Below, one piece after another: positions 1 to 64,000 of a stretch of 64,000 nucleotides of DNA. Positions within the stretch are counted from its first letter, which is position 1; every line of letters starts with the position of its first letter. The position numbers and the translations under genes were made by a program. The DNA lies in the NCBI GenBank assembly GCA_016124975.1, contig WGMP01000016.1:1-64000 (forward strand), in the 5' to 3' direction. Under the pieces are notes generated by a model. That model saw nothing but the letters and a program-made list of their open reading frames with translations, searched no databases and was not told where the DNA came from. The stretch is from Phycisphaera sp. GTDB taxonomy: Bacteria; Planctomycetota; Phycisphaerae; Phycisphaerales; SM1A02.

Positions 1-3134
<3,134 letters not shown>

Positions 3135-3291
3135 TGGAACGCGCACCTTAGAGCCAGCGGAACAGGGTCATGAGGGCCGCCTTCTTGTCGGACGATGATC
3201 GCCCCAAGAGCTTCGGCTCGCCGCCACTGTGCGGAGAAGTCCTCGGGCCATCGATTACCCACTCGGGCGGTGTGACTCTCTGCCTTTGTCA

Positions 3292-4281
3292 CTAGTCGGC
3301 CCCATAGAGTTTGGAGTTGCTATCGCAGTGCGTCGCTACACGCTCTAACCACTGCTCGTACCAGTACCAAGTGCTCGCCACCTGAACGCCGAAGCCCATG
3401 GACGGACTCTTGGCGTTCTCTTTCTTCCAGAGCAATGTATGGTGGTGCATGGTGAATCGCGGGAACCCGCGGTCATTCATTTGCTTTACGATTTGGGTCG
3501 GCAGATACTTGGGGCGCTCGGTCTCCCTGACCAACGCATACGCGGTATTGACTTGGCCCGCCAACTCGGAGTTTGACTTGACGAACTCAATCACCTCGTC
3601 TGCGTGTCCTTTCCGATTCGCGGTTTTGGCGACGAAGAGCACTCGATATGCGTAACGCTGATCATTGAACTCGCTCTCGGAGAGCTTCCCCTCAAATCCC
3701 TCGACAAATGCCTTGATGGGGGAGGGCAATGCACTGTCTGCCGGGATAGCTGCCGTTTGCTGCCGGGTTATTGACGAGAACTGAAGACTGAACGCCAAAT
3801 GCTTGTCGATCCCGAATCGCTCGCCAAACAGCTTCTTCGCATAGTGGTTGTAGTTTAGACAGCACGCTTGGAACTTCGCACTCAGCGATGCATCGAGCTG
3901 CGATGTCAGCTGATGTTCGATCTCATGCCGAATGCCAGCGAGAAACAGAAGATTGTTGACGGCTGCCGCGTCCACGGGGCATTGGGCGTACTGGAGGCAT
4001 TGCGTGAGATCCCAGTGTCTGTAGTTGCCTGATTTCGTCTTCTCGAACACTCGGGGTGGGCCGGCTCGCTTGAGGTAGCGATACTCAACGCGTTGCTTTC
4101 GATAGTGCGCCTGAAGCATGTACGTCCACGCGATGTGCATGAGAACGATGAATATCTCGGACTTGAATGTGATCAATGGACTATTGAAGATCTGGACGGC
4201 CGCGAGGGCGGCCTCGCGAGACTTGGTTAGCAATTCGCCCGAGACCGAGCGTGCTCGCCGAACTCTTCGTGGATTGCTCAT
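3292..4281 (-). CDS. DUF3644 protein inside the type I restriction operon
   Basis: A 329-residue protein matching the DUF3644 family as I remember it: the block around residues 17-60, with SREAALAAVQIFN, then LITFKSEIFIVL, then AWTYMLQAHYRK, is typical. The molecular function is unknown, though the family is often found with restriction-modification or other defence genes. The ATG at 4281 was chosen because GGGAG sits about nine bases upstream and all similarity begins there; a longer frame back to 4671 would overlap hsdS and is arginine/serine-rich noise. The gene sits 31 bases after hsdS and before hsdR, splitting the usual hsdS-hsdR adjacency. Codon use is less GC-rich than in the flanking hsd genes, which suggests a later insertion. 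No catalytic motif can be pointed to with confidence. Confidence 0.85.
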   Translation of the reverse strand: MSNPRRVRRARSVSGELLTKSREAALAAVQIFNSPLITFKSEIFIVLMHIAWTYMLQAHYRKQRVEYRYLKRAGPPRVFEKTKSGNYRHWDLTQCLQYAQCPVDAAAVNNLLFLAGIRHEIEHQLTSQLDASLSAKFQACCLNYNHYAKKLFGERFGIDKHLAFSLQFSSITRQQTAAIPADSALPSPIKAFVEGFEGKLSESEFNDQRYAYRVLFVAKTANRKGHADEVIEFVKSNSELAGQVNTAYALVRETERPKYLPTQIVKQMNDRGFPRFTMHHHTLLWKKENAKSPSMGFGVQVASTWYWYEQWLERVATHCDSNSKLYGAD

Positions 4282-4312
4282 TTGCGAAGACTCCCGAGAG
4301 CATCGGCTCCGC

Positions 4313-5597
4313 TCATGACGCCATCTCCTGCATCGATCCGAGCGAGGCGGGCACGCGAACTTCGCCGGCGATGAGCTTGGGGAGGAGGGTGTCACGAAGG
4401 GCCTGGAGTAGTCGGACCTCATGGATGGCACTTGCGATCCGCTCTGCCAAAGGCCGAATGATGGAGTCATGCGCCGACAGGACCGCCGATGGCGGAACGG
4501 CGACTGGATAAGCTGCCATGTCGCTCCAGTTTGTCCGTGGCATTCGCGTACCAGCCGATCGCTTGTCGGTGTAGGCGACGAAATCGTCGCTTGACGCCAA
4601 ACCAAGTACGGCGCTAAATGCAGCACGATTCTTCGGCTGAATGACAATGATGTCTGTTGAGCAGACACCATCGATCGGTGCTACGCCGACCTTGTGGAAG
4701 TACGGCCGGAGCTTACCGAAGAGAATGTCGCCCTTGGCGAACCTGGACTTGTTGCTCTCGATGGCGTCGCCCGATTCCCACTCCCAGAGCGAAATCGAGC
4801 GGCGCGGCATGTGCTCAAGACCGATGTATTTCGTCGCTGCATCGATCTGGTTAGCCGCGACTCCCTCCCGCCGCGCTTCGGCGATGCATCCGAAGTTGCT
4901 AGCCGTCCACCCCTCCGGGATCGGCCCGAGCTCGGAGTCGACGAGGCGGCTGGGGAAGAGGTCGGCGATCTCCTTCGGGAGGCCAGGGTCGCGGCTCTCC
5001 ATCTTGGCCCGCACGGGGTCGAAGTCGACGAACCACGACTTGAACAGCGCCCGCGCCATCTCCTCGAGCGTCTGGCACATGCGGCGGTTCAGGTCGATCT
5101 TGTCGTCGAGCGCGCCGAGGACGGAGGCGATGGCGCGTTGCTCGGGGAGGGGTGGGCAAGGAATTGGTAGCGCCTCGAGCAGCGGGATCCGTAGATTGCT
5201 CACGGTCGAACCCGTACCTTCGTTCACCCGAATCTCATGCTGCACTTCTTCAGACTGGATGGCGTACAACAGGAAGCGCGAGTGGCACTTTCTAGGATCG
5301 GCGCGAAGCATGACCATTCGCTGCCCAAGACAGCAGCGCAAGTCCTGCGGAACCATGCATACTTCGCCCATCGGAGCTTCGCGAGTGAGTATCAAATCTC
5401 CCGCTCGAAGTCTCGCTCTTCTGCTTCGCTGCTCGAAGTGTTGCTCGTCGGTATAGCTCGGTGTACTGAGGTCAAGCCTGCCGTTCCGGATGTTCTGATT
5501 CCGTATGACAATCACGCCCGCGTTTGTCCACACCGGCGTGGAATGCGGGCAGTCGGTGATCTGCTCGCAGAGGTCTGAGAGTCGCACCCGAGGCGGC

Positions 5598-5608
<11 letters not shown>
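4313..5608 (-). CDS. hsdS: Type I restriction enzyme, S (specificity) subunit
   Basis: DNA-recognition subunit of the type I complex, 431 residues, the usual length for a two-TRD HsdS. The first target-recognition domain spans about residues 1-150. The central conserved region follows, with [19 protein letters not shown] and the helix running into [18 protein letters not shown] then opens the second recognition domain (about 236-385), and a second helical region ([18 protein letters not shown]) closes the protein. The start overlaps the end of hsdM by 11 bases, implying translational coupling. The two recognition domains differ, so the target should be an asymmetric bipartite sequence, which cannot be read from the protein. 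The coding sequence appears intact. Confidence 0.96.
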
Positions 5609-7148
<1,540 letters not shown>

Positions 7149-7386
7149 TCGCATTCGCCTTGTGCGGTCTGGAGGCCTTCAGCCGGTCACGATCCGATCA
7201 GCCGAGCGCCTGAGCAGCGCATCCCGCTAGATTACTTTCTCGGGCGCAGGCCCGCACCGCCGCCCGACGCGGCGGGTGGGCTGGACGGCTGGTCGCGGCA
7301 GGGCAGTTTCGCGGTGTCGGGCACCGCTATCGCGGCGCCAAACGTCCCTTCTCGGATGCCGCGCACCGCGCCGCCAGCACCACGCC

Positions 7387-7851
7387 TTAGGCCCGCGCCT
7401 TGAGGCGTTCGCTCTCTGGCACCGCAGTCATGAGCTCTTGGAGGGATTTGATCGAGATTCGCCGCTGGCCATTGCTCTGCATCGGGCCGCAGCGAGACCA
7501 CGCCAGCTCGCCCGGGCCGTTGAACACTTCCGTGGCGCTTCCCTCTTTGCTCAAATGAAGAACGATGAGATGCTGCGGCGCTGCCCTCAGCGCAACGCGC
7601 TCGCCTTGCGTCATCTTGATCTCAACACGTCGGCCGTCCGCGGCAAAACCGTCGTGCGCCTCGGTAGAGGCCGTGCAGAGGGAGATGCCGTAGCGGTGCG
7701 CCGCGAGGACCTCAGCAATGCTGCGAACAAGATGGCCGTCCAGCGTGAACCGTCGTCTCGGGAACAGCACCTCGAACTCCGCCACCAGCGCGTACAGCCG
7801 GCGCACGAGTTCGGGGACTTGATCAACGGGAGCGAGCGGGGGCTGTCTCAT
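7387..7851 (-). CDS. DUF6998-type protein with a possible PD-(D/E)xK core
   Basis: A 154-residue protein resembling what I recall as DUF6998. The sequence has a helical N-terminus (VPELVRRLYALVAEFEVLFP), then TLDGHLVRSIAEVLAAHRYG, then HD (66-67) and VEIKMTQG with E77-x-K79. E47, D67 and E77-x-K79 together could form a restriction-endonuclease-like active site; that is inference from motif order, not a demonstrated activity. The C-terminal part (VFNGPG ... KMQSNGQ-like ... SLQELM) also fits the family. It lies 54 bases after the preceding predicted nuclease gene and is co-directional with the hsd genes, so a defence or accessory role is likely. Substrate and partners are unknown. Confidence 0.75.
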   Translation of the reverse strand: MRQPPLAPVDQVPELVRRLYALVAEFEVLFPRRRFTLDGHLVRSIAEVLAAHRYGISLCTASTEAHDGFAADGRRVEIKMTQGERVALRAAPQHLIVLHLSKEGSATEVFNGPGELAWSRCGPMQSNGQRRISIKSLQELMTAVPESERLKARA

Positions 7852-7905
7852 CGGGTATAGCGTTTGAGCTGGGCCTTGCCAGTGCGGATCGGCGCGAGCG
7901 AGGGG

Positions 7906-8565
7906 TTAGCTGGTACCTTGACCCTGCGCCTGCGGGCCGCCATTGAGTAAAAACACGGATCTCGCGTCAGCTTGTGCTCTTAGCCCTTCGAGACCTCCCG
8001 GATCAGCCGTCTTGATTGAGCGATCTCCGATGAAGCACTCAAAGTGCTGCCGGTAGAACTCGCTCATCGGGAGCGATGTCAGTTCATGGGGATTGCAGTC
8101 TCGAGCTGCGAGAACTTCGACCGCTGGCACCACGACGATGCCCTTTTGCTGCGAGTAGACGAAAGCGTATGAAGCTGGAGAGAACTTCAGCATGCGCTCG
8201 CACTGCTGCCTCAGCGCCTTGGAATCGGATCGCGAAAAGTTGTCGCTAGGTTCCAGCAGCTTCGATTGCGCCATGAACCCCTTGGCGACTTCAAATCCAG
8301 GGATCGACACACGAAAGACAGCCATGAAGTCGGCCCCGAACTTGGCTTCTTGGCTGCCTCGGCCACGATCCGTCAGGGTCTTTGCCGTCCAAGTGATACC
8401 ACCGATGTTCTGGTCGTTGAGCGTTTGCTCCATTACACCTAGGAGCCGATCGGTTACCGCAGGCTCCTGCTCGACTCGGCGGGCTGCGAGCGCTTCGAGA
8501 GTTTGCTTCTCGACGTTGCGGATCTTAGAGACGAGACCGGAGACCAACTTTGTGTTCGTGAACAT
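7906..8565 (-). CDS. Predicted Mrr-like (PD-(D/E)xK, QxK type) nuclease, function unknown
   Basis: A 219-residue protein with no family name I can give securely. Residues 77-102 hold GAD (D79), a short beta-like stretch, and Q100-S101-K102; D...QxK is the active-site order of Mrr-type nucleases. An acidic residue (E73) precedes the GAD. The N-terminus is helical and polar (KLVSGLVSKIRNVEKQ), and the C-terminus is a less conserved domain. No signal peptide or membrane segment is seen. It lies 39 bases after the two-helix membrane protein gene and 54 bases before the DUF6998 gene, so these are probably one transcript. GC content is visibly lower than in the backbone. Nuclease activity is an inference from the motif and the neighbourhood. 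Confidence 0.6.
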   Translation of the reverse strand: MFTNTKLVSGLVSKIRNVEKQTLEALAARRVEQEPAVTDRLLGVMEQTLNDQNIGGITWTAKTLTDRGRGSQEAKFGADFMAVFRVSIPGFEVAKGFMAQSKLLEPSDNFSRSDSKALRQQCERMLKFSPASYAFVYSQQKGIVVVPAVEVLAARDCNPHELTSLPMSEFYRQHFECFIGDRSIKTADPGGLEGLRAQADARSVFLLNGGPQAQGQGTS

Positions 8566-8604
8566 GGCGCGGGGCGAATGTGCGTGCAGCGAAAGCGAAA
8601 ACGG

Positions 8605-9114
8605 TCAGCGACCGGAGCCGCCCGCCACCGGCGCCTGGCCCGCCTGTGGCGAAGTCGGTTGGCGCCGGTTCGGTGGGCCGAGCGGTTCGACGCCTGCCTC
8701 GATAAATCTCTGCTCAATGACGTCCATGTGAGCAACGACATCCGCGCTCCTAAGGTGGGTGACCTTCCGTTTCTCAAATGCGAAGAAAATGCAAACAAAT
8801 CCGCAAAATCCGGTAACTGCGAAACATGCCCATGCGACTACTAGCCCGATGCCTGCCGTTTGAGCTGTGTCTTCTGAAGTTGGTGCGGAAGCCTGGACGC
8901 CACCAGAGAGGATAGTAATAAACGTTGAAAGAGCTGCGCCGACGCATGCGGACCCGACGGTATGGTAAAGGTCAACGGGATCGGAGATCTGCTTCACCTT
9001 ATCTTTCAAGTAAAGCCATTCCGAGCAAAGGATCGGGTAGGCCTTCCCAGGCGATGGCGCAACAACGTCATATCCCTGCGAAATCTGAAATGAGTCTCTT
9101 TGGGGTTCGCTCAT
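8605..9114 (-). CDS. Small protein with two transmembrane helices
   Basis: A 169-residue protein with two hydrophobic segments (about 52-72 and 88-113), a polar N-terminus and a proline/glutamine/glycine-rich C-terminal tail. No family is recognised. The ATG at 9114 is supported by a strong GGGAGG eight bases upstream, and it overlaps the stop of the zinc-ribbon gene as ATGA, so the two are translationally coupled. The stretch from 9207 to 9115 in the same frame is an unsupported extension. Being an inner-membrane protein coupled to a zinc ribbon and followed by a predicted nuclease, it may be the membrane component of a small defence cassette; this is inference from context only. Confidence 0.7.
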   Translation of the reverse strand: MSEPQRDSFQISQGYDVVAPSPGKAYPILCSEWLYLKDKVKQISDPVDLYHTVGSACVGAALSTFITILSGGVQASAPTSEDTAQTAGIGLVVAWACFAVTGFCGFVCIFFAFEKRKVTHLRSADVVAHMDVIEQRFIEAGVEPLGPPNRRQPTSPQAGQAPVAGGSGR

Positions 9115-9395
9115 TTCTGGCCTCCCTCTGTTGGCTGGGCAGGTGCCGCACTCACGACGCCCGCCTTGATCGCATTGATAAGGGCTGTGTAGCCGCAGTT
9201 CTCGCAAGTGACTGGGACGAGTGGGATGATCGCTCCACCACCTAGGACGAAGTTCCCGCCGTGAAACTGTCGCAACTCAAATGCGGCATCCTGCACCGAC
9301 CATCTGCGGTTGCCGCACAACGGACATGGTCGTCCTTGCCACTTTTCATTGAGAAACGATATAACCTTAGTAGCATCAATCTTTGGTGAATCCAT
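9111..9395 (-). CDS. Small zinc-ribbon protein
   Basis: A 94-residue protein with two CxxC pairs, C24/C27 (RPCPLCGN) and C64/C67 (VTCENCGY), spaced as in a zinc ribbon. The stretch between them is glycine- and proline-rich (FHGGNFVLGGGAIIPLVPV). Similar small proteins starting with FLNEKWQGRPCP occur in many bacteria, but I know no assigned role. The start is uncertain: an in-frame TTG at 9413 has GGAG a few bases upstream, while the ATG at 9395 has only a weak ribosome site. The stop overlaps the next start (ATGA). It is first in the leftward series, so a promoter is expected to the right of 9413. Confidence 0.75.
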   Translation of the reverse strand: MDSPKIDATKVISFLNEKWQGRPCPLCGNRRWSVQDAAFELRQFHGGNFVLGGGAIIPLVPVTCENCGYTALINAIKAGVVSAAPAQPTEGGQK

Positions 9396-9413
9396 AGCAG
9401 TGCTCTGGCGCAA

Positions 9414-9736
9414 ATTGCTCCGTCGAACAGTTGATTCTGCGGTTCAAGACAAACCGGCCGCGAGCGCTAGGATATCGCATCTTCGGGCAGTTCTTTCCCA
9501 TGCGATGCGCCATCTTGGCTGAAGAACAGGTCTCAGCGCCCGATTCTGTTCTTTCCGCGGATCCGGATGCTCCGATCGGGGCACCGCCCGCCGAGCCTTC
9601 CGCAGAGAGGGTGCGCGAGTTGGTGTGGCCAACCAGCGCGAACGCCGCTATTCGCACACCCAGCCAGGCGCCGTGGATCGTCCGGACGCCTCCTCGCCCG
9701 CAGGTGTTGGCACGCGCGACGCGCTCGGCGCACCTA
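9414..9736. other. Intergenic stretch without a recognisable gene
   Basis: About 320 bases between the zinc-ribbon gene and the frameshifted dioxygenase gene. Open frames cross it on both strands but none has family-like sequence or a ribosome site. The promoter of the leftward zinc-ribbon to DUF6998 series should lie in its first part, but no clear -35/-10 pair is seen. Confidence 0.5.
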
Positions 9737-10494
9737 CTACCACCGCAATTGCCAATCCAACGTCTTCGTCCGATCCGCCGCTGCGAACTCGAAGCGCGCG
9801 ACGCGGCGCCGGCGGGGGCTCGTCGAGGCGGACGAGGCGTGCAGCAGCAGCGGCCTGAACGTCAGCAGCCCGCCGTGCCGCGCGGTGCAGGCGACCTCGG
9901 TGACCTTGTCCCGCAGGTGTTCGATCTGGTCCTGGCTCAGCTTGCCGAGCGAATGCGTTCGGGGAAGCACGCGCACGGGGCCGTTGTCGGCGGCGCAGTC
10001 GTCGAGGTGCACCCGAACCGTGACCATGCCGGCCAAGACCTCCGCGGGCGGCTGCACATGGACGACGCCGTCCTTCACCGACGTCATTTTGATCGGCGGG
10101 GGCCGAATCCCGGCTCGTCGTGGCGGGCGGCGACGGCGATCGCGACATCCTGATGCCACGGCACCTTCCAGTTCGAGTCGGGAGTCTTGTCAAACAGGAT
10201 GGCGCGGGTCACGAAACATCCCGTGCCAAGGAGGGCTTCGGGGATGTGACGGACCGCAGCGCTGCGAGCAAGTGCGCGGGCAGCGGGGGAGTGGTCGAGG
10301 AGGTTCCGGATCCCCGCCCGCGGCTCGATGCCGCCGAGCTCGGAACAGAACTGGTCGAGGAGCTCGGGCGCGACAACAGGGCATGTCGTGGCCCAGCCGT
10401 CCGTCGCGAACGCCGAAACCGCGGCGTCGAGGGGCAACTCTGGAGCTGTGAATCCTGACTCGGCCAACTTGTCCTCCCTGGCGTCCGTCGCCAT
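9737..10494 (-). pseudogene. Phytanoyl-CoA dioxygenase (PhyH) family protein, interrupted by a frameshift
   Basis: Two overlapping leftward frames together give a full-length PhyH-type Fe(II)/2-oxoglutarate oxygenase of about 250 residues. The N-terminal part (10494 to about 10095) has SNWKVPWHQD with the iron-binding HxD. The C-terminal part (about 10110 to 9737) has VHVQPP, VRVHLDDC, NGPVRVLP and LLLHASS with the second metal histidine. Family order is continuous only if the frame changes by one base near 10095-10105, where the plus strand has a run of five G. This could be a genuine inactivating mutation or a base-calling error in the homopolymer. The ATG at 10494 is chosen; an in-frame TTG lies at 10503. 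The substrate cannot be told. Confidence 0.8.
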
Positions 10495-10646
10495 CCGTCG
10501 CAAGCGGCACGGTCGGTTGCGCTTGAACCTCGGGCGCCCGCCGCGTGCACGGTCTCGTCGCGCGGCATCCTACATCTCATCCTCATCCTCGTCGTCGTCG
10601 GAAGATCGAAGATCGGTGCCGCGCGGCGAACGCAAGCGCCCGTGAT

Positions 10647-10877
10647 CTAGCTGATGCCCGCGGCTCTCGCACGGGACTCGAGCAGCACGCAGGCGAGTTC
10701 AAGTGCCGCAATCGCCTGGCTGCGGCTCACCGACGGGAAGTGGTCGAGGAACACGTCGAGCGGGTCACCAGCCTCGATGTAGTCGAAGAGAGTGCTGAAC
10801 GGCACCCGGGTTCCATAGAACACGGGGGTGCCGCCCATGATCTCGGGGTCTGAATGAACAACGGGCTTCTCGTCCAT
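10647..10877 (-). CDS. DUF433 antitoxin-like protein
   Basis: A 76-residue DUF433 protein, a winged-helix DNA-binding family often serving as antitoxin to a DUF5615 (PIN-like) toxin. The diagnostic opening VHSDPEIMGGTPVFYGTRVP and the helical DPLDVFLDHFPSVSRSQAIAALE are complete. The ATG at 10877 has GGGAG about nine bases upstream, supporting it over the longer frame. In typical pairs the toxin gene follows directly; here the next 140 bases hold nothing and the dioxygenase remnant follows, so this is an orphan antitoxin or a stand-alone regulator. Its start lies 46 bases from the end of the GNAT gene. Confidence 0.85.
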   Translation of the reverse strand: MDEKPVVHSDPEIMGGTPVFYGTRVPFSTLFDYIEAGDPLDVFLDHFPSVSRSQAIAALELACVLLESRARAAGIS

Positions 10878-10923
10878 GGTCTCGCTCCCGACCGACTGTA
10901 GCACGCGACCGGCCCGATCGACG

Positions 10924-11427
10924 CTAGCCGCCAACCAGCCGCTTGCTCATCACCACGCTCCGGTAGCACTTTCCCGGCCACCGGACAGTGTCGACCTTGG
11001 CGAAGCCGAGCCGCGCGTACAGCGCGACCAAGTGTGTCGCCGGCTCGGCGGTGTCGAGCGCGAGCTCTGCGAAACCCGACTCGCGCGCCCAGCGTTCGCA
11101 TGCGGCGATCAGCGCGCGTCCGATGCCTTTCCCTTGCAGCGACGGCTCGACCGCGAGCTGGCGCAGGGACGCGACGCCTGGCCTTCGGAAATACTCGCAC
11201 TCGCTCTCGAGGTCCTGCGGCTTGCCGAGCACCGTGCCGGCGAGCTCGCCGTTCCACAGGGCGACGAGGCAGTGGCCGCCCTGGATCCTCTCGGCCGTGA
11301 CCGCGGCCGTCTGATCAACCGCGGTGTAGTTGAGCCCCATCGCGCCAAGCCGCGCGTAGCCCCGATGCAGCAACGCCGTGAGTTGCTCGAGGGAGTCGGT
11401 GTTCTGGAGGCGGCGGATGTGGACCAT
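10924..11427 (-). CDS. GNAT family N-acetyltransferase
   Basis: A 167-residue acetyltransferase of the GNAT fold. The acetyl-CoA loop is LAVEPSLQGKGIGRALIAAC (the Q/RxxGxG/A signature as QGKGIG), preceded by HCLVALWNGELAGTV and followed by ALYARLGF, as in the family. The substrate cannot be predicted. The ATG at 11427 is used because the fold begins there; the longer frame to 11523 has no family similarity. The nearest ribosome site is weak. The 136 bases upstream (11428-11563) hold no gene. Confidence 0.88.
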   Translation of the reverse strand: MVHIRRLQNTDSLEQLTALLHRGYARLGAMGLNYTAVDQTAAVTAERIQGGHCLVALWNGELAGTVLGKPQDLESECEYFRRPGVASLRQLAVEPSLQGKGIGRALIAACERWARESGFAELALDTAEPATHLVALYARLGFAKVDTVRWPGKCYRSVVMSKRLVGG

Positions 11428-11563
11428 GGCGGGGGTCTCAGGTGTCTGACGACAGGCGGAGCGCCATGCGGTTGGCAGGCTTGCCATGGCGCAGCACGCT
11501 CTCGCCTGTCTGCTTCTACACATCGTGAGGCTGAGACATTAATCGCCCGAGGTTTGCCATGGA

Positions 11564-12022
11564 TTACCCAGGCACCCCTGACCGCAGCCGGTAGAACATA
11601 TCCCAGAGCCGGTCAATCTCGCCTCGCTCGATGACCTCGATTGGCTTTGATCCGCCGAACGCTTCGTTCGGGGCGCGAAACCACTCGCCCAACGCGGATG
11701 GCTCGACCACTTCGCTGAGTGCGTCGCACAGGCGCTTCACTTCAACATAGTCTCGTTGGATGCGGCCGGCCTTCTTCTGTTCCGACTCGATCGTGGCGAT
11801 CGTGCGCACGGATACGTTGACCAGCCGCCCGAATGTCTCTCTCGGCATGCGCAGCATGTGACGCAGCTCAAGTTGCGGCGCGCCCTTGACAGCCACGAGG
11901 CGGACGCCGTGAAGCCCCCGAACCTCTGCGGAAGGCATCGGCGGCTTCTTGCCGACCTTGGTAACCCGACTTGTCCTCTTTGTCCTACTTGTCCTCGTTG
12001 TCCGCTGTGTCTTTGTCGCCAT
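11564..12022 (-). CDS. Xre/MbcA/ParS-type antitoxin of a RES toxin
   Basis: A 152-residue antitoxin. The central helix-turn-helix is at about 57-80 (MPRETFGRLVNVSVRTIATI). The C-terminal MbcA/ParS/Xre toxin-binding domain is at about 108-150 (ALGEWFRAPNEAFGG, EIDRLWDMF). The first 20 residues are an arginine/threonine-rich extension made by four 9-base repeats, giving R-T-x units. The ATG at 12022 has AAGGAG seven bases upstream, deciding it over 12073. It follows the RES gene on the same strand. Its HTH probably represses the pair; an inverted repeat at 12097-12116 is a candidate operator. Confidence 0.88.
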   Translation of the reverse strand: MATKTQRTTRTSRTKRTSRVTKVGKKPPMPSAEVRGLHGVRLVAVKGAPQLELRHMLRMPRETFGRLVNVSVRTIATIESEQKKAGRIQRDYVEVKRLCDALSEVVEPSALGEWFRAPNEAFGGSKPIEVIERGEIDRLWDMFYRLRSGVPG

Positions 12023-12096
12023 CTGGAGCTCCTTCCCGGCCGGGAGTGCGCGCACAAACAACCGTATCGTCATGTATGCAGCAAGGCAAGCAGGAA

Positions 12097-12116
12097 AGCA
12101 TGCAATTTTGCATGCT
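12097..12116. promoter_or_regulatory. Inverted repeat between RES toxin and antitoxin, possible operator
   Basis: AGCATGCAA and TTGCATGCT are perfect nine-base arms separated by two bases, lying just after the RES stop codon (12126) and 75 bases ahead of the antitoxin start. The position suits an operator bound by the antitoxin HTH, giving it a promoter separate from the toxin. No matching copy is seen ahead of the RES gene. Confidence 0.5.
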
Positions 12117-12125
12117 ACAGCGCGC

Positions 12126-12716
12126 CTACGCGGGGTGGCGCAGTAACTCGTCGGCCGCCATCACCCGAACTGCATGAGCGGTCCTGAGATTCGACGGAAA
12201 GGCGACCAGAATCTTCCCGGTCCGATTTCTCGCAGAAGGCGCCAGCAACGCCTCGAACCCAGCGGCAACGGCCCCTCGGCCAATCGCCTGTGTCCAGGAT
12301 TCCTCTCCGGCGGCTTGGATCGCGCGCCAATCCTCGGTCACGAGATCACTGATTGTGTATCCCAGAGCCCGGCGAATCCTGACTTGGGTCAAATCGAGCA
12401 CGCACTTGAGGTCGACCTTCAGCCCCACGAACACGCGAGGCCGAATCGTCGCTCCGGCGAATCCATACTCGAGAAACTCTTGATAGCTCTCCTTGACGGC
12501 GGTCACCGGATCGAGCGAAGCATAGATCGCACCCACCCCTCGTGGGTTCCATCTGCCGCCGTAACGCGCCGCGCCGTCGCCGGAGAGGAGGTCACTCTCG
12601 TGCGCATACTTGACCCCGGCCGAGCGGAATGCGGCGCAGTGAAGTTCGACCGCCCGAGGCTCGCAGGCTGCAATGCGACGAAAGAGGTCCTCCACAGCAT
12701 CGCGTTCTGTCGACAT
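12126..12716 (-). CDS. RES domain toxin (predicted NAD+-degrading)
   Basis: A 196-residue RES-family protein. Known members break down NAD+ and are neutralised by Xre/MbcA-type antitoxins. The signature at residues 51-76, RYGGRWNPRG then AIYASLDPVTAVKE, contains the conserved arginine and glutamate of the family. ATG at 12716 has GGAG six bases upstream. The toxin precedes its antitoxin by about 100 bases; in the described pairs I know of, the antitoxin gene usually comes first. The coding sequence looks complete, so the pair is probably functional. Confidence 0.9.
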   Translation of the reverse strand: MSTERDAVEDLFRRIAACEPRAVELHCAAFRSAGVKYAHESDLLSGDGAARYGGRWNPRGVGAIYASLDPVTAVKESYQEFLEYGFAGATIRPRVFVGLKVDLKCVLDLTQVRIRRALGYTISDLVTEDWRAIQAAGEESWTQAIGRGAVAAGFEALLAPSARNRTGKILVAFPSNLRTAHAVRVMAADELLRHPA

Positions 12717-12869
12717 GCTGTCTCCGCCCAAATCGAGACGTCCATCGTGTGGTTTCGACCATCGATCCCTTGCGCGAGACTATCGCATCGGCTGCGCGGA
12801 CTCTCGATCTTCGCGCCGGATTCGATGAGATTTTGGCGTCTGCCCGCGGCCTGGCCTGCGCGCCTCCGC

Positions 12870-13550
12870 TCACAGCATCATCACGCCGCGGCGCGGGAAG
12901 TAGCCGACGGTTCGCTTCTCGAGAATCGCGTTGCCGACGATGCCCTCGGTGCCCTCGGTGCCTGCCATCGAGAGGCTCATGCCGAGGAGGCCCGGCAGGG
13001 TGCCGCAGCGGAGCGTGAACGGGACGCCTTCGAGCGAGACCTGCACATCGTGCGTGTCGGTCTCGAACTCGCCGACGCCTGGGTAGAAGTCGGTGACCCT
13101 GCCGGCGGCGGGGAAACCCTTGAGGGCGTCTTCCTGGAGGTATGAGATCTGCGCGCCTGTGTCGAAGAACATGCGATACGGCCGTCCGCCGATGTGGACC
13201 GTGACGATGGGAATGCCCAGAAGATCATCCAGGCGAACCTGCTGGCCGCTGTGCGACAGTTCGGCGGTCGAAACAGTGAGCTTGCCGGCCGCGCTGTCGA
13301 AGATGTGATCGAAGCGGCCGAGGACATCCGCGCCGAGCAAGCCGACGCACGGCACACCGACGAACTCCGAGAGCGTCGCGGCGGTGAGGCCGAGATAGTC
13401 CGCATTGAGTTCGAACCGCTCGCCCGCGATGGTGACGGTAGGCGACGCGCCGAATCCCGCGGGCGCGCCGGTGTCGACCAGCCAGAGTTCGCCTGCGATC
13501 TCCACGAACACATGCCCATCACGAAGTTGAAGCGGCAGGGTGTGCGTCAT
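12870..13550 (-). CDS. Retropepsin-like aspartic protease with two DTG motifs
   Basis: A 226-residue protein with two copies of an aspartyl-protease half: LVDTGAP (D26) and FFDTGAQ (D130). Retropepsins normally act as homodimers with one DTG each, so this looks like a fused pseudo-dimer, arranged like pepsin but much shorter. Segments such as GLLGADVLGRFDHIFD and GIVGNAILEKRTV resemble the flap and psi-loop parts of clan AA proteases. No signal peptide is visible, so it may act in the cytoplasm. The substrate is unknown. It is followed 64 bases on by the TPR-YggX gene on the same strand. Confidence 0.75.
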   Translation of the reverse strand: MTHTLPLQLRDGHVFVEIAGELWLVDTGAPAGFGASPTVTIAGERFELNADYLGLTAATLSEFVGVPCVGLLGADVLGRFDHIFDSAAGKLTVSTAELSHSGQQVRLDDLLGIPIVTVHIGGRPYRMFFDTGAQISYLQEDALKGFPAAGRVTDFYPGVGEFETDTHDVQVSLEGVPFTLRCGTLPGLLGMSLSMAGTEGTEGIVGNAILEKRTVGYFPRRGVMML

Positions 13551-13614
13551 CTCTTCCTCCCGGAACGCCGAACGGCTTGATCCATGCTTTCGAACGCGGT
13601 GACGCGACGGCCGC

Positions 13615-14244
13615 TCACCCCTTCGCCGCGATCTCCTTCAGCACTTCCTCGTCGATGCCGAGGTATTCGCGCATGTGCTGGTCGTACATCTCCTGGTCGC
13701 GGTCGCGGGTGAAGTCGAGGCGGAGTTCGTTGATGACCTTCGTGCCTTGGCCGATCCACTGGCGCCAGGTTTCGGCGGAGATGTTCTCGAAGATCCACGC
13801 TCCCAGCGGCCCACGCAGCGGGGGGGACGGGAGCTTGGTGCCTGGCCTGCCCGTGCGGCGACAGACGAAGGCGCCTGACTCGCGCAGGCGGTCGGCGGTT
13901 TCCTTCTCTTCGGCGAGCACTGGCGCGTGGCGGCCGATCGAGTCGAGCAGCTTCGCCATCGCCTGCTGCGGCAGGCGGTCGCCCTTCGCGGCGGCGACCG
14001 TGAAGCCCTTCTCGAGCACCGCGACGGCCTTGTCTTCCCAGCCTGCCTTGATCATCGCGTCGCCGCAGAGTTGGTAGGCCTTGCTCATCTCGGCGTTCGC
14101 TGCGATGCACTTCTCGAGGCTCTGCGCGGCCTCCGCGAAGCGGCCTGCCTGCAGGTAGGCGTTGCCGAGGCTGAAGTGCGCCATCTCGTTGCTTGGGTCG
14201 GCGGCGGCCATCTTCTCGAACTGGGCGATGCGGTCTGCGTTCAT
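13615..14244 (-). CDS. TPR domain fused to an iron-trafficking YggX-like domain
   Basis: A 209-residue two-domain protein. Residues 1-110 are tetratricopeptide-like (DPSNEMAHFSLGNAYLQAGR, then a second repeat at 52-85). Residues about 124-195 match the YggX family: FVCRRTGRPG with the conserved cysteine C128, PLRGPLGAWIFENIS, ETWRQWIGQGTKVINE and MREYLGI. YggX alone is about 90 residues and protects Fe-S clusters or handles Fe(II). The TPR part may add a docking surface (inference). The ATG at 14244 has AAGGAG seven bases upstream. The zincin gene lies 47 bases before it on the same strand. Confidence 0.82.
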   Translation of the reverse strand: MNADRIAQFEKMAAADPSNEMAHFSLGNAYLQAGRFAEAAQSLEKCIAANAEMSKAYQLCGDAMIKAGWEDKAVAVLEKGFTVAAAKGDRLPQQAMAKLLDSIGRHAPVLAEEKETADRLRESGAFVCRRTGRPGTKLPSPPLRGPLGAWIFENISAETWRQWIGQGTKVINELRLDFTRDRDQEMYDQHMREYLGIDEEVLKEIAAKG

Positions 14245-14291
14245 CGGGGCTCCTTCAGGGGGCGACATCGTAGGCGTTGCGGCGCGCAGCG

Positions 14292-14711
14292 TCAGGCATA
14301 TCCCAGCTTGTCGAGGTCATCCTCGTCGAGCCCGAAATGGTGGCCGAGCTCGTGCAGGATCGTGATGCGGATCTCCTTGCGGATGCGTTCCTCGCCGCCG
14401 AAGGGGCCTTCCTCGTCCTCGCCCTCTTCCCAACCTCCGGCCATGTCGACCACGCCCTCGCGGAAGATGTGGACGACATCCGAGACATCGGGCCGCTCGA
14501 CCGAGCGCTCGGTGAGCGGCACGCCAGTGTGGAGGCCGCAGAGGATGTCGTCTTCGTCGTCGGTGATTCCGAGTTCCTTGCGGATCGCAAGCGACGGCCT
14601 GTCTTCGAGGACGAGCGGGCACTCCTCGAGCAGGCGGTGGATCCCCTCGGGGAGTTCCGCGAGGACCTCCTCGAAGAGTTCGTCGAATCGTTCGCGTTCG
14701 CGCCGGCGCAT
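14292..14711 (-). CDS. Small zincin-type metallopeptidase domain protein
   Basis: A 139-residue member of the metallopeptidase family of short zincins (Pfam Zincin_1, formerly DUF1025). The C-terminus has the zinc-binding HELGHHFGLDEDD, an HExxHxxG motif followed by acidic residues. The middle (VVHIFREGV) and the N-terminal ERFDELFEEVLAELP match the family, and the length is typical. No signal peptide, so probably cytoplasmic. No good Shine-Dalgarno lies before the ATG at 14711. Natural substrates are unknown. Confidence 0.85.
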   Translation of the reverse strand: MRRRERERFDELFEEVLAELPEGIHRLLEECPLVLEDRPSLAIRKELGITDDEDDILCGLHTGVPLTERSVERPDVSDVVHIFREGVVDMAGGWEEGEDEEGPFGGEERIRKEIRITILHELGHHFGLDEDDLDKLGYA

Positions 14712-14758
14712 TGGGGGAGTCCATCAGACGGCGGTGCTTTGGTCAAGCGCGCGGGGGG

Positions 14759-15158
14759 GTGCGGCTGACGGTTTGGAGGTCTCTCACGGAGGCACGGAGG
14801 CACGGAGGTCAAGTCTTGTAGTTGCAGCGTGTCGCGCGAGGATGAGGAGAGAGGAGGAGAAGAGAAGTGGAGAGGAGAGGAGAGGAGAGGAGAGGAGAGG
14901 AGAGGAGAGGAGAGGAGAGGAGAGGAGGAAGTGATGGGATAGGGAGGTGGTATCTCTGCCCCGCCTCTTGTCTCCTTCGTTCCTTCCTGCCTTCCTGCCT
15001 TCCTTCGTTCCTTTCTTCCTTCATTTCTTCCTGCTCTCTTTCCTTTCTTCTTTCTCTCGTCCCTTCAAACTCCAACCTCACGCGCTCAACGCGCGCCTTC
15101 CCCTGTCCTCCGCGCCTCCGTGCCTCCGTGAGAGACCTTGACCCCCGTCAGCCGCACA
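14759..15158. repeat. Intergenic element with terminal inverted repeats of about 50 bp
   Basis: Between the zincin and pyrD genes. The left arm (14759-14808) and right arm (15107-15158) are nearly perfect inverted copies. The core 32 bases (14777-14808 against 15107-15138) differ at one position and contain the direct triplet of CACGGAGG units. The outer parts share GTGCGGCTGACGG. Inside lie a purine-only tract with a GGAGA-type microsatellite, then a long pyrimidine-rich tract (about 14957-15067), which could partly pair. Sequences like the arm (translating as SHGGTEAR) recur as spurious ORFs in many genomes, suggesting a dispersed repeat. No transposase is present. Confidence 0.75.
14871..14928. 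repeat. AGAGG pentanucleotide microsatellite
   Basis: Eleven consecutive AGAGG units from 14871 to 14925 with a partial unit after, embedded in about 100 bases of almost pure purine on the plus strand. It is non-coding and inside the inverted-repeat element. Copy number is likely to vary by slippage. Confidence 0.9.
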
Positions 15159-15171
15159 GCAACAGCCCGCG

Positions 15172-16110
15172 TCAGCCCGCGCGCGCCCCGTCCTTCACAG
15201 CGCCGACGAGTTCGGCGACCGAGCGGCAGCCCTGCTTGTCGACCCACTTCGAAAGGCCGTCGACCACGCGCAGCGGCGCGCGCGGGTCGATGAAGAGCGC
15301 GGTGCCCATGGCGACGGCGCTTGCGCCCGCGAGGATGAACTCGGCCGCGTCGCGCCAGTTCGAGACGCCGCCGAGGCCGATGACGGGCACCTTCGCGTCG
15401 CGCGCGACGCGGTGGTAGACATCGTGGATCATGCGCACCACGATCGGGTGGATGCCGGGGCCCGACAGGCCGCCGCGGCCGCGCGAGAGCCTTGGCGCGC
15501 GCGTGTCGACATCGATCGCCATCGCCGAGAAGGTGTTCGCGACGACGAGCGCCTGCGCGCCGCCGTCGATCGCGGCCTTTGCCATCGCCACGATGTCGCC
15601 GACATTCGGCGAGAGCTTCACGAAGAGCGGCTTCGTGCGCACCGCGGGCTTCACCTCGCGCAGGAGCGCCCGCAGCGCCTCGGGGTGCTCGCCGAACTGG
15701 AGGCCGTCGGATGTGTTCGGGCACGAGACATTCAGCTCGACCGCTGCGATCTCGGGCGCCCGGTCGAACTTGCTTGCGACCGCGAGGTACTCGTCGACCG
15801 AGTGGCCCGCGACCGACCCGAACAGCTTGCACGGCAACCCGCGCGCGTCGGGCAGCTTCTCCTGCATGAAGCGCTCGATGCCGACATTCGCGAGGCCGAT
15901 CGCGTTGAGCATGCCCGCTGGGCTATCGATGATGCGCCACGGGGCGTTGCCCTCGCGCGACTCTGCAGTGATCGACTTGGTCGTGATCGCGCCAAGCCGC
16001 CCGAGCGGCAGCGCGTCGGCCATCTCGCGCACATAGCCGCAGGTTCCCGCGGCAAGCACCACGGGATTGGCGAGCGAGACGCCTGCGAGGTTGACCGTCA
16101 TCTCGGCCAT
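15172..16110 (-). CDS. pyrD: Dihydroorotate dehydrogenase, class 1B type
   Basis: Oxidises dihydroorotate to orotate in pyrimidine synthesis with FMN. At 312 residues it fits class 1 PyrD. ANPVVLAAGTCGY, KSITAESREGN and the substrate loop ELNVSCPNTS with the catalytic cysteine are visible, then VKLSPNVGDI and the FMN-phosphate site (VIGLGGVSNWRDAAEFILAGA). The catalytic cysteine rather than serine places it in class 1. The partner pyrK is not in the window. Two in-frame starts (16110 and 16101) are possible; neither has a good ribosome site. The OMP decarboxylase gene pyrF lies far away at 38983. Confidence 0.93.
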   Translation of the reverse strand: MAEMTVNLAGVSLANPVVLAAGTCGYVREMADALPLGRLGAITTKSITAESREGNAPWRIIDSPAGMLNAIGLANVGIERFMQEKLPDARGLPCKLFGSVAGHSVDEYLAVASKFDRAPEIAAVELNVSCPNTSDGLQFGEHPEALRALLREVKPAVRTKPLFVKLSPNVGDIVAMAKAAIDGGAQALVVANTFSAMAIDVDTRAPRLSRGRGGLSGPGIHPIVVRMIHDVYHRVARDAKVPVIGLGGVSNWRDAAEFILAGASAVAMGTALFIDPRAPLRVVDGLSKWVDKQGCRSVAELVGAVKDGARAG

Positions 16111-16130
16111 GGAGGGCGAATCGTACCCGC

Positions 16131-16159
16131 AACGAAACAGGCCGCGCTTGCGCGCGGCC
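16131..16159 (-). terminator. Intrinsic terminator after the FG-GAP/dockerin gene
   Basis: On the minus strand, GGCCGCGC pairs with GCGCGGCC around a GCAA tetraloop and is followed by TGTTTCGTT. It sits about 60 bases past the stop of the gene ending at 16220 and separates it from pyrD. Confidence 0.7.
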
Positions 16160-16219
16160 CGTTGGATTCGTGGTGGTTCGCGATGGTCCGCGACGGCTGC
16201 GTTCCGAGGCGAGAAACCC

Positions 16220-18739
16220 TTACGGGCAGCCGCCCCAGGCGTTCAGCAGCGCTGCGATGTCGGAGCTTCCGACGGTGCCGTCGCCGTCGATGTCGCCCTT
16301 TGGCGTGCCCCACGCGTTGAGGAGCGCGGCGAGGTCGGAGCTTCCGACCGTGCCGTCGCCGTCGAGGTCGGCCGAGCAGTTCGACTCGACGCAGGTTCCG
16401 ACGACGATCGAGAAGTCATCGACGCCAGCCTCGGTGACCGAGTTGTTGCCGATGTCGCCGATGACGAAGCGCACGCGCACGCCATCGGTGAGCTCGATGA
16501 AGTCGGCGAGATCCACCGTCTTCGTCGTCCAAGCCGTGGTGACCGTGCGGACTTCCTCGATGAGCGTCCATGCGCCGCCGTTCGAGGCCTCGACGCGCAG
16601 GTAGTCGGCCTGCGCCGTGCTGCCGTTCAGGGCGTCGTCGCAGAAGTACCAGAGGGCGACGCTCATGGTCGCGCTCGTGGCGCCCGCGAGGTTGTAGCTC
16701 GGCGAGACGAGCGTCGTGGTGCCTGCGTCGACATCCTGCGAGCCCGCGACGCCGCCCGGCGTGCCGAGGCCCGTGACGAACGCGCGCACGCCAGGAGGGG
16801 GCGTCGCATCGGTCTGGGGTGAGGCGAAGTTGCCGCCGAGGGTGGTCGGGTTGGGGGCTCCTGCGGCCCAGCCGCCCGCCGTCAGGTTCGCGCTGTTCTC
16901 GATCGCCCAGCCCGTGGTCGGGCCTTCGAAGGCCTGGCTCTCGATGCCCTCAGAGGTCGAGAGCACCTGAAGCCCGAAGGTCTCTGCAGGCGCCGCAGGC
17001 GGGTCGACATTGAGCCCGCCGTTCGAGAGCTGCGCCGCGATGTAGTAGCGCACCGCGTCATCGCAGCTGAAGGCGGGGAACTGGGCCGTGAAGCTGGTCG
17101 CCGAGGCCTGCGACATCGGGTAGGCCGCGAAGGTCGCGCCGCCGTCGGTCGAGACATGGAGCTTCGCGGAGCCCGCCACGATCGACCCGCCGCCCGTGAT
17201 CGCGGTCGACACGGTCATCGTGGTCGTCGCGCCCGGCTCGACGGTCTGGAGGCGACCGCTTGGGTAGCCGAAGGTGATGAAGATCGGCGGCTGGTTCATG
17301 AAGACCTCGATGCCGCCGCAGCGGCCCACGACGAGGTCGAGCCATCCGTCTCCGTTGATGTCGATCGGCGCGATGTCGTAGACCGACGAGAGGTTCGCGA
17401 TCGGAAGCACCGTGCCCTGTTCGTCGAGCAGGTTGGAGCCGAGCACGCCGGTGTTGTAGTAGATCTTGGTGCGGCGGCCCGAGCTCGGGCAGAAGGGGCC
17501 GAGGTCTGCGTCGACATCGCAGATGATCGCGTCGAGGCGTCCGTCGTTGTTGAGGTCGACGAGGCGCGCGGTGTTGCCGAACTCGCCGGTGCTGTCCGCG
17601 ATCGTGTAGGTGGTGAAGTCGGCGAAGCCGTCTGGGCCGTTGCCGTTGTTGATGACGACGCGGTCCTGGCCGTCGTCGACGACGAGGATGTCCATGCGGC
17701 CGTCGCCGTTGAGGTCACCGACATCCATGTTGTAGGGCGCGCCGCCGTAGGCCTGGTCTGGCCCGAGGAAGCTGTTGCCGAGGCCATCGGGCCGCGAGTA
17801 GAGCGTGGCCACATTCTGGCCGCCGCCGAGCGTGTTCACGCGCACGATGTCGAGCTTGCCGTCGCCGTTCATGTCGGCCGCGGCCGCCGCGTTGCCGAAC
17901 GCGGAGTCAAGCTGCGCCGGCGTCATGCGCGTGTAGAGCGTGTCGACGAAGTGGCCCGGGTTCGCGGTGCCGAGGTTGTAGAGGAGCTTGTTGTTGTAGT
18001 CGAGGTTTCCAGGCTCGCCCGGGCTCTGCTGGCACTCGCCTGCGTCGTTCGTGTCGCCGTCCATGTTGAGATCGATGCAGATCGTTCCGCTCGTCTCGGG
18101 GGTGTCGTAGTCGGTGTAGAAGAGGTCTGCGAAGCCGTCGCCGTTGAAGTCGCCGATCGCGAGGCCGCAGAAGCGCGGATTCGCGGCGGCGCCCGAGAGC
18201 GCGGTCATGACCGGCATGCGGCCGATCTCGAAGCGGAAGCCGAGCCAGTTGCCCTTCGCGTCGTCGCCGAGGTTTCGGTAGATGCGCGGCTGGCCGAGCA
18301 TCGGCGAGACATGGTCGCTCATCGTCGTGGCTGTCACGAGGTCGAGCCAGCCGTCGTTGTCGACATCGACCGCGATGATGTCGCGGTCGTTGGTCGGGTC
18401 GAGGAGCCCGAGCGAGCCCGAGACATCGGCCGCGGAGCCGAGCTGCTGCGTGCGGTCGACAAGGACGCCGCCCTCGTTCATGAAGAGGATGTTCGAGAAG
18501 CCGCCCTGGATCGAGCCGGGGAACTTGCGCGCGCAGACGAGGTCCTGGTCGCCGTCGTTGTCGAAGTCGCCGATCCCGAAGTCCTTCTCGAGGTTGTCGT
18601 TCACGAGGAGGACGGGGTCTGCCACGATGCGCGAATTCGTCTGGTTCGCGTAGGTCACCCACTGGGCGAGCGCGCCCGTGGAGAGCCCCGCGGCGAGGAC
18701 TGTGGCCGTGGTCAGGATCGTGAGCTGGGTGGGACGCAT
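16220..18739 (-). CDS. Secreted FG-GAP/VCBS repeat protein with dockerin-like tail
   Basis: An 839-residue exported protein. Residues 1-26 are a signal peptide ending ALAQ. Residues about 45-500 hold repeated calcium-binding FG-GAP/VCBS motifs (DFDNDGDQDLV, DFNGDGFADLF, DLNGDGRMDIL, DINGDGWLDLV), as in a beta-propeller. The middle has a Cys-poor beta-rich region and an adhesion-like domain with VDDFSIVVGTC. The last 45 residues are two copies of DLDGDGTVGSSDLAALLNAWG, a dockerin-like pair. Binding partner and substrate are unknown. It lies 87 bases after the di-haem oxidoreductase gene on the same strand, so they may be co-transcribed. The leader contains an 11-base triplicated repeat. Confidence 0.88.
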   Translation of the reverse strand: MRPTQLTILTTATVLAAGLSTGALAQWVTYANQTNSRIVADPVLLVNDNLEKDFGIGDFDNDGDQDLVCARKFPGSIQGGFSNILFMNEGGVLVDRTQQLGSAADVSGSLGLLDPTNDRDIIAVDVDNDGWLDLVTATTMSDHVSPMLGQPRIYRNLGDDAKGNWLGFRFEIGRMPVMTALSGAAANPRFCGLAIGDFNGDGFADLFYTDYDTPETSGTICIDLNMDGDTNDAGECQQSPGEPGNLDYNNKLLYNLGTANPGHFVDTLYTRMTPAQLDSAFGNAAAAADMNGDGKLDIVRVNTLGGGQNVATLYSRPDGLGNSFLGPDQAYGGAPYNMDVGDLNGDGRMDILVVDDGQDRVVINNGNGPDGFADFTTYTIADSTGEFGNTARLVDLNNDGRLDAIICDVDADLGPFCPSSGRRTKIYYNTGVLGSNLLDEQGTVLPIANLSSVYDIAPIDINGDGWLDLVVGRCGGIEVFMNQPPIFITFGYPSGRLQTVEPGATTTMTVSTAITGGGSIVAGSAKLHVSTDGGATFAAYPMSQASATSFTAQFPAFSCDDAVRYYIAAQLSNGGLNVDPPAAPAETFGLQVLSTSEGIESQAFEGPTTGWAIENSANLTAGGWAAGAPNPTTLGGNFASPQTDATPPPGVRAFVTGLGTPGGVAGSQDVDAGTTTLVSPSYNLAGATSATMSVALWYFCDDALNGSTAQADYLRVEASNGGAWTLIEEVRTVTTAWTTKTVDLADFIELTDGVRVRFVIGDIGNNSVTEAGVDDFSIVVGTCVESNCSADLDGDGTVGSSDLAALLNAWGTPKGDIDGDGTVGSSDIAALLNAWGGCP

Positions 18740-18757
18740 GAAGTGGTTCCGCTCAAG

Positions 18758-18790
18758 AGGAGAGTGGGAGGAGAGTGGGAGGAGAGTTGG
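18758..18790. repeat. Three tandem copies of an 11-base unit in a leader region
   Basis: AGGAGAGTGGG is repeated at 18758, 18769 and 18780 (the last copy with one change), in the short gap between the di-haem oxidoreductase and FG-GAP genes. The purine-rich style resembles the microsatellite at 14871. Confidence 0.85.
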
Positions 18791-18826
18791 TTCGTTGGAT
18801 TCGTCAGATCGCGCCAGGAGCGCCGA

Positions 18827-20551
18827 TCAGCACGAGCCCCACGCGCTGAGGAGCGCCGCGAGGTCGGCCGCGTTCACGGTGCCGTCGCCCGTGAGGTCGC
18901 CCGTCGAGGAGCCCCACGCGCTGAGAAGCGCCGCGAGGTCGGCCGCGTTCACGGCGCCGTCGCCCGTGAGGTCGCCGAGGCAGCCGCCGCAATCGTCGGG
19001 AATGCCGTCGCGGTTCGTGTCGGGCGCGCCGAGGAACACCGCGACGAGGTCGTTCACACCATCGTTGTCGCAGTCGCCTGGCTTCGCGCCGCCGTCGCGG
19101 ACGAACGCGGCGACGAACGCCTCCGCGTCGGCCGTGTTCACGGAGCCGTTCTGGTCGAAGTCGCCGATCGCGCAGTGGTCGTCGGGGCTCACCGCGCCCG
19201 CGGTTCGGCAGTCGGCGAGCACCTCGAGGTCGAAGATGTCGACGGAGCCGTCGCCCGTGAAGTCAAACTCGACGCGGCCGAGCGAGTCGAGGAACGCGAC
19301 GAGCTGCGCCTTCTGCGAAGAGGGGAGCGCCGCGAAGGCCGCCGCCGAGTTCGCGCCTTCGCCGAACGGGCCGTGCGCGAGGATCGCAGCGGTCACGCGC
19401 GACTCGAAGCTGCCGCCCGCAGCGCTGCCGTCGTGGAGCATCGGGTCGCGGGTGCGCAGGTTCCAGAGGGTCGGCGTGCGCATCTCGAGTTCGTTGGCGT
19501 CGCCTTCCTGGACGCCGTCGCCGAGAAGGCCCATGTCGTGGAGGAGGAAGTCGGAGTAGGGGCGGATGGTCTTGCCGCGGATCGCCGACTCGAAGCCCTT
19601 CAGGTTCGAGGTGGTCCACTGCGGCACATGGCACTTGGCGCAGCCGACCGCGACGAAGACGGCCTCGCCGCTCATGCCCGAGCGCGGCGTCTGCGGCGGC
19701 TCCGCGAGGTAGCGCTGGAAGTGGGTCACGCGCTCGATGAAGGTGAAGCCGCTCTCGTCGGCGTGGTCCTCGGGGTCTGCGACCGAGTCGCACGCGTCGA
19801 GGAGCGCCATGTCGCCGTTCGGAGCGTTCTCCGTCTGGATGAGCGCGTTGGTCACGCCGAGCTCGTTGCGCGTCGCGTCGGCGGAGAAGCTGAGGACGGT
19901 GGCGACCTGCGCCTTCCAGCCGAAGCGGCCTGCGCGGAGCGGGCTCTTGGGGCTCGACTCGAGCGGAAGCACCCAGTGGACGCGGCCCGACACGCCGTCG
20001 CCGTCGAGGTCTTTGGGATCCTCGTTGGCGGCGATCGCCTCATCGGGAATGGCCTCGATGAGGCCGAAGGCCATCGAGGAATTCGTCACGCGCTGGATGA
20101 CGACCGTGGCCTCCTCGGGCACGAACTCGCGGCATGAGTCGTTGACCGCGAGCGACTGGAGCAGCGAGCCGCCGAGTTCGGTGAGCGGATAGAACTCGCC
20201 CTTGTCGTCCATGCCGAAGTGCGTGACCTTGATGGAGCCCCAGCCGCCGACGGGGTTCGAGTGGCACGACTGGCAGTTCGACTTGTTCATGATCGGGCCG
20301 AGGCCCATCGGCATCGAGAACGGCGTCACATAGTCGGTTCGGCCCTGCCAGAAGAGGTTGAGCTCGCTCGCGGTGAGGCCGTTGAGCGGGTCGCCCGCCT
20401 TCGGCTGGAGCACCACGCCGTCGCCTGCGAGGGCGGAGGCCGCAGCGGAGAATGCAAGGAGCGCCGCCGCCAGGCCTTGGCGTGCGCGTGCGTGCGGGGT
20501 GCGGCTGGAGTTCGCGTTCGTGTCGCGCTGCGGGGCGCTGGAGATATCCAT
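18827..20551 (-). CDS. Secreted di-haem oxidoreductase (DUF1111 type) with dockerin-like tail
   Basis: A 574-residue exported protein resembling di-haem thiol-oxidoreductase-like cytochromes (DUF1111). A basic then hydrophobic N-terminus (about 1-42) is the export signal. Two c-type haem sites are present: C93-QS-C96-H97 and C304-AK-C307-H308, the second after GEAVFVAVG. Family blocks such as GLGPIMNKSNC, RTPTLWNLRTRDPMLHDG and HGPFGEG are clear. From about 425 on, EF-hand-like calcium loops lead to a twin dockerin-like end (DLTGDGTVNAADLAALLSAWG). GAGGA precedes the ATG at 20551. It likely performs periplasmic or surface redox work; the electron partner is unknown. Confidence 0.88.
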   Translation of the reverse strand: MDISSAPQRDTNANSSRTPHARARQGLAAALLAFSAAASALAGDGVVLQPKAGDPLNGLTASELNLFWQGRTDYVTPFSMPMGLGPIMNKSNCQSCHSNPVGGWGSIKVTHFGMDDKGEFYPLTELGGSLLQSLAVNDSCREFVPEEATVVIQRVTNSSMAFGLIEAIPDEAIAANEDPKDLDGDGVSGRVHWVLPLESSPKSPLRAGRFGWKAQVATVLSFSADATRNELGVTNALIQTENAPNGDMALLDACDSVADPEDHADESGFTFIERVTHFQRYLAEPPQTPRSGMSGEAVFVAVGCAKCHVPQWTTSNLKGFESAIRGKTIRPYSDFLLHDMGLLGDGVQEGDANELEMRTPTLWNLRTRDPMLHDGSAAGGSFESRVTAAILAHGPFGEGANSAAAFAALPSSQKAQLVAFLDSLGRVEFDFTGDGSVDIFDLEVLADCRTAGAVSPDDHCAIGDFDQNGSVNTADAEAFVAAFVRDGGAKPGDCDNDGVNDLVAVFLGAPDTNRDGIPDDCGGCLGDLTGDGAVNAADLAALLSAWGSSTGDLTGDGTVNAADLAALLSAWGSC

Positions 20552-20934
20552 CAGACGGTTCCTCGGGAGCAGTGCCGCATGCGCGGAATGCCACGGTGTA
20601 CGCAGGTCTCAGTGGCCTGATGCAGATCGGTCGAGCGTTTCGACGCACGAACGCAACTAACTCGCGCGTGTCGCCACGCATCCTCCCGGACCGCGGGGAG
20701 CGGGGGCGGGTCGGACCTTTCCAAGTTATACGCCGAGCGTTCAGATGGAAGGGGGAGGCGCGGGGTATTTGGAACTTCTGTGATTTCCTGAGCAACCGCA
20801 CAAGCGCCGCGTCTCGAAACCTGCGGGCGGGGGGGCGATCGAGGCGGTCGCCGCGTTGGGGGAAAGGCGCTCGGCGGGTTCCGCGCCATCCGCTCCGATC
20901 ACGGACGAAAGTCGGTCGATAGATTGGGACTGCG
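20552..20934. promoter_or_regulatory. Divergent intergenic region, presumed promoters for both sides
   Basis: About 380 bases separating the leftward di-haem gene from the rightward TPR gene. No gene is seen. Both genes must be transcribed from here, but the only -10-like element noticed is TTATAC near 20727, without a convincing -35, so no exact site is claimed. Confidence 0.45.
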
Positions 20935-21888
20935 ATGCGCGAACCCTCGCCCAGCTTCCTCTTGCCCACCTATCTCAGGAACGCCGCGGTGGCGGCCGCG
21001 ATGGTCGTGGTCATGGTCATGGTCATGGCGGCAGCAGTGGCGGCGGGAGAGCTTCCCACGCAGGTGGCGCCGGGGCCCGCGCGCGGCCAGGTGGGGGCGC
21101 CTGGTGCTGCAAACTCCCCGTCCGACCCGCGCCTCGACGGCGCGGTGCGCGTCCTCACGCGCGGCGGGTTTCGCGAAGCGGAGGAGATCGCGCGCGCCGC
21201 GCTCGCGAGCGATGCGACGAGCGACCGCGCCGCGGCCATCCTCGGCATCGCGCTCTCGAAGCAGAAGCGCTACACCGACGCGCGCGCCTGGCTCGAGCGC
21301 GCCCGCGACTCGACGCAGGCGTTTCCCGAGCGTCGCCACGCGGCGCACTTCCTCGGTTGGTGCTGCTATCACCTCGGCGACCTCGATGCGGCGCGCGCGG
21401 CCTTCGAGCTGCACCTGAAGGCGGTGCCCGACGAACCCGACAGCACCTTCGGGCTCGGGCTCGTGGCGCTCGATGAAGACAGGCTCGACGACGCGGAGAA
21501 GCACTTCAATGCCGCGCTGGTGCGGTTCCGCGCGCTCGGGGCCAACGGGAAGCCGCGCGGCGCCGACGAAGCGAAGGCCCTGACGCGCCTGGGCGATGTG
21601 GCGCTGCGCCGCGACGACCCCGCGGCCGCGAAGCGATTCCTCGAGGCCGCCGTCGCGGCGAGCCCCGTCCAGCACGAGACCTGGTCGAAGATGGCGCGCG
21701 TCTGCGACCGACTCGGCGACCACGCCGCCGCAGACGCCGCGCGCGCGAACGCGGAGCGGATTCTCGAGTCGCTCGGAAGGCGGGAGCGCCCGCAGCCGGA
21801 TTCGCCCTCCGCGACGGACGGCGCGCCGACGCCCGCTGCGACTTCCGAAGCGCCTTCCTCCGCGCCTCCCTCGCAACCGAGCCCATGA
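20935..21888 (+). CDS. Secreted or membrane-anchored TPR protein
   Basis: A 317-residue protein with an N-terminal hydrophobic segment (about 17-38, a valine/methionine/alanine run) that serves as signal or anchor. At least four tetratricopeptide repeats follow (AAILGIALSKQKRYTDARAW, GWCCYHLGDLDAARAAFELH, GLGLVALDEDRLDDAEKHFN, RLGDVALRRDDPAAAKRFLE). The C-terminus is a proline/serine/alanine-rich tail. The stop overlaps the start of the CRTAC1 gene (ATGA), so the two are translationally coupled and probably act together outside the cytoplasm. TPR plus CRTAC1 pairs are common in planctomycetes, but their function is not established. Confidence 0.85.
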   Translation: MREPSPSFLLPTYLRNAAVAAAMVVVMVMVMAAAVAAGELPTQVAPGPARGQVGAPGAANSPSDPRLDGAVRVLTRGGFREAEEIARAALASDATSDRAAAILGIALSKQKRYTDARAWLERARDSTQAFPERRHAAHFLGWCCYHLGDLDAARAAFELHLKAVPDEPDSTFGLGLVALDEDRLDDAEKHFNAALVRFRALGANGKPRGADEAKALTRLGDVALRRDDPAAAKRFLEAAVAASPVQHETWSKMARVCDRLGDHAAADAARANAERILESLGRRERPQPDSPSATDGAPTPAATSEAPSSAPPSQPSP

Positions 21889-23585
21889 TCGCACTCGCCG
21901 CACTTTCCCTTGCGCTGCCTGCGGCTTCCGCGGCGACGAATCCCCCCGCCGCGGCGCCATCGGGCCCGCGCTTCACCGATGTGAGCGCGACTACAGGCAT
22001 CGAGCTGACGCCAACCTCAGGCGTGCATCCGCGGGAACTGATCCTCGAGGTGAAGGGTGGCGGGCTCGGGCTCGTCGACTTCGACCGAGACGGCGACCTC
22101 GACCTCTTCGTGCCGAACGGCGCCACGCTCGCGGACCCCGAGCGCGGCCCGGGCGCGCGGCTCTATCGAAACGACGGCGGCCTGCGCTTCACCGATGTCA
22201 CCGCGAGTAGCGGCATCCGCCACACGCGGTGGAGCTTCGGCGTTGCGGTCGGCGATGTCGACGGCGACGGCTTCGACGACATCTTCATCGCGTGCTTCGG
22301 GCCCGATGTCCTCCTGCGCAACAAGGGCGACGGGACCTTCGAGGACATCTCCGCGCGTGCGTCGATCGCCGACGACGGATGGAGCACGAGCGCGGCCTTC
22401 GCGGACCTCGACGCGGACGGCGATCTCGACCTCTTCGTGTGCCGCTACCTCGCGTTCGACCCCGCGCGGCCCTTGCCGCCCGCGAACTTCAAGGGCATGG
22501 CCGTGATCGCGGGGCCGAAGGGCTACGAGCCCGCGCGGGACCTCGTCTACGAGAATCTCGGCGGCGGCCGCTTCGCAGAGCGATCGCGCGAGTGGGGCTT
22601 CGCGGCGGCGCGCAGCGCGTTCGCGCTCAATCTCGCGGTCCTCGACTTCACCGGCGACGGGATGCTCGATGTCTATGTCGGGAACGACTCGCAGGCGAGC
22701 CACCTGTTCGTCGCGACGCGCGGCGAGGGCGGCGGCGATGCGAGCGGCGACGGCGCCATCCGCTTCACCGACCAAGGCCTCCGCTCGGGAATCGGCGTGA
22801 ACGGCGAGGGACTCGAGCAGGCGACGATGGGCGTCGCCGTCGCCGATGTCGACGGCAACGGCCGCCCCGATCTCTTCACGACGAACTTTTCGAGCGACAC
22901 GAACACGCTGCACCTCAACCTCGACGGACGCAGCTTCGACGACCGCACGAACCAGTTCGGTCTTGGCGCGCCGAGTCGCACCATGGTCGGCTGGGCGGCG
23001 GGCTTCGCGGACTTCGACCACGACGCGGACGAGGACCTCTTCGTGGTGAACGGCCATGTCTACCCGCAGGCGACGAAGCAGGCGATGGACTCGGACTACG
23101 CGCAGCCGCCGCAGCTCTTCGTCCGCGACGGACGGCGCTTCGCGGTCGCGCAGGCGGCGGGTGCGTGGACGCCCGCGCCCGAGGTCGGGCGCACGGCGGT
23201 CTTCGCAGACCTCGACCTCGACGGCGACATCGACATCGTCTCGGCGGGGCTCGATGCGCCGGTCCGCGTGCTGCGCAACGACCACGATCGCGTCGACGAC
23301 TGGATCGTCGTGACGCCGCGCGATTCGCGTCCACGCGGCGTGGCGCGCGACATCGTGGGGGCCGTGGTCGAGCTGAGGCCGCGCGATGGCGGCGCTGTCC
23401 AGCGACGCTACATCACGGCAGGCGGGCCGTTCCAATCGACCGCGACCCGAGAGGCGCACTTCGGCGCGCCGCCCGCGCTCGGCGCGGTCGACATCGTGGT
23501 GCGTTTCCTCGACGGAACGGAAGTCCGCGTCGACGACGCACCGCGCGGACGGCGGATCTCTGTCGATCGGAACGATGCCAAGTGA
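21885..23585 (+). CDS. CRTAC1-like secreted protein (FG-GAP repeats with ASPIC/UnbV domain)
   Basis: A 566-residue exported protein. A short signal (1-16, ending AASA) is followed by FTDVSATTGI and then FG-GAP calcium-binding repeats through about 430 (DFDRDGDLDLFVPNG, DVDGDGFDDIFIACF, DLDADGDLDLFVCRY, DVDGNGRPDLFTTNF, DFDHDADEDLFVVNG, DLDLDGDIDIVSAGL). The C-terminal 100 residues are the ASPIC/UnbV domain (IVGAVVELRPRDGG, FQSTATREAHFG). Paired with the upstream TPR gene by a four-base overlap. There is no dockerin-like tail, unlike the homologue at 60018. Role unknown, probably carbohydrate or surface binding by family analogy. Confidence 0.9.
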   Translation: MIALAALSLALPAASAATNPPAAAPSGPRFTDVSATTGIELTPTSGVHPRELILEVKGGGLGLVDFDRDGDLDLFVPNGATLADPERGPGARLYRNDGGLRFTDVTASSGIRHTRWSFGVAVGDVDGDGFDDIFIACFGPDVLLRNKGDGTFEDISARASIADDGWSTSAAFADLDADGDLDLFVCRYLAFDPARPLPPANFKGMAVIAGPKGYEPARDLVYENLGGGRFAERSREWGFAAARSAFALNLAVLDFTGDGMLDVYVGNDSQASHLFVATRGEGGGDASGDGAIRFTDQGLRSGIGVNGEGLEQATMGVAVADVDGNGRPDLFTTNFSSDTNTLHLNLDGRSFDDRTNQFGLGAPSRTMVGWAAGFADFDHDADEDLFVVNGHVYPQATKQAMDSDYAQPPQLFVRDGRRFAVAQAAGAWTPAPEVGRTAVFADLDLDGDIDIVSAGLDAPVRVLRNDHDRVDDWIVVTPRDSRPRGVARDIVGAVVELRPRDGGAVQRRYITAGGPFQSTATREAHFGAPPALGAVDIVVRFLDGTEVRVDDAPRGRRISVDRNDAK

Positions 23586-23633
23586 GTGGCTGAGGCTGCG
23601 CGAGCAGGCACGGCCCCGGGCGACGCCCGCGTA

Positions 23634-24101
23634 CTACATCGCGATCTCGACGATGGTGTATCGCCGTGCGCCGCGGGGAAGATCGACGCGGATCGTCTCG
23701 CCGACGCGCGCCTTCATGAGCGCCACGCCCATCGGGCTCGTCGTGGTGACCTCGATGTAGTCGAGGTCGAAGCGGCCCGTCGACTGTCCGACGAGGCGAT
23801 AGAGGTCCTCGTCGCCGCCATCGTCGTCGCGGAGGCGCACGATCGCGCCCACGAAGACCATGTCCTGCGGCAGGGCGCTCGAGTCGGCGACCTGCGCCTT
23901 GGCGAGTCGCTCCTCGAGCTCCTTGATCTTGGCGTCGTTCATCGCCTTGTCTTCGCGCGAGGCGTGGTACTCCGCGTTCTCCCTGAGGTCCCCGAGGGCG
24001 CGCGCCTCCGCGATGCGCTGGATGAGCATCTTGTCCATCGCGCGCAGCTCTGCGAGCTTCTCGGTAAGCAGGGCCTTCTCTTCAGAAGTGATGAAGTCCA
24101 T
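23634..24101 (-). CDS. greA: Transcription elongation factor GreA
   Basis: Stimulates RNA polymerase to cleave backtracked transcripts. The 155-residue length is normal. The N-terminal coiled coil (LLTEKLAELRAM, IAEARALGDLRENAEYHASRE) carries the acidic tip residues D and E in GDLRENAEYHAA style. The C-terminal FKBP-like half has VGAIVRLRDDD, YRLVG and SPMGVALMKARVGETI. ATG at 24101 has GAGGA eight bases upstream; the longer frame is unsupported. It stands after the terminator of the membrane-protein gene, so it has its own promoter. Confidence 0.96.
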   Translation of the reverse strand: MDFITSEEKALLTEKLAELRAMDKMLIQRIAEARALGDLRENAEYHASREDKAMNDAKIKELEERLAKAQVADSSALPQDMVFVGAIVRLRDDDGGDEDLYRLVGQSTGRFDLDYIEVTTTSPMGVALMKARVGETIRVDLPRGARRYTIVEIAM

Positions 24102-24139
24102 GGCGGGTCCTCGCAACAGTCGGGCCAACAGGCCTCGGG

Positions 24140-24172
24140 AAAACAGGCGACGCGGGAGGTGGCTCCCGCGTC
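24140..24172 (-). terminator. Intrinsic terminator after the membrane-protein gene
   Basis: On the minus strand a perfect ten-base stem (GACGCGGGAG with CTCCCGCGTC, four-base loop) is followed by GCCTGTTTTCCC. It begins four bases past the stop of the gene ending at 24176 and ends the mur-ftsQ run before greA. Confidence 0.85.
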
Positions 24173-24175
24173 GGC

Positions 24176-25141
24176 TCAATAGTCTAGCGGAAGGCCACCC
24201 TCAGGTCGACCGCGCGCGAGCCGTCTGACCCGGGCGGTCAGAAGCACGGTCCAGGCGACGACCGCGACCACGAGCGCCGTGCGCAGGATCGCGAGGTCCG
24301 TGGACGGCGGGTCGAGTGGCGTCGGCGAGGCGAATCGACCGAGAAGCGCGGGCGCGCTGACGGGAAGGACCGAATCGAGCCAGCCACGAGCCTCTGTCTC
24401 CACGGTGCCCGGGGCCCCGAAGGAGGAATCCGCGCTTGGCGCGAACCACTCCCCGACGACCGCGAGCGCGAACGGAACAAGCGCGGCGCCCGCGGCCACC
24501 AGCATGCCCGCGGTGCGGCGAAGCTGCGACCGCGCGCCCTGCACGGCACCGAGCAGCGCGGCGGTGAGCGCGATGGCCGCGGCCAGCGCGCCGATGACGC
24601 AGAGCGTGCGCGTGAGCGTCCAGCTTGTCACGAGCCGCAGCGGCCACACCACGACCTGCACCAGCACCACGAGCGCGAGGGCGTCAAGCACGGCCTGGAG
24701 GATCGGCGCGCGCGAGGGCCGCGCCGAGAGGCGCAGCAGGGGCCAGCCGATGGCGATGCCGATGCCGATCGAGACGAACAGGATCTCAAGCGACGGACCG
24801 TAGCTCGCAGCCTGCGGCTGCACGGGCGGACGGATGCCGAAGAGCAGCACCCACGACAGGAAGATCCAGAGCGCGGCGAGCACGACGAGCCCGCGTGGCA
24901 CCGTGAGCGGCACGGTGTCGTCGTCGCGGTGGCCGCCGCCGTCGTTTCTTTCGCGACGCGCCGTCGGCCCCTCGTCGTCGAGCGCGGGAATCGCCGCAGC
25001 GAGCGCGTCGCGCGCGGCCGCGCCGTCGACGGGGCCCTCGGGCGTCTCAGGTGCATCGCGCACGACATCCCGCGACGCCCCGTCGATTGGCGGGAGGTCG
25101 AGCGGGTCGCGGTCGCCTGCACGATTCGGGTCGCTTGTCAC
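24176..25141 (-). CDS. Polytopic membrane protein of unknown function
   Basis: A 321-residue protein. Residues 1-80 are acidic, disordered-looking and proline-rich. About six hydrophobic helices follow (VVLAALWIFLSWVLLFGI, ILFVSIGIGIAIGWPLL, ALALVVLVQVVVW, CVIGALAAAIALTAALL, MLVAAGAALVPFALAVV, LRTALVVAVVAWTVLL). No family is recognised. It lies 89 bases after the ftsQ-like gene on the same strand and before a strong terminator, so it ends the cell-wall gene run, where ftsA and ftsZ would stand in many bacteria. A cell-envelope role is only an inference from position. Confidence 0.75.
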   Translation of the reverse strand: MTSDPNRAGDRDPLDLPPIDGASRDVVRDAPETPEGPVDGAAARDALAAAIPALDDEGPTARRERNDGGGHRDDDTVPLTVPRGLVVLAALWIFLSWVLLFGIRPPVQPQAASYGPSLEILFVSIGIGIAIGWPLLRLSARPSRAPILQAVLDALALVVLVQVVVWPLRLVTSWTLTRTLCVIGALAAAIALTAALLGAVQGARSQLRRTAGMLVAAGAALVPFALAVVGEWFAPSADSSFGAPGTVETEARGWLDSVLPVSAPALLGRFASPTPLDPPSTDLAILRTALVVAVVAWTVLLTARVRRLARGRPEGGLPLDY

Positions 25142-25230
25142 GGGGAGGCTGCGCCCCTGAACGGTGTGGATGGTCGCCTCGGGGAACCCGCTGCGAGATG
25201 CCCGCGACTGCGCGGGTTTCCTCGGGAAAT

Positions 25231-26157
25231 CTACTGCTCCGCGGGCGCCGCGTCCGCGCGCAGCGTGACGAGGTCGCCACGGAGGTCGATCACGCGGCCC
25301 TGGCCACTGTCGATGCGGCGCTCGGTTGCGTAAAGGTAGTCAAGCGTACGGAGCTTCGCCTCGGGCGTCACTTCCGACACAGAGCGGTCGTTCGGCGCGC
25401 GGCCCCAGAGGACGCGGCCGTTGTGGCGCGAGACAAGCACGAGTTCACGCGCGTCGGTCGAGCGCGAGACATCGATCGCGCTCACCTCGGCGAACCACGC
25501 GCGCCCCGCGAGAAGCCGCGCGAGCTCAAGGCCCATCGCGACATCGGCGCCGGGCCACTTCGTGCCATAGCCGCCGACGGGCGCCGACGCGCTTCCGACG
25601 ATGGCGACATAGTGCGGCGAAGCAGGGCGGTGGCCCGCGGTCCATTGCATTGGAAGTAGGCAACCTTCGTCGTCGACGAGGTAGTCGAAGGTCTCGTGGC
25701 GCACCACGGCGAACGGCCGCACGAAGGTGGCGTCGACGAGGAAGCCGCCTGAGTCGGCGAGGCGCACCTGCTCGACCGAGCGGAACCAACCCGTCGAGAG
25801 AAGTGCCTCGCGTGCGGTCGCGAGCCTGCGCTGGTCGAGGAGTGACCCGTCGCCGACGGCGGCGAGGACGCGCTCGCGGACTTCCGCGCGCCGCAGGCCG
25901 TCGAACCAGCTGGGCGCGCTCGAGAACTCAAGGTCGAACGAGGCTGCCGCCACCGTCGCGCGCTCGGCGAGCCGCGTGCGCAGCTTCGGGACGCCCCACC
26001 AGAGGAGCGCCACGCACGCGGCGAGGACACCCGCCGCGGCGAGGTTCGAGGCCGCGTTGCTCCCGGGCCCGAAGAAGCCGCGGAGGCCGTCGAGGCCATT
26101 GGCCAGCTGGCCTGAGAGCGCGGAGAGGAAAGATCGTTTGCGGGCGTTTCTGGCCAT
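25231..26157 (-). CDS. ftsQ: FtsQ-like cell division/cell-wall protein
   Basis: A 308-residue single-pass membrane protein: basic cytoplasmic N-terminus, one transmembrane segment (about 38-56, NLAAAGVLAACVALLWWGVP), then a POTRA-like and beta extracytoplasmic domain (LLSTGWFRSVEQVRLADSGGFLVDATF). FRPFAVVRHETFDYLVDDEGCLLP is the stretch most like FtsQ/DivIB. It sits in the order murC-murB-ddl-ftsQ, which supports the name more than the sequence does. FtsQ links FtsB/FtsL in the divisome; many planctomycetes have lost FtsZ, so its role here may differ. 168 gene-free bases separate it from ddl. Confidence 0.75.
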   Translation of the reverse strand: MARNARKRSFLSALSGQLANGLDGLRGFFGPGSNAASNLAAAGVLAACVALLWWGVPKLRTRLAERATVAAASFDLEFSSAPSWFDGLRRAEVRERVLAAVGDGSLLDQRRLATAREALLSTGWFRSVEQVRLADSGGFLVDATFVRPFAVVRHETFDYLVDDEGCLLPMQWTAGHRPASPHYVAIVGSASAPVGGYGTKWPGADVAMGLELARLLAGRAWFAEVSAIDVSRSTDARELVLVSRHNGRVLWGRAPNDRSVSEVTPEAKLRTLDYLYATERRIDSGQGRVIDLRGDLVTLRADAAPAEQ

Positions 26158-26325
26158 CCGTGGCCGTCCTTCTGGCTGAAAGAGGTGCTGTTCGCGTCGG
26201 TTGGTGCCGTTGGGCGGGGCCGCACAGGCGGGCTCCCTTGCCTTCTTTCGACCTGACGCGGTCGCGGACTGTATCTGTTTCCGACGCGTCTGAAGGCGGC
26301 ACGGAGGAGGGGCTCGCGACGACCG

Positions 26326-27324
26326 TCAGGCGACGGGCACGGGCTCAGGCTTGCGCGGGTTCGGCTCGTCGTCGCGGGTCAGGGCAGCACGGGCGACCGA
26401 GGTACAGAACTCGGGCATCTCGACCCCCGTGTGCCTCGCAGCCATCGGCACGAGCGAGTGCGTCGTCATTCCAGGGGCCGTGTTGATCTCCAGGAACCAC
26501 GCGCCCTGTGCGTTCACGATGAAGTCCGCCCGCGCCACATCCCGAAGACCCAGCGCGGCAAAGATCGCCCGCGTTGCGCCCCGCATCTCCTCCGCGACCT
26601 CGGGATCGAGCTCGGGGTCGACGAGATAGCGGGTGTCGTCGCGGTTGTACTTCGCTTCGTAGTCGTAGTACTCCGTCGCTGGAATGATCTCGATGATCGG
26701 GAGCACCTCGCCGTTCACGATGCCGACGGTCATCTCGCGTCCTTCGATGTACTCCTCCGCCATGAGGGAGGGGCGCTTCGCCTCGAGCTCCGCGCGGGCG
26801 ATCATCACCTCCTGCTGGTCGCGGCAGATGCGCAGGTCGACGCTCGAGCCGTCGTTCGAGGGCTTGAGGACGAGCGGCGGATCGATGTCGATCAGCTCTC
26901 GCCGCAGCACCTCGCGCGCGCGCGGCGTGCGGATGTCGAGCCGCATGGCGTGCATCTTGGTGGCGAGCTTGTTCATGGCGATCGCGGCAGGCCGAGACTT
27001 CGGGCCGACGAACGGCACGCCGTCCTCCTCCTCGAGCTGCTCGAGGATCCGCTGCAGTTCGCCGCCCTCGCCCCACGGGCCGTGGAGGACGGGGTACACG
27101 AGGTTCGGACGCTGCGCGCGAAGTCCCTCGAGGTCGATGCGGTCGATCACGAGCGGAACGACCTCGAACGCGCCGCCTTCCTCGAGCGCCTTGGCGACCT
27201 CTGCGCCCGAGTTGAGGCTCACCTCGCGCTCGGCATCGGGCCCGCCCATCAGCACCAGGACGCGCGGACGATGGGCGGCCTGTCGTGCGTGGTCGCGTCG
27301 TGCATGGTCGCGTGACTCAGACAT
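26326..27324 (-). CDS. ddl: D-alanine--D-alanine ligase
   Basis: Joins two D-alanines for peptidoglycan precursors, using ATP. The 332 residues show the ATP-grasp pattern: VLMGGPDAEREVSLNSG, YPVLHGPWGEGGELQ, FVGPKSRPAAIAMNK, VLKPSNDGSSVDL, AEEYIEGREMTVGIV, and the metal-binding end FLEINTAPGMTTHSLVP. The EINTAPGMT loop is canonical Ddl. AGAGGAG eight bases before the ATG supports 27324. It is between murB (40 bases upstream) and the ftsQ-like gene, co-directional, in a cell-wall operon. Confidence 0.96.
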   Translation of the reverse strand: MSESRDHARRDHARQAAHRPRVLVLMGGPDAEREVSLNSGAEVAKALEEGGAFEVVPLVIDRIDLEGLRAQRPNLVYPVLHGPWGEGGELQRILEQLEEEDGVPFVGPKSRPAAIAMNKLATKMHAMRLDIRTPRAREVLRRELIDIDPPLVLKPSNDGSSVDLRICRDQQEVMIARAELEAKRPSLMAEEYIEGREMTVGIVNGEVLPIIEIIPATEYYDYEAKYNRDDTRYLVDPELDPEVAEEMRGATRAIFAALGLRDVARADFIVNAQGAWFLEINTAPGMTTHSLVPMAARHTGVEMPEFCTSVARAALTRDDEPNPRKPEPVPVA

Positions 27325-27364
27325 GGGGGACTCCTCTTGTAGACCGTCGGCTCCACCAACTCGA

Positions 27365-28324
27365 TCAGCCCGTTGCCTCGCCGCGACGCCAGAAGACGAC
27401 TTCGGTCACAAGCTCGACACCGAACTGCTGCAGGACCTCCGCCTGCACACGCTCGACCAGCCGCCGCATGTCTGCGGCGGACGCATGGCCGGCCCCCTTC
27501 ACACGATCGAACGCAAGGAAATTCCCGTGCTCCATGCTCACGACGGCGTCGCCGACGCGCGTGCCCTTGAGGCCCGCGAGGTCGATCAGCTTGCCCGCGC
27601 TCTCTCGCGAGCCGTCGGGCATCGTCGGGTTTCGGAACATGCAGCCCGCGCTCGCGGCGCCCATCGGCTGCGTCGACTTCTTGTAGGAGAAGATGTCGAG
27701 GACGCGCTTCCTGCACGCGACGGGGTCGTCTGGCTCGACGCGCAGCACCGCCCACGCCACCACGCCCGCGGGCAGGTTCGTCTCGCGATAGCCGAAGTGG
27801 AGTTCGCTGCGGCCGTAGACCCGGAGCTCGCCGTCGGTGCCGACGACGGCAACCGCCTCGACCGCGTCGCCGATTGCGCCGAACTTCCCGCCTGCGTTCA
27901 TGCGGATCGCGCCGCCGAGGCTCGCGGGGATTCCCGACATCTGCTCGACGCCGCGAAGGCCGCGGCGCGCGCACTCGGTGACGAGTCGCTCCATCGACGC
28001 GCCGCCGTGGACGCGCATCCGCTCGACGAGGCCGTCTGCGTTGAACTCGACCGCCTTGAACGCGGGGTCGTCGAGAAGGACGACCACGCCGTCGACGCCT
28101 TCGTCGTCGACGAGCAGGTTCGCGCCCGAGCCGAGGACGCGCAGCGGGATCGCGTCGCGGCGGCAGCGCTCGACGAGCGTGGAGAGCGCTTCGACCGAGC
28201 GCGGGTGGATGAGGACATCCGCGGGGCCGCCGACGCCGTACCAGGTGAGGGGCCCGAGCGGCCGATCGAGCTCGGCCACGACATCGAGGTCTGCGTAGAG
28301 GCTCGCGGGTCCCGCCACGGTCAT
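27365..28324 (-). CDS. murB: UDP-N-acetylenolpyruvoylglucosamine reductase
   Basis: Reduces UDP-GlcNAc-enolpyruvate to UDP-MurNAc with FAD and NADPH. The 319 residues include TWYGVGGPADVLIHP, the FAD loop VLGSGANLLVDDEGVDGVV, MSGIPASLGGAIRMNAG, FGYRET and the catalytic region ASAGCMFRNP, where cysteine replaces the usual serine, then AGKLIDLAGLKGTRVGDA and HGNFL. The ATG at 28324 overlaps the murC stop (ATGA). A far longer frame that runs through murC on the same strand is an artefact of GC-rich sequence. Confidence 0.96.
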   Translation of the reverse strand: MTVAGPASLYADLDVVAELDRPLGPLTWYGVGGPADVLIHPRSVEALSTLVERCRRDAIPLRVLGSGANLLVDDEGVDGVVVLLDDPAFKAVEFNADGLVERMRVHGGASMERLVTECARRGLRGVEQMSGIPASLGGAIRMNAGGKFGAIGDAVEAVAVVGTDGELRVYGRSELHFGYRETNLPAGVVAWAVLRVEPDDPVACRKRVLDIFSYKKSTQPMGAASAGCMFRNPTMPDGSRESAGKLIDLAGLKGTRVGDAVVSMEHGNFLAFDRVKGAGHASAADMRRLVERVQAEVLQQFGVELVTEVVFWRRGEATG

Positions 28325-29817
28325 GCCACCGCCTCGGAGGCGACGCCTCCAGCGGTGCGAGAGCGCCCGCGGGCGAGGAAGTCGAAGGCGATCTTGTTCA
28401 CGGGGCCCGCGCCCATCGTCACCACGAGGTCGCCGTCGCGGCAGTGGGCCTCGAGGTGCTCGACGATCTGCTCGAAGGCGCCGATGTGGAGCGCGCGCGT
28501 GCCCTTGGCGTCGAGGCGGTCGACGAGATCCTGCGCGGAGACGCGCGTCTTCTCGACCTCGCTGTCGCGCACGAAGTAGATGTGCGGCACGATCACTTCG
28601 TCCGCCTCGCGGAAGCTCGACGCGAACTGCTCGAGCAGGAAGCGCGTGCGGCTGTGCTGGTGCGGCTGGAACACGCAGATGAGCCGCTCGGGCGCATGCG
28701 CCGTGCGCAGCGCGCGCAGCGTCTTCTCGCACTCGGTCGGGTGATGGCCGTAGTCGTCGAAGACCTCGATGCGCGCGCCCGACTCGAGGACCCGCGTCCC
28801 GAGGAGCTGGCTGCGGCGGTCGAGGCCGCTGAACTCCGAGAGCGCGCACTCGATGTCTTCCCAGTCGGCGCCGAGCCAGTTGTTGATGATGCCCGCCGCC
28901 GCGCTGTTGAGGGCGTTGTGGCTTCCAGGCATGCGGTTCGTCCAACTGCCGACGACATGGCCACGCCAGAGGACCCCGACGCGGCTCGCCGCGGCGTCGT
29001 AGATCACCTGGTAGTCGGCCTCGGGCGAGAAGCCGAAGGTGACGGTCTCGCAGTCGATGCCCGCGCAGACCTCGCGGCGGTGGGCGCCATCCTCCGCGAT
29101 CAGCAGCTTCCCGCCTTGTGCGGCCGACGGAAGGAGCCGCGCGAAGTCGTGGAAGCTCGCGATGATCTCGTCGAGCGAGCCGTAGTAGTCGAGGTGGTCC
29201 TCCTCGATGTTGTTGATGAGGCCGATCGTCGGGTGATGCTGATGGAACGAGCGGTTGAACTCGCACGCCTCGCAGACGAGTACGCCCGGCTTGCCGCGCA
29301 GCCTGCCCGTGGGGATCTCGAGCGCGCCCGTCCGCGAGCCGCCGCCAAGCTGGCCGCAGGTCGCGCCCACGATGACGCTCGGGTCGAGCCCGCAGCGGAT
29401 GCCGACCCACGAGGTCATCGCGGTGGTCGTGCTCTTTCCGTGGGTTCCCGCGATCGAGACGCCCGTCGTCCCGCGCTGCGCGCGGCCGAGCGCCTCCGCA
29501 TAACTGATCCAGTCGACGCCCTCGGCGTTCGCGGCGAGAATCTCGGGGTGGTCGCCCTTGATCGCGGCCGATGCGACCACGAGTTCGGTGCCCGCAGGAA
29601 GCGACTCCTCGGCCAGGCCCGTGCGGACGGGGATCCCCTCCGCGCGCAGGCGCTCGATCACATCGCCCTCGCTCTGGTCCGAGCCTGTGATGCGCGCCCC
29701 GCGGCGCACGAGCATCAGCGCGAGGCCGCTCATGCCGCATCCGCCGATGCCGACGAAGTGCATGCGGAGGTCAAGCAGCGAGCCGCCGGCCCGCGGGGTT
29801 CGGGTGGTTTCATCCAT
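28321..29817 (-). CDS. murC: UDP-N-acetylmuramate--L-alanine ligase
   Basis: Adds L-alanine to UDP-MurNAc with ATP, the first step of the peptide stem. The 498 residues show the Mur ligase layout: nucleotide-binding MHFVGIGGCGMSGLALML, the P-loop GTHGKSTTTAM, EACEFNRSFH and the long NIEEDHLDYYG, FDDYGHHPTE and VFQPHQHSRT. ATG at 29817 has AGGA about ten bases upstream; residues from a longer frame to 29889 are unrelated. First gene in the leftward murC-murB-ddl-ftsQ run; 154 gene-free bases lie before it. Confidence 0.96.
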   Translation of the reverse strand: MDETTRTPRAGGSLLDLRMHFVGIGGCGMSGLALMLVRRGARITGSDQSEGDVIERLRAEGIPVRTGLAEESLPAGTELVVASAAIKGDHPEILAANAEGVDWISYAEALGRAQRGTTGVSIAGTHGKSTTTAMTSWVGIRCGLDPSVIVGATCGQLGGGSRTGALEIPTGRLRGKPGVLVCEACEFNRSFHQHHPTIGLINNIEEDHLDYYGSLDEIIASFHDFARLLPSAAQGGKLLIAEDGAHRREVCAGIDCETVTFGFSPEADYQVIYDAAASRVGVLWRGHVVGSWTNRMPGSHNALNSAAAGIINNWLGADWEDIECALSEFSGLDRRSQLLGTRVLESGARIEVFDDYGHHPTECEKTLRALRTAHAPERLICVFQPHQHSRTRFLLEQFASSFREADEVIVPHIYFVRDSEVEKTRVSAQDLVDRLDAKGTRALHIGAFEQIVEHLEAHCRDGDLVVTMGAGPVNKIAFDFLARGRSRTAGGVASEAVA

Positions 29818-29971
29818 CGTCGTTGCGTCCTGTTCGGGCTTTCTCACGCGAAGCGCTCCGTGCTGGGTGCCCAGGCCAGCCGAATCCACCGCGTCCTCAT
29901 TCGCGGGACGGATTCGACAGTTGGGACTCTATCGGCAGACGGTCCGATCTGACCCGATTTTCCTGCGGGAA

Positions 29972-30712
29972 TCACGCGCGTCGCGTCGGCCGCGCGCGAC
30001 TCGTCGTGGGTGCGCCGCGCGCAGGCTTCTCCCGTCGCGTGCCCTGCGATGCCTCCGAGCAGAACCGAGCGCAGATCTCGTCCTCCGCGCAGCTGCCGCC
30101 GCGCGCCTTGCAGGCCCGCCGCCCGTGGAAGATCAGGAGGTGCGAGAGCAGGCACCACTCCTCCCGCGGGAAGAGCGCCATCAGGTCGCGCTCGATCGCC
30201 TGCGGCGTCTTGCCGCGCGAGAGGCCGAGGCGCTCGGAGAGCCGCGCGACATGCGTGTCGACGACGACGCCCTCGTTGATTCCGAAGCAGTTGCCGAGGA
30301 CCACATTCGCGGTCTTGCGCGCAACCCCGCGCAGGAGAAGGAGTTCCTCCATGGTGCGCGGCACCTCGCCGCCGAATCGCTCGACGAGCAGCCTGCAGGT
30401 CTCGTGGACCGCCTTCGCCTTCGAGCGGAAGAGCCCGATCGAGCGGATGAAGGGCTCGATCTCGGCGGGCGTCGCGCGGGCGTAGTCGGCGGGGGTCGGG
30501 AACGCCTTGAAGAGGCCTGGCGTCGCCTTGTTCACGGCCACATCGGTGCACTGGGCCGACAGGATCGTCGCGATGAGGAGTTCGTGCGGCTTCGACCAGT
30601 CGAGCTCGCAGTGGGCGTCGGGGTACCTCGCCTTGAGCGCCGCGAGGAGCTCGGCGGCGCGTGCCTTCTGCGCGGCGGTCTTGCGGGGAAGTTTCCTTGC
30701 CCGCTCAGCCAC
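29972..30712 (-). CDS. nth: Endonuclease III (DNA glycosylase/AP lyase)
   Basis: Base-excision repair enzyme for oxidised pyrimidines. The 246 residues include LLIATILSAQCTDVAVNK, the helix-hairpin-helix LLLRGVARKTANVVLG with its catalytic lysine region, and VDTHVARLSERLGL with the catalytic aspartate. The C-terminal Fe-S loop reads C-X6-C-X5-C-X3-C instead of the classic C-X6-C-X2-C-X5-C, so the third ligand position is changed. The GTG at 30712 was chosen: it overlaps the stop of the upstream membrane-protein gene and has GAGG seven bases before it. The longer frame from 31030 is antisense-type arginine/serine noise. Confidence 0.93.
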   Translation of the reverse strand: MAERARKLPRKTAAQKARAAELLAALKARYPDAHCELDWSKPHELLIATILSAQCTDVAVNKATPGLFKAFPTPADYARATPAEIEPFIRSIGLFRSKAKAVHETCRLLVERFGGEVPRTMEELLLLRGVARKTANVVLGNCFGINEGVVVDTHVARLSERLGLSRGKTPQAIERDLMALFPREEWCLLSHLLIFHGRRACKARGGSCAEDEICARFCSEASQGTRREKPARGAPTTSRARPTRRA

Positions 30713-31298
30713 GGACGGCCTCGTCCTTCCGCGGGCCGCTCCAGCCGCGCCCCGCGCCGAGGAGGCCGAGGAGCGCGACGAGCGCGAGCGCCTCGGTCGA
30801 GGCGAGCCGCGACGCGTTCTCGTGCGCGAGGTCAACCGCGGGCTTCTTGGCGCGCGCGGCGTCGATCTCTCCCGCCTTCGCGAGCGCGCGGTACGCGGCG
30901 TCCTCGGCGCGGAAGTCGCGCTCGCTGACGAAGCGCCCGACGAAGAGCCCCGCGAGCGCGATGAGGAGCGCGAGCGCCGCCGCGATGTGCACGGGGCGAA
31001 CGGAGCGCCACGGAAGCGCCGCCACGACAAGCACGGCCGCCACGAATCCGAGCACGGTGCGCAGGGGACCCGTCAGGTCGAAGACGCGCTCCGCGAGATG
31101 CCCTGCGACGAGCATCCTTCCGAGTTCGGGCTCTGCCGCGAGGAACGCCTCGTAGCCCGCGAGCGAGAGGTCAAGCGCGCGCGCCGCGGGGAAGATGGCC
31201 GCCGCGGCCACGCCGCCCGCAAGCGCGAGCCCGAGCCAGAGTCCGACTGCGACGGTGGCGAGCGACTGGATCGTGAGGCTGAGCGGTGGGGCGCGCAT
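30705..31298 (-). CDS. DUF4149/TMEM205-like membrane protein
   Basis: A 197-residue protein with four probable transmembrane helices (SLATVAVGLWLGLALAGGV, TVLGFVAAVLVVAALPW, HIAAALALLIALAGLFV, ALALVVLLGLLGAG-like end). The N-terminal pattern with AIFPAARAL resembles DUF4149 proteins. Function unknown. It overlaps the nth start by eight bases, so the two are probably co-transcribed. The start at 31298 is chosen because it begins just before the first helix; there is no clear ribosome site. Confidence 0.7.
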   Translation of the reverse strand: MRAPPLSLTIQSLATVAVGLWLGLALAGGVAAAAIFPAARALDLSLAGYEAFLAAEPELGRMLVAGHLAERVFDLTGPLRTVLGFVAAVLVVAALPWRSVRPVHIAAALALLIALAGLFVGRFVSERDFRAEDAAYRALAKAGEIDAARAKKPAVDLAHENASRLASTEALALVALLGLLGAGRGWSGPRKDEAVRG

Positions 31299-31358
31299 CG
31301 CGGCGCATGGTAGAGCCCGTCCGCCCGCCTGCAGCGCGCGTTCCGTACACTCGCGGAC

Positions 31359-32156
31359 ATGCCCACGGGCGATCAGGATCCGCGCCCATTCCTCGCCGCC
31401 ACCGTTGCGCCGCTCGTCGAGCAGGGCGCCGCGGGCGGCGATGGCGCAGCGCTCCGCGAGGCGATCGCGTGGATGGCGGGGCTCGGCCTTCGCGGGGTGC
31501 AGTTCTCCGCCGCGTTCGCCGCGACGAGGCCACGCGACCTCGATCGCTCCGCGCGACGCGATCTCGCTGCGACGCTCGCGCGCCATGAACTCCTGTGCGC
31601 TGGAATCGACCTCTTCATCCCTCCCGCGCACTTCACAGACCAGGCGCTCGTCTCGCGCGCCGTCGATGCGATCCTCGGTGCCATCGGGCTCGCGTCCGAT
31701 CTCGGGCGCGTGCCGCTGACTGCGCCCATTCCGACCGAGGGCGCGCGCGAAGTGCGCGCCGCGGCGGCAGAGAGCGCGCTTCGCCTCGGCGTGACGCTCT
31801 TGGAGCCGATCTCCTCGGCCGACGCGCGCCCCGAACCACCCTTTCTCGCAAGCGTTGACACCGCCGCCGTGCTGGCCGCGGGGGGCGACCCCGTCGCGTC
31901 GGTGGCGGCGCTCGGACGCGCCCTCGGTGGCGTGCGCGTCGTCGACCTCCTGCGCAGCGGCCTGCGGGGCCCGATCCTCGAGCGCGGCGAGTCGCGACTC
32001 GATGTGCGGGCGCTTCGCACGGCGCTCGAACTCGCGGAAGTGCCCGCGGCAGCCGCGGTCGGGGCCGGTCGCTTGCTTCCCGTGCTCGATGCGCGCCAAT
32101 GGATGAGCCCGCGCGAGGGCGTTGCGGCCAGCGTCGCGCGTTGGCGGGCGCTCTGA
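31359..32156 (+). CDS. TIM-barrel sugar phosphate isomerase/epimerase-like protein
   Basis: A 265-residue protein with the layout of the xylose-isomerase-like (AP endonuclease 2) TIM barrel: GLRGVQFSAAF near the start, ELLCAGIDLFIPPAHFTD, SRAVDAILGAIGLASDLG, GVTLLEPISS and VDLLRSG. Several metal-binding positions of true epimerases are not obvious, so it may be a diverged member. It is divergent from the membrane-protein gene at 31298, 60 bases apart. Substrate unknown. After it, 32157-32393 is gene-free. Confidence 0.65.
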   Translation: MPTGDQDPRPFLAATVAPLVEQGAAGGDGAALREAIAWMAGLGLRGVQFSAAFAATRPRDLDRSARRDLAATLARHELLCAGIDLFIPPAHFTDQALVSRAVDAILGAIGLASDLGRVPLTAPIPTEGAREVRAAAAESALRLGVTLLEPISSADARPEPPFLASVDTAAVLAAGGDPVASVAALGRALGGVRVVDLLRSGLRGPILERGESRLDVRALRTALELAEVPAAAAVGAGRLLPVLDARQWMSPREGVAASVARWRAL

Positions 32157-32393
32157 GGCCGTCTCGAGCCCGCCGTTCGCGGCCATCGGTTCGCACCCAC
32201 TGCGCTCGACGGAGCGGAACGCAACTCCCTACCATGGCCTCCGCGCGTCGTGCGCGATGCGAGCGCGCGTCGGCGCCGAGGCGAGGATCTTCACGGGACG
32301 ATTTCCCGCGGATGAATCTTTGCGGGAGAGGGAAGCCGGAAGAAGCGGTGCAGCAGAAGCAATTGAGGGGAAGGAACTCAGGAGGAGGAATCT

Positions 32394-33137
32394 ATGGCAC
32401 GCAAGGGCGGACCAGCTCTCTACGAACTCATGCGTCGCGGCGGCGCGTCGGCCGACCCTGGCGCCATTCGCTCGGGTGCGGGCGGCAAGACCCGCGGCGG
32501 CGGGCTCCAGCCCTTTGTCGGGAGCGACGCGAAGTGGCTCGCGTGGGCCAGCGTCTTCGTGGTGGCGCTCGTCGCCGCCTACTTCGTCGGCGTCACGAGA
32601 GGCGAGCGGATCGGGCGTGCGCAGGCAGTCGCAGAGCGCGAGGAGGAGCTCCGCCTTCTTTCGGAAGGTCGACCCGCCGTCGAGCCGTCTGCGCCCGCGG
32701 TCGTCGCCCCGACTCAGACCGATCGGGCGGCGCGAGACGCAGGCGCGTCCGAAAACCAGGTGTCCATCGCGGCCGCCCAGAATGGGCTTTCCGAGCCGAT
32801 CGACCCGAACTTCCCGCCGCTGCCGCCAGCGCCACCTGGCCTCGATCCGCGGCAATCGGGCCTCAACTACTTCGTCATCGCGGCCCCGCCCGAGGGCAGG
32901 GCGGACGACATCGTCCGCTTCTGTCGCGAGCGAGGGCTTGACGCGTACGCGGTTGTAGGCGACACTGCCCGACTTCGCGAAGTTGTCGTGCTGCCTGGGT
33001 TTCCGAAGTCGGAGCTCAGCGGACCGGCCGCGACGCAGCTGAAGAAGCGGATCCGCGCGGTTGGCGTCCTTCACAAGGCCGCAGCCAGAGGAAACCCCGA
33101 CTTCGGCGACATGTACCCGAAGCTCTTCCAGCGCTGA
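32394..33137 (+). CDS. Single-pass membrane protein with SPOR-like C-terminus
   Basis: A 247-residue protein: polar N-terminus beginning ARKGGPALYELMR, one transmembrane segment (about 48-66), a coiled stretch (AQAVAEREEELRLL), a proline/alanine linker, then an alpha/beta domain from about 155 (LNYFVIAAPPEGRADDIVRF, AYAVVGDTARLREVVVLPGF) that resembles a SPOR-type domain. A strong AGGAGGAGG lies just before the ATG. I believe similar proteins occur only in planctomycetes, but cannot verify this. Probably envelope-located. It is followed 83 bases later by the small basic protein gene on the same strand. Confidence 0.72.
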   Translation: MARKGGPALYELMRRGGASADPGAIRSGAGGKTRGGGLQPFVGSDAKWLAWASVFVVALVAAYFVGVTRGERIGRAQAVAEREEELRLLSEGRPAVEPSAPAVVAPTQTDRAARDAGASENQVSIAAAQNGLSEPIDPNFPPLPPAPPGLDPRQSGLNYFVIAAPPEGRADDIVRFCRERGLDAYAVVGDTARLREVVVLPGFPKSELSGPAATQLKKRIRAVGVLHKAAARGNPDFGDMYPKLFQR

Positions 33138-33220
33138 TCGGGACCGACGGCGCAGAGACTTCACGGCGGCGAACCCGCAGACGGCAAATCCCCAGGCAGC
33201 GAATCGAAGGCAGGCCAATC

Positions 33221-33466
33221 ATGGGCATCCACACCTCTCTCAAGACCAAGTCCGGCGCGCTCAACCAGCATCGCAACGTCCTCACGCGCGATGAGCGCAT
33301 CGCGCGCCTGTCGGCGTCGGAGCGCTTCGCTGCGGACAAGAACTCGCCGCTCGGCCTCCCGAAGGTGCTGAGCATCAAGGTCGCCGCCGGCAAGAAGCCG
33401 AAGAAGGAGCCAGCGGCCGCTGGCGCCGACGCCAAGGACGCCAAGAAGGACGCGAAGAAGAAGTAA
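33221..33466 (+). CDS. PVC-group small basic protein
   Basis: An 81-residue lysine-rich protein matching the small basic protein family of Planctomycetes, Verrucomicrobia and Chlamydiae (TIGR04137 as I recall it). Its core, SLKTKSGALNQHRNVLTRDE then RIARLSASERFAA and SPLGLPKVLSIKV, is diagnostic, and the last 20 residues are an alanine/lysine tail. It is thought to act with the ribosome or nucleic acids; the role is not proven. Presence of this gene is strong evidence for the PVC superphylum. A strong terminator follows. Confidence 0.88.
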   Translation: MGIHTSLKTKSGALNQHRNVLTRDERIARLSASERFAADKNSPLGLPKVLSIKVAAGKKPKKEPAAAGADAKDAKKDAKKK

Positions 33467-33547
33467 TCCTTCTCCGCTCCGCTTGCCTGCGCCGCCGCGG
33501 CCGATGCCGTGGCGCGCCGTGCGGTATCCTCCGAGACCAACACAACC

Positions 33548-33584
33548 GACGCCCCCTCGCATCGAGGGGGCGTCGTGTTCTTCT
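33548..33584 (+). terminator. Intrinsic terminator after the small basic protein gene
   Basis: A perfect 12-base stem (GACGCCCCCTCG with CGAGGGGGCGTC, loop CAT) is followed by a T-rich GTGTTCTTCT. It lies about 80 bases past the stop at 33466 and before the aminotransferase gene. Confidence 0.85.
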
Positions 33585-33612
33585 CGTCGTGTTCTTCTCG
33601 TCGTGTTCTTCT
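33571..33612. repeat. Three perfect tandem copies of a 14-base unit
   Basis: CGTCGTGTTCTTCT is repeated at 33571, 33585 and 33599. The first copy overlaps the terminator's 3' arm and supplies its T-rich tail, so extra copies may be duplicated tail sequence. Confidence 0.9.
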
Positions 33613-33694
33613 GGTTCGTGTCCGCCGTCCGGGCGGCGCTCCATCGCCGGATTCGCTCCCCGTCCCAGCCTTCCACTCCTCGGAGTTCCCCGTC

Positions 33695-34858
33695 ATGGAA
33701 ACGGCTCTCGATCTTTCCAAGCTCCTCTCGCGCCGCGCGCGCTCGATCGACGCAAGCGGAATCCGCAAGGTCTTCGACCTCGCCGCGCACCTGAAGGACC
33801 CGATCAACCTCTCGATCGGACAGCCCGACTTCCCAGTGCCCGACGAGCTGAAGCGCGCCGCCATCAAGGCCATCGAGGAGAACCGCAACGGCTACACGCA
33901 GACGCAGGGTTGCCCCGAGCTCCTCCGCGCGATCTGGACTCGCCTCGGCTCCGAGATCGGCTGGACGCCCGAACCTTCGGGCGGGCTCTCCGCGATCGTC
34001 ACGAGCGGAACGAGCGGCGCGCTCCTCCTCGCGATGATGTGCCTCCTCGACGAAGGCGACGAGGCGATCGTGCCCGATCCCTACTTCGTGATGTATCCGC
34101 AGCTCGGCGCGCTTACGGGCGGCCGCATCGTGACCTGCGACACCTACCCCGACTTCCGCATGACAGCCGCGCGGATCGAGCGGCTCATCACGCCGCGCAC
34201 GAAGGTCGTGCTCGTGAACAGCCCAGGCAACCCGACGGGCGTGGTGCTCGGAGAGCGCGAGCTCGCCGACATCGTCGACCTCTGCCGCGCGCGCGGCATC
34301 CTGCTGATCTCGGACGAGATCTACGACGAGTTCACCTTCTCCGAATCGCTCGAGGGCGGCCGCTTCCCGACGCCGACGCGCATGAGCAAGGACTGCCTTC
34401 TCATCCGAGGCTTCGGCAAGACCTACGGCTGCACGGGCTGGCGCCTCGGCTTCGTGGCGGGGCCGCACGACATCGTGCAGTCGATCGCGAAGTTGCAGCA
34501 GTACACCTTCGTGTGCGCGCCGAGCATGGCGCAGTATGCGGCGGTCCACGCCTACGACATCGACATGCGCCCGTGGGTGAACCGCTTCGAGAAGCGCCGC
34601 GACACGGTGCTCGCCGCCTTCGACGGCGTCGCGCAGGTCGCGCGGCCCGGCGGCGCGTTCTACGCATTCGTCGAGGTGCCGCCCGCGCTCGGGCTCACGG
34701 CGTCGCAGTTCGTCGAGAAGGCGATCGCGGAGAGCGTGCTCGTCATCCCGGGCAAGGTGTTCTCGACGCGCGACACGCACTTCCGGCTGTCATTCGCCGC
34801 GAAGGAGGAGACGCTCGAGCGTGGGCTCTCGGTGCTGCGTGGATTGATGACGCGCTGA
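33695..34858 (+). CDS. Class I/II PLP-dependent aminotransferase
   Basis: A 387-residue fold-type I aminotransferase, probably of the aspartate/aromatic type. Visible are INLSIGQPDFPVPDELKRAA, IVTSGTSGALLLAMMCLLDE, NSPGNPTGVVL, ISDEIYDEF, the PLP lysine in FGKTYGCTGWRLG, and FRLSFA with the substrate-binding arginine. ATG at 33695 has GGAG about ten bases upstream; an extended frame from 33509 runs back through the terminator and is rejected. The amino acid substrate is not predictable from sequence alone. Confidence 0.93.
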   Translation: METALDLSKLLSRRARSIDASGIRKVFDLAAHLKDPINLSIGQPDFPVPDELKRAAIKAIEENRNGYTQTQGCPELLRAIWTRLGSEIGWTPEPSGGLSAIVTSGTSGALLLAMMCLLDEGDEAIVPDPYFVMYPQLGALTGGRIVTCDTYPDFRMTAARIERLITPRTKVVLVNSPGNPTGVVLGERELADIVDLCRARGILLISDEIYDEFTFSESLEGGRFPTPTRMSKDCLLIRGFGKTYGCTGWRLGFVAGPHDIVQSIAKLQQYTFVCAPSMAQYAAVHAYDIDMRPWVNRFEKRRDTVLAAFDGVAQVARPGGAFYAFVEVPPALGLTASQFVEKAIAESVLVIPGKVFSTRDTHFRLSFAAKEETLERGLSVLRGLMTR

Positions 34859-35107
34859 CGCGGCGCAGAGCGCCCGCCCGCTTGAACGGAAGACAAAACC
34901 GCCGTTCGGATTGTTCATCCGAAGCGGCGGCGGGTGGATGGCCTGAACTTGGGGGCTTGGGCGCTCCGCGAGGAGCCTCCCGAGCCGCACCCTTCATCAG
35001 CCGAATCGCACGGCGACTTCACATCGGGCTGCGAGAATTCCCGCTCGCTGCGCGCTCGGCGGTCGGTCTGCATCGTCTCGGCGGTCTATAGGGCCTCCGC
35101 AGGGCGA

Positions 35108-35143
35108 ACGAAAAACCGCGGCGCCCGAGTGGGCGCCGCGGTT
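35108..35143 (-). terminator. Intrinsic terminator after the small lipoprotein gene
   Basis: On the minus strand a 13-base stem (AACCGCGGCGCCC with GGGCGCCGCGGTT, four-base loop) is followed by TTTCGTT, 21 bases past the lipoprotein stop. A second, imperfect hairpin lies at about 34901-34934 (CCGCCGTTCGGA and TCCGAAGCGGCGG) after the convergent aminotransferase gene. Confidence 0.88.
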
Positions 35144-35163
35144 GAACGCATGTTCGAGGGCGA

Positions 35164-35373
35164 TCAGTTGCCGGCGGGAGCCGCGGGCGGGGTGCCCGAC
35201 GAGCCGCTCTTGTCGCTGCCGAGCTTCACGGTCGAGCCCGGGGGCGGGAGCTGCTCGGACTCAGACGCGGGCGGACGAACCTGGTTCGCCTCGATGGTCT
35301 GGACATTGGAGTCGCTGCAGGCGACGAGCAGGGCACAGGTGCAGAGGCAACCGAGTGCGAGGATGGACTTCAT
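35164..35373 (-). CDS. Small predicted lipoprotein
   Basis: A 69-residue protein with a type II signal peptide ending in the lipobox LVAC (C20), followed by a short serine/proline/glycine-rich tail with no fold in evidence. AAAGGA eight bases before the ATG and a strong terminator directly after the stop show it is a real gene. The function is unknown; similar tiny lipoproteins are common as envelope components. 220 gene-free bases separate it from the metallophosphoesterase gene. Confidence 0.75.
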   Translation of the reverse strand: MKSILALGCLCTCALLVACSDSNVQTIEANQVRPPASESEQLPPPGSTVKLGSDKSGSSGTPPAAPAGN

Positions 35374-35593
35374 CGGCGGTCCTTTCGAAATGCGCGGTTC
35401 TCGGCCATGCTTCCCCTGGCGCCGAACGCCGGCGCCGGATGCTCCGGCCGTGATCAGTCGCGCGACTGATCGGGAAATGGTTCGCAGCGTCTCAAGAATC
35501 GACGCCGACTGCGGCCCATATTGAACGGGGTTCTTCCCCTGCGGTCAAGTGGCTCGCCCGCGGGATGTCTCTCGGGACGCTCCCTTGGCCACT

Positions 35594-37591
35594 TCATCGG
35601 CCCCCGTCGCCGAGGCGCAGCAGCGCGGGAATCGCCCTTGGCGCAAGCCACCGCCACTGGGTGTGGAAGGTCTCGTCGTTGTCCGCGATGCCGAGGTTGA
35701 AGGCGAGGTCGTCGAGCGATTCGCCCGCCGGGAGCGCCAGGCGCGACACGGAGAGCTGAAGCGACCACGCGTCCTCGACGCGGGTGAGGATCGCCGAGAC
35801 TCCCTCGGCCCGCTCGAGCCGCTTGCCATCGGCGGCGAGCGTGCGGACGCGTGGTTCCGACGAGTCGGCGTCGAAGGTCACGAGATGCTCCCGTGCCTCC
35901 GCGCCCGAACCGAGCACGAGTCGCACGGCGTCGCCGAGCGGGTCGTCGAGCGCGGCGCGTGCGTCGGTCGGCCGCGCATCGGGCGAGAAGACGAGATCCG
36001 GCACCCGCACCGAGACAAGGAGGCCTCCGTCGGCCGCACGCGCGAATCCTGCGCTCGGGTTCGCGTCGGGCGTGTCGTAGGGGGTCCACTCCCACACGCC
36101 GATCGGGTAGGCCGTCGCCGCGGAGAGGCTCCCACCGAGCGTGACGGTGCGCGCGATCGGAAGCCGCTGCCTCAGGACGATGGGGACGAGTCGTCCCTTC
36201 GAATCCTCGAAGCGCGCGACCACATCGAAGGGCGGCGGCGCAGGCGGCGTGATCTGCAGATCGGCCGACGCCCGCACGCGCACCGAGGTCGACGCGCCTC
36301 TTTCGAGCGTGATCGGCTCCGTCGGAAGCACGAGCCGATAGGGGCTCGCGATGTCCGTGGTGCTCGGGTTGAAGGTGTCGATCGCCGTGCGGCTCGTCCA
36401 GACGCGCGTGATCGGCTCGCCACGCGGGTCGCGGTCGTCGACGATCCAGGGCCCCGGTGCCGAGGTCGCCTCGAAGGAGAGCGTGATCGCGCGGTCGAGC
36501 GGGTTCTTCAGGACAAGCTCGACCGATCCCTCGCTCGGCGCACCGAGCGCGTCGGGCACGGCGCCGCGGATGACGACCGCGTCGCGCGCGCTCTTCAGGC
36601 GGAAGGCAAGGTCCTGGTCCTCCTTCGTGATCCAGTCGACGGGCAGCGTCGTGCCCGCGATCTGGTGGTACGGCTCGATCGCTCCCGCCTCGTCGACCAC
36701 GACGAAGGTGGTGTGCTGGAGCTGCCCGCCGAGCGGGTGCTGGTCGATCGCGCCGCCGCAGGTCCCGAGGACGAGGAACGGAATCCCGTCCTTCGGCGGC
36801 AGCATCTGCAGCGAGTGGTAGTGCCCCGCGATCACATAGTCGACGCCGTGACGGACGAGGATCGGCTGGACGCGCGTGTCCCAGTTCGTGGCGCGGTGGT
36901 CCCAGAGCGGCCTGTGGAAGAGGAGGATGATCGGGCGACCGCGCGCGGCGAGACGCGCGAGTGTCTCGTCGAGCCACGCGAGCTGCGTGTCGGAGAATCC
37001 CGCCTGCACGAGGCCGTCTCCGTCCTCGGTGTTGAGGATGACGACGCTCGCGAGCTCGAGCTCGACGGCGTAGTAGAGCGGCCCGAAGAGCGCGCGGTAC
37101 TCGTCCTCGAACGCACGCTCGCTCCGCTCGCGGTCGCCGCTGACGACATCGTGGTTGCCTGCGGTCGGATAGAAGGGAACGCGCAGCCGACGGACGATCT
37201 CGAGGAAGTCGTCGCGTTCGGCGCGCACCGTGGCGCGGCTCCGCGAATAGCCCTGCACGAGGTCGCCCACGCAGAACACCGCGTCGGGCTGGATGCGGTT
37301 GAAGTCGTCGATGGCCTCCGCGAGATAGCGAAGGCCCCAGTCGCGGCCCGTCGTGCGGTCGGGGATGATCGCAAGGATCTGCTTCCTCGGTCCTGCGGGC
37401 TGGACGATGGTCTGCCCGTTGGTCGCGAGGCCCTGTTCGTCACGGTCGAACGCTGGCGGGGCGCCTGCGGCAGCCGTGGAGGCCGCCAGCAGCAACCCCG
37501 CGCTCCCGAGAAGCATGCGCACGGCGCGGGCGAAGGTCGATCGGCGAGCCCCTGCGGGCCCGCGGGGAGTTCGGACGGGGTCGGATGGCAT
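35594..37591 (-). CDS. Secreted calcineurin-like metallophosphoesterase
   Basis: A 665-residue exported protein with a signal at about 20-42 (MLLGSAGLLLAASTAAAG). The phosphoesterase core (about 70-300) has GDLVQG, GNHD, LLFHRPLWDH and GHYHSLQ; the first metal motif is DRT instead of the usual DxH. The rest (about 340-665) is beta-rich and contains regions resembling a carbohydrate-binding module (VWEWTPYDTPDANPSAGF). The substrate is not known. No related genes lie next to it. The start at 37591 is the only one keeping the basic N-terminus of the signal. Confidence 0.86.
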   Translation of the reverse strand: MPSDPVRTPRGPAGARRSTFARAVRMLLGSAGLLLAASTAAAGAPPAFDRDEQGLATNGQTIVQPAGPRKQILAIIPDRTTGRDWGLRYLAEAIDDFNRIQPDAVFCVGDLVQGYSRSRATVRAERDDFLEIVRRLRVPFYPTAGNHDVVSGDRERSERAFEDEYRALFGPLYYAVELELASVVILNTEDGDGLVQAGFSDTQLAWLDETLARLAARGRPIILLFHRPLWDHRATNWDTRVQPILVRHGVDYVIAGHYHSLQMLPPKDGIPFLVLGTCGGAIDQHPLGGQLQHTTFVVVDEAGAIEPYHQIAGTTLPVDWITKEDQDLAFRLKSARDAVVIRGAVPDALGAPSEGSVELVLKNPLDRAITLSFEATSAPGPWIVDDRDPRGEPITRVWTSRTAIDTFNPSTTDIASPYRLVLPTEPITLERGASTSVRVRASADLQITPPAPPPFDVVARFEDSKGRLVPIVLRQRLPIARTVTLGGSLSAATAYPIGVWEWTPYDTPDANPSAGFARAADGGLLVSVRVPDLVFSPDARPTDARAALDDPLGDAVRLVLGSGAEAREHLVTFDADSSEPRVRTLAADGKRLERAEGVSAILTRVEDAWSLQLSVSRLALPAGESLDDLAFNLGIADNDETFHTQWRWLAPRAIPALLRLGDGGR

Positions 37592-37943
37592 GGACGAGAG
37601 GGTAGCGCGGCGGCGTTTGCGCCGCGCAAAGGCGGGAATTCTCGAGACCTGCCCGAAAAACCCGCGTGATTGACAAAGGTGGAAGAAAAAACTCAGGAGA
37701 CCCCTTCAGGTCGGCCGAATAGAGAGCCACGGTGGGGGATTCTCCTCCACAGCAGGCTTCCGACGCAGGTGGTGCGCAGTCGATGGCCGAAAGGACTTGG
37801 TTCAAGAGTGGTGGCGCGATTCGTGTGCGCACCGCGTCAGACTCGGTCCTTGCGCATGTCAAGCCTTGCACGGCCGAAAGGCCTGGCAGGCTCGGGTGCG
37901 CGAAACCCAAACTCGTCATCTTTCTCCCCTCCGCCCCGTCCGC
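37592..37943. other. Intergenic stretch without an assured gene, possibly structured
   Basis: About 350 bases between the metallophosphoesterase and thioesterase genes. It carries a GGCC-GAAA-GGCC hairpin (37872-37883) and a similar GGCCGAAAGGA (37785-37795), i.e. GNRA-type loops on the plus strand. On the minus strand a frame starting at 37919 has a plausible GGAG but runs into the phosphoesterase gene in another frame. A run of six T lies at 37685-37690 on the minus strand. No known RNA family was recognised. Confidence 0.4.
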
Positions 37944-38486
37944 TCAGACCTCTGATCGAACGGGGTTTTTCTTCGCCGACTGCCCATCGCCAGACGCGCC
38001 GCCCGTGAGGCGCGCGAGAACTTCCGCGGGGATCGCGGTCGGGCGCCGCGTGCCGAGGTCGACGAACGCCCAGCGGCTGCGTGCGCGTGCGATGGGCGTG
38101 CCGTCGGTTCGCACGATCGCCGTCGCGCGGAGGAGGCTGGTGCGCCCCGCGCGCTCGACCCAGGTCGCGAGGACGAGCGGTTCGCCCGCGAACGCCTCGG
38201 CGAGATAGTCGATCTCGTGTCTGGCCACGAACCACATGCGTCCATCGCGCGCGATCTCCTCGCGGGCGGCGCCTGCATGCGCGCCGTGCAGGCTCGCCGC
38301 GAGATCGACCCACCCGAGGATCACGATGTTGTTCGCGTGCGGAACGAGCGCGCTCGTCTCGTCGGGCAAGACCTCGATGCGCACGGCGAAGACGGGCGTC
38401 GCGCTCTCGGGAGCGGGCGCGCCAAGAGATGCGTGCAGAGGGGGCAGTTCGTGCGGCGCGATCGGGTCGAGGCGGTCCCGCGTCAT
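37944..38486 (-). CDS. Acyl-CoA thioesterase-like protein (hot-dog fold)
   Basis: A 180-residue protein of the 4-hydroxybenzoyl-CoA thioesterase type. The family pattern FAVRIEVLPDETSALVPHAN, NNIVILGWVDLAASLH, VARHEIDYLAEAFAGEPLVL and ATWVERAGRTSLLRATAIVR is visible, followed by RARSRWAFVDLGTRRPTAIP. It hydrolyses an acyl-CoA that cannot be named. Divergent from the DUF971 gene with 33 bases between the start codons, so their promoters overlap. Confidence 0.85.
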   Translation of the reverse strand: MTRDRLDPIAPHELPPLHASLGAPAPESATPVFAVRIEVLPDETSALVPHANNIVILGWVDLAASLHGAHAGAAREEIARDGRMWFVARHEIDYLAEAFAGEPLVLATWVERAGRTSLLRATAIVRTDGTPIARARSRWAFVDLGTRRPTAIPAEVLARLTGGASGDGQSAKKNPVRSEV

Positions 38487-38519
38487 GGCGCCGAGCGTAG
38501 CAGGGGGACGGTGCGTAGC

Positions 38520-38870
38520 ATGGCCGCGATGAACGCCCCGTCAGACGCCCCGAGACCGATCCACATCGAAGTCGAGCGCGAGCGCGGGCTCCTCCTGCGC
38601 TGGAGCGACGGCTCCGCGCACTTCCTCGCGGTCGGCCTGCTGCGCAGGCAGTCGCCTTCGGCCGACATGCGCGAACTCCGCGCGGAGATGGCGCGGAACC
38701 CGTTCACGGTGCTTCCTGCGGCCGCGGCGCAAGGGCCGCTCACGATCAACGCAGTCGAGCCCGTGGGGCACTATGCGCTCCGCATCCGCTTCAGCGATGG
38801 CCACGACACGGGGATCTACACCTGGAGCTATCTCCGCGGGCTCTGCGAGTCGCACGGCACGGCGCCCTGA
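38520..38870 (+). CDS. DUF971 (GBBH-like N-terminal domain) protein
   Basis: A 116-residue protein made only of the DUF971 domain, which in eukaryotes is the N-terminal part of gamma-butyrobetaine hydroxylase and in bacteria is often linked to Fe-S or Mrp/ApbC contexts. Diagnostic parts are LLLRWSDGSAHFLAVGLLRR, INAVEPVGHYALRIRFSDGH and GIYTWSYLR. No cysteine cluster typical of Fe-S binding is seen. Start 38520 is preferred over 38529 by ribosome spacing, weakly. Function unknown. Confidence 0.86.
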   Translation: MAAMNAPSDAPRPIHIEVERERGLLLRWSDGSAHFLAVGLLRRQSPSADMRELRAEMARNPFTVLPAAAAQGPLTINAVEPVGHYALRIRFSDGHDTGIYTWSYLRGLCESHGTAP

Positions 38871-38982
38871 CGCCGGCGCGGCGCGCTCCGAACGCAGCGT
38901 TTCGCGCACCGTACAATCGCCGCCCATGTCGGCGAGCCCCGTTTCCACACCCCTTGGCGCCGCGCGCGATCGAACCGCACCC

Positions 38983-39858
38983 ATGACCAGCGAGCACCCA
39001 GCGGACCGTCTCCTTGCGCGCGTCCGAGCCGTGGGCGCCGCGACCTGCGTCGGCCTCGACCCGGTGATCGATCGACTTCCGAGCGCCCTCGAGCCGTCGG
39101 ACCGCGCCGACGCCGCAGCCTGCGCGCTCGCGATCGAGCGATTCTCGCTCGGCGTCGTGGAGGCCGTCGCAGACCATGCGGCGGCCGTGAAGATCCAGGC
39201 CGCGTGCTTCGAGCGCCATGGCGCCGACGGCTTCGCGGCGATGGCGCGCGTCCTGCGCGCGGCGCACGCCTCGGGCCTCGTCGTCGTCTACGACGCGAAG
39301 CGTGGGGACATCGGGATCTCCGCCGAGCACTATGCGGCCTCCGCCCGCGCGTTCGGCGCGGACTGGACCACCGTGAACGCGTATCTCGGCGCCGATGGCC
39401 TGCGCCCCTTCCTCGCTGCGGGCGGCGCGGCGTTTGCGTTGGTTCGCACGAGCAATCCCTCGGGCGACGCGCTGCAGGGCCAGCGCCTCGCAGACGGCCG
39501 CACTGTCGCAGAGATGGTGGCCGACCTCGTCACCGAAGTCGGACGCGAGTCGCTGGGCGCGTCGGGATACTCCGCGCTCGGCGCCGTCGTCGGCGCGACC
39601 AAGCGTGCCGAGATCGCGGCGCTGCGCGCGCGCATGCCGCAGGCATGGTTCCTCGTGCCCGGCTACGGCGCGCAAGGTGGAACCGCAGACGATGTGCGCG
39701 CAGCGTTCGCGAAGGACGGCGGCGGCGCGCTGATCACGGCAAGCAGGTCGGTCATCTATCCCGCGGCGCAGGGCGGAGACGACTGGAAGTCCGCGGTGCG
39801 CGATGCAGCGAAGGCCTTCGCGCACGAGATCCGTGCGATCGCATCGCCCGCGAAGTAG
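38983..39858 (+). CDS. pyrF: Orotidine 5'-phosphate decarboxylase
   Basis: Last step of UMP synthesis. The 291-residue form is the longer type 2 PyrF. Visible are CVGLDPVIDRLP, AAAVKIQAACFERHG, the catalytic VYDAKRGDIGISAEHYA, NAYLGADGLRPFL, LVRTSNPSGDALQ and GYGAQGG, then ITASRSVIYPA. An ATG at 38926 in the same frame is possible, but family sequence begins at 38983. The solute-binding protein gene follows ten bases after the stop. Confidence 0.95.
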   Translation: MTSEHPADRLLARVRAVGAATCVGLDPVIDRLPSALEPSDRADAAACALAIERFSLGVVEAVADHAAAVKIQAACFERHGADGFAAMARVLRAAHASGLVVVYDAKRGDIGISAEHYAASARAFGADWTTVNAYLGADGLRPFLAAGGAAFALVRTSNPSGDALQGQRLADGRTVAEMVADLVTEVGRESLGASGYSALGAVVGATKRAEIAALRARMPQAWFLVPGYGAQGGTADDVRAAFAKDGGGALITASRSVIYPAAQGGDDWKSAVRDAAKAFAHEIRAIASPAK

Positions 39859-39867
39859 GAGAACGCG

Positions 39868-41454
39868 ATGCGGATCAAGCCCTTCATCCTTCCCGCGCTT
39901 CTCGTCGTCCTCGCGGCGCTTCCCGTGGTCTTCGCAGATCGCGGCGACCGCGCGCCGAAGTCGGTCAGGCGCGTGATCATCTACACGCCGCACAACGAAC
40001 AGATTCGCAGCGAGTTCGGCCGCGCCTTCCGCGCGTGGCACGAGCGCAACCACGGCGAGCCGGCGGTGGTCGTGTGGAACACCCCGGGTGGCACGAGCGA
40101 GATCCGCCGCATCCTCGACGCGAACGCAGCCGCCGCGCTGCGCGAGGGGCGGCCGATCGGCGGCAACGCGGATCTTGTGTTCGGCGGCGGCAGCTACGAG
40201 TACGGGCAGCTGAAGCGCGAGACCGTCGTCGGCTCGGGCGACGCGCGCCGCAGCGGCCGCATCCTCGCGAAGCCCGACCTCGACGCGGCGTGGCTCGCGG
40301 AGACCTACGGCGACAACACCATCGGCGACAACACGCTCTACGACCCAGACGGCTACTGGTTCGGCGTCGCGCTCTCAGGGTTCGGCATCGTCTACAACCG
40401 CGATCGCCTCGCCGACCTCGGGCTTGATGAGCCCACCGAGTGGTCCGAACTCGCCGACGCGCGGCTCGCGGGCGGCGTGACGCTCGTCAATCCCGCGCAG
40501 TCTGGCTCGGTGAAGACCGCGCTCGAGGCGATCATCCAGCGCCTCGGCTGGGAGCGCGGCTGGCAGATCATCCGCCGCATGTCGGCGAACGCGCGCAGCG
40601 TGGCGTCGAGCGCGCCGAAGGTGCCGCTCGATGTCTCGGCGGGCGACAGCGTGTCGGGGCCCTGCATCGACTTCTACGGCCGCTACCAGGCGCAGGCGAT
40701 CCGCGACGCGGGCGACCCCGATCGCCTTGGCTATGTCGATCCGCCGGGCCAGACCGTGATCGATCCTGATCCGATCGCGCTTCTTGCGAACGCGCCGAAC
40801 AAGGAGACCGCGGAGCGCTTCATCCGCTTCGCGCTCAGCGACGAGGGACAGGCGCTGTGGCAGTTCCGCGCGGCCAAGCGCGAGGACGGCGAACTCGGGC
40901 CGCGCGAGTTCGAGCTGCGGCGCATGCCCGTGCGGCGATCGTTCATCGCGCGGCATCGCGCCGAGTTCATCGACGCGGTCGACCCCTTCTCGCTCGCGAG
41001 CGCCGTCGAGAACCCCGATCCGAACGCGCGCAGCTTCATCGCGCCGCTCTTCAGCGCGATCTGCGCCGACCGCCGCAGCGAGCTCGCCGCCGCGTGGCGC
41101 GCGATCCGCGAACATCCCGCGTACCCCGCTGCGTCGTCGAGCCGCGGCATGCTCGTGACCGCCGCCGATGTCTCCGACCCGACGCTCAAGGCGATGCTCG
41201 AGGCGTTCGACTCGATGCCGACGGTGCGCGGCCCCGACGGCGCGCTGCACGACCTTGCGACGCGCGAAGGTCGCGCGGCCATCGCGAAGGGCTATCTCGC
41301 GAAGAGCCCCGAGTGGGCGGGCAAGGGGCTCTGGCTCGAGGGATCCTCGCCCTCCGATGAACTTCGCCGCCTGCTCGGCGCGGCCGTCGCGGAGCGCTAT
41401 GCGGAAGTCGTGCGCCTGTCCGAGTCGGGCGCCGACGGAGCGCGCCGTCCGTGA
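39868..41454 (+). CDS. Extracellular solute-binding protein of an ABC transporter (family 1)
   Basis: A 528-residue exported protein with a signal at 1-23 (FILPALLVVLAALPVVFA). Family features are YTPHNEQIRSEFGRAF, NTPGGTSEIRRILDAN, ADLVFGGGSYEYGQL, GFGIVYNRDRLADLGL and NPAQSGSVKTALEAIIQ, like iron(III)-type periplasmic binding proteins. No permease or ATPase gene is near it, so its transporter is elsewhere or it serves another purpose. AGGAG lies before the ATG; the stop overlaps the cinA start (GTGA). The C-terminal part (about 330-528) is longer than in typical Fbp-type proteins. Confidence 0.85.
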   Translation: MRIKPFILPALLVVLAALPVVFADRGDRAPKSVRRVIIYTPHNEQIRSEFGRAFRAWHERNHGEPAVVVWNTPGGTSEIRRILDANAAAALREGRPIGGNADLVFGGGSYEYGQLKRETVVGSGDARRSGRILAKPDLDAAWLAETYGDNTIGDNTLYDPDGYWFGVALSGFGIVYNRDRLADLGLDEPTEWSELADARLAGGVTLVNPAQSGSVKTALEAIIQRLGWERGWQIIRRMSANARSVASSAPKVPLDVSAGDSVSGPCIDFYGRYQAQAIRDAGDPDRLGYVDPPGQTVIDPDPIALLANAPNKETAERFIRFALSDEGQALWQFRAAKREDGELGPREFELRRMPVRRSFIARHRAEFIDAVDPFSLASAVENPDPNARSFIAPLFSAICADRRSELAAAWRAIREHPAYPAASSSRGMLVTAADVSDPTLKAMLEAFDSMPTVRGPDGALHDLATREGRAAIAKGYLAKSPEWAGKGLWLEGSSPSDELRRLLGAAVAERYAEVVRLSESGADGARRP

Positions 41455-42791
41455 GCGAAGCGCCGCAAGGTGCCTCTCCTGTCCGCGCCGCGCGCGTTGC
41501 CATCCTCTCGGTCGGCGACGAGCTCGTGCTTGGCCAGATCGAGGACTCGAACGCGTCGTGGATCGCGCGCGAACTCTGCGCGCTTGGTGCGGAGCCAGGC
41601 GAACGGCGCACGGTCGGAGACGACCGCGCCGCGCTGGCCGAGGCGATGCGCGCGCTCGCGTCGAGCCACGATGCGCTCGTCGTGACAGGCGGCCTCGGCC
41701 CCACGCTCGACGACCTCACGCGCGAAGCGCTGTGCGACATCGTCGACGGCGCGGGCGTCGCGCTGGTCGAGGACCCGAAGGGCGTGGCGCACCTCGAGAG
41801 CTGGTTCGCAGCCCGAGGACGACCGATGCCCGCGTCGAACCTGCGGCAGGCGATGCGGCCACCGTCGGCTCGGCTCCTCGACAACCCGAATGGAACGGCG
41901 CCGGGCCTCGCGGCGCCCGCGCGCGAAGGCCGCGCGCAGGTCTTCTGCCTGCCAGGGCCGCCAAACGAGATGAAGCCGATGTTCGCGCGCGCCGTGGCGC
42001 CGGTTCTCGCGCGCGGCGGCTCGGTGGTGGCAACCGCGGCGCTCCACACCATCGGCCTCGGCGAGAGCTCGATCGGCGAACTGCTCGACGACCTCATGTC
42101 GCGCGGCCGTGAGCCGTCGGTCGGCACCACGGCGAGCGACGGCATCGTCTCGATCCGTATCCGCGCGACTGGTGCGGGCGAAGCCGCACGCGCCGCGCTC
42201 GAGGAGACGGTCGCACTCTGCCGCGCACGCGTCGGCGCGATCATCTTCGGGCGCGACGGCGAGTCGCTTGCGTCGGTCGTCGGCGCGATGCTTGCGGAGC
42301 GCAGGCTCGTCCTCGCGACGGCGGAGAGCTGCACGGGCGGCCTCCTCGGCGCGCGCATCACCGATGTCGCGGGCTCGAGCGCGTGGTACGCGGGGGGCTT
42401 CGTCACCTATGAGAACGCGCGGAAGGTCGCGGATCTCGGCGTCCGCGAGGCGACGCTCGCCGCGCATGGCGCCGTGAGCCACGAGACCGCGATCGAGATG
42501 GCGCGTGGGGCGCTCGAGCGGACAGGCGCCGCGCTTGCGCTCGCGACGACGGGCGTCGCGGGCCCGTCGGGCGGAAACGACGCGAAGCCCGTCGGCACGG
42601 TCTACATCGCGCTTGCGCGGCGAGGCGCAGAGGTCGTCTCGCGCCGCTTCCACTTCCCAGGAGACCGCGCCACCGTGCGGAGCCGCACCGCGCACCTCGC
42701 GCTTGCCTGCGCGCGCTTCGCGCTCCTCGGCGAGGCCACGCGGCCGATCCTCTGGGCGGAAGGAGAGGCCTGCCGTGTCGAGCGCGCCTGA
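41451..42791 (+). CDS. cinA: CinA: COG1058 domain plus nicotinamide-nucleotide amidase domain
   Basis: A 446-residue two-domain protein. The N-terminal part (about 14-180) is the molybdopterin-binding-like COG1058 domain (AILSVGDELVLGQIEDSNA, VVTGGLGPTLDDLTREAL, NGTAPGL, CLPGPPNEM). The C-terminal part (about 290-446) is the NMN amidase (LATAESCTGGLLGARITDVAGSS, GGFVTYENARKV, ATTGVAGPSGG). It recycles pyridine nucleotides. It starts with GTG overlapping the upstream stop and ends 17 bases inside folK, so three genes are chained. Confidence 0.94.
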   Translation: MSEAPQGASPVRAARVAILSVGDELVLGQIEDSNASWIARELCALGAEPGERRTVGDDRAALAEAMRALASSHDALVVTGGLGPTLDDLTREALCDIVDGAGVALVEDPKGVAHLESWFAARGRPMPASNLRQAMRPPSARLLDNPNGTAPGLAAPAREGRAQVFCLPGPPNEMKPMFARAVAPVLARGGSVVATAALHTIGLGESSIGELLDDLMSRGREPSVGTTASDGIVSIRIRATGAGEAARAALEETVALCRARVGAIIFGRDGESLASVVGAMLAERRLVLATAESCTGGLLGARITDVAGSSAWYAGGFVTYENARKVADLGVREATLAAHGAVSHETAIEMARGALERTGAALALATTGVAGPSGGNDAKPVGTVYIALARRGAEVVSRRFHFPGDRATVRSRTAHLALACARFALLGEATRPILWAEGEACRVERA

Positions 42792-43320
42792 CGGACTTGT
42801 CGAAGGCGAGGTGCACGCGCTCGTCGCGCTCGGCGCCAACCTCGGCGACCGCCGCGCGAACCTTCTCTCGGCGGTCGAATGCCTGCGCACGGTCCCCGCG
42901 ACCCGCGTCGTCGCGCTCTCGGGCGCCTACGACACGGCGCCCGTCGGACCGCCCGACCAGCCACGCTATCTGAACGCGGCCGTCCTCTTGGCCACGGCGC
43001 TCGGGCCGAGGGAACTCCTCGGGAAACTCCTCGCGATCGAGCGCGACCTCGGCCGCAGCCGCAGCGAATCACGCTGGACGGCGCGTGAAATCGACCTCGA
43101 CCTCATCCTCCACGGGGAATGTGTCACGACGGACGGCGACCTTGCGCTGCCGCATCCTCGGTTCCGCGAGCGCGCATTCGTCCTCCTTCCAGCCGCGGAA
43201 ATCGCAGGTTGGATGCGCGATCCGATTTCAGGGGAACGGGTAGAATCCCTGCTTCGTGCTTGTCCAGGCCGCTCGGATGCGGTCAGGATCGGCCCGCTCG
43301 ACGAGTCGGACCGCGCCTAG
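42775..43320 (+). CDS. folK: 2-amino-4-hydroxy-6-hydroxymethyldihydropteridine pyrophosphokinase
   Basis: Transfers pyrophosphate from ATP to the pterin precursor in folate synthesis. The 181 residues have ALGANLGDRRANLLSAVE, SGAYDTAPVGPPDQPRYLNA, RDLGRSRSESRWTAREIDLD and LPHPRFRERAFVLLPAAEI, the standard HPPK pattern. The start is GTG at 42775 with AAGGAG nine bases before it; no ATG fits. It overlaps the end of cinA by 17 bases. Other folate genes are not in the window. Confidence 0.94.
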   Translation: MSSAPDGLVEGEVHALVALGANLGDRRANLLSAVECLRTVPATRVVALSGAYDTAPVGPPDQPRYLNAAVLLATALGPRELLGKLLAIERDLGRSRSESRWTAREIDLDLILHGECVTTDGDLALPHPRFRERAFVLLPAAEIAGWMRDPISGERVESLLRACPGRSDAVRIGPLDESDRA

Positions 43321-43406
43321 GGCGCGCGCTCGCGGGAGGGCCTCGGCCGCCTCGGCCGACCGCACGGCGGGGCGCGCCTCCCGCGCGTTTCCTTCAGGAG
43401 TCGAAC

Positions 43407-44711
43407 ATGACCACCCTCAGCTTGCGTGCCCGCGCCTCCATCGCCGCCGGCCTGTTCGCCGCGATCTTCGCGGCGCCTTCACTCGCCCAGGACGGCGCTC
43501 CGCCCGCAGGCGGCGAGATGCCCGCCTTCGAGATGCCCGCGGTGCCCGACATCGCGAAGGACTTCACCGACGCGATGAAGTCGCCCGAGGCGATCAAGGC
43601 CGCCGAGGAAGCGCTGAAGGCGACCGTCGAGGCCTACCGCGGCGCGAAGGCCTACTCCGACACCCTCACGATCGTCGTCGACATGATGGGCCGCCGTAAC
43701 GAGCAGTCGATGTCGGTGAGCCGCGATGCCGCGGGCACGCGCCTTGGCATGGGCCCGATGTCGATCCTCTCGGTGAACAACAAGGTCTATCTCCTCAGTG
43801 ACGAGGCCCCGACCAAGTTCGTGGCCTACCCGCTCGAGGGTTCGATCGTCGAGACGCTCGGCAAGGCGCTCGGCGGCTTCGACCTCCCGTTCCCGAAGTG
43901 GACCTTCGATCCGTCGGAGCCGAAGGACCTCGGCATCGAGCTCGCGGGAGGATTCATCCCCGGCGCGAAGATCGCGGGCTTCGATCCCGCCAACGGCGGC
44001 CGCGTCCTCGTCTCGGGCGAGGGCAGCTCGGTCGGCGTCTACTCGATCGACCCGACCTCGAAGCTCCTCTCGGGCGCGAAGCTCAATGTCGCTCCTCCCG
44101 GCGCTCCTCCAGGATTCATGTTCGCGCTCGAGCTTCAGATGAAGCCCGTCGTCTCCGACGCGCTCGCGACCCCCGTCGTGTTCGACGAGGCCGGCAAGAA
44201 GCAGGTCTCCTCGCCCGATGAGCTCGGCCCGCAGGCGATCGAGGTCGGCGCTGCCGCTCCTGCATTCTCGCTCGCCGACCTCGACGGCAAGACCGTCAGC
44301 CTCGAGAGCCTCAAGGGCAAGGTCGTCGTGATCGACTTCTGGGCGGAGTGGTGCGGCCCCTGCAAGCGCGGCCTTCCGCACATCTCCGACTTCGCCAAGT
44401 GGGCGACCGAGTCGGGCAAGCCGATCGTCGTCTACGGCATCAATACGCTCGAGCAGAAGCAGGGCGAGGAGCGCACCAAGTCGGTCGGCGAGTACTGGAC
44501 GAAGCAGGGCTTCGCCATGCCCACCCTCATCGACATGGACAACTCCGTCATCCAGGCCTACGGCTTCAGCGGCATCCCCGCGACCGTCGTGATCGGGCCC
44601 GATGGCACCGTCGCGGCGATCCACCAGGGCATCGACCCGAACAATCCCGCGGTGATCGTCGAGCAGCTCAAGGCGGAGACCGAGAAGGCTCTCGCTGCCA
44701 AGGGCGGCTGA
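43407..44711 (+). CDS. TlpA-family thioredoxin with an N-terminal LolA/DUF2092-like domain
   Basis: A 434-residue exported protein. Signal at 1-28, ending SLAQ. Residues about 60-260 resemble the LolA-like DUF2092 region (KATVEAYRGAKAYSDTLTIV, MSVSRDAAGTRLGMGPMSIL). A TlpA/ResA-like thioredoxin (about 285-434) follows, with FWAEWCGPCKRGLPH as the redox site and IPATVVIGPDGTV. CAGGAG lies eight bases before the ATG. It is followed by a strong terminator and then by a paralogue of the same layout. It probably reduces or isomerises disulfides outside the cytoplasm; the N-terminal domain may bind a lipid-like ligand (inference). Confidence 0.88.
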   Translation: MTTLSLRARASIAAGLFAAIFAAPSLAQDGAPPAGGEMPAFEMPAVPDIAKDFTDAMKSPEAIKAAEEALKATVEAYRGAKAYSDTLTIVVDMMGRRNEQSMSVSRDAAGTRLGMGPMSILSVNNKVYLLSDEAPTKFVAYPLEGSIVETLGKALGGFDLPFPKWTFDPSEPKDLGIELAGGFIPGAKIAGFDPANGGRVLVSGEGSSVGVYSIDPTSKLLSGAKLNVAPPGAPPGFMFALELQMKPVVSDALATPVVFDEAGKKQVSSPDELGPQAIEVGAAAPAFSLADLDGKTVSLESLKGKVVVIDFWAEWCGPCKRGLPHISDFAKWATESGKPIVVYGINTLEQKQGEERTKSVGEYWTKQGFAMPTLIDMDNSVIQAYGFSGIPATVVIGPDGTVAAIHQGIDPNNPAVIVEQLKAETEKALAAKGG

Positions 44712-44763
44712 TCGCGCGCGAGCCGCTGCGCGACCAGCGCAGCCTTCCGCGAAGGACACTTCC

Positions 44764-44805
44764 GAGGCCGCGTGCGAGAACCGCACGCGGCCTCGCTTCG
44801 TTTTC
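44764..44805 (+). terminator. Intrinsic terminator after the first TlpA gene
   Basis: A perfect 13-base stem (GAGGCCGCGTGCG with CGCACGCGGCCTC, five-base loop) followed by GCTTCGTTTTC, about 50 bases past the stop at 44711. Confidence 0.9.
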
Positions 44806-44890
44806 AGCCGTGGCGAGCGGCGTGGCGCAGCGCCATGCGGGTACAGTGGACGCACACTGCGCTCGTTGACCTGAAAGGAGCCATGCCGCC

Positions 44891-46240
44891 ATGCCGTCCC
44901 TTGCGAACCGCCTTCTCCGCGTGATTGCGACCGTCTCGCTCATGCTCGTCGCGCCCGCAGCCGCGCATGCCCAGGATGGCGCCGCGCCCGCGCCGAAGGC
45001 CGATCCTGCTGCGGCGGAGGCCGTCCTTCGCAAGATCATCGATGCCTACCGCGCTGAACAGGGCGTCGAGGTGAGCGTGTCCGCCACGGTCGGTGCCGTG
45101 CGTGCGGATGCAGGCGGCGAGGCGCAGCGCTCGCAGCCCATGCAGGCGCGCTTCCTCTTCGCCTCGGGCCGTCGCGCGATCGTCTGGATGCGCGACTTCG
45201 AGCTGCGCTTCGCCGACGAGAAGGTCCGCGCCACGCACGCGTCGAGCGCGCTGACCTACCTCGAGGTCTCCGACCACGGTTCGCCCTACTACTCGCTCTT
45301 CAACGCGTTCCAGAACCTGCCGTTCCCCGAGCTGGCGCTCGCGCTCGGCGAGGAGGATCCGTTCGAGGTCTGCATGCAGCTGATGCCGCAGATCCCGAAT
45401 GTCGTTCCCGCGCGCGTCGAGAAGGAGGAGGTCGACGGGCAGGTCTCCGATGTGCTCGTCCTCCTCTCCGACGACGGCGCTGAGGAACTCAGGCTCTCGT
45501 ACGACCCCGAGACCCATCTCGTCGAGTCCGCCGTCGGCATCATGCACTCGGGCCCGGAGGTCGAGGACGGCGTGAAGCTCGAGTGGCGCGTCGACTCGAA
45601 GGCACGGCGCCCGAAGGATGCACCGACCGACGCGACCTTCGCGCTCGATGTCTCGTCGCGCCAGAAGGTCGACGGACTCGCCGCGCTCGTCGACACGACG
45701 CCTGGTGCGGGCGAAGACCAGGATGTGCCGGCCCTGAAGGCCGGAGAGCCTGCGCCTGAGCTCGCGCTCCCGAAGGTCGGCGAGGGCGACTGGAACCTCG
45801 TCGATGCGCGCCCGAAGCCCGTGGTGGTCGACTTCTGGGCGACCTGGTGCGGCCCATGCATCGCGGCCTTGCCCGAGCTGGCGAAGCTTGCGAAGGAGTT
45901 CGAGGGACGGGCCGTGGTGCTCCTCGTCAATACGGCCGAGCGCGGGGAGCGCGCCGAGCGTGAAACCCGCATCGCGGGCGCGCTGAAGGCGTTCACGGAG
46001 GCAGGGAGTCCGTTCGTGAGCACCCTCGACATGGACGGCATGGCCGCGCGGCGCTGGCTTGTGCGCGCGTTCCCGACCACCTTCCTCGTCGCGCCCGACG
46101 GCCGCATCGCGGGAATGTGGGAAGGGGCGTCGCCGCGGAGCCATCGCGAGCTGCGCGAGAAGCTCGAGGAGCTTTGCCGCGCGGACGCGGGGGGCGCGAA
46201 GGACGCGCCTGCGCAAGACGCAGCGCCCGCGGCGCCGTGA
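44891..46240 (+). CDS. Second TlpA-family thioredoxin with an N-terminal LolA/DUF2092-like domain
   Basis: A 449-residue exported paralogue of the preceding TlpA-type gene. Signal at 1-28 (ending AHAQDG). A beta-rich domain at about 45-270 has LRKIIDAYRAEQGVEVSVSA and MQARFLFASGRRAIVWMRDF. The thioredoxin part (about 290-430) has FWATWCGPCIAALPELAKLA and FPTTFLVAPDGRIAG. The C-terminus is an alanine/aspartate-rich tail. It has its own transcription unit after the terminator at 44764. The close duplicate suggests two substrates. Confidence 0.88.
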   Translation: MPSLANRLLRVIATVSLMLVAPAAAHAQDGAAPAPKADPAAAEAVLRKIIDAYRAEQGVEVSVSATVGAVRADAGGEAQRSQPMQARFLFASGRRAIVWMRDFELRFADEKVRATHASSALTYLEVSDHGSPYYSLFNAFQNLPFPELALALGEEDPFEVCMQLMPQIPNVVPARVEKEEVDGQVSDVLVLLSDDGAEELRLSYDPETHLVESAVGIMHSGPEVEDGVKLEWRVDSKARRPKDAPTDATFALDVSSRQKVDGLAALVDTTPGAGEDQDVPALKAGEPAPELALPKVGEGDWNLVDARPKPVVVDFWATWCGPCIAALPELAKLAKEFEGRAVVLLVNTAERGERAERETRIAGALKAFTEAGSPFVSTLDMDGMAARRWLVRAFPTTFLVAPDGRIAGMWEGASPRSHRELREKLEELCRADAGGAKDAPAQDAAPAAP

Positions 46241-46271
46241 GCGATTCGCGCCGCGCGATTATCCTTCGCGC

Positions 46272-49262
46272 ATGACGGCCGCCCCGCGCTCCATGGACCA
46301 CCACTCGACGAGTCTCCCGCTGGCCGAGCGGGGCGACGCGCTCGATGCGCTGCGGCTGTCCCTCTCTCGCGCGCTGCGCTCGGTTGCGCGGGCCGACATC
46401 CGCTTCGGTCGCCACGACCGCATGCTCTACTCGACCGACGCGAGCATCTACCAGGTCGAGCCGATCGGCGTTGTCGTGCCGCACTCGGTCGAGGATGGTG
46501 CGGCGGTGGTCCGTCACCTCGGCGCGGAAGGCGTTCCCATGCTGCCGCGCGGCTCGGGCACCGCGCTTGCGGGCCAGAGCGTGAACCGCGCGGTCATCGT
46601 CGACTTCTCCCAGCATTGCCGGGAAATCGTCTCCGTCGACGCCGACCGGCGCCGCGCCGTGGTCGAGCCGGGCGTGACGCTCGACCAGCTGAACGAGGCG
46701 CTTGCGCCGCATGGGCTGATGTTCGGGCCCGATGTCGCCACGAGCTCGCACGCGACCATCGGCGGCATGATCGGCAACAACTCCGCGGGCGCGCACTCGA
46801 TCCTCTACGGACGAACGGTGGAGAACCTCGTCGCGCTCGAGGTGGTGCTCGCCGACGGCTCTGTGCATCGCTTCGAGGAGGGAAGCTGCGACAGGAGCCC
46901 GGCGCAGCGCGCGATCGCCGACGCGGTCGCCGCAATCGTGCGGCCGATCGCGGGCGAGATCAAGGCCCGCTTCCCGAGGATCCTTCGCCATGTCGACGGC
47001 TACTCGCTCGACATCTTCCTCGAGCAGCTCGAGCGCTCGACGCCCGGAACCTACGACAGGGTGAACCTCGCGCACCTCGTGTGCGGCGCCGAGGGTACGC
47101 TCGCGACCACGCTGCGCGCCGAACTCTCGCTCGTCGCGAAGCCGAGGGAGCGCGGCCTCGCCATCATCGGCTTCGCGAGCGTGCGTGAGTCGCTTGCGAA
47201 CCTCAAGGCGATCCTCGCCACGAAGCCCGCGGCGGTCGAGCTCGTCGACGATGTCGTGATCGATGTCGCCCTGCGCAACACCGAGTACCGCCAGTATGTC
47301 GAGCTGATGCCGAAGCCTGCCGCGGGTTCGCTCGGCGCCGTGCTCTATGTCGAGTACTTCGCAGACAGCGCCGACGAGCTTCCCGCGCGCTTCGACGCGC
47401 TGCGCGCGGCGCTGCCAGACGCCGCGATGTCGACCTACACGGGCGCCGCCGAGCGGCTCAAGGCCTGGAAGCTGCGCAAGGCGGGCGAGCCGCTCCTTCA
47501 TGGCGTGCCTGGCGCACGCAAGCCCTTCACCTTCGTCGAGGATACGGCGGTCGACCCCGCGAAGCTGCCTGATTTCGTCGAGGATTTCCGCGCGATCGTG
47601 ACGCGTCATGGGACGACCGCCGCCTACTACGCGCACGCGTCGGTCGGGTGCCTCCACATCCGTCCGCTCGTCGCGATCCACGACCCGAAGGACCGCGCGG
47701 TGATGGTCGCGATCGCGAAGGACATCGCGGGGCTCGTCGCGCGCTACGGCGGTGCGCTGTCGGGCGAGCATGGCGACGGCCGCGTGCGGTCGCCGCTTCT
47801 CGGGGAGTACTTCGGCGAAGCGATCTGCGAGGCCTTGCGCGCGGTGAAGCGCGTGTTCGACCCGCGCGGACTGCTCAATCCAGGGAACATCGTCGACACG
47901 GGACCCGCCGAGCGCATCATCGAGAACCTGCGCGTCGCGCCCGACGGCCATGACCTGCACGCGGAGCCCGTGAAGACCTTCTTCGCCTACGAGCGCGAGG
48001 AGGGCTTCGAGCACGCGATCGAGAGCTGCAACGGCGCGGGCCTCTGCCGCCGCATGTCGGGCGGCACGAGCATGTGCCCGTCGTACCGCGCGCTCAAGGA
48101 CGAGCGCCACGCGACGCGCGGCCGCGGCAACGCGCTGCGGCTCGCCGTGACGGGACAGCTGTCGAAGGACCGTTGGAACGACCCAGAGACGCTCGAGACG
48201 CTTGACCTCTGCCTCTCGTGCAAGGCGTGCAAGACGGAGTGCCCGTCCAATGTCGACATCTCGAAGCTGAAGGCCGAGTACACCGCGCAGCGCTACGCTC
48301 GCGACGGCGCACCGCTCCCCGCGCGCGTCTTCGGCCATGTTCGCCGGCTCAATGCGCTCGGTTCGCGTTTCCACGCGATTGCGAACATCGTGAACGCGAC
48401 TCCGATCGCGAAGGCGCTCGCGCACGCCGTGCTCGGCGTCGATCCGCGGCGCTCGATTCCCGCGTTCGGTCCTTCGCTCTTCGGCTGGTTCCGTGCGCGC
48501 CCGCCGCGCGCGGCCACGCGCTCCGTCATCCTATTCGGCGACTGCTTCGCCTCCTACAACGAGCCTGGGATCGGGCAGAGCGCGGTGCGGCTCCTCGAGG
48601 CGTTCGGATACCGCGTCATCCTCGCCGATGTCGGCTGCTGCGGTCGCAGCCTCATCTCGACGGGACTCCTGGCCGACGCGCGCGACGAGATCGCGCGCGC
48701 CGCGGGTGCGCTCGGCGGACTGCTCGCGACTTCGGGCGCGGACGCCGTGCTCGTGCTCGAGCCGAGCTGCGCGAGCGCGATCCGCGACGACTGGCTCGAG
48801 CTCCTTCCCGAGGGCGCAGGAAAGGACGCGCGCGCCGCGCGCGAGGCGCTCGCACGGAAGACCTTCCTCGTGGAGGAGTTCCTCGACCTCTCGTGGGACG
48901 CGCATCCCGTGCGCCCCACGCTTCCCGCGCAGCATGACCGCGTCGTCCTGCACGGGCACTGCCACCAGAAGGCGCTGTGGACGAGCGAGAGCTCCGCGCG
49001 TTTCTTGCGGCGGATCTTCGGCAAGGATCTTTCCGTGCTCGACACGGGCTGTTGCGGAATGGCGGGCAGCTTCGGCTATGTCGACCGTCGCTACGACCTC
49101 TCGATGGCGATCGGCGAGGATCGGCTGTTCCCCGCGGTGCGCGCGGCGGGGGACGCCGTTGTGTGCGCGCCAGGGACGAGCTGCCGCCACCAGATCCACG
49201 ATGGCACGGGCCGCGAGGCGCTGCATCCCGTGGATCTCGCCGCGCGCGCGCTCGGGCTTTGA
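46272..49262 (+). CDS. FAD-linked oxidase fused to an Fe-S/CCG-domain protein (GlcD-GlcF type)
   Basis: A 996-residue fusion. The FAD-binding half (about 40-530) has MLPRGSGTALAGQSVN, IGGMIGNNSAGAHSILYG and GEHGDGRVRS. The Fe-S part (about 580-680) has CNGAGLCRRMSGGTSMCPSY and CLSCKACKTECPSN, i.e. two 4Fe-4S clusters. The C-terminal part has CCG motifs (DVGCCGRSLISTGLL and DTGCCGMAGSFGY with HGHCHQKALW). Such fusions oxidise 2-hydroxy acids such as D-lactate or glycolate and pass electrons to quinones. The ATG at 46272 is chosen; the longer frame from 46059 overlaps the preceding gene. Confidence 0.93.
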   Translation: MTAAPRSMDHHSTSLPLAERGDALDALRLSLSRALRSVARADIRFGRHDRMLYSTDASIYQVEPIGVVVPHSVEDGAAVVRHLGAEGVPMLPRGSGTALAGQSVNRAVIVDFSQHCREIVSVDADRRRAVVEPGVTLDQLNEALAPHGLMFGPDVATSSHATIGGMIGNNSAGAHSILYGRTVENLVALEVVLADGSVHRFEEGSCDRSPAQRAIADAVAAIVRPIAGEIKARFPRILRHVDGYSLDIFLEQLERSTPGTYDRVNLAHLVCGAEGTLATTLRAELSLVAKPRERGLAIIGFASVRESLANLKAILATKPAAVELVDDVVIDVALRNTEYRQYVELMPKPAAGSLGAVLYVEYFADSADELPARFDALRAALPDAAMSTYTGAAERLKAWKLRKAGEPLLHGVPGARKPFTFVEDTAVDPAKLPDFVEDFRAIVTRHGTTAAYYAHASVGCLHIRPLVAIHDPKDRAVMVAIAKDIAGLVARYGGALSGEHGDGRVRSPLLGEYFGEAICEALRAVKRVFDPRGLLNPGNIVDTGPAERIIENLRVAPDGHDLHAEPVKTFFAYEREEGFEHAIESCNGAGLCRRMSGGTSMCPSYRALKDERHATRGRGNALRLAVTGQLSKDRWNDPETLETLDLCLSCKACKTECPSNVDISKLKAEYTAQRYARDGAPLPARVFGHVRRLNALGSRFHAIANIVNATPIAKALAHAVLGVDPRRSIPAFGPSLFGWFRARPPRAATRSVILFGDCFASYNEPGIGQSAVRLLEAFGYRVILADVGCCGRSLISTGLLADARDEIARAAGALGGLLATSGADAVLVLEPSCASAIRDDWLELLPEGAGKDARAAREALARKTFLVEEFLDLSWDAHPVRPTLPAQHDRVVLHGHCHQKALWTSESSARFLRRIFGKDLSVLDTGCCGMAGSFGYVDRRYDLSMAIGEDRLFPAVRAAGDAVVCAPGTSCRHQIHDGTGREALHPVDLAARALGL

Positions 49263-49287
49263 GGGCGGTTCCTGCTAGAATCGCGGC

Positions 49288-49749
49288 ATGTCCGGTGCGA
49301 CCCAGCCATCGATCGACGAAAGCGCGCTCTCCGATCTCTCGAACGCGAGGATCCTCCTCGTCGACGACAACCAGCAGAATCTCGAGCTCATGCAGGCGTA
49401 CCTCGAGACGCTTCCCTGCGCGCTGTCGACCGCGCGCGACGGGCTCGAGGCGATCGAGGCGATCCACCGCGAGAAGCCCGACCTCGTCCTGCTCGATGTC
49501 ATGATGCCGAAGATGTCGGGCTTCGAGGTCTGCCGCAAGCTGAAGAGCGAGCCCGCCACGCGCGACATCGTCGTCATCATGGTGACGGCGCTCCACGAGG
49601 TCGGCGACCACGAGCGGGCGGTCGAGAGCGGCACGGACGACTTCCTCACGAAGCCCGTGAACAAGCTCGAGCTGTTGACGCGCGTGCGGAGCCTCCTGCG
49701 GGTGGCGCTCCTCAAGCGCAAGCTTTCCGAGCTGATGTCGGGGCGATAA
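49288..49749 (+). CDS. Single-domain response regulator (receiver domain)
   Basis: A 153-residue CheY-like receiver: ARILLVDDNQQN (acidic pocket), DLVLLDVMMPKMSGFEV with the phosphorylated aspartate, VIMVTALHEV with the conserved threonine, and DDFLTKPVNKLEL with the lysine. A short N-terminal extension (1-20) and C-terminal helix complete it. There is no output domain and no histidine kinase in the window, so its partner is elsewhere. It lies 25 bases after the GlcD/F-like gene. Confidence 0.93.
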   Translation: MSGATQPSIDESALSDLSNARILLVDDNQQNLELMQAYLETLPCALSTARDGLEAIEAIHREKPDLVLLDVMMPKMSGFEVCRKLKSEPATRDIVVIMVTALHEVGDHERAVESGTDDFLTKPVNKLELLTRVRSLLRVALLKRKLSELMSGR

Positions 49750-49819
49750 GCACGCAGGGCTGTCCGATTCAAGCGACGGGGGAGCCGTGGCCGATCCATG
49801 ACGCCACGGAGGTTGTCCC

Positions 49820-50017
49820 GTGGCAGAGCTCTACCGACTGATCGACGAGATCCGCGAACTGAATCCGTCCGCCCCGAGCGAGTGGCTGATGGAGTTCGAC
49901 GCGACGGCGCTGCGCGAGTATCTCGAGCGCCTGCGCGCCGTGCAGGAGCCCGCTGCGCCCGTCTGCTTCACGCGCCGGCCCGACGAGGAGCCGATCCACT
50001 ACCGCGAATGCGCGTGA
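49820..50017 (+). CDS. Small protein of unknown function
   Basis: A 65-residue helical, acidic protein (LYRLIDEIRELN, LMEFDATALREYLERLRAVQ). No family is recognised. The start is GTG at 49820, supported by GGAGG about seven bases upstream, which makes it more likely real than a random frame. It comes 70 bases after the response regulator on the same strand. Confidence 0.6.
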   Translation: MAELYRLIDEIRELNPSAPSEWLMEFDATALREYLERLRAVQEPAAPVCFTRRPDEEPIHYRECA

Positions 50018-50108
50018 GCGAGGGCTTGCCTCGGCGTCTGAGCCGCGCGACACCAAGCCGCCGGTGACGAAGCCGTCTGGAACGAGATCGTGCGACACGA
50101 GCATCTTG

Positions 50109-50524
50109 GGTGCCCGTGGACTTCAGTCCGCGGAACGGGTGATGTCAGCCTTCGACTCCGGCGATCTGCGTTCCGCATGCTGAAGCATGCGGGCACCCCT
50201 GGCTTGGGGACTCCGACGCGTGTCATCCACGCCAGAGGAAGCCGCCGCAGCGGCGACCGCTCAAACCACGGGTGCCCGTGGACTTCAGTCCGCGGAACGG
50301 ATGATGTCAGCCTTCGACTCCGACGCGTGTCGTTCCGCATGCTGAAGCATGCGGGCACCCCTGGCTTGGGGACTCCGACGCGTGTCATCCCCGCCAGAGG
50401 AAGCCGCCGCAGCGGCGACCGCTCAAACCACGGGGTGCCCGTGGACTTCAGTCCGCGGAACGGGTGATGTCAGCCTTCGACTCCGGCACGCGTCATCCAC
50501 GCCAAACGAAGCCGCTGCAGCGGC
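50109..50524. repeat. Tandem palindrome-rich repeat, unit about 162 bp, 2.5 copies
   Basis: Units begin at 50109, 50271 and 50434 with GGTGCCCGTGGACTTCAGTC; the first two are nearly identical, and the third lacks the middle and ends near 50524. Each full unit has nested inverted repeats: GGTGCCCG with CGGGCACC outside, CGGAACG with CGTTCCG inside, a GTGGACT/AGTCCGC hairpin, a CCGCATGCT/AGCATGCGG hairpin and GCCGCCGCAGCGGC. It lies between a rightward small gene and the leftward scpA, in the position of a bidirectional terminator or a REP/BIME-like element. No transposase is adjacent. Confidence 0.88.
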
Positions 50525-50529
50525 TCCCG

Positions 50530-51321
50530 CTACAAGAACGTCGGCGCATCAGGCCCGCGCTCCGCGTCGCCTGCGAGCGTGACATCGATCGCGTCGTCGA
50601 GATTGTCCTGGCGCACATGCACGCGGCCTTGGCGCACCAGCTCGAGCAGCGCGAGGAAAAGTCCGATCCGCTCGCCGTGCGAACGACCTTCGAACACGCT
50701 GCCAAGCGTGAGGCGGTGCGACTGCGCCCGCCCCAGTCGGTCGACGAGATCCTCCTGGTGGAGCGAGATCGGCGTGTCGTCGTACTCGACCATGTGGTCG
50801 CCGATCCTGGTGAGATCGATCGCCGCCGCGATCCGCTCGAAGGCATCGAACAGGTCGCCGAGGTGAAGATCCTCAAGCTCGAAGTCTTCTTCCTCCTCGG
50901 GTTCCTCGCTCGCCCCGGGCCGCACGCGCGCCGCCGCGCGCTCTGCGAACTCGCGCCTCCGCGCGTCGAGCACCTCCGCCGCGGTGCGGAACTTCTGATA
51001 CGCGAGCAGCTGCCGGATCAGCTCCGCGCGCGGATCCTCGCCTGGCGCCGCGGGCGCGTTCGGGTCGGCGTCGTCCGCCTGCTGCACGGGCGCGAGCGAC
51101 CGCGACTTGATCTCGACGAGCGTCGCCGCCATCACAAGGAACTCGCCCGCGACATCGACATCGATGCGCGAGAGGTGCCGCACATACTCGAGGTACTCGT
51201 CCGTGAGCGTGTGAATCGGGATCTCGTGGATGTCAACCTCCGCGCGCCTCACGAGGAAGAGGAGGAGATCGAGGGGGCCCTGAAACACGGGCAATCGGAC
51301 GAGCCAGTCGGTCTGCGACAT
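50530..51321 (-). CDS. scpA: Segregation and condensation protein A
   Basis: The kleisin of the SMC-ScpA-ScpB complex. A 263-residue protein with the ScpA N-terminus (VRLPVFQGPLDLLLFLVRRA, EIPIHTLTDEYLEYVRHL), FLVMAATLVEIKSRSLAP, an acidic middle and a C-terminal winged helix (RIGLFLALLELVRQGRVHVR). The start at 51321 is preferred: the longer frame upstream has no family similarity. scpB is not next to it. It is divergent from the arabinose-5-phosphate isomerase gene (65 bases between starts). Confidence 0.93.
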   Translation of the reverse strand: MSQTDWLVRLPVFQGPLDLLLFLVRRAEVDIHEIPIHTLTDEYLEYVRHLSRIDVDVAGEFLVMAATLVEIKSRSLAPVQQADDADPNAPAAPGEDPRAELIRQLLAYQKFRTAAEVLDARRREFAERAAARVRPGASEEPEEEEDFELEDLHLGDLFDAFERIAAAIDLTRIGDHMVEYDDTPISLHQEDLVDRLGRAQSHRLTLGSVFEGRSHGERIGLFLALLELVRQGRVHVRQDNLDDAIDVTLAGDAERGPDAPTFL

Positions 51322-51386
51322 CCGCGGCAATCTACCACGGTCTTCCCGCGCAATCGGCCTGATTTCCCGTCGATTACACTGCCCCG

Positions 51387-52421
51387 ATGGCCGAATCCCG
51401 CGCTCCAGCCGCAAGTGACCCGCATGTGCGTTCCAACGAGCGCGCCTTCCTCGTCGAGGCGCTGCGCACCGAGGCGGATGCGGTCGGCCGCTTCGCCGAT
51501 CGCGTGGCGTCGGACGCAGTCCCCGCGCTCCACGCTGCGCTCGACCTCCTCGAGTCGTGCCGCGGACATGTGGTCGTGAGCGGCATGGGGAAGTCGGGCC
51601 TCGTCGGCGCCAAGATCTCGGCGAGCCTCTCGAGCCTCGGGCAGCCGTCGCACTTCGTGCATCCCGCGGAGGCGGTGCACGGCGACCTCGGATCGATCCG
51701 CGCTGACGATGTCGTCATGCTCCTCAGCTGGTCTGGCGAGACGCAGGAGGTCGTGGCGCTCGGCTCGATCCTCAAGATGGACGGAATCCCCACAGTGGGC
51801 CTCTCGAGCCGGCCGGGCTCGAGCCTGGCGCGGGTCGCGACCGTTCACATCGACCTCGGCGACCTGACCGAGGCGTGCCCGCTGAACCTTGCGCCGACGG
51901 CGTCGACGACGCTCACCCTCGCCGTCGGCGACGCACTCGCGCTCGCGCTCGCCTCGCGCCGCGACTTCGGCAAGGACGACTTCCACAAGCACCACCCGGG
52001 CGGCATGCTTGGTGCGGGGCTGCGCCCCGTGACCGAAGTGCTGCGCTTCCGCGTTGGCAAGAACCTCGCGGCCGTGCCCGACACGAGTTCGGTCCGCGAG
52101 GCGCTGCGCGCGGCGGGCGAAGGACGACGCGCGGGTGCGATCGTCCTCGTCGACGCGGCAGGGCGCCTCAGCGGCATCTTCACGGATGGTGATCTCCGTC
52201 GACATGTGAACGGCGGCGGTCTCTCCGCGCTCGATTCCCCGATCTCGACCGTGATGACGCGTCATCCGACGACGCTGTCGACGGATTCCCTCGTGCGCGA
52301 TGCCGTGCAGCTGGTGCAGGAGCGCCGCCTCGACGAGATCCCCGTCGTCGATCGCGACGGCAAGCCCGTCGGGCTCGTCGACATCCAGGACCTGATTGCG
52401 ATGCGCGTCGTGCGGGAGTAG
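51387..52421 (+). CDS. kdsD: Arabinose-5-phosphate isomerase (SIS plus two CBS domains)
   Basis: Interconverts ribulose-5-phosphate and arabinose-5-phosphate, giving the precursor of Kdo for lipopolysaccharide. The 344 residues match KpsF/GutQ/KdsD: SIS domain with VVVSGMGKSGLVGAKISASL, HPAEAVHGDLG, LLSWSGETQEV and the family tail DDFHKHHPGGMLGA. Two CBS domains follow from about 205 (GAIVLVDAAGRLSGIFTDGD and EIPVVDRDGKPVGLVDIQD). It suggests LPS with Kdo or another arabinose-derived sugar. Other kds genes are not in the window. Confidence 0.95.
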   Translation: MAESRAPAASDPHVRSNERAFLVEALRTEADAVGRFADRVASDAVPALHAALDLLESCRGHVVVSGMGKSGLVGAKISASLSSLGQPSHFVHPAEAVHGDLGSIRADDVVMLLSWSGETQEVVALGSILKMDGIPTVGLSSRPGSSLARVATVHIDLGDLTEACPLNLAPTASTTLTLAVGDALALALASRRDFGKDDFHKHHPGGMLGAGLRPVTEVLRFRVGKNLAAVPDTSSVREALRAAGEGRRAGAIVLVDAAGRLSGIFTDGDLRRHVNGGGLSALDSPISTVMTRHPTTLSTDSLVRDAVQLVQERRLDEIPVVDRDGKPVGLVDIQDLIAMRVVRE

Positions 52422-52611
52422 TGCGCGCCGCGTTCGGGGGTGCGGATTGCGCACCCGATCGGGTGTGGTCGCGTGCATTCGTCCGGCGAGCCACACGGAT
52501 TGTCGTTTCTCGGATTGCTGCGTGTATCACGGCGGGTGGAGGCCGCTCTAATGGCCTGTGGGCGCGTGTTCGCGCTCGACCGTTTGGCCACACCTATTCA
52601 GAAGACCATCC

Positions 52612-53346
52612 ATGCTTTCGTCCCGCACATCGCTCATCCTCGTCGCCGCCGCAGCGGTCGCCGCGTCCTCCGTGGCCTCGGCTTCCGCACAGATCGCCTA
52701 CACCGACTCGAAGGGCCGCCAGTGGCGGCAGGTCCACACGACCACCGCCCGCAAGTGGACGCAGGTCGAGGCCGTGTGCCCGACCGATGGCGAGACGCCC
52801 TGCGATGGCTTGGTCGGCGCCCAGAATGTCACAGGCTTCATCTGGGCATCGCGCCAGGATGTCATCGAGCTTCTGTCAGAGTGGATTCCCGCCATCACGG
52901 CGACGGGAGAGGCGGGCGGCGCGCAGTACACCCTCGAGGGGCTCGGATTCTTCGAGGTGTTTCAGGAGACGAGCTTCTCCTGCACGGTCGTCGGGTGTTC
53001 CTTCGGGCTCTCGGGTTGGACATCGACGCTGGTCCCGGGCAACCCGAAGAGCGCCTACTCGCCGGCCATCGGAGCTGGCTACAACCCGAACTACGGGACA
53101 TTCACGGCAAACATCACTGCGCCCATCGGCGAGATCAGCGCGTATCGCGGCGTGTGGCTCTACATCCCCGCGGCTGCGCCGTCATGCCCTGCTGATCTCT
53201 CGGGCGACGGCACAGTCGGCCCCGCGGATCTCGCCGCATTGCTCAACGCGTGGGGAACCGCAGCCGCGGCCGCCGATCTCAACGGGAACGGCGTCGTCGA
53301 TGCGTCCGATCTCACGGCCATGCTCTCGGCCTGGGGCGGTTGCTGA
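52612..53346 (+). CDS. Secreted dockerin-type protein of an unrecognised paralogous family (copy 1)
   Basis: A 244-residue exported protein. Signal at 1-27 (AASSVASASAQ). Then YTDSKGRQWRQVHTTTARKW, TQVEAVCPTDGETPCDG and FIWASRQDVIELLSEW, shared almost word for word with the next gene. A disulfide-suited pair (C-TVVG-C) lies in the middle. The C-terminus (about 200-244) is the twin dockerin-like motif, DLSGDGTVGPADLAALLNAW and DLNGNGVVDASDLTAMLSAW. I do not recognise the N-terminal domain. ATG at 52612; a longer frame to 52558 is unlikely. Probably surface or envelope; function unknown. Confidence 0.78.
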   Translation: MLSSRTSLILVAAAAVAASSVASASAQIAYTDSKGRQWRQVHTTTARKWTQVEAVCPTDGETPCDGLVGAQNVTGFIWASRQDVIELLSEWIPAITATGEAGGAQYTLEGLGFFEVFQETSFSCTVVGCSFGLSGWTSTLVPGNPKSAYSPAIGAGYNPNYGTFTANITAPIGEISAYRGVWLYIPAAAPSCPADLSGDGTVGPADLAALLNAWGTAAAAADLNGNGVVDASDLTAMLSAWGGC

Positions 53347-53533
53347 CGCCGTCGGGGGCTGTGCGGAAGAAGAGTCCCCACTTCAGGGGGCCTGAATGCA
53401 GCGTTGCCGTCACAGGCGCGCGGTTGCCCTTGTGTCCGCCGTCTTGACAGCTAGACTCGGCCTCCGTTGACGGCGTCCCTCGCGCTTGCGCCCGAGCGGA
53501 TCCGCGCGTCGGAACCACTTGGAGGCAAGTCCC

Positions 53534-54256
53534 ATGCAAGTTCAGCGCGTTTCCTTCCGCATGCTCGTGGCCATTGCGCCGCTCGCCGTTGCAGCCACAG
53601 CTCTCGCGAAGTCCGATTCGGTGGCCTACGTCGATTCGCAGGGAAGGCAGTGGCGTGAACTGTCGAGCACCGTCGCGCGTACCTGGTTTCAGGTCGCCTC
53701 CGTGTGCCCCACGGATGGTGTGACCCTGTGCTCAGGGTCGCTCGGCAACCTCAACCTCGACGGCTGGGTCTGGGCGACGAAGGACCAGGTTCAGGAGATG
53801 ATGGCGGAACTTGCGCCCATCGCAGCAAAGGACGGGTGCTTCTCGGGAGTTGCGTATTCGGCACAGGCATGGTCGGTGCTCAATTACTTCGACAGCCTCC
53901 CCAGCTTCGAACTGACCAACACGGTCTCAGGATGGACCGCAACCGTCGCGACGGTTCCCGGGCTGACGAACTACGCCTACGCGCCGAGGGTCGGCACGCA
54001 CGATGAGATCGCAAGCGACTCGAGCGTGTGCCCCGACAATCTCCAGCAACGCAATGAGTCGGGCACGACCATCGGCATCTGGATGTTCCGCCCGCCGTGC
54101 CACGCCGACATCGATCAAGACGGAACGGTGGGGCCGAGCGATCTTGCGGCGCTCCTTGGATCATGGGGCACAGCGGGTTCGGCAGATCTCAGCGGGAACG
54201 GCGTGGTCGATGCGCCCGATCTCTCGCTTGTTCTCGCGGCGTGGGGTGACTGCTGA
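53534..54256 (+). CDS. Secreted dockerin-type protein of an unrecognised paralogous family (copy 2)
   Basis: A 240-residue paralogue of the preceding gene. Signal at 1-25 (PLAVAATALAK). The shared core is YVDSQGRQWRELSSTVARTW, FQVASVCPTDGVTLCSG and GWVWATKDQVQEMMAELAP; the C-terminus has DIDQDGTVGPSDLAALLGSW and DLSGNGVVDAPDLSLVLAAW. GGAGG nine bases before the ATG decides the start against 53486. The intergenic gap of 187 bases suggests a separate promoter. The convergent cysN-cysC gene ends 18 bases after it. Confidence 0.8.
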   Translation: MQVQRVSFRMLVAIAPLAVAATALAKSDSVAYVDSQGRQWRELSSTVARTWFQVASVCPTDGVTLCSGSLGNLNLDGWVWATKDQVQEMMAELAPIAAKDGCFSGVAYSAQAWSVLNYFDSLPSFELTNTVSGWTATVATVPGLTNYAYAPRVGTHDEIASDSSVCPDNLQQRNESGTTIGIWMFRPPCHADIDQDGTVGPSDLAALLGSWGTAGSADLSGNGVVDAPDLSLVLAAWGDC

Positions 54257-54274
54257 CGCTGCCGCGTCGGCACG

Positions 54275-56251
54275 CTACCGCACCAGCGCCCCGCGTGTCT
54301 CGAGGAACGCCATCACGCGCTCGACGGCCACGCGGAGCGCCGCTTCGCCCGAGCCGAACTCGTGCATGGGCAGCGCAAGGTCGGCGTCGGCGGGCGTCTC
54401 GTAGTCGAGGTCGATTCCCGGCACATCCTTGACGCTGCCGCGCGCAGCGGCCGCGTAGAGGCCCGACGGATCGCGGCGACGGCACGCCTCGAGCGGCGTC
54501 GACACATGGACGAGGGCGAAGTGGTCGTTTCCGACAAGTTCGCGCGCGCGGGCGCGCACGCTTGCGTCGGGCGCGGTGAAGCTTGCGAGCACCACGAGCC
54601 CGATCTCGTTCATCGCGCGCGCAAGCTCCATGCCGCGGCGCAGGTTCTCCGAGCGGTCGTGCTTCGAGAAGCCTAGGTCGCGGCTCATGCCTGCACGCAG
54701 CGCCGAGCCGTCGATCACGGCGCCGAAGCGGCCGAGGTCGAAGAGGCGGCGCTCGACGGCGCGCGCGATCTCGCTCTTTCCCGAGCCCGAGAGGCCCGTG
54801 AAGAGCAGCGTGAACGGCTTCTGCCCAAGGCGCCTCGCGCGCTCGTCGGGCGTGATGACCTCTGCGCTCGGCGCGAGGTGCGTGGCGCGCGGCGTGCTCG
54901 TCCAGTTTCCTGCGTCGGCCTCCGACGGGTCGAGCAGCATGCCCGCGCCCGCCGTCATGTTCGTCAGGCGGTCGATCAGGATGAACGCGCCCGTGGCGCG
55001 GTTCTTCGTGTAGGCGTCGTAGACGAGCGGTCGGCTCGTGCGGATCGCGACCTCGCCGATGTCGTTGAGCGCAAGCGCGGGCGCGGGCGAGCGCTCGAGC
55101 GTGTTCACATCGACGCGATGCACGATGCGCGCGACCGACGCGGGCGTCTTGTGCGGCCCGTGCTTGAGGAGATACTCCTTGCCCGGAACAAGCGGCGACG
55201 CATCGTCCATCCAGACGACCATCGCAGAGACATCCTGCGCCACATGCGGCTCGTTGCCCGGGTGCACGATCGTGTCGCCGCGCGCACAGTCGACCTCATC
55301 GGCGAGCGTGAGCGTGACCGAGAGTGGGGGATAGGCCTCGGGCAGATCGCCGTCGAAGGTGACGACCTTCTTCACCGTCGTCGTACGCCGCGACGGCAGC
55401 ACCATCACGCGGTCGCCCGGCTTCACGCAGCCGCTCGCGACCGTGCCCGTGAAGCCGCGGAAATCGAGGTTCGGGCGGTTCACCCACTGGACGGGGAAGC
55501 GGAAGTCGACCTGGTTGCGGCGCCCGCCGAGCGGAACCGTCTCGAGGTGCTCGATGAGCGTCGGGCCCGAGTACCACGGCGTGTTCGCGCTGCGCTCGAC
55601 GACATTGTCGCCCTTGAGCGCCGACATCGGAATCGCGCGAATGTTGCGCGGCGGAAGCCGCAGGCTGAACTCCTCGAACGCGCGCACGATCTCGTCGAAT
55701 CGCTCGCGCGAGAACCCGCCGTCCGCGGAGCGGATCAGGTCGAGCTTGTTGACCGCAAGCACGATCTCGCCGATCCCGAGGAGGCTCGTGATGAATGCGT
55801 GGCGCCGCGTCTGCACGCTGATCCCGTGGCGCGCGTCGACCAAGAGGATCGCGAGGTCGCAGGTGCTCGCGCCCGTCGCCATGTTGCGGGTGAACTGCTC
55901 GTGGCCGGGGGTGTCGGCGATGATGAACTTGCGCGCCGCGGTCGTGAAGTAGCGGAACGCCACATCGATCGTGATCCCTTGCTCGCGCTCGCTCTTGAGG
56001 CCGTCGACGAGGAACGCGAGGTCGAGCTCGCCCGCCTGCGTGCCGAGCGCCTTCGAGTCGCGTGCGGCGGCCGCGAGCGTGTCCTCGTGCACCATGTGCG
56101 TGTCGTGCAGCAGTCGCCCGATGAGCGTGCTCTTCCCGTCGTCGACCGAGCCGCAGGTGAGGAAGCGGAGAAGGTCCTTGCGCTCGTGGCGCGCAAGATA
56201 CTCCTCGATGTCGCGCGAGATCAGCTCGCGTTCGGCTTGGTCGGCGCGCAT
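54275..56251 (-). CDS. cysNC: Sulfate adenylyltransferase subunit 1 fused to adenylylsulfate kinase
   Basis: A 658-residue bifunctional protein. The GTPase half (about 25-440) has the P-loop GSVDDGKST, DTPGHEQFTRNM and NKLDL, as in CysN. The C-terminal part (about 475-658) is APS kinase with [10 protein letters not shown] and FSKHDRSENLRRGMELAR. With CysD it makes APS from sulfate and ATP, then PAPS. Its start overlaps the cysD stop by one base. PAPS can serve assimilation or sulfation; a separate cysC gene lies beside it. The coding sequence is complete. Confidence 0.96.
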   Translation of the reverse strand: MRADQAERELISRDIEEYLARHERKDLLRFLTCGSVDDGKSTLIGRLLHDTHMVHEDTLAAAARDSKALGTQAGELDLAFLVDGLKSEREQGITIDVAFRYFTTAARKFIIADTPGHEQFTRNMATGASTCDLAILLVDARHGISVQTRRHAFITSLLGIGEIVLAVNKLDLIRSADGGFSRERFDEIVRAFEEFSLRLPPRNIRAIPMSALKGDNVVERSANTPWYSGPTLIEHLETVPLGGRRNQVDFRFPVQWVNRPNLDFRGFTGTVASGCVKPGDRVMVLPSRRTTTVKKVVTFDGDLPEAYPPLSVTLTLADEVDCARGDTIVHPGNEPHVAQDVSAMVVWMDDASPLVPGKEYLLKHGPHKTPASVARIVHRVDVNTLERSPAPALALNDIGEVAIRTSRPLVYDAYTKNRATGAFILIDRLTNMTAGAGMLLDPSEADAGNWTSTPRATHLAPSAEVITPDERARRLGQKPFTLLFTGLSGSGKSEIARAVERRLFDLGRFGAVIDGSALRAGMSRDLGFSKHDRSENLRRGMELARAMNEIGLVVLASFTAPDASVRARARELVGNDHFALVHVSTPLEACRRRDPSGLYAAAARGSVKDVPGIDLDYETPADADLALPMHEFGSGEAALRVAVERVMAFLETRGALVR

Positions 56252-57177
56252 CAGAAGTAGCCTTCCTTCTTCTTCTCCTCCATGCTGCCCGCCCCGTCAT
56301 GGTCGATCACGCGGCCCTGGCGCTCGGAGAGCTTCGTCTCGAGCATCTCGCGGATGATCTCGGGCAGCGTGGTCGCGGTCGACTCGATCGCGCCCGAGAG
56401 CGGATAGCAGCCGAGCGTGCGGAAGCGGATCATCTTCATCTCGGGCTTCTCGCCCGGCTCGAGCGGCAGGCGGTGGTCGTCGACCATGATCGGGACACCG
56501 CCGCGGTAGACGACGGGCCGCATCGCCGCGAAGTAGAGCGGCACCATCGGGATCTTCTCGAGCATGATGTACTGCCACACATCGAGCTCGGTCCAGTTCG
56601 AGAGCGGGAAGACGCGGATCGACTCGCCGCGCGTTCCCGCCGCGCGATTGATCTCCGTGTTGTAGATGTTCCACAGCTCTGGCCGCTGGTTGCGCGGATC
56701 CCAGCGGTGCTGGGGGTCTCGGAAGCTAAACACGCGCTCCTTCGCGCGCGACTTCTCCTCGTCGCGCCGCGCGCCGCCGAACGCAGCGTCGAAGCCATGC
56801 TTGTCGAGGGCCTGGCGCAAGCCCTGTGTCTTCATGATGTCGGTGTGCTTGCGCGAGCCGTGGGTGATCGGGTTCACGCCCGCTGCGAGGCCTTCCTGGT
56901 TGACATGGATCAACAGCTCGAGCCCGAGTTCCTTCGCGACATACTCGTCGCGAAACCTGTACATGTCGCGGAACTTCCAGGTCGTGTCGATGTGGAGCAG
57001 CGGAAACGGCGGCTTCGCGGGGTAGAACGCCTTCATCGCGAGCTGCAGCAGCACCGCCGAGTCCTTGCCGATCGAGTAGAGGAGGACGGGCTTCTCGAAG
57101 CTCGCCGCCACCTCGCGGAAGATGTGGATCGACTCGGCTTCGAGTTCGCGGAGATGGCTCAGGCGCGCGCGGTCCAT
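56251..57177 (-). CDS. cysD: Sulfate adenylyltransferase subunit 2
   Basis: The ATP-pyrophosphatase subunit, 308 residues. Visible are [20 protein letters not shown], the PP-loop [50 protein letters not shown] and [16 protein letters not shown], all typical CysD. ATG at 57177 is the family start; the frame extended to 57867 is antisense to the cysC gene. First gene of the cysD-cysNC operon. Only 84 bases separate it from the divergent cysC start, so both promoters are there. Confidence 0.96.
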
Positions 57178-57261
57178 GCGGGAGGTCCTTCGGTCGGATA
57201 GGGTAGCGGCGTGAGCCACGGCGGGGATCGCGCCGCGGACTTGGGAAGCGAGCGCACGACC

Positions 57262-57876
57262 ATGACCCAACCGACCCGTTCCTCTGATGTGACCTGGCAC
57301 GAAGGGCAGGTTTTGCGCGCCGACCGCGAGCGGCTGCTCGGCCAGCGCGGCGCCGTCGTGTGGTTCACGGGCCTCTCTGGCTCTGGCAAGAGCACGATCG
57401 CAGTCGCTGTCGAAGCGAGCCTCATCGGCGCCGGGCGGCTCTGCTATCGGGTCGATGGCGACAACCTGCGTCATGGGCTCAACCAGAACCTCGGGTTCAG
57501 CCCCATTGATCGCGCCGAGAATGTGCGGCGCACGGGGGAAGTCTGCCGCATCCTGGCGGACACTGGCGTGATCGTGCTTGCGAGTCTCGTGAGCCCGTTC
57601 CGCGCCGAGCGCGAGCGCGTGCGCGAGATGCACGCTGCGGCGAAGATCCCGTTCCTCGAGGTCTTCGTCGATGTGCCGCTCGAGGTCGCCGAGTCGCGCG
57701 ACCCGAAGGGGCTCTACCGCAAGGCGCGGGCGGGCGAGATCAAGGATTTCACGGGCATCGACCAGCCCTACGAGGCGCCGACCGCGTGCGAGCTCGTGCT
57801 GCCCGCCGCGCGGCAGAGCGTCGATGCGTGCGCGCTGCAGGTCGTGCAGATGCTGCGCGACCGCCACATCGTGTGA
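57262..57876 (+). CDS. cysC: Stand-alone adenylylsulfate kinase
   Basis: Phosphorylates APS to PAPS. The 204-residue protein has [60 protein letters not shown] and [18 protein letters not shown], and [20 protein letters not shown]. It duplicates the kinase domain of the neighbouring cysN-cysC fusion, but is intact. The ATG at 57262 is preferred over GTG at 57211 because the family begins there. The ThuA-like gene ends just after it on the opposite strand. Confidence 0.95.
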
Positions 57877-57882
57877 ACGGCG

Positions 57883-59136
57883 TCAGCGTGTCGGTGGAGC
57901 CTCGAAGGCTGCCGCACGGATCGCCGCGCGATCCGCGTCCTCGATCGCCTTCATCTCGTCGAGCGCCCACGCGACCATCTGCACCGCGATGAGGCGCGCT
58001 TCGGGGTTCGCGAAATCGGCGGGGTGGCCGAGCGTCGTGAACGCGATCCGCTGCATCGGCAGGCCCTCCTTGCGCGGCCTTTCGCGCACCCACAGGACCG
58101 GCTGCTTCTGCGGCGCGTCGGGCCGCTCGCTGCCGACCGCCTCGCCCCAGAGGAGAACGCGGCAATCGTCGGGCAGCGGCTCGACCTGGTAGAGCCAGCT
58201 CGAGACCACGAGGCCGTCGTGCGGGATCGTCACTCCCGCGAGCACGGGGTGCTTCGCGGCCTCGGCCTCGGGCGGCAGGATGCGCGTCTTCGACGAGTGC
58301 CCGTGGTGGAACTTCCAGTTGGTGCCCCAGGTTTCGATCGGGAACGCGTCGTTCCAGCGGCTCGCGCCGTCGCCGCTCCCCGGATAGCGGAACGCGTGCG
58401 TCGAGGTGCGGAAGCCGACGAGCGGCAGGCCGTGGGTGGTCGCGTCGTCGAAGGAGATCATCTGATTGTGGCCGAGCTCGCGGAAGCGCATGTAGAGGAC
58501 GCTCGCGTCCGAGCCGCGCAGGCTCCAGTCGTCGGTGAGGCCTGTTCGTCCGCCGACGTCGGGGGTCTTGGCCGACGAGCCCGTGCCGTCGTCGCCCGTC
58601 GCGAAGTGCAGCCTTGTCGACGCGACTCCCGCGTCGCCGACGAGCTTCGCGAGGAAGGGCATCGTGATCTCGCTGCGGTACTCGTCGTCGGCCGCGACAA
58701 ACGAGATCGTGCGCTCGAGCTTCTGCCAGCCGTTCGGGGGAACGGTCTTGAGGACCTTCGCGCTTCCGTCGGCGAAGATGCGGGCGCGGTCGCCCTTCGC
58801 GGGAAGCCCCCGCGGACCCGTGAAGGGCCCGCGATCGCCGCTCGAGCCAACCGTGCCCGGCGGGTTGTCGAAGATCTGCGAGACGACGGCCGTCTCGTCG
58901 CCCGCCTTTAGCCCGCTGCCCGCGATCACGCGTTCGACGCGCACGCGGTGCCAGACATTGGTCGTGCGCGAATCCTGCTTCTTGAGCTCGACCGAAAGCA
59001 CCGTCACCTCCAGCTGAAACGGCGACCGCGCGAGCACCCACATCGGCTGGGGCAGTTGTTCGGCGCTGGCGTGGGCCTCGGGCAACACCGCGACGGCGAG
59101 CGCGATGGCGGCTGTCAGGATTCGTCGGAGGAGCAT
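57883..59136 (-). CDS. Secreted ThuA-like protein with extra N-terminal domain
   Basis: A 417-residue exported protein. Signal at 1-24 (ALAVAVLPEAHASA). Residues about 30-160 are a beta-rich region of no clear family (VTVLSVELKKQDSRTTNVWH, GDRARIFADGSAKVL). From about 190 it resembles ThuA: VLYMRFRELGHNQMISFDDA, LVGFRTSTHAFRYPG and IAFTTLGHPADFANPEARLI. ThuA-like domains are common in planctomycetes and bind or cleave glycan derivatives, without a firm role. Start 59136 is used; the longer frame is antisense to the pseudouridine synthase gene. Confidence 0.82.
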   Translation of the reverse strand: MLLRRILTAAIALAVAVLPEAHASAEQLPQPMWVLARSPFQLEVTVLSVELKKQDSRTTNVWHRVRVERVIAGSGLKAGDETAVVSQIFDNPPGTVGSSGDRGPFTGPRGLPAKGDRARIFADGSAKVLKTVPPNGWQKLERTISFVAADDEYRSEITMPFLAKLVGDAGVASTRLHFATGDDGTGSSAKTPDVGGRTGLTDDWSLRGSDASVLYMRFRELGHNQMISFDDATTHGLPLVGFRTSTHAFRYPGSGDGASRWNDAFPIETWGTNWKFHHGHSSKTRILPPEAEAAKHPVLAGVTIPHDGLVVSSWLYQVEPLPDDCRVLLWGEAVGSERPDAPQKQPVLWVRERPRKEGLPMQRIAFTTLGHPADFANPEARLIAVQMVAWALDEMKAIEDADRAAIRAAAFEAPPTR

Positions 59137-59160
59137 GTCGGATAGAGTCACGGCTCCACG

Positions 59161-59838
59161 ATGACGACGCAAGAGCCCGTATCTCAGATTTCGATCCTCC
59201 GCGAGGAAACGGCTTGGCTCGTGGTCGCGAAGCCCGCAGGCGTCCACTCGGTCGCCCAGCGCGGAAGCGACGCACCGAGCGTCGAGTCGTGGCTGCGCGC
59301 GGCGCGGCCTGAACTCGCGGGGCTCGACGAGGCCGGGCTCGTCCATCGCCTCGACCTCGAGACGAGCGGGTGCCTCCTCGTCGCAAAGGACGCCGCGACC
59401 CGCGCTCGTCTCCGCGAGGCCTTCAGCGGCCGGGGCGGCGACATCCGCAAGACCTACCTCGCGCGCGTCGAGGGGCGCTTCACCGACCGCGTGCTCGCGG
59501 GGGCGTTCTCGCTGTCGTTCACGAGCCGCCACAAGGGCAGCGCCAAGGTCACCGTCCACACCCGCGGAGAGCCTGACACCATCGGCCGTTGCCGCTGGCG
59601 CGTGCGTTCGGCCGCGGGCGAGAGCGCAGGCGCCACGACGGTGCTCGAGGTCGAACTCCTCGGCCCTGGCCGCCGCCACCAGATCCGCGCGGGGCTCGCG
59701 CACGAGGGGCACCCGCTTGTCGGCGACGCCCTCTACGGCGCCCGCGAGGCCCCGCACGGGCCGCTTCTGCACGCCTGGAGGCTCGATGTCGACGGACAGA
59801 CCGCCGAATGTCCGCCGCCAGACTGGGCGAAGCGGTAG
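59161..59838 (+). CDS. RluA-family pseudouridine synthase
   Basis: A 225-residue pseudouridine synthase without the S4 domain. The catalytic motif is HRLDLETSGCLLVAKD with the aspartate; VVAKPAGVHSV, KTYLARVEGRF, VEVELLGPGRRHQIRAGLAH and HPLVGDALYG are family marks. The target (rRNA or tRNA uridine) cannot be named. ATG at 59161. It is divergent from the ThuA-like gene, 24 bases between the starts. Confidence 0.92.
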   Translation: MTTQEPVSQISILREETAWLVVAKPAGVHSVAQRGSDAPSVESWLRAARPELAGLDEAGLVHRLDLETSGCLLVAKDAATRARLREAFSGRGGDIRKTYLARVEGRFTDRVLAGAFSLSFTSRHKGSAKVTVHTRGEPDTIGRCRWRVRSAAGESAGATTVLEVELLGPGRRHQIRAGLAHEGHPLVGDALYGAREAPHGPLLHAWRLDVDGQTAECPPPDWAKR

Positions 59839-60017
59839 GGAGACGCGAGGGCAGGGCCGCGCCCGCGAGCCACGAAGCCCATCGGGTGGCGGCGCCGAGC
59901 CAAGATTGAAATGGCGAGGAATTTCATTGCAACACCGCATTCCATGAAGTAGCGTTCGGAGGTCTCGGCAGCTCAGCAGCTTGGTGGCCTGGTGGCTCGG
60001 TCTCTCGGAGGCCTCGG

Positions 60018-61820
60018 ATGCGCTCGATCGTCCCGCTCGCGCTCGGTCTGTCCGTCTCGGCGGCGTCGGCTTCAGCCCATGCGCAGATGCCCTCGTTTTC
60101 AGAGGAGGCGTTGCAGCGCGGGCTCAACTATGTCGTGACCGACGGCATCTTCGACGGACCAGGACAGTTCGGCTGCGGCGTCGCGCTGTGCGACCTCGAC
60201 GGCGACGGCGACGACGACATCGTGGCGAGCGGGGCGACGAACGGTCAGATCGCGCTCTTCGAGAATGTCGGAGGGACCTTCGTCAATCGCACCATCGGAA
60301 GCGGCCTTCAGGCGCTTGCGAAGGTGTCGGGCCTCGTCGCCGCGGACCACGACGGCGACGGCGACCTCGACCTCTTCGTGACGCGCTGGCTGCAGGCCGC
60401 CGTCCTCTATCGAAACAACGGCGGCATGCACTTCACGAACATCACCGCCGCCGCGGGCCTCTCGGGAAATGCGGGCGCAGGCGCGGGGTGCTCCTTCGGC
60501 GACTACGACGGCGACGGCGACCTCGACCTTGCGATCGCCAACCGCACGGGGACGATGCAGAACCAGCTGCGCAACCGCTTCTACCGCAACAACGGCAACG
60601 GCACCTTCACCGAAGTCGCACAGCAGCTCGGCGTCGACGACGGAGGCGCAAGCTTCCAGTGCATCCTGCAGGACCTCGACCGCGACGGCGACGCCGATCT
60701 CTATGTCTCGAACGACAAGGGCTCCGCTGGAATCAGCTTCAACCGCTACTTCCGGAATGTCGGCGGCGCGTTCGTGTCTGAGCCGAACAACGGGAGCGGC
60801 GTCATCATCGACTCGATGGGCGTCGCGACGGGCGACCTCGACGGCAACGGGTTCATCGACATCTTCTGCACGAACATCGCGAGCGGCCATGTGCTGCTCC
60901 TCACAGGCGACGCGCTCACCTACTCCGAATCCGCCGTCAAGTCGGGCGTCGCGGGTGCGGCCACGGGCTGGGGCGCCGTCATGTTCGACGCGGAGAACGA
61001 TGGCGACGAGGATCTCTTCGCCTGCTCGATGTTCCCCGTGCCCGACTACCTCTTCGTGAACACGGGCGCCATGCCCATGCTCGACCTGCCCGGCGCGGGC
61101 GGCGCCAGCGACCTCGAGGATTCCTACTGCCTCGCCGTGGGCGACATCGACCTCGACGGCGATGTCGATCTCCTCAAGCAGAGCCGCCCCGCGAACCTGC
61201 GGCTCCTCGTCAATCAATCGCCGCCCGCAAACCGCGCGGTCCGCCTCAAGATCGTCGGTCGGGGCATGAACACGCACGCGGTCGGCGCGTTGGTCGATGT
61301 CCGCTTCGCCGAGCGCACGGTGCTGCGCGAGGTCGTCTCGGGAAGCGCCTACAAGAGCCAGAGCTCGTATGTGATCCACGCAGGAGTCGGCGCGCGCGCC
61401 ACGGCCGACAGCGTCACCGTGCGCTGGCCGAGGCTCGTCGCCGAGGGAAGCGCCTGGACGACGCGCACGCTCACGAATGTGCCGACTGACTTCGTCGTGC
61501 CCGTCTATCCGCCCGAGCGCCTCGGCGATGTCGACGGCGACGGCCGCGTCGAGCCCGCGGAGCTCGCCGCGTGCGAGGCCTGCGCGGTCATCCCGTTCAG
61601 CGCCGCATGCGCGATCCACGACCTCGACGGAAACTGCACGGTCGACGCGGCGGATATCGCCGCCATGCGCGTGCGCATGTGCGACCTCGACGGAAGCGGC
61701 GCGGTGGGCGCGCCCGATCTCGCGATCCTTCTCGGCGCGTGGAGTGGCGCCACCTACGACCTCACGGGCGACGGCGTCGTCGGCGCGGCGGATCTGGCGC
61801 TGCTTCTCTCGCAGTGGTGA
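60018..61820 (+). CDS. Secreted FG-GAP/CRTAC1-like protein with dockerin-like tail
   Basis: A 600-residue exported protein. Signal at 1-22 (LSVSAASASAHAQ). FG-GAP calcium-binding repeats to about 400 (DLDGDGDDDIVASGATN, DHDGDGDLDLFVTRWL, DYDGDGDLDLAIANR, DLDRDGDADLYVSND, DAENDGDEDLFACSM, DIDLDGDVDLLKQSR), then an ASPIC/UnbV-like part (VGALVDVRFAERTVLREVVS). From about 505, EF-hand-like loops (DVDGDGRVEPAELAACEACA) lead to a dockerin-like end with DLTGDGVVGAADLALLLSQW. It is close to the CRTAC1 gene at 21885 but carries the tail. GGAGG precedes the start. Confidence 0.9.
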   Translation: MRSIVPLALGLSVSAASASAHAQMPSFSEEALQRGLNYVVTDGIFDGPGQFGCGVALCDLDGDGDDDIVASGATNGQIALFENVGGTFVNRTIGSGLQALAKVSGLVAADHDGDGDLDLFVTRWLQAAVLYRNNGGMHFTNITAAAGLSGNAGAGAGCSFGDYDGDGDLDLAIANRTGTMQNQLRNRFYRNNGNGTFTEVAQQLGVDDGGASFQCILQDLDRDGDADLYVSNDKGSAGISFNRYFRNVGGAFVSEPNNGSGVIIDSMGVATGDLDGNGFIDIFCTNIASGHVLLLTGDALTYSESAVKSGVAGAATGWGAVMFDAENDGDEDLFACSMFPVPDYLFVNTGAMPMLDLPGAGGASDLEDSYCLAVGDIDLDGDVDLLKQSRPANLRLLVNQSPPANRAVRLKIVGRGMNTHAVGALVDVRFAERTVLREVVSGSAYKSQSSYVIHAGVGARATADSVTVRWPRLVAEGSAWTTRTLTNVPTDFVVPVYPPERLGDVDGDGRVEPAELAACEACAVIPFSAACAIHDLDGNCTVDAADIAAMRVRMCDLDGSGAVGAPDLAILLGAWSGATYDLTGDGVVGAADLALLLSQW

Positions 61821-62238
61821 ACCCGAGACCGCTGCGCATCCGCCTCGGCACCCGCCTCGCCGTAGCCCGTGCCGCCACGGGCCCGCCGGGGGCGCCGCGG
61901 GGTGACCGTGGGTCGAAGGTGGCGACGGCGTGAGCACTGAACTCCGCAGGGTCGCTTGCGCCGATCTATCCGCCTCGTCCCACAGGAATCAGCGCCGCGA
62001 TGTCGGCCCGCGTCGCGGCGGGTGTCCGTGCATCCGCGGAAGACGCCTGCGCGTGTCCGACCTGCTCGATTTGCCCACGCACGGCGCGTCGATCGAAGAG
62101 GCCGCCGGCGACCATCCGTCCGTGGAGCGGAAGGAAGTCCTTGCGGCGTTTCCCCATGCGGCCGTCCCGGCTGGCCGTGCGGTCGTCGGAGGCGCACGAG
62201 TGCCTTCGTGTTCGCGCTGGGGCGGACCGGCCTGCCTA
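61821..62238. other. Intergenic stretch without a recognisable gene
   Basis: About 420 bases between the dockerin-type gene and the convergent ATPase gene. A seven-base stem with loop (GCCCGTG-CCGC-CACGGGC, 61865-61882) lies early and may aid termination, though no T tract follows. Nothing else was recognised. Confidence 0.5.
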
Positions 62239-63480
62239 TCAGCTCCACAGCTCAGCGAGCGGAACCGCGAACAGGCCGTCGCCGAAGCCGACCGTGATCT
62301 CTCCGTCGTACAGCACGACTCCGCACGCGAACCGCTTGCCCGTCGCCTCGCGCAGCCGGCGCAAGCCACGGAAGTCGGCGGGGTGCACGGTGGACGACGC
62401 CTTGACCTCGACGCCGCTCACGCGCGACCCCGAGTGCTCGATCACGATGTCGACCTCAGCGCCGTCCTTGTCACGGAAGTGAGAGAAGCCGATCGCGTCG
62501 TCGACACCCGACGCCTGGCGCCGCAACTCGCCGAACACGAAGGTCTCGAGCAGTTGGCCGAGCATGTCGCGGTCGTTCCAGAGATCCGTCGGCGAGAGGC
62601 CGAGCAGCGCGCAGGCGAGGCCGCTGTCGGTCATGTGGAGCTTCGGTGTCTTCACGAGCCGCTTCAGGCGGTTGCTGTGCCATGGCGGAAGCTCCTCGAC
62701 CACGAAGATGCGTTCGAGCAGCGTGAGATAGTCGCGAATCGTCGGCCGTGATACCTGGAACGGCGCCGCAAGCTCGCTGACATTCATGAGCCGCGCGGTC
62801 TGCGACGCAGCCAGTTTCAAGAGCTTCGGAATCGCGTGGAGCGAGCTGATGCGCGACAGGTCGCGCAGGTCCCGCTGGACCATCGCGTCGACATAGTCGG
62901 CGTACCACTGCCTTCGCCGTGCCGTCGACTTTCGTGCGAGGGCGGCAGGAAAGCCGCCGCCAGCGATGCGCTCGGCGAGCTCCTCTCCAAGGCGGCGCGA
63001 TGAGCGCATCCTGAAGTCTCCCCGCATGATCGCGTCGAGCAGCTTCGGTTGGCGCCGCTCGATCTCGCACTGCGCCATCGGGTGGAGCCGTATCGAACCC
63101 ATTCGTCCGGCGAGGGAGTCCGCCATCTGCGGCAGGAGCAGCACGTTCGTCGACCCTGTCAGGAGGAACCTCCCGGGCGTGCGCCGGCGGTCCACCTCGA
63201 CCTTCAGCGGGAGAAAGAGCTCTGGCGCGCGCTGGACCTCGTCGATGATCGCGCGGTTCGGAAGCCTCGCGACGAAGCCGGCGGGGTCGTCCTTCGCGGC
63301 GCGCCTCGCGGCATCGTCGTCGAGGTTGAAGTAGTCGAATCCGAGCCGCTTGCCGACCTGCATCGCAAGGGTGGTCTTGCCGCATTGCCGCGGCCCGTGG
63401 ACGATCACGACGGGCGTGTCGGACAGCGCCTCGGAGAGCGGCTTCGCGGCGAGTCTCGGCAGGTGGGAATCGCCCGGCAT
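62239..63480 (-). CDS. AAA_14/DUF4143 ATPase
   Basis: A 413-residue ATPase of the AAA_14 plus DUF4143 type. Walker A is HGPRQCGKTT (about 28-37), Walker B is RAIIDEVQRAPELF, with FLLTGSTNVLLL and LAGRMGSIRLHPM after it. The C-terminal DUF4143 has a restriction-endonuclease-like core (FSHFRDKDGAEVDIVIE, GVEVKASSTV). The family has many scattered copies; function is poorly known. The frame to 63844 on the same strand is an artefact. ACGT near 63142 is unlike the backbone, hinting at transfer. An inverted repeat lies just upstream. Confidence 0.9.
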   Translation of the reverse strand: MPGDSHLPRLAAKPLSEALSDTPVVIVHGPRQCGKTTLAMQVGKRLGFDYFNLDDDAARRAAKDDPAGFVARLPNRAIIDEVQRAPELFLPLKVEVDRRRTPGRFLLTGSTNVLLLPQMADSLAGRMGSIRLHPMAQCEIERRQPKLLDAIMRGDFRMRSSRRLGEELAERIAGGGFPAALARKSTARRRQWYADYVDAMVQRDLRDLSRISSLHAIPKLLKLAASQTARLMNVSELAAPFQVSRPTIRDYLTLLERIFVVEELPPWHSNRLKRLVKTPKLHMTDSGLACALLGLSPTDLWNDRDMLGQLLETFVFGELRRQASGVDDAIGFSHFRDKDGAEVDIVIEHSGSRVSGVEVKASSTVHPADFRGLRRLREATGKRFACGVVLYDGEITVGFGDGLFAVPLAELWS

Positions 63481-63497
63481 GCGGCTGATTGTAAGGT

Positions 63498-63517
63498 TTG
63501 CATGCGGCTATATGCAA
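63498..63517. promoter_or_regulatory. Inverted repeat just upstream of the ATPase start
   Basis: TTGCAT and ATGCAA flank eight bases (GCGGCTAT), 18 bases upstream of the ATG at 63480. GTGCGGCTAT recurs at 63526-63535. The place suits an operator or leader hairpin. Confidence 0.4.
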
Positions 63518-63575
63518 GTTGGAGGTGCGGCTATCTGAAACCTTTTGATGCGGCCTGCCGCAGCCTGCGGGGTCG

Positions 63576-64000
63576 ATGATGTGTCGGCCGCTCCGTCGAT
63601 TCGCCGACGGCGTCGGTGCAGTTCGTCCGCTCGTTGACGGCGTTGAAGGCAGCGGCGGCGCGCGTCGCGCGGTCAACCTCGCGCAGCTCTCCGCGTCGGC
63701 GCCCGACGCGAACCGCGGCATGCGCGAGGCGGATGACACCTCGGGCATCGACGCCCGCGTGAGCCGCGTCTCGACCCTGACCTTCAACTCGCCGAACGGG
63801 ACGAAGTACCCGCTGGCGGCGTACCGCAGGCTTGGCATGGACACCTTCGCGGTGGTCGACTATCCCACGGTCGACATCCGGCTCGACCGGACCTACTCTC
63901 AGAATCTGGGAGTGCCGCCGACCGCGCGCGCCGCACGAACGGCTGGTCCTCGCAGGCCGAGGGCGTCTACCCGGGGCTCGACCGCTTCGGGCGGGTGATC
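63576..64000 (+). pseudogene. RHS-repeat protein fragment with a frameshift, cut by window edge
   Basis: Similarity to the C-terminal part of RHS-repeat (YD-repeat) proteins. From about 63730 the sequence reads DTSGIDARVSRVSTLTFNSP and DTFAVVDYPTVDIRLDRTYS, an RHS-like block. After about 63895 the family continues in another frame as QAEGVYPGLDRFGRVI up to the window end. So there is one frame change in about 420 bases and no identified N-terminus; the first frame ends in a stop at about 63998. Either a decayed remnant or an assembly indel. The rest lies to the right of the window. Confidence 0.6.

Follow-up and report, generated by a model that had tools for sequence, protein, structure and literature searches.

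A zinc-ribbon and two-transmembrane gene pair as a candidate anti-phage module in a defence island of Phycisphaera sp.

The two-transmembrane (2-TM) effectors of CBASS and Pycsar (PycTM, SLATT) occur in a two-gene layout resembling that of a gene pair found ahead of a type I restriction-modification (R-M) operon in Phycisphaera sp., in which a small cytoplasmic partner accompanies a small 2-TM protein, and the general plan of small partner and small 2-TM effector is already known from these systems. However, the pair has no nucleotide cyclase, its partner being a zinc ribbon or a DUF6864 protein, and no adjacent nucleotide cyclase or CD-NTase, by which Pycsar and CBASS are recognised, was found among the neighbouring genes in the window. 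The 2-TM family has no sequence match to PycTM or to any PADLOC 2TM effector, and its identification as PycTM/SLATT was rejected, as the proteins did not align and DUF4231 was matched, below threshold, in only 2 of 10 members. There is a fair chance that the pair forms a class separate from Pycsar and CBASS. Type II toxin-antitoxin and AbiE modules are likewise overlapping small genes carried on plasmids and in defence islands, but the pair matches no known toxin or antitoxin family, and one partner lies in the membrane. Lar restriction-alleviation proteins (PF14354, TIGR03655) are small CxxC...CxxC ribbons encoded near R-M genes, as is the ribbon described here, but the latter has a constant 2-TM partner, and its identification as Lar was rejected because both matches were below threshold (E 0.01 and 0.004; 16.5 bits against a cut-off of 28.6, and 17.4 bits against a cut-off of 39.6).

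The window (the whole 64,000-nucleotide stretch of DNA analysed, from a 3.6-Mb draft genome) carries the locus on its minus strand. Four small genes precede the R-M operon: a zinc-ribbon gene (9111..9395, 94 aa, CPLC...CENC), encoding the proposed sensor or regulator; a 2-TM membrane protein gene (8605..9114, 169 aa), encoding the proposed effector; a nuclease-like gene of 219 aa (7906..8565); and a DUF6998 gene (7387..7851, 154 aa). The ribbon and 2-TM genes share an ATGA overlap, gaps of 39 and 54 bases flank the 219-aa gene, and 232 bases separate the DUF6998 gene from hsdM (5598..7154; N6_Mtase, 7.9e-106). The initial annotation had described four genes with this overlap and these gaps on the strand of the hsd genes, and the open reading frames confirm all of this, as well as the end of its span at 7387; the other end, 9413, belongs to an upstream TTG, and the zinc-ribbon ATG is at 9395. 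The adjoining operon has the order hsdR-DUF3644-hsdS-hsdM, with hsdS (4313..5608) assigned by a profile match and hsdR (3..3146) incomplete where it leaves the window. The DUF3644 open frame (3292..4671, E 1.4e-54) holds its domain at residues 146-328, so that translation may actually begin past the first ATG of the frame, closer to where hsdS ends. Between hsdS and hsdR (3292-4312, minus strand), the DUF3644 gene has a GC of 0.55 and a GC3 of 0.42, far from those of the flanking genes, and thus appears to be an insertion into the R-M operon. Only the DUF6998 protein among the four has a Pfam match above threshold, and an Rfam search returned no RNA element.

The zinc ribbon and the 2-TM protein are adjacent in 10 of 10 independent loci outside the window (L003, L025-L032 and L057), with spacing that ranges between an overlap of 8 bases and a gap of 9. 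Their hosts include Aquirufa and a Saprospiraceae bacterium (Bacteroidota), a Chlorobium (Chlorobi), Jezberella and Nitrosospira (Pseudomonadota), Bipolaricaulota, Caldiserica, another planctomycete and E. coli/Salmonella plasmids. Searched with the ribbon, a species-level genome collection yielded eight loci (L025-L032), and very small plasmids of Enterobacteriaceae were retrieved as well; on mobilisable 2.7-kb plasmids, such as the 2.68-kb E. coli/Salmonella plasmid L003, where it spans 1165-1853, the pair is the only visible cargo. The window ribbon is 45-57% identical to its 2-TM-partnered counterparts in other phyla (34% in Saprospiraceae). In alignments of 10 members for each family, the predicted zinc ribbon proved to have invariant cysteines (C24, C27, C64 and C67), and the 2-TM family has invariant W33, G54, G59, M130 and I133 with a nearly invariant S12-Q13; the window thus presents both hallmarks of the module, the four cysteines and a directly following 2-TM gene of this family (family A). 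The pair is rare and patchy, being found in 1 of 397 other Pseudomonadota and in 2 of 295 others in a Bacteroidota-centred sample (centre genomes aside). No pair was found in 50,697 phage records or in viral contigs, and a phage or viral origin was therefore rejected. No family in Pfam, NCBIfam or PADLOC covers the pair, and a literature search, which did not extend to subscription papers or preprints, returned no paper on DUF6998, DUF6864, the accessions of the plasmid proteins or a zinc ribbon paired with a 2TM protein in defence, so that a name may already exist.

In the model of the 2-TM protein (pTM 0.45), a beta hairpin at the N-terminus is followed by a short helix and then by two TM helices, of which the second continues into a long C-terminal helix. 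Compared with the PDB, it gave a best Foldseek E of 0.74, with no match below E 0.7, and rows for ExbB/TolQ and coiled coils were set aside as they look like generic helical hairpins. The Aquirufa protein (L025:6252-6857) carries an extra C-terminal DnaJ-like C11 domain (PF11875, E 2.2e-9), unlike the other members.

Both halves of the pair are exchanged. At L056, a family-A 2-TM gene follows a DUF6864 gene (PF21732, E 6e-32) with an overlap of 8 bases and no zinc ribbon, and in two further genomes (L080, L081) the DUF6864 gene shares 8 or 11 bases with a TM gene; no DUF6864 was found in plasmids or viral contigs. A second 2-TM family (family B) accompanies zinc ribbons on a Klebsiella plasmid (L004, divergent ribbon) and in a planctomycete (L018), and accompanies DUF6864 at L081, whose TM protein is homologous to that of L018 and to that of L004 (one pairwise comparison gave E 5e-16, exceeding locally shuffled sequence by 10 sd). 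All four combinations, zinc ribbon or DUF6864 with family A or family B, are therefore present, and divergent ribbons also precede unrelated 2-TM proteins (L011/L013, L024). Such swapping on both sides would resemble that of sensor-effector immune modules. In a separate case (L017:1033-2600), the gene overlapped by a divergent ribbon encodes not a 2-TM protein but one with a weak, sub-threshold SIR2 match (E 0.011).

Known defence genes lie within 6 kb of the pair in 5 of 9 chromosomal loci and in 0 of 11 control segments (locus-level Fisher p 0.008), the control being a small set of arbitrary 12-kb segments from four of the same genomes. These neighbours are brxA/B/C of BREX (L028), AbiLi/AbiLii with PDC-S51 (L025), AbiEi/AbiEii (L029), HsdS (L027) and, at L031, an actual Pycsar pair (PycTM and the PycC cyclase) with a type IIG enzyme. 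At E<=1e-20, PADLOC matched 52 families from 71 neighbours compared with 6 from 123 control proteins, and we read these six as housekeeping cross-matches. The other four of the nine loci (L026, L030, L032 and L057) have no recognised defence neighbour, with the pair beside argC at L030 and beside hydrogenase genes at L057. The window, left out of the Fisher test, is a sixth case in a defence context, with type I R-M genes on one side and a RES/Xre pair on the other, and the proposals of a 2-TM protein and of an R-M neighbourhood forming a defence island are both supported. The RES-domain toxin gene (PF08808, E 2.7e-23), with its Xre/MbcA/ParS-type antitoxin gene, occupies 11564-12731 (minus strand), and the island therefore reaches about 12.7 kb. 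Further along the window are an unusual fusion of a TPR domain to a bacterial Fe(2+)-trafficking domain (PF04362; 13615-14268, minus strand) and long intergenic GAGGA/TCCT simple-repeat tracts (14838-15054).

We propose, with about an even chance of being right, that the four genes represent three acquisitions, in which the ribbon and the 2-TM protein are the only conserved unit and form an anti-phage abortive-infection module of sensor and membrane effector. The ribbon would be a cytoplasmic sensor or regulator, made together with the 2-TM protein and restraining it. Upon infection, the 2-TM protein would oligomerise and then permeabilise or depolarise the inner membrane, and this damage would stop growth before phage release. 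Permeabilisation is read from the topology only, because the model combines its pTM of 0.45 with no PDB match. A broader proposition, which we hold somewhat more tentatively, is that the pair is one member of an undescribed, modular two-gene immune class with a swappable sensor, at least three unrelated 2-TM effector families and possibly a SIR2-like NADase (L017).

Small plasmids can keep such a pair for maintenance instead of defence, which counts against a defence reading. The pair may accordingly be a toxin-antitoxin or addiction module, with the 2-TM protein as membrane toxin and the ribbon as antitoxin, which maintains plasmids or islands and affects phages only secondarily. Overlapping small genes with the small soluble protein upstream would suit this explanation, as would the patchy distribution, the nearby AbiE genes and the status of the pair as sole visible cargo of the 2.7-kb mobilisable plasmids. 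However, DUF6864 and the ribbon interchange before one 2-TM family, which is commoner for sensors than for dedicated antitoxins, and we consider the addiction module unlikely, though a serious competitor of the abortive-infection module.

Superinfection exclusion or a membrane guard acting without cell death, by which the pair would block phage DNA entry or maintain membrane integrity, agrees with two small proteins of which one is in the membrane, and the unrelated 2-TM partner of the divergent ribbon at L024 has a sub-threshold SieB match (E 0.022). That match is weak and comes from an unrelated 2-TM family, however, and exclusion genes are usually prophage-borne, whereas the pair is absent from the phage records and viral contigs searched, which makes this explanation improbable. 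A house-keeping or stress-response pair unlinked to defence would account for the four loci in ordinary surroundings, such as those at argC and the hydrogenase genes, but it is more doubtful still, as the pair is very rare and patchy among related genomes and its neighbourhoods are rich in defence genes.

The genes between the pair and hsdM appear to be separate elements. The initial annotation had seen PD-(D/E)xK motif orders in both proteins; nearly all of the motif residues are invariant among relatives, and both are likely PD-(D/E)xK proteins. Fold prediction, proposed there as a check, models the 219-aa protein with an alpha-beta-beta-beta-alpha-beta core (pLDDT 69, pTM 0.70, moderate), in which E34 lies in a helix and D79 and Q100xK102, invariant in 7 relatives, lie on neighbouring strands, a combination of fold and motif that on this moderate-confidence model belongs to the PD-(D/E)xK superfamily. 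Among its structural matches are Hjc (Z 9.4, 2.6 Å), RecU (Z 8.7), SPARDA nucleases and R.SwaI, and by this model the protein is a putative PD-(D/E)xK nuclease of Hjc/RecU-like type. No sequence match above threshold was found to Pfam, NCBIfam, PHROGs or PDB families. The core, D79 and Q100xK102 are held in common with Hjc/RecU resolvases (Z 8.1-9.4, 2.5-3.4 Å) and Mrr-type QxK nucleases; unlike these, the 219-aa gene is solitary in defence contexts. The top structural row was human Rep15 (PDB 8a4a; Z 11.7, 13% identity), which was rejected as the identity of the protein and kept as a shared fold only; the match suggests that Rep15 may share the restriction-endonuclease fold. Relatives occur in 1 of 293 other genomes in the phylum sample (L002), on five plasmids and in three viral contigs. 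Outside the window the gene is solitary: it adjoins mcrBC at L048, has a DNA C5 methyltransferase gene nearby at L060 and lies in a prophage at L061. In the latter, the cargo of a P2-like prophage (L061:4115-6525) comprises a mad6/PD-T4-6-like protein kinase gene with a member of the 219-aa nuclease family after it in the same orientation, and the two may form a kinase-nuclease pair.

The DUF6998 assignment made from the letters holds at E 1.5e-45 (PF22522; 154.9 bits against a Pfam gathering score of 27). In this family, E47, D67 and K79 are invariant in 8 relatives and position 77 is E or Q (E77-I-K79 in the window), and by its sequence the protein is likely a PD-(D/E)xK protein. It resembles the catalytic stretch of Eco15I, a methyl-directed type II restriction enzyme (PDB 8q5m; profile match E 2.9e-5), but the match is limited to some 40 residues, the protein lacks any known recognition domain, and DUF6998 accompanies type I or type ISP R-M systems in an accessory role. 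PADLOC gave weak matches only (mREase_II, E 2.9e-5; PD-T4-6, E 0.008). Relatives are found on plasmids, in viral contigs and in a few genomes, one directly behind hsdR-hsdM-hsdS (L033) and another beside a type ISP enzyme (L043), and we consider DUF6998 a putative R-M accessory nuclease. On one viral contig (L063:5989-8176), the DUF6998 gene and a Lamassu-like LmuB/PDC-M68B gene converge.

Profiles of the four families were run against all fetched loci (10 for the pair, 9 for the 219-aa gene and 13 for DUF6998), and apart from the window none of them carries a second of the three parts. The four-gene order is therefore absent from all of these loci, which is the outcome that the initial annotation had itself set against its single unit. 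Base composition also splits the group, with a GC of 0.547 for the ribbon, 0.563 for the 2-TM and 0.568 for the 219-aa gene against 0.641 for DUF6998 and 0.638 for hsdM (500-base windows from 10 to 63.5 kb: 0.691, sd 0.028), as does a terminator-like hairpin with a T-run at the 2-TM stop codon (8602..8614, minus strand), although such hairpins, of which 5 were found against 2.7 +/- 1.4 expected, are consensus matches and not proof. One membrane-linked DNA-degrading system of four genes, which the common strand, short gaps, two nuclease-like proteins and membrane anchor had suggested, is thus highly improbable, given that no second locus holds even two of the three parts, that GC rises from 0.55-0.57 in the first three genes to 0.64 in DUF6998 and hsdM, and that a terminator-like site lies 3' of the 2-TM gene. 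The window is best explained as a defence island where three elements acquired independently stand in a row ahead of the type I R-M operon by chance, the actual unit being the first two genes only.

Collectively, these comparisons correct a plausible but wrong four-gene system. If the abortive-infection module is real, it would represent an unnamed sensor and membrane-effector module distributed from Planctomycetota to 2.7-kb E. coli plasmids, whose size permits testing in any phage laboratory, and it would provide functional leads for three domains, the zinc ribbon, DUF6864 and DUF6998.
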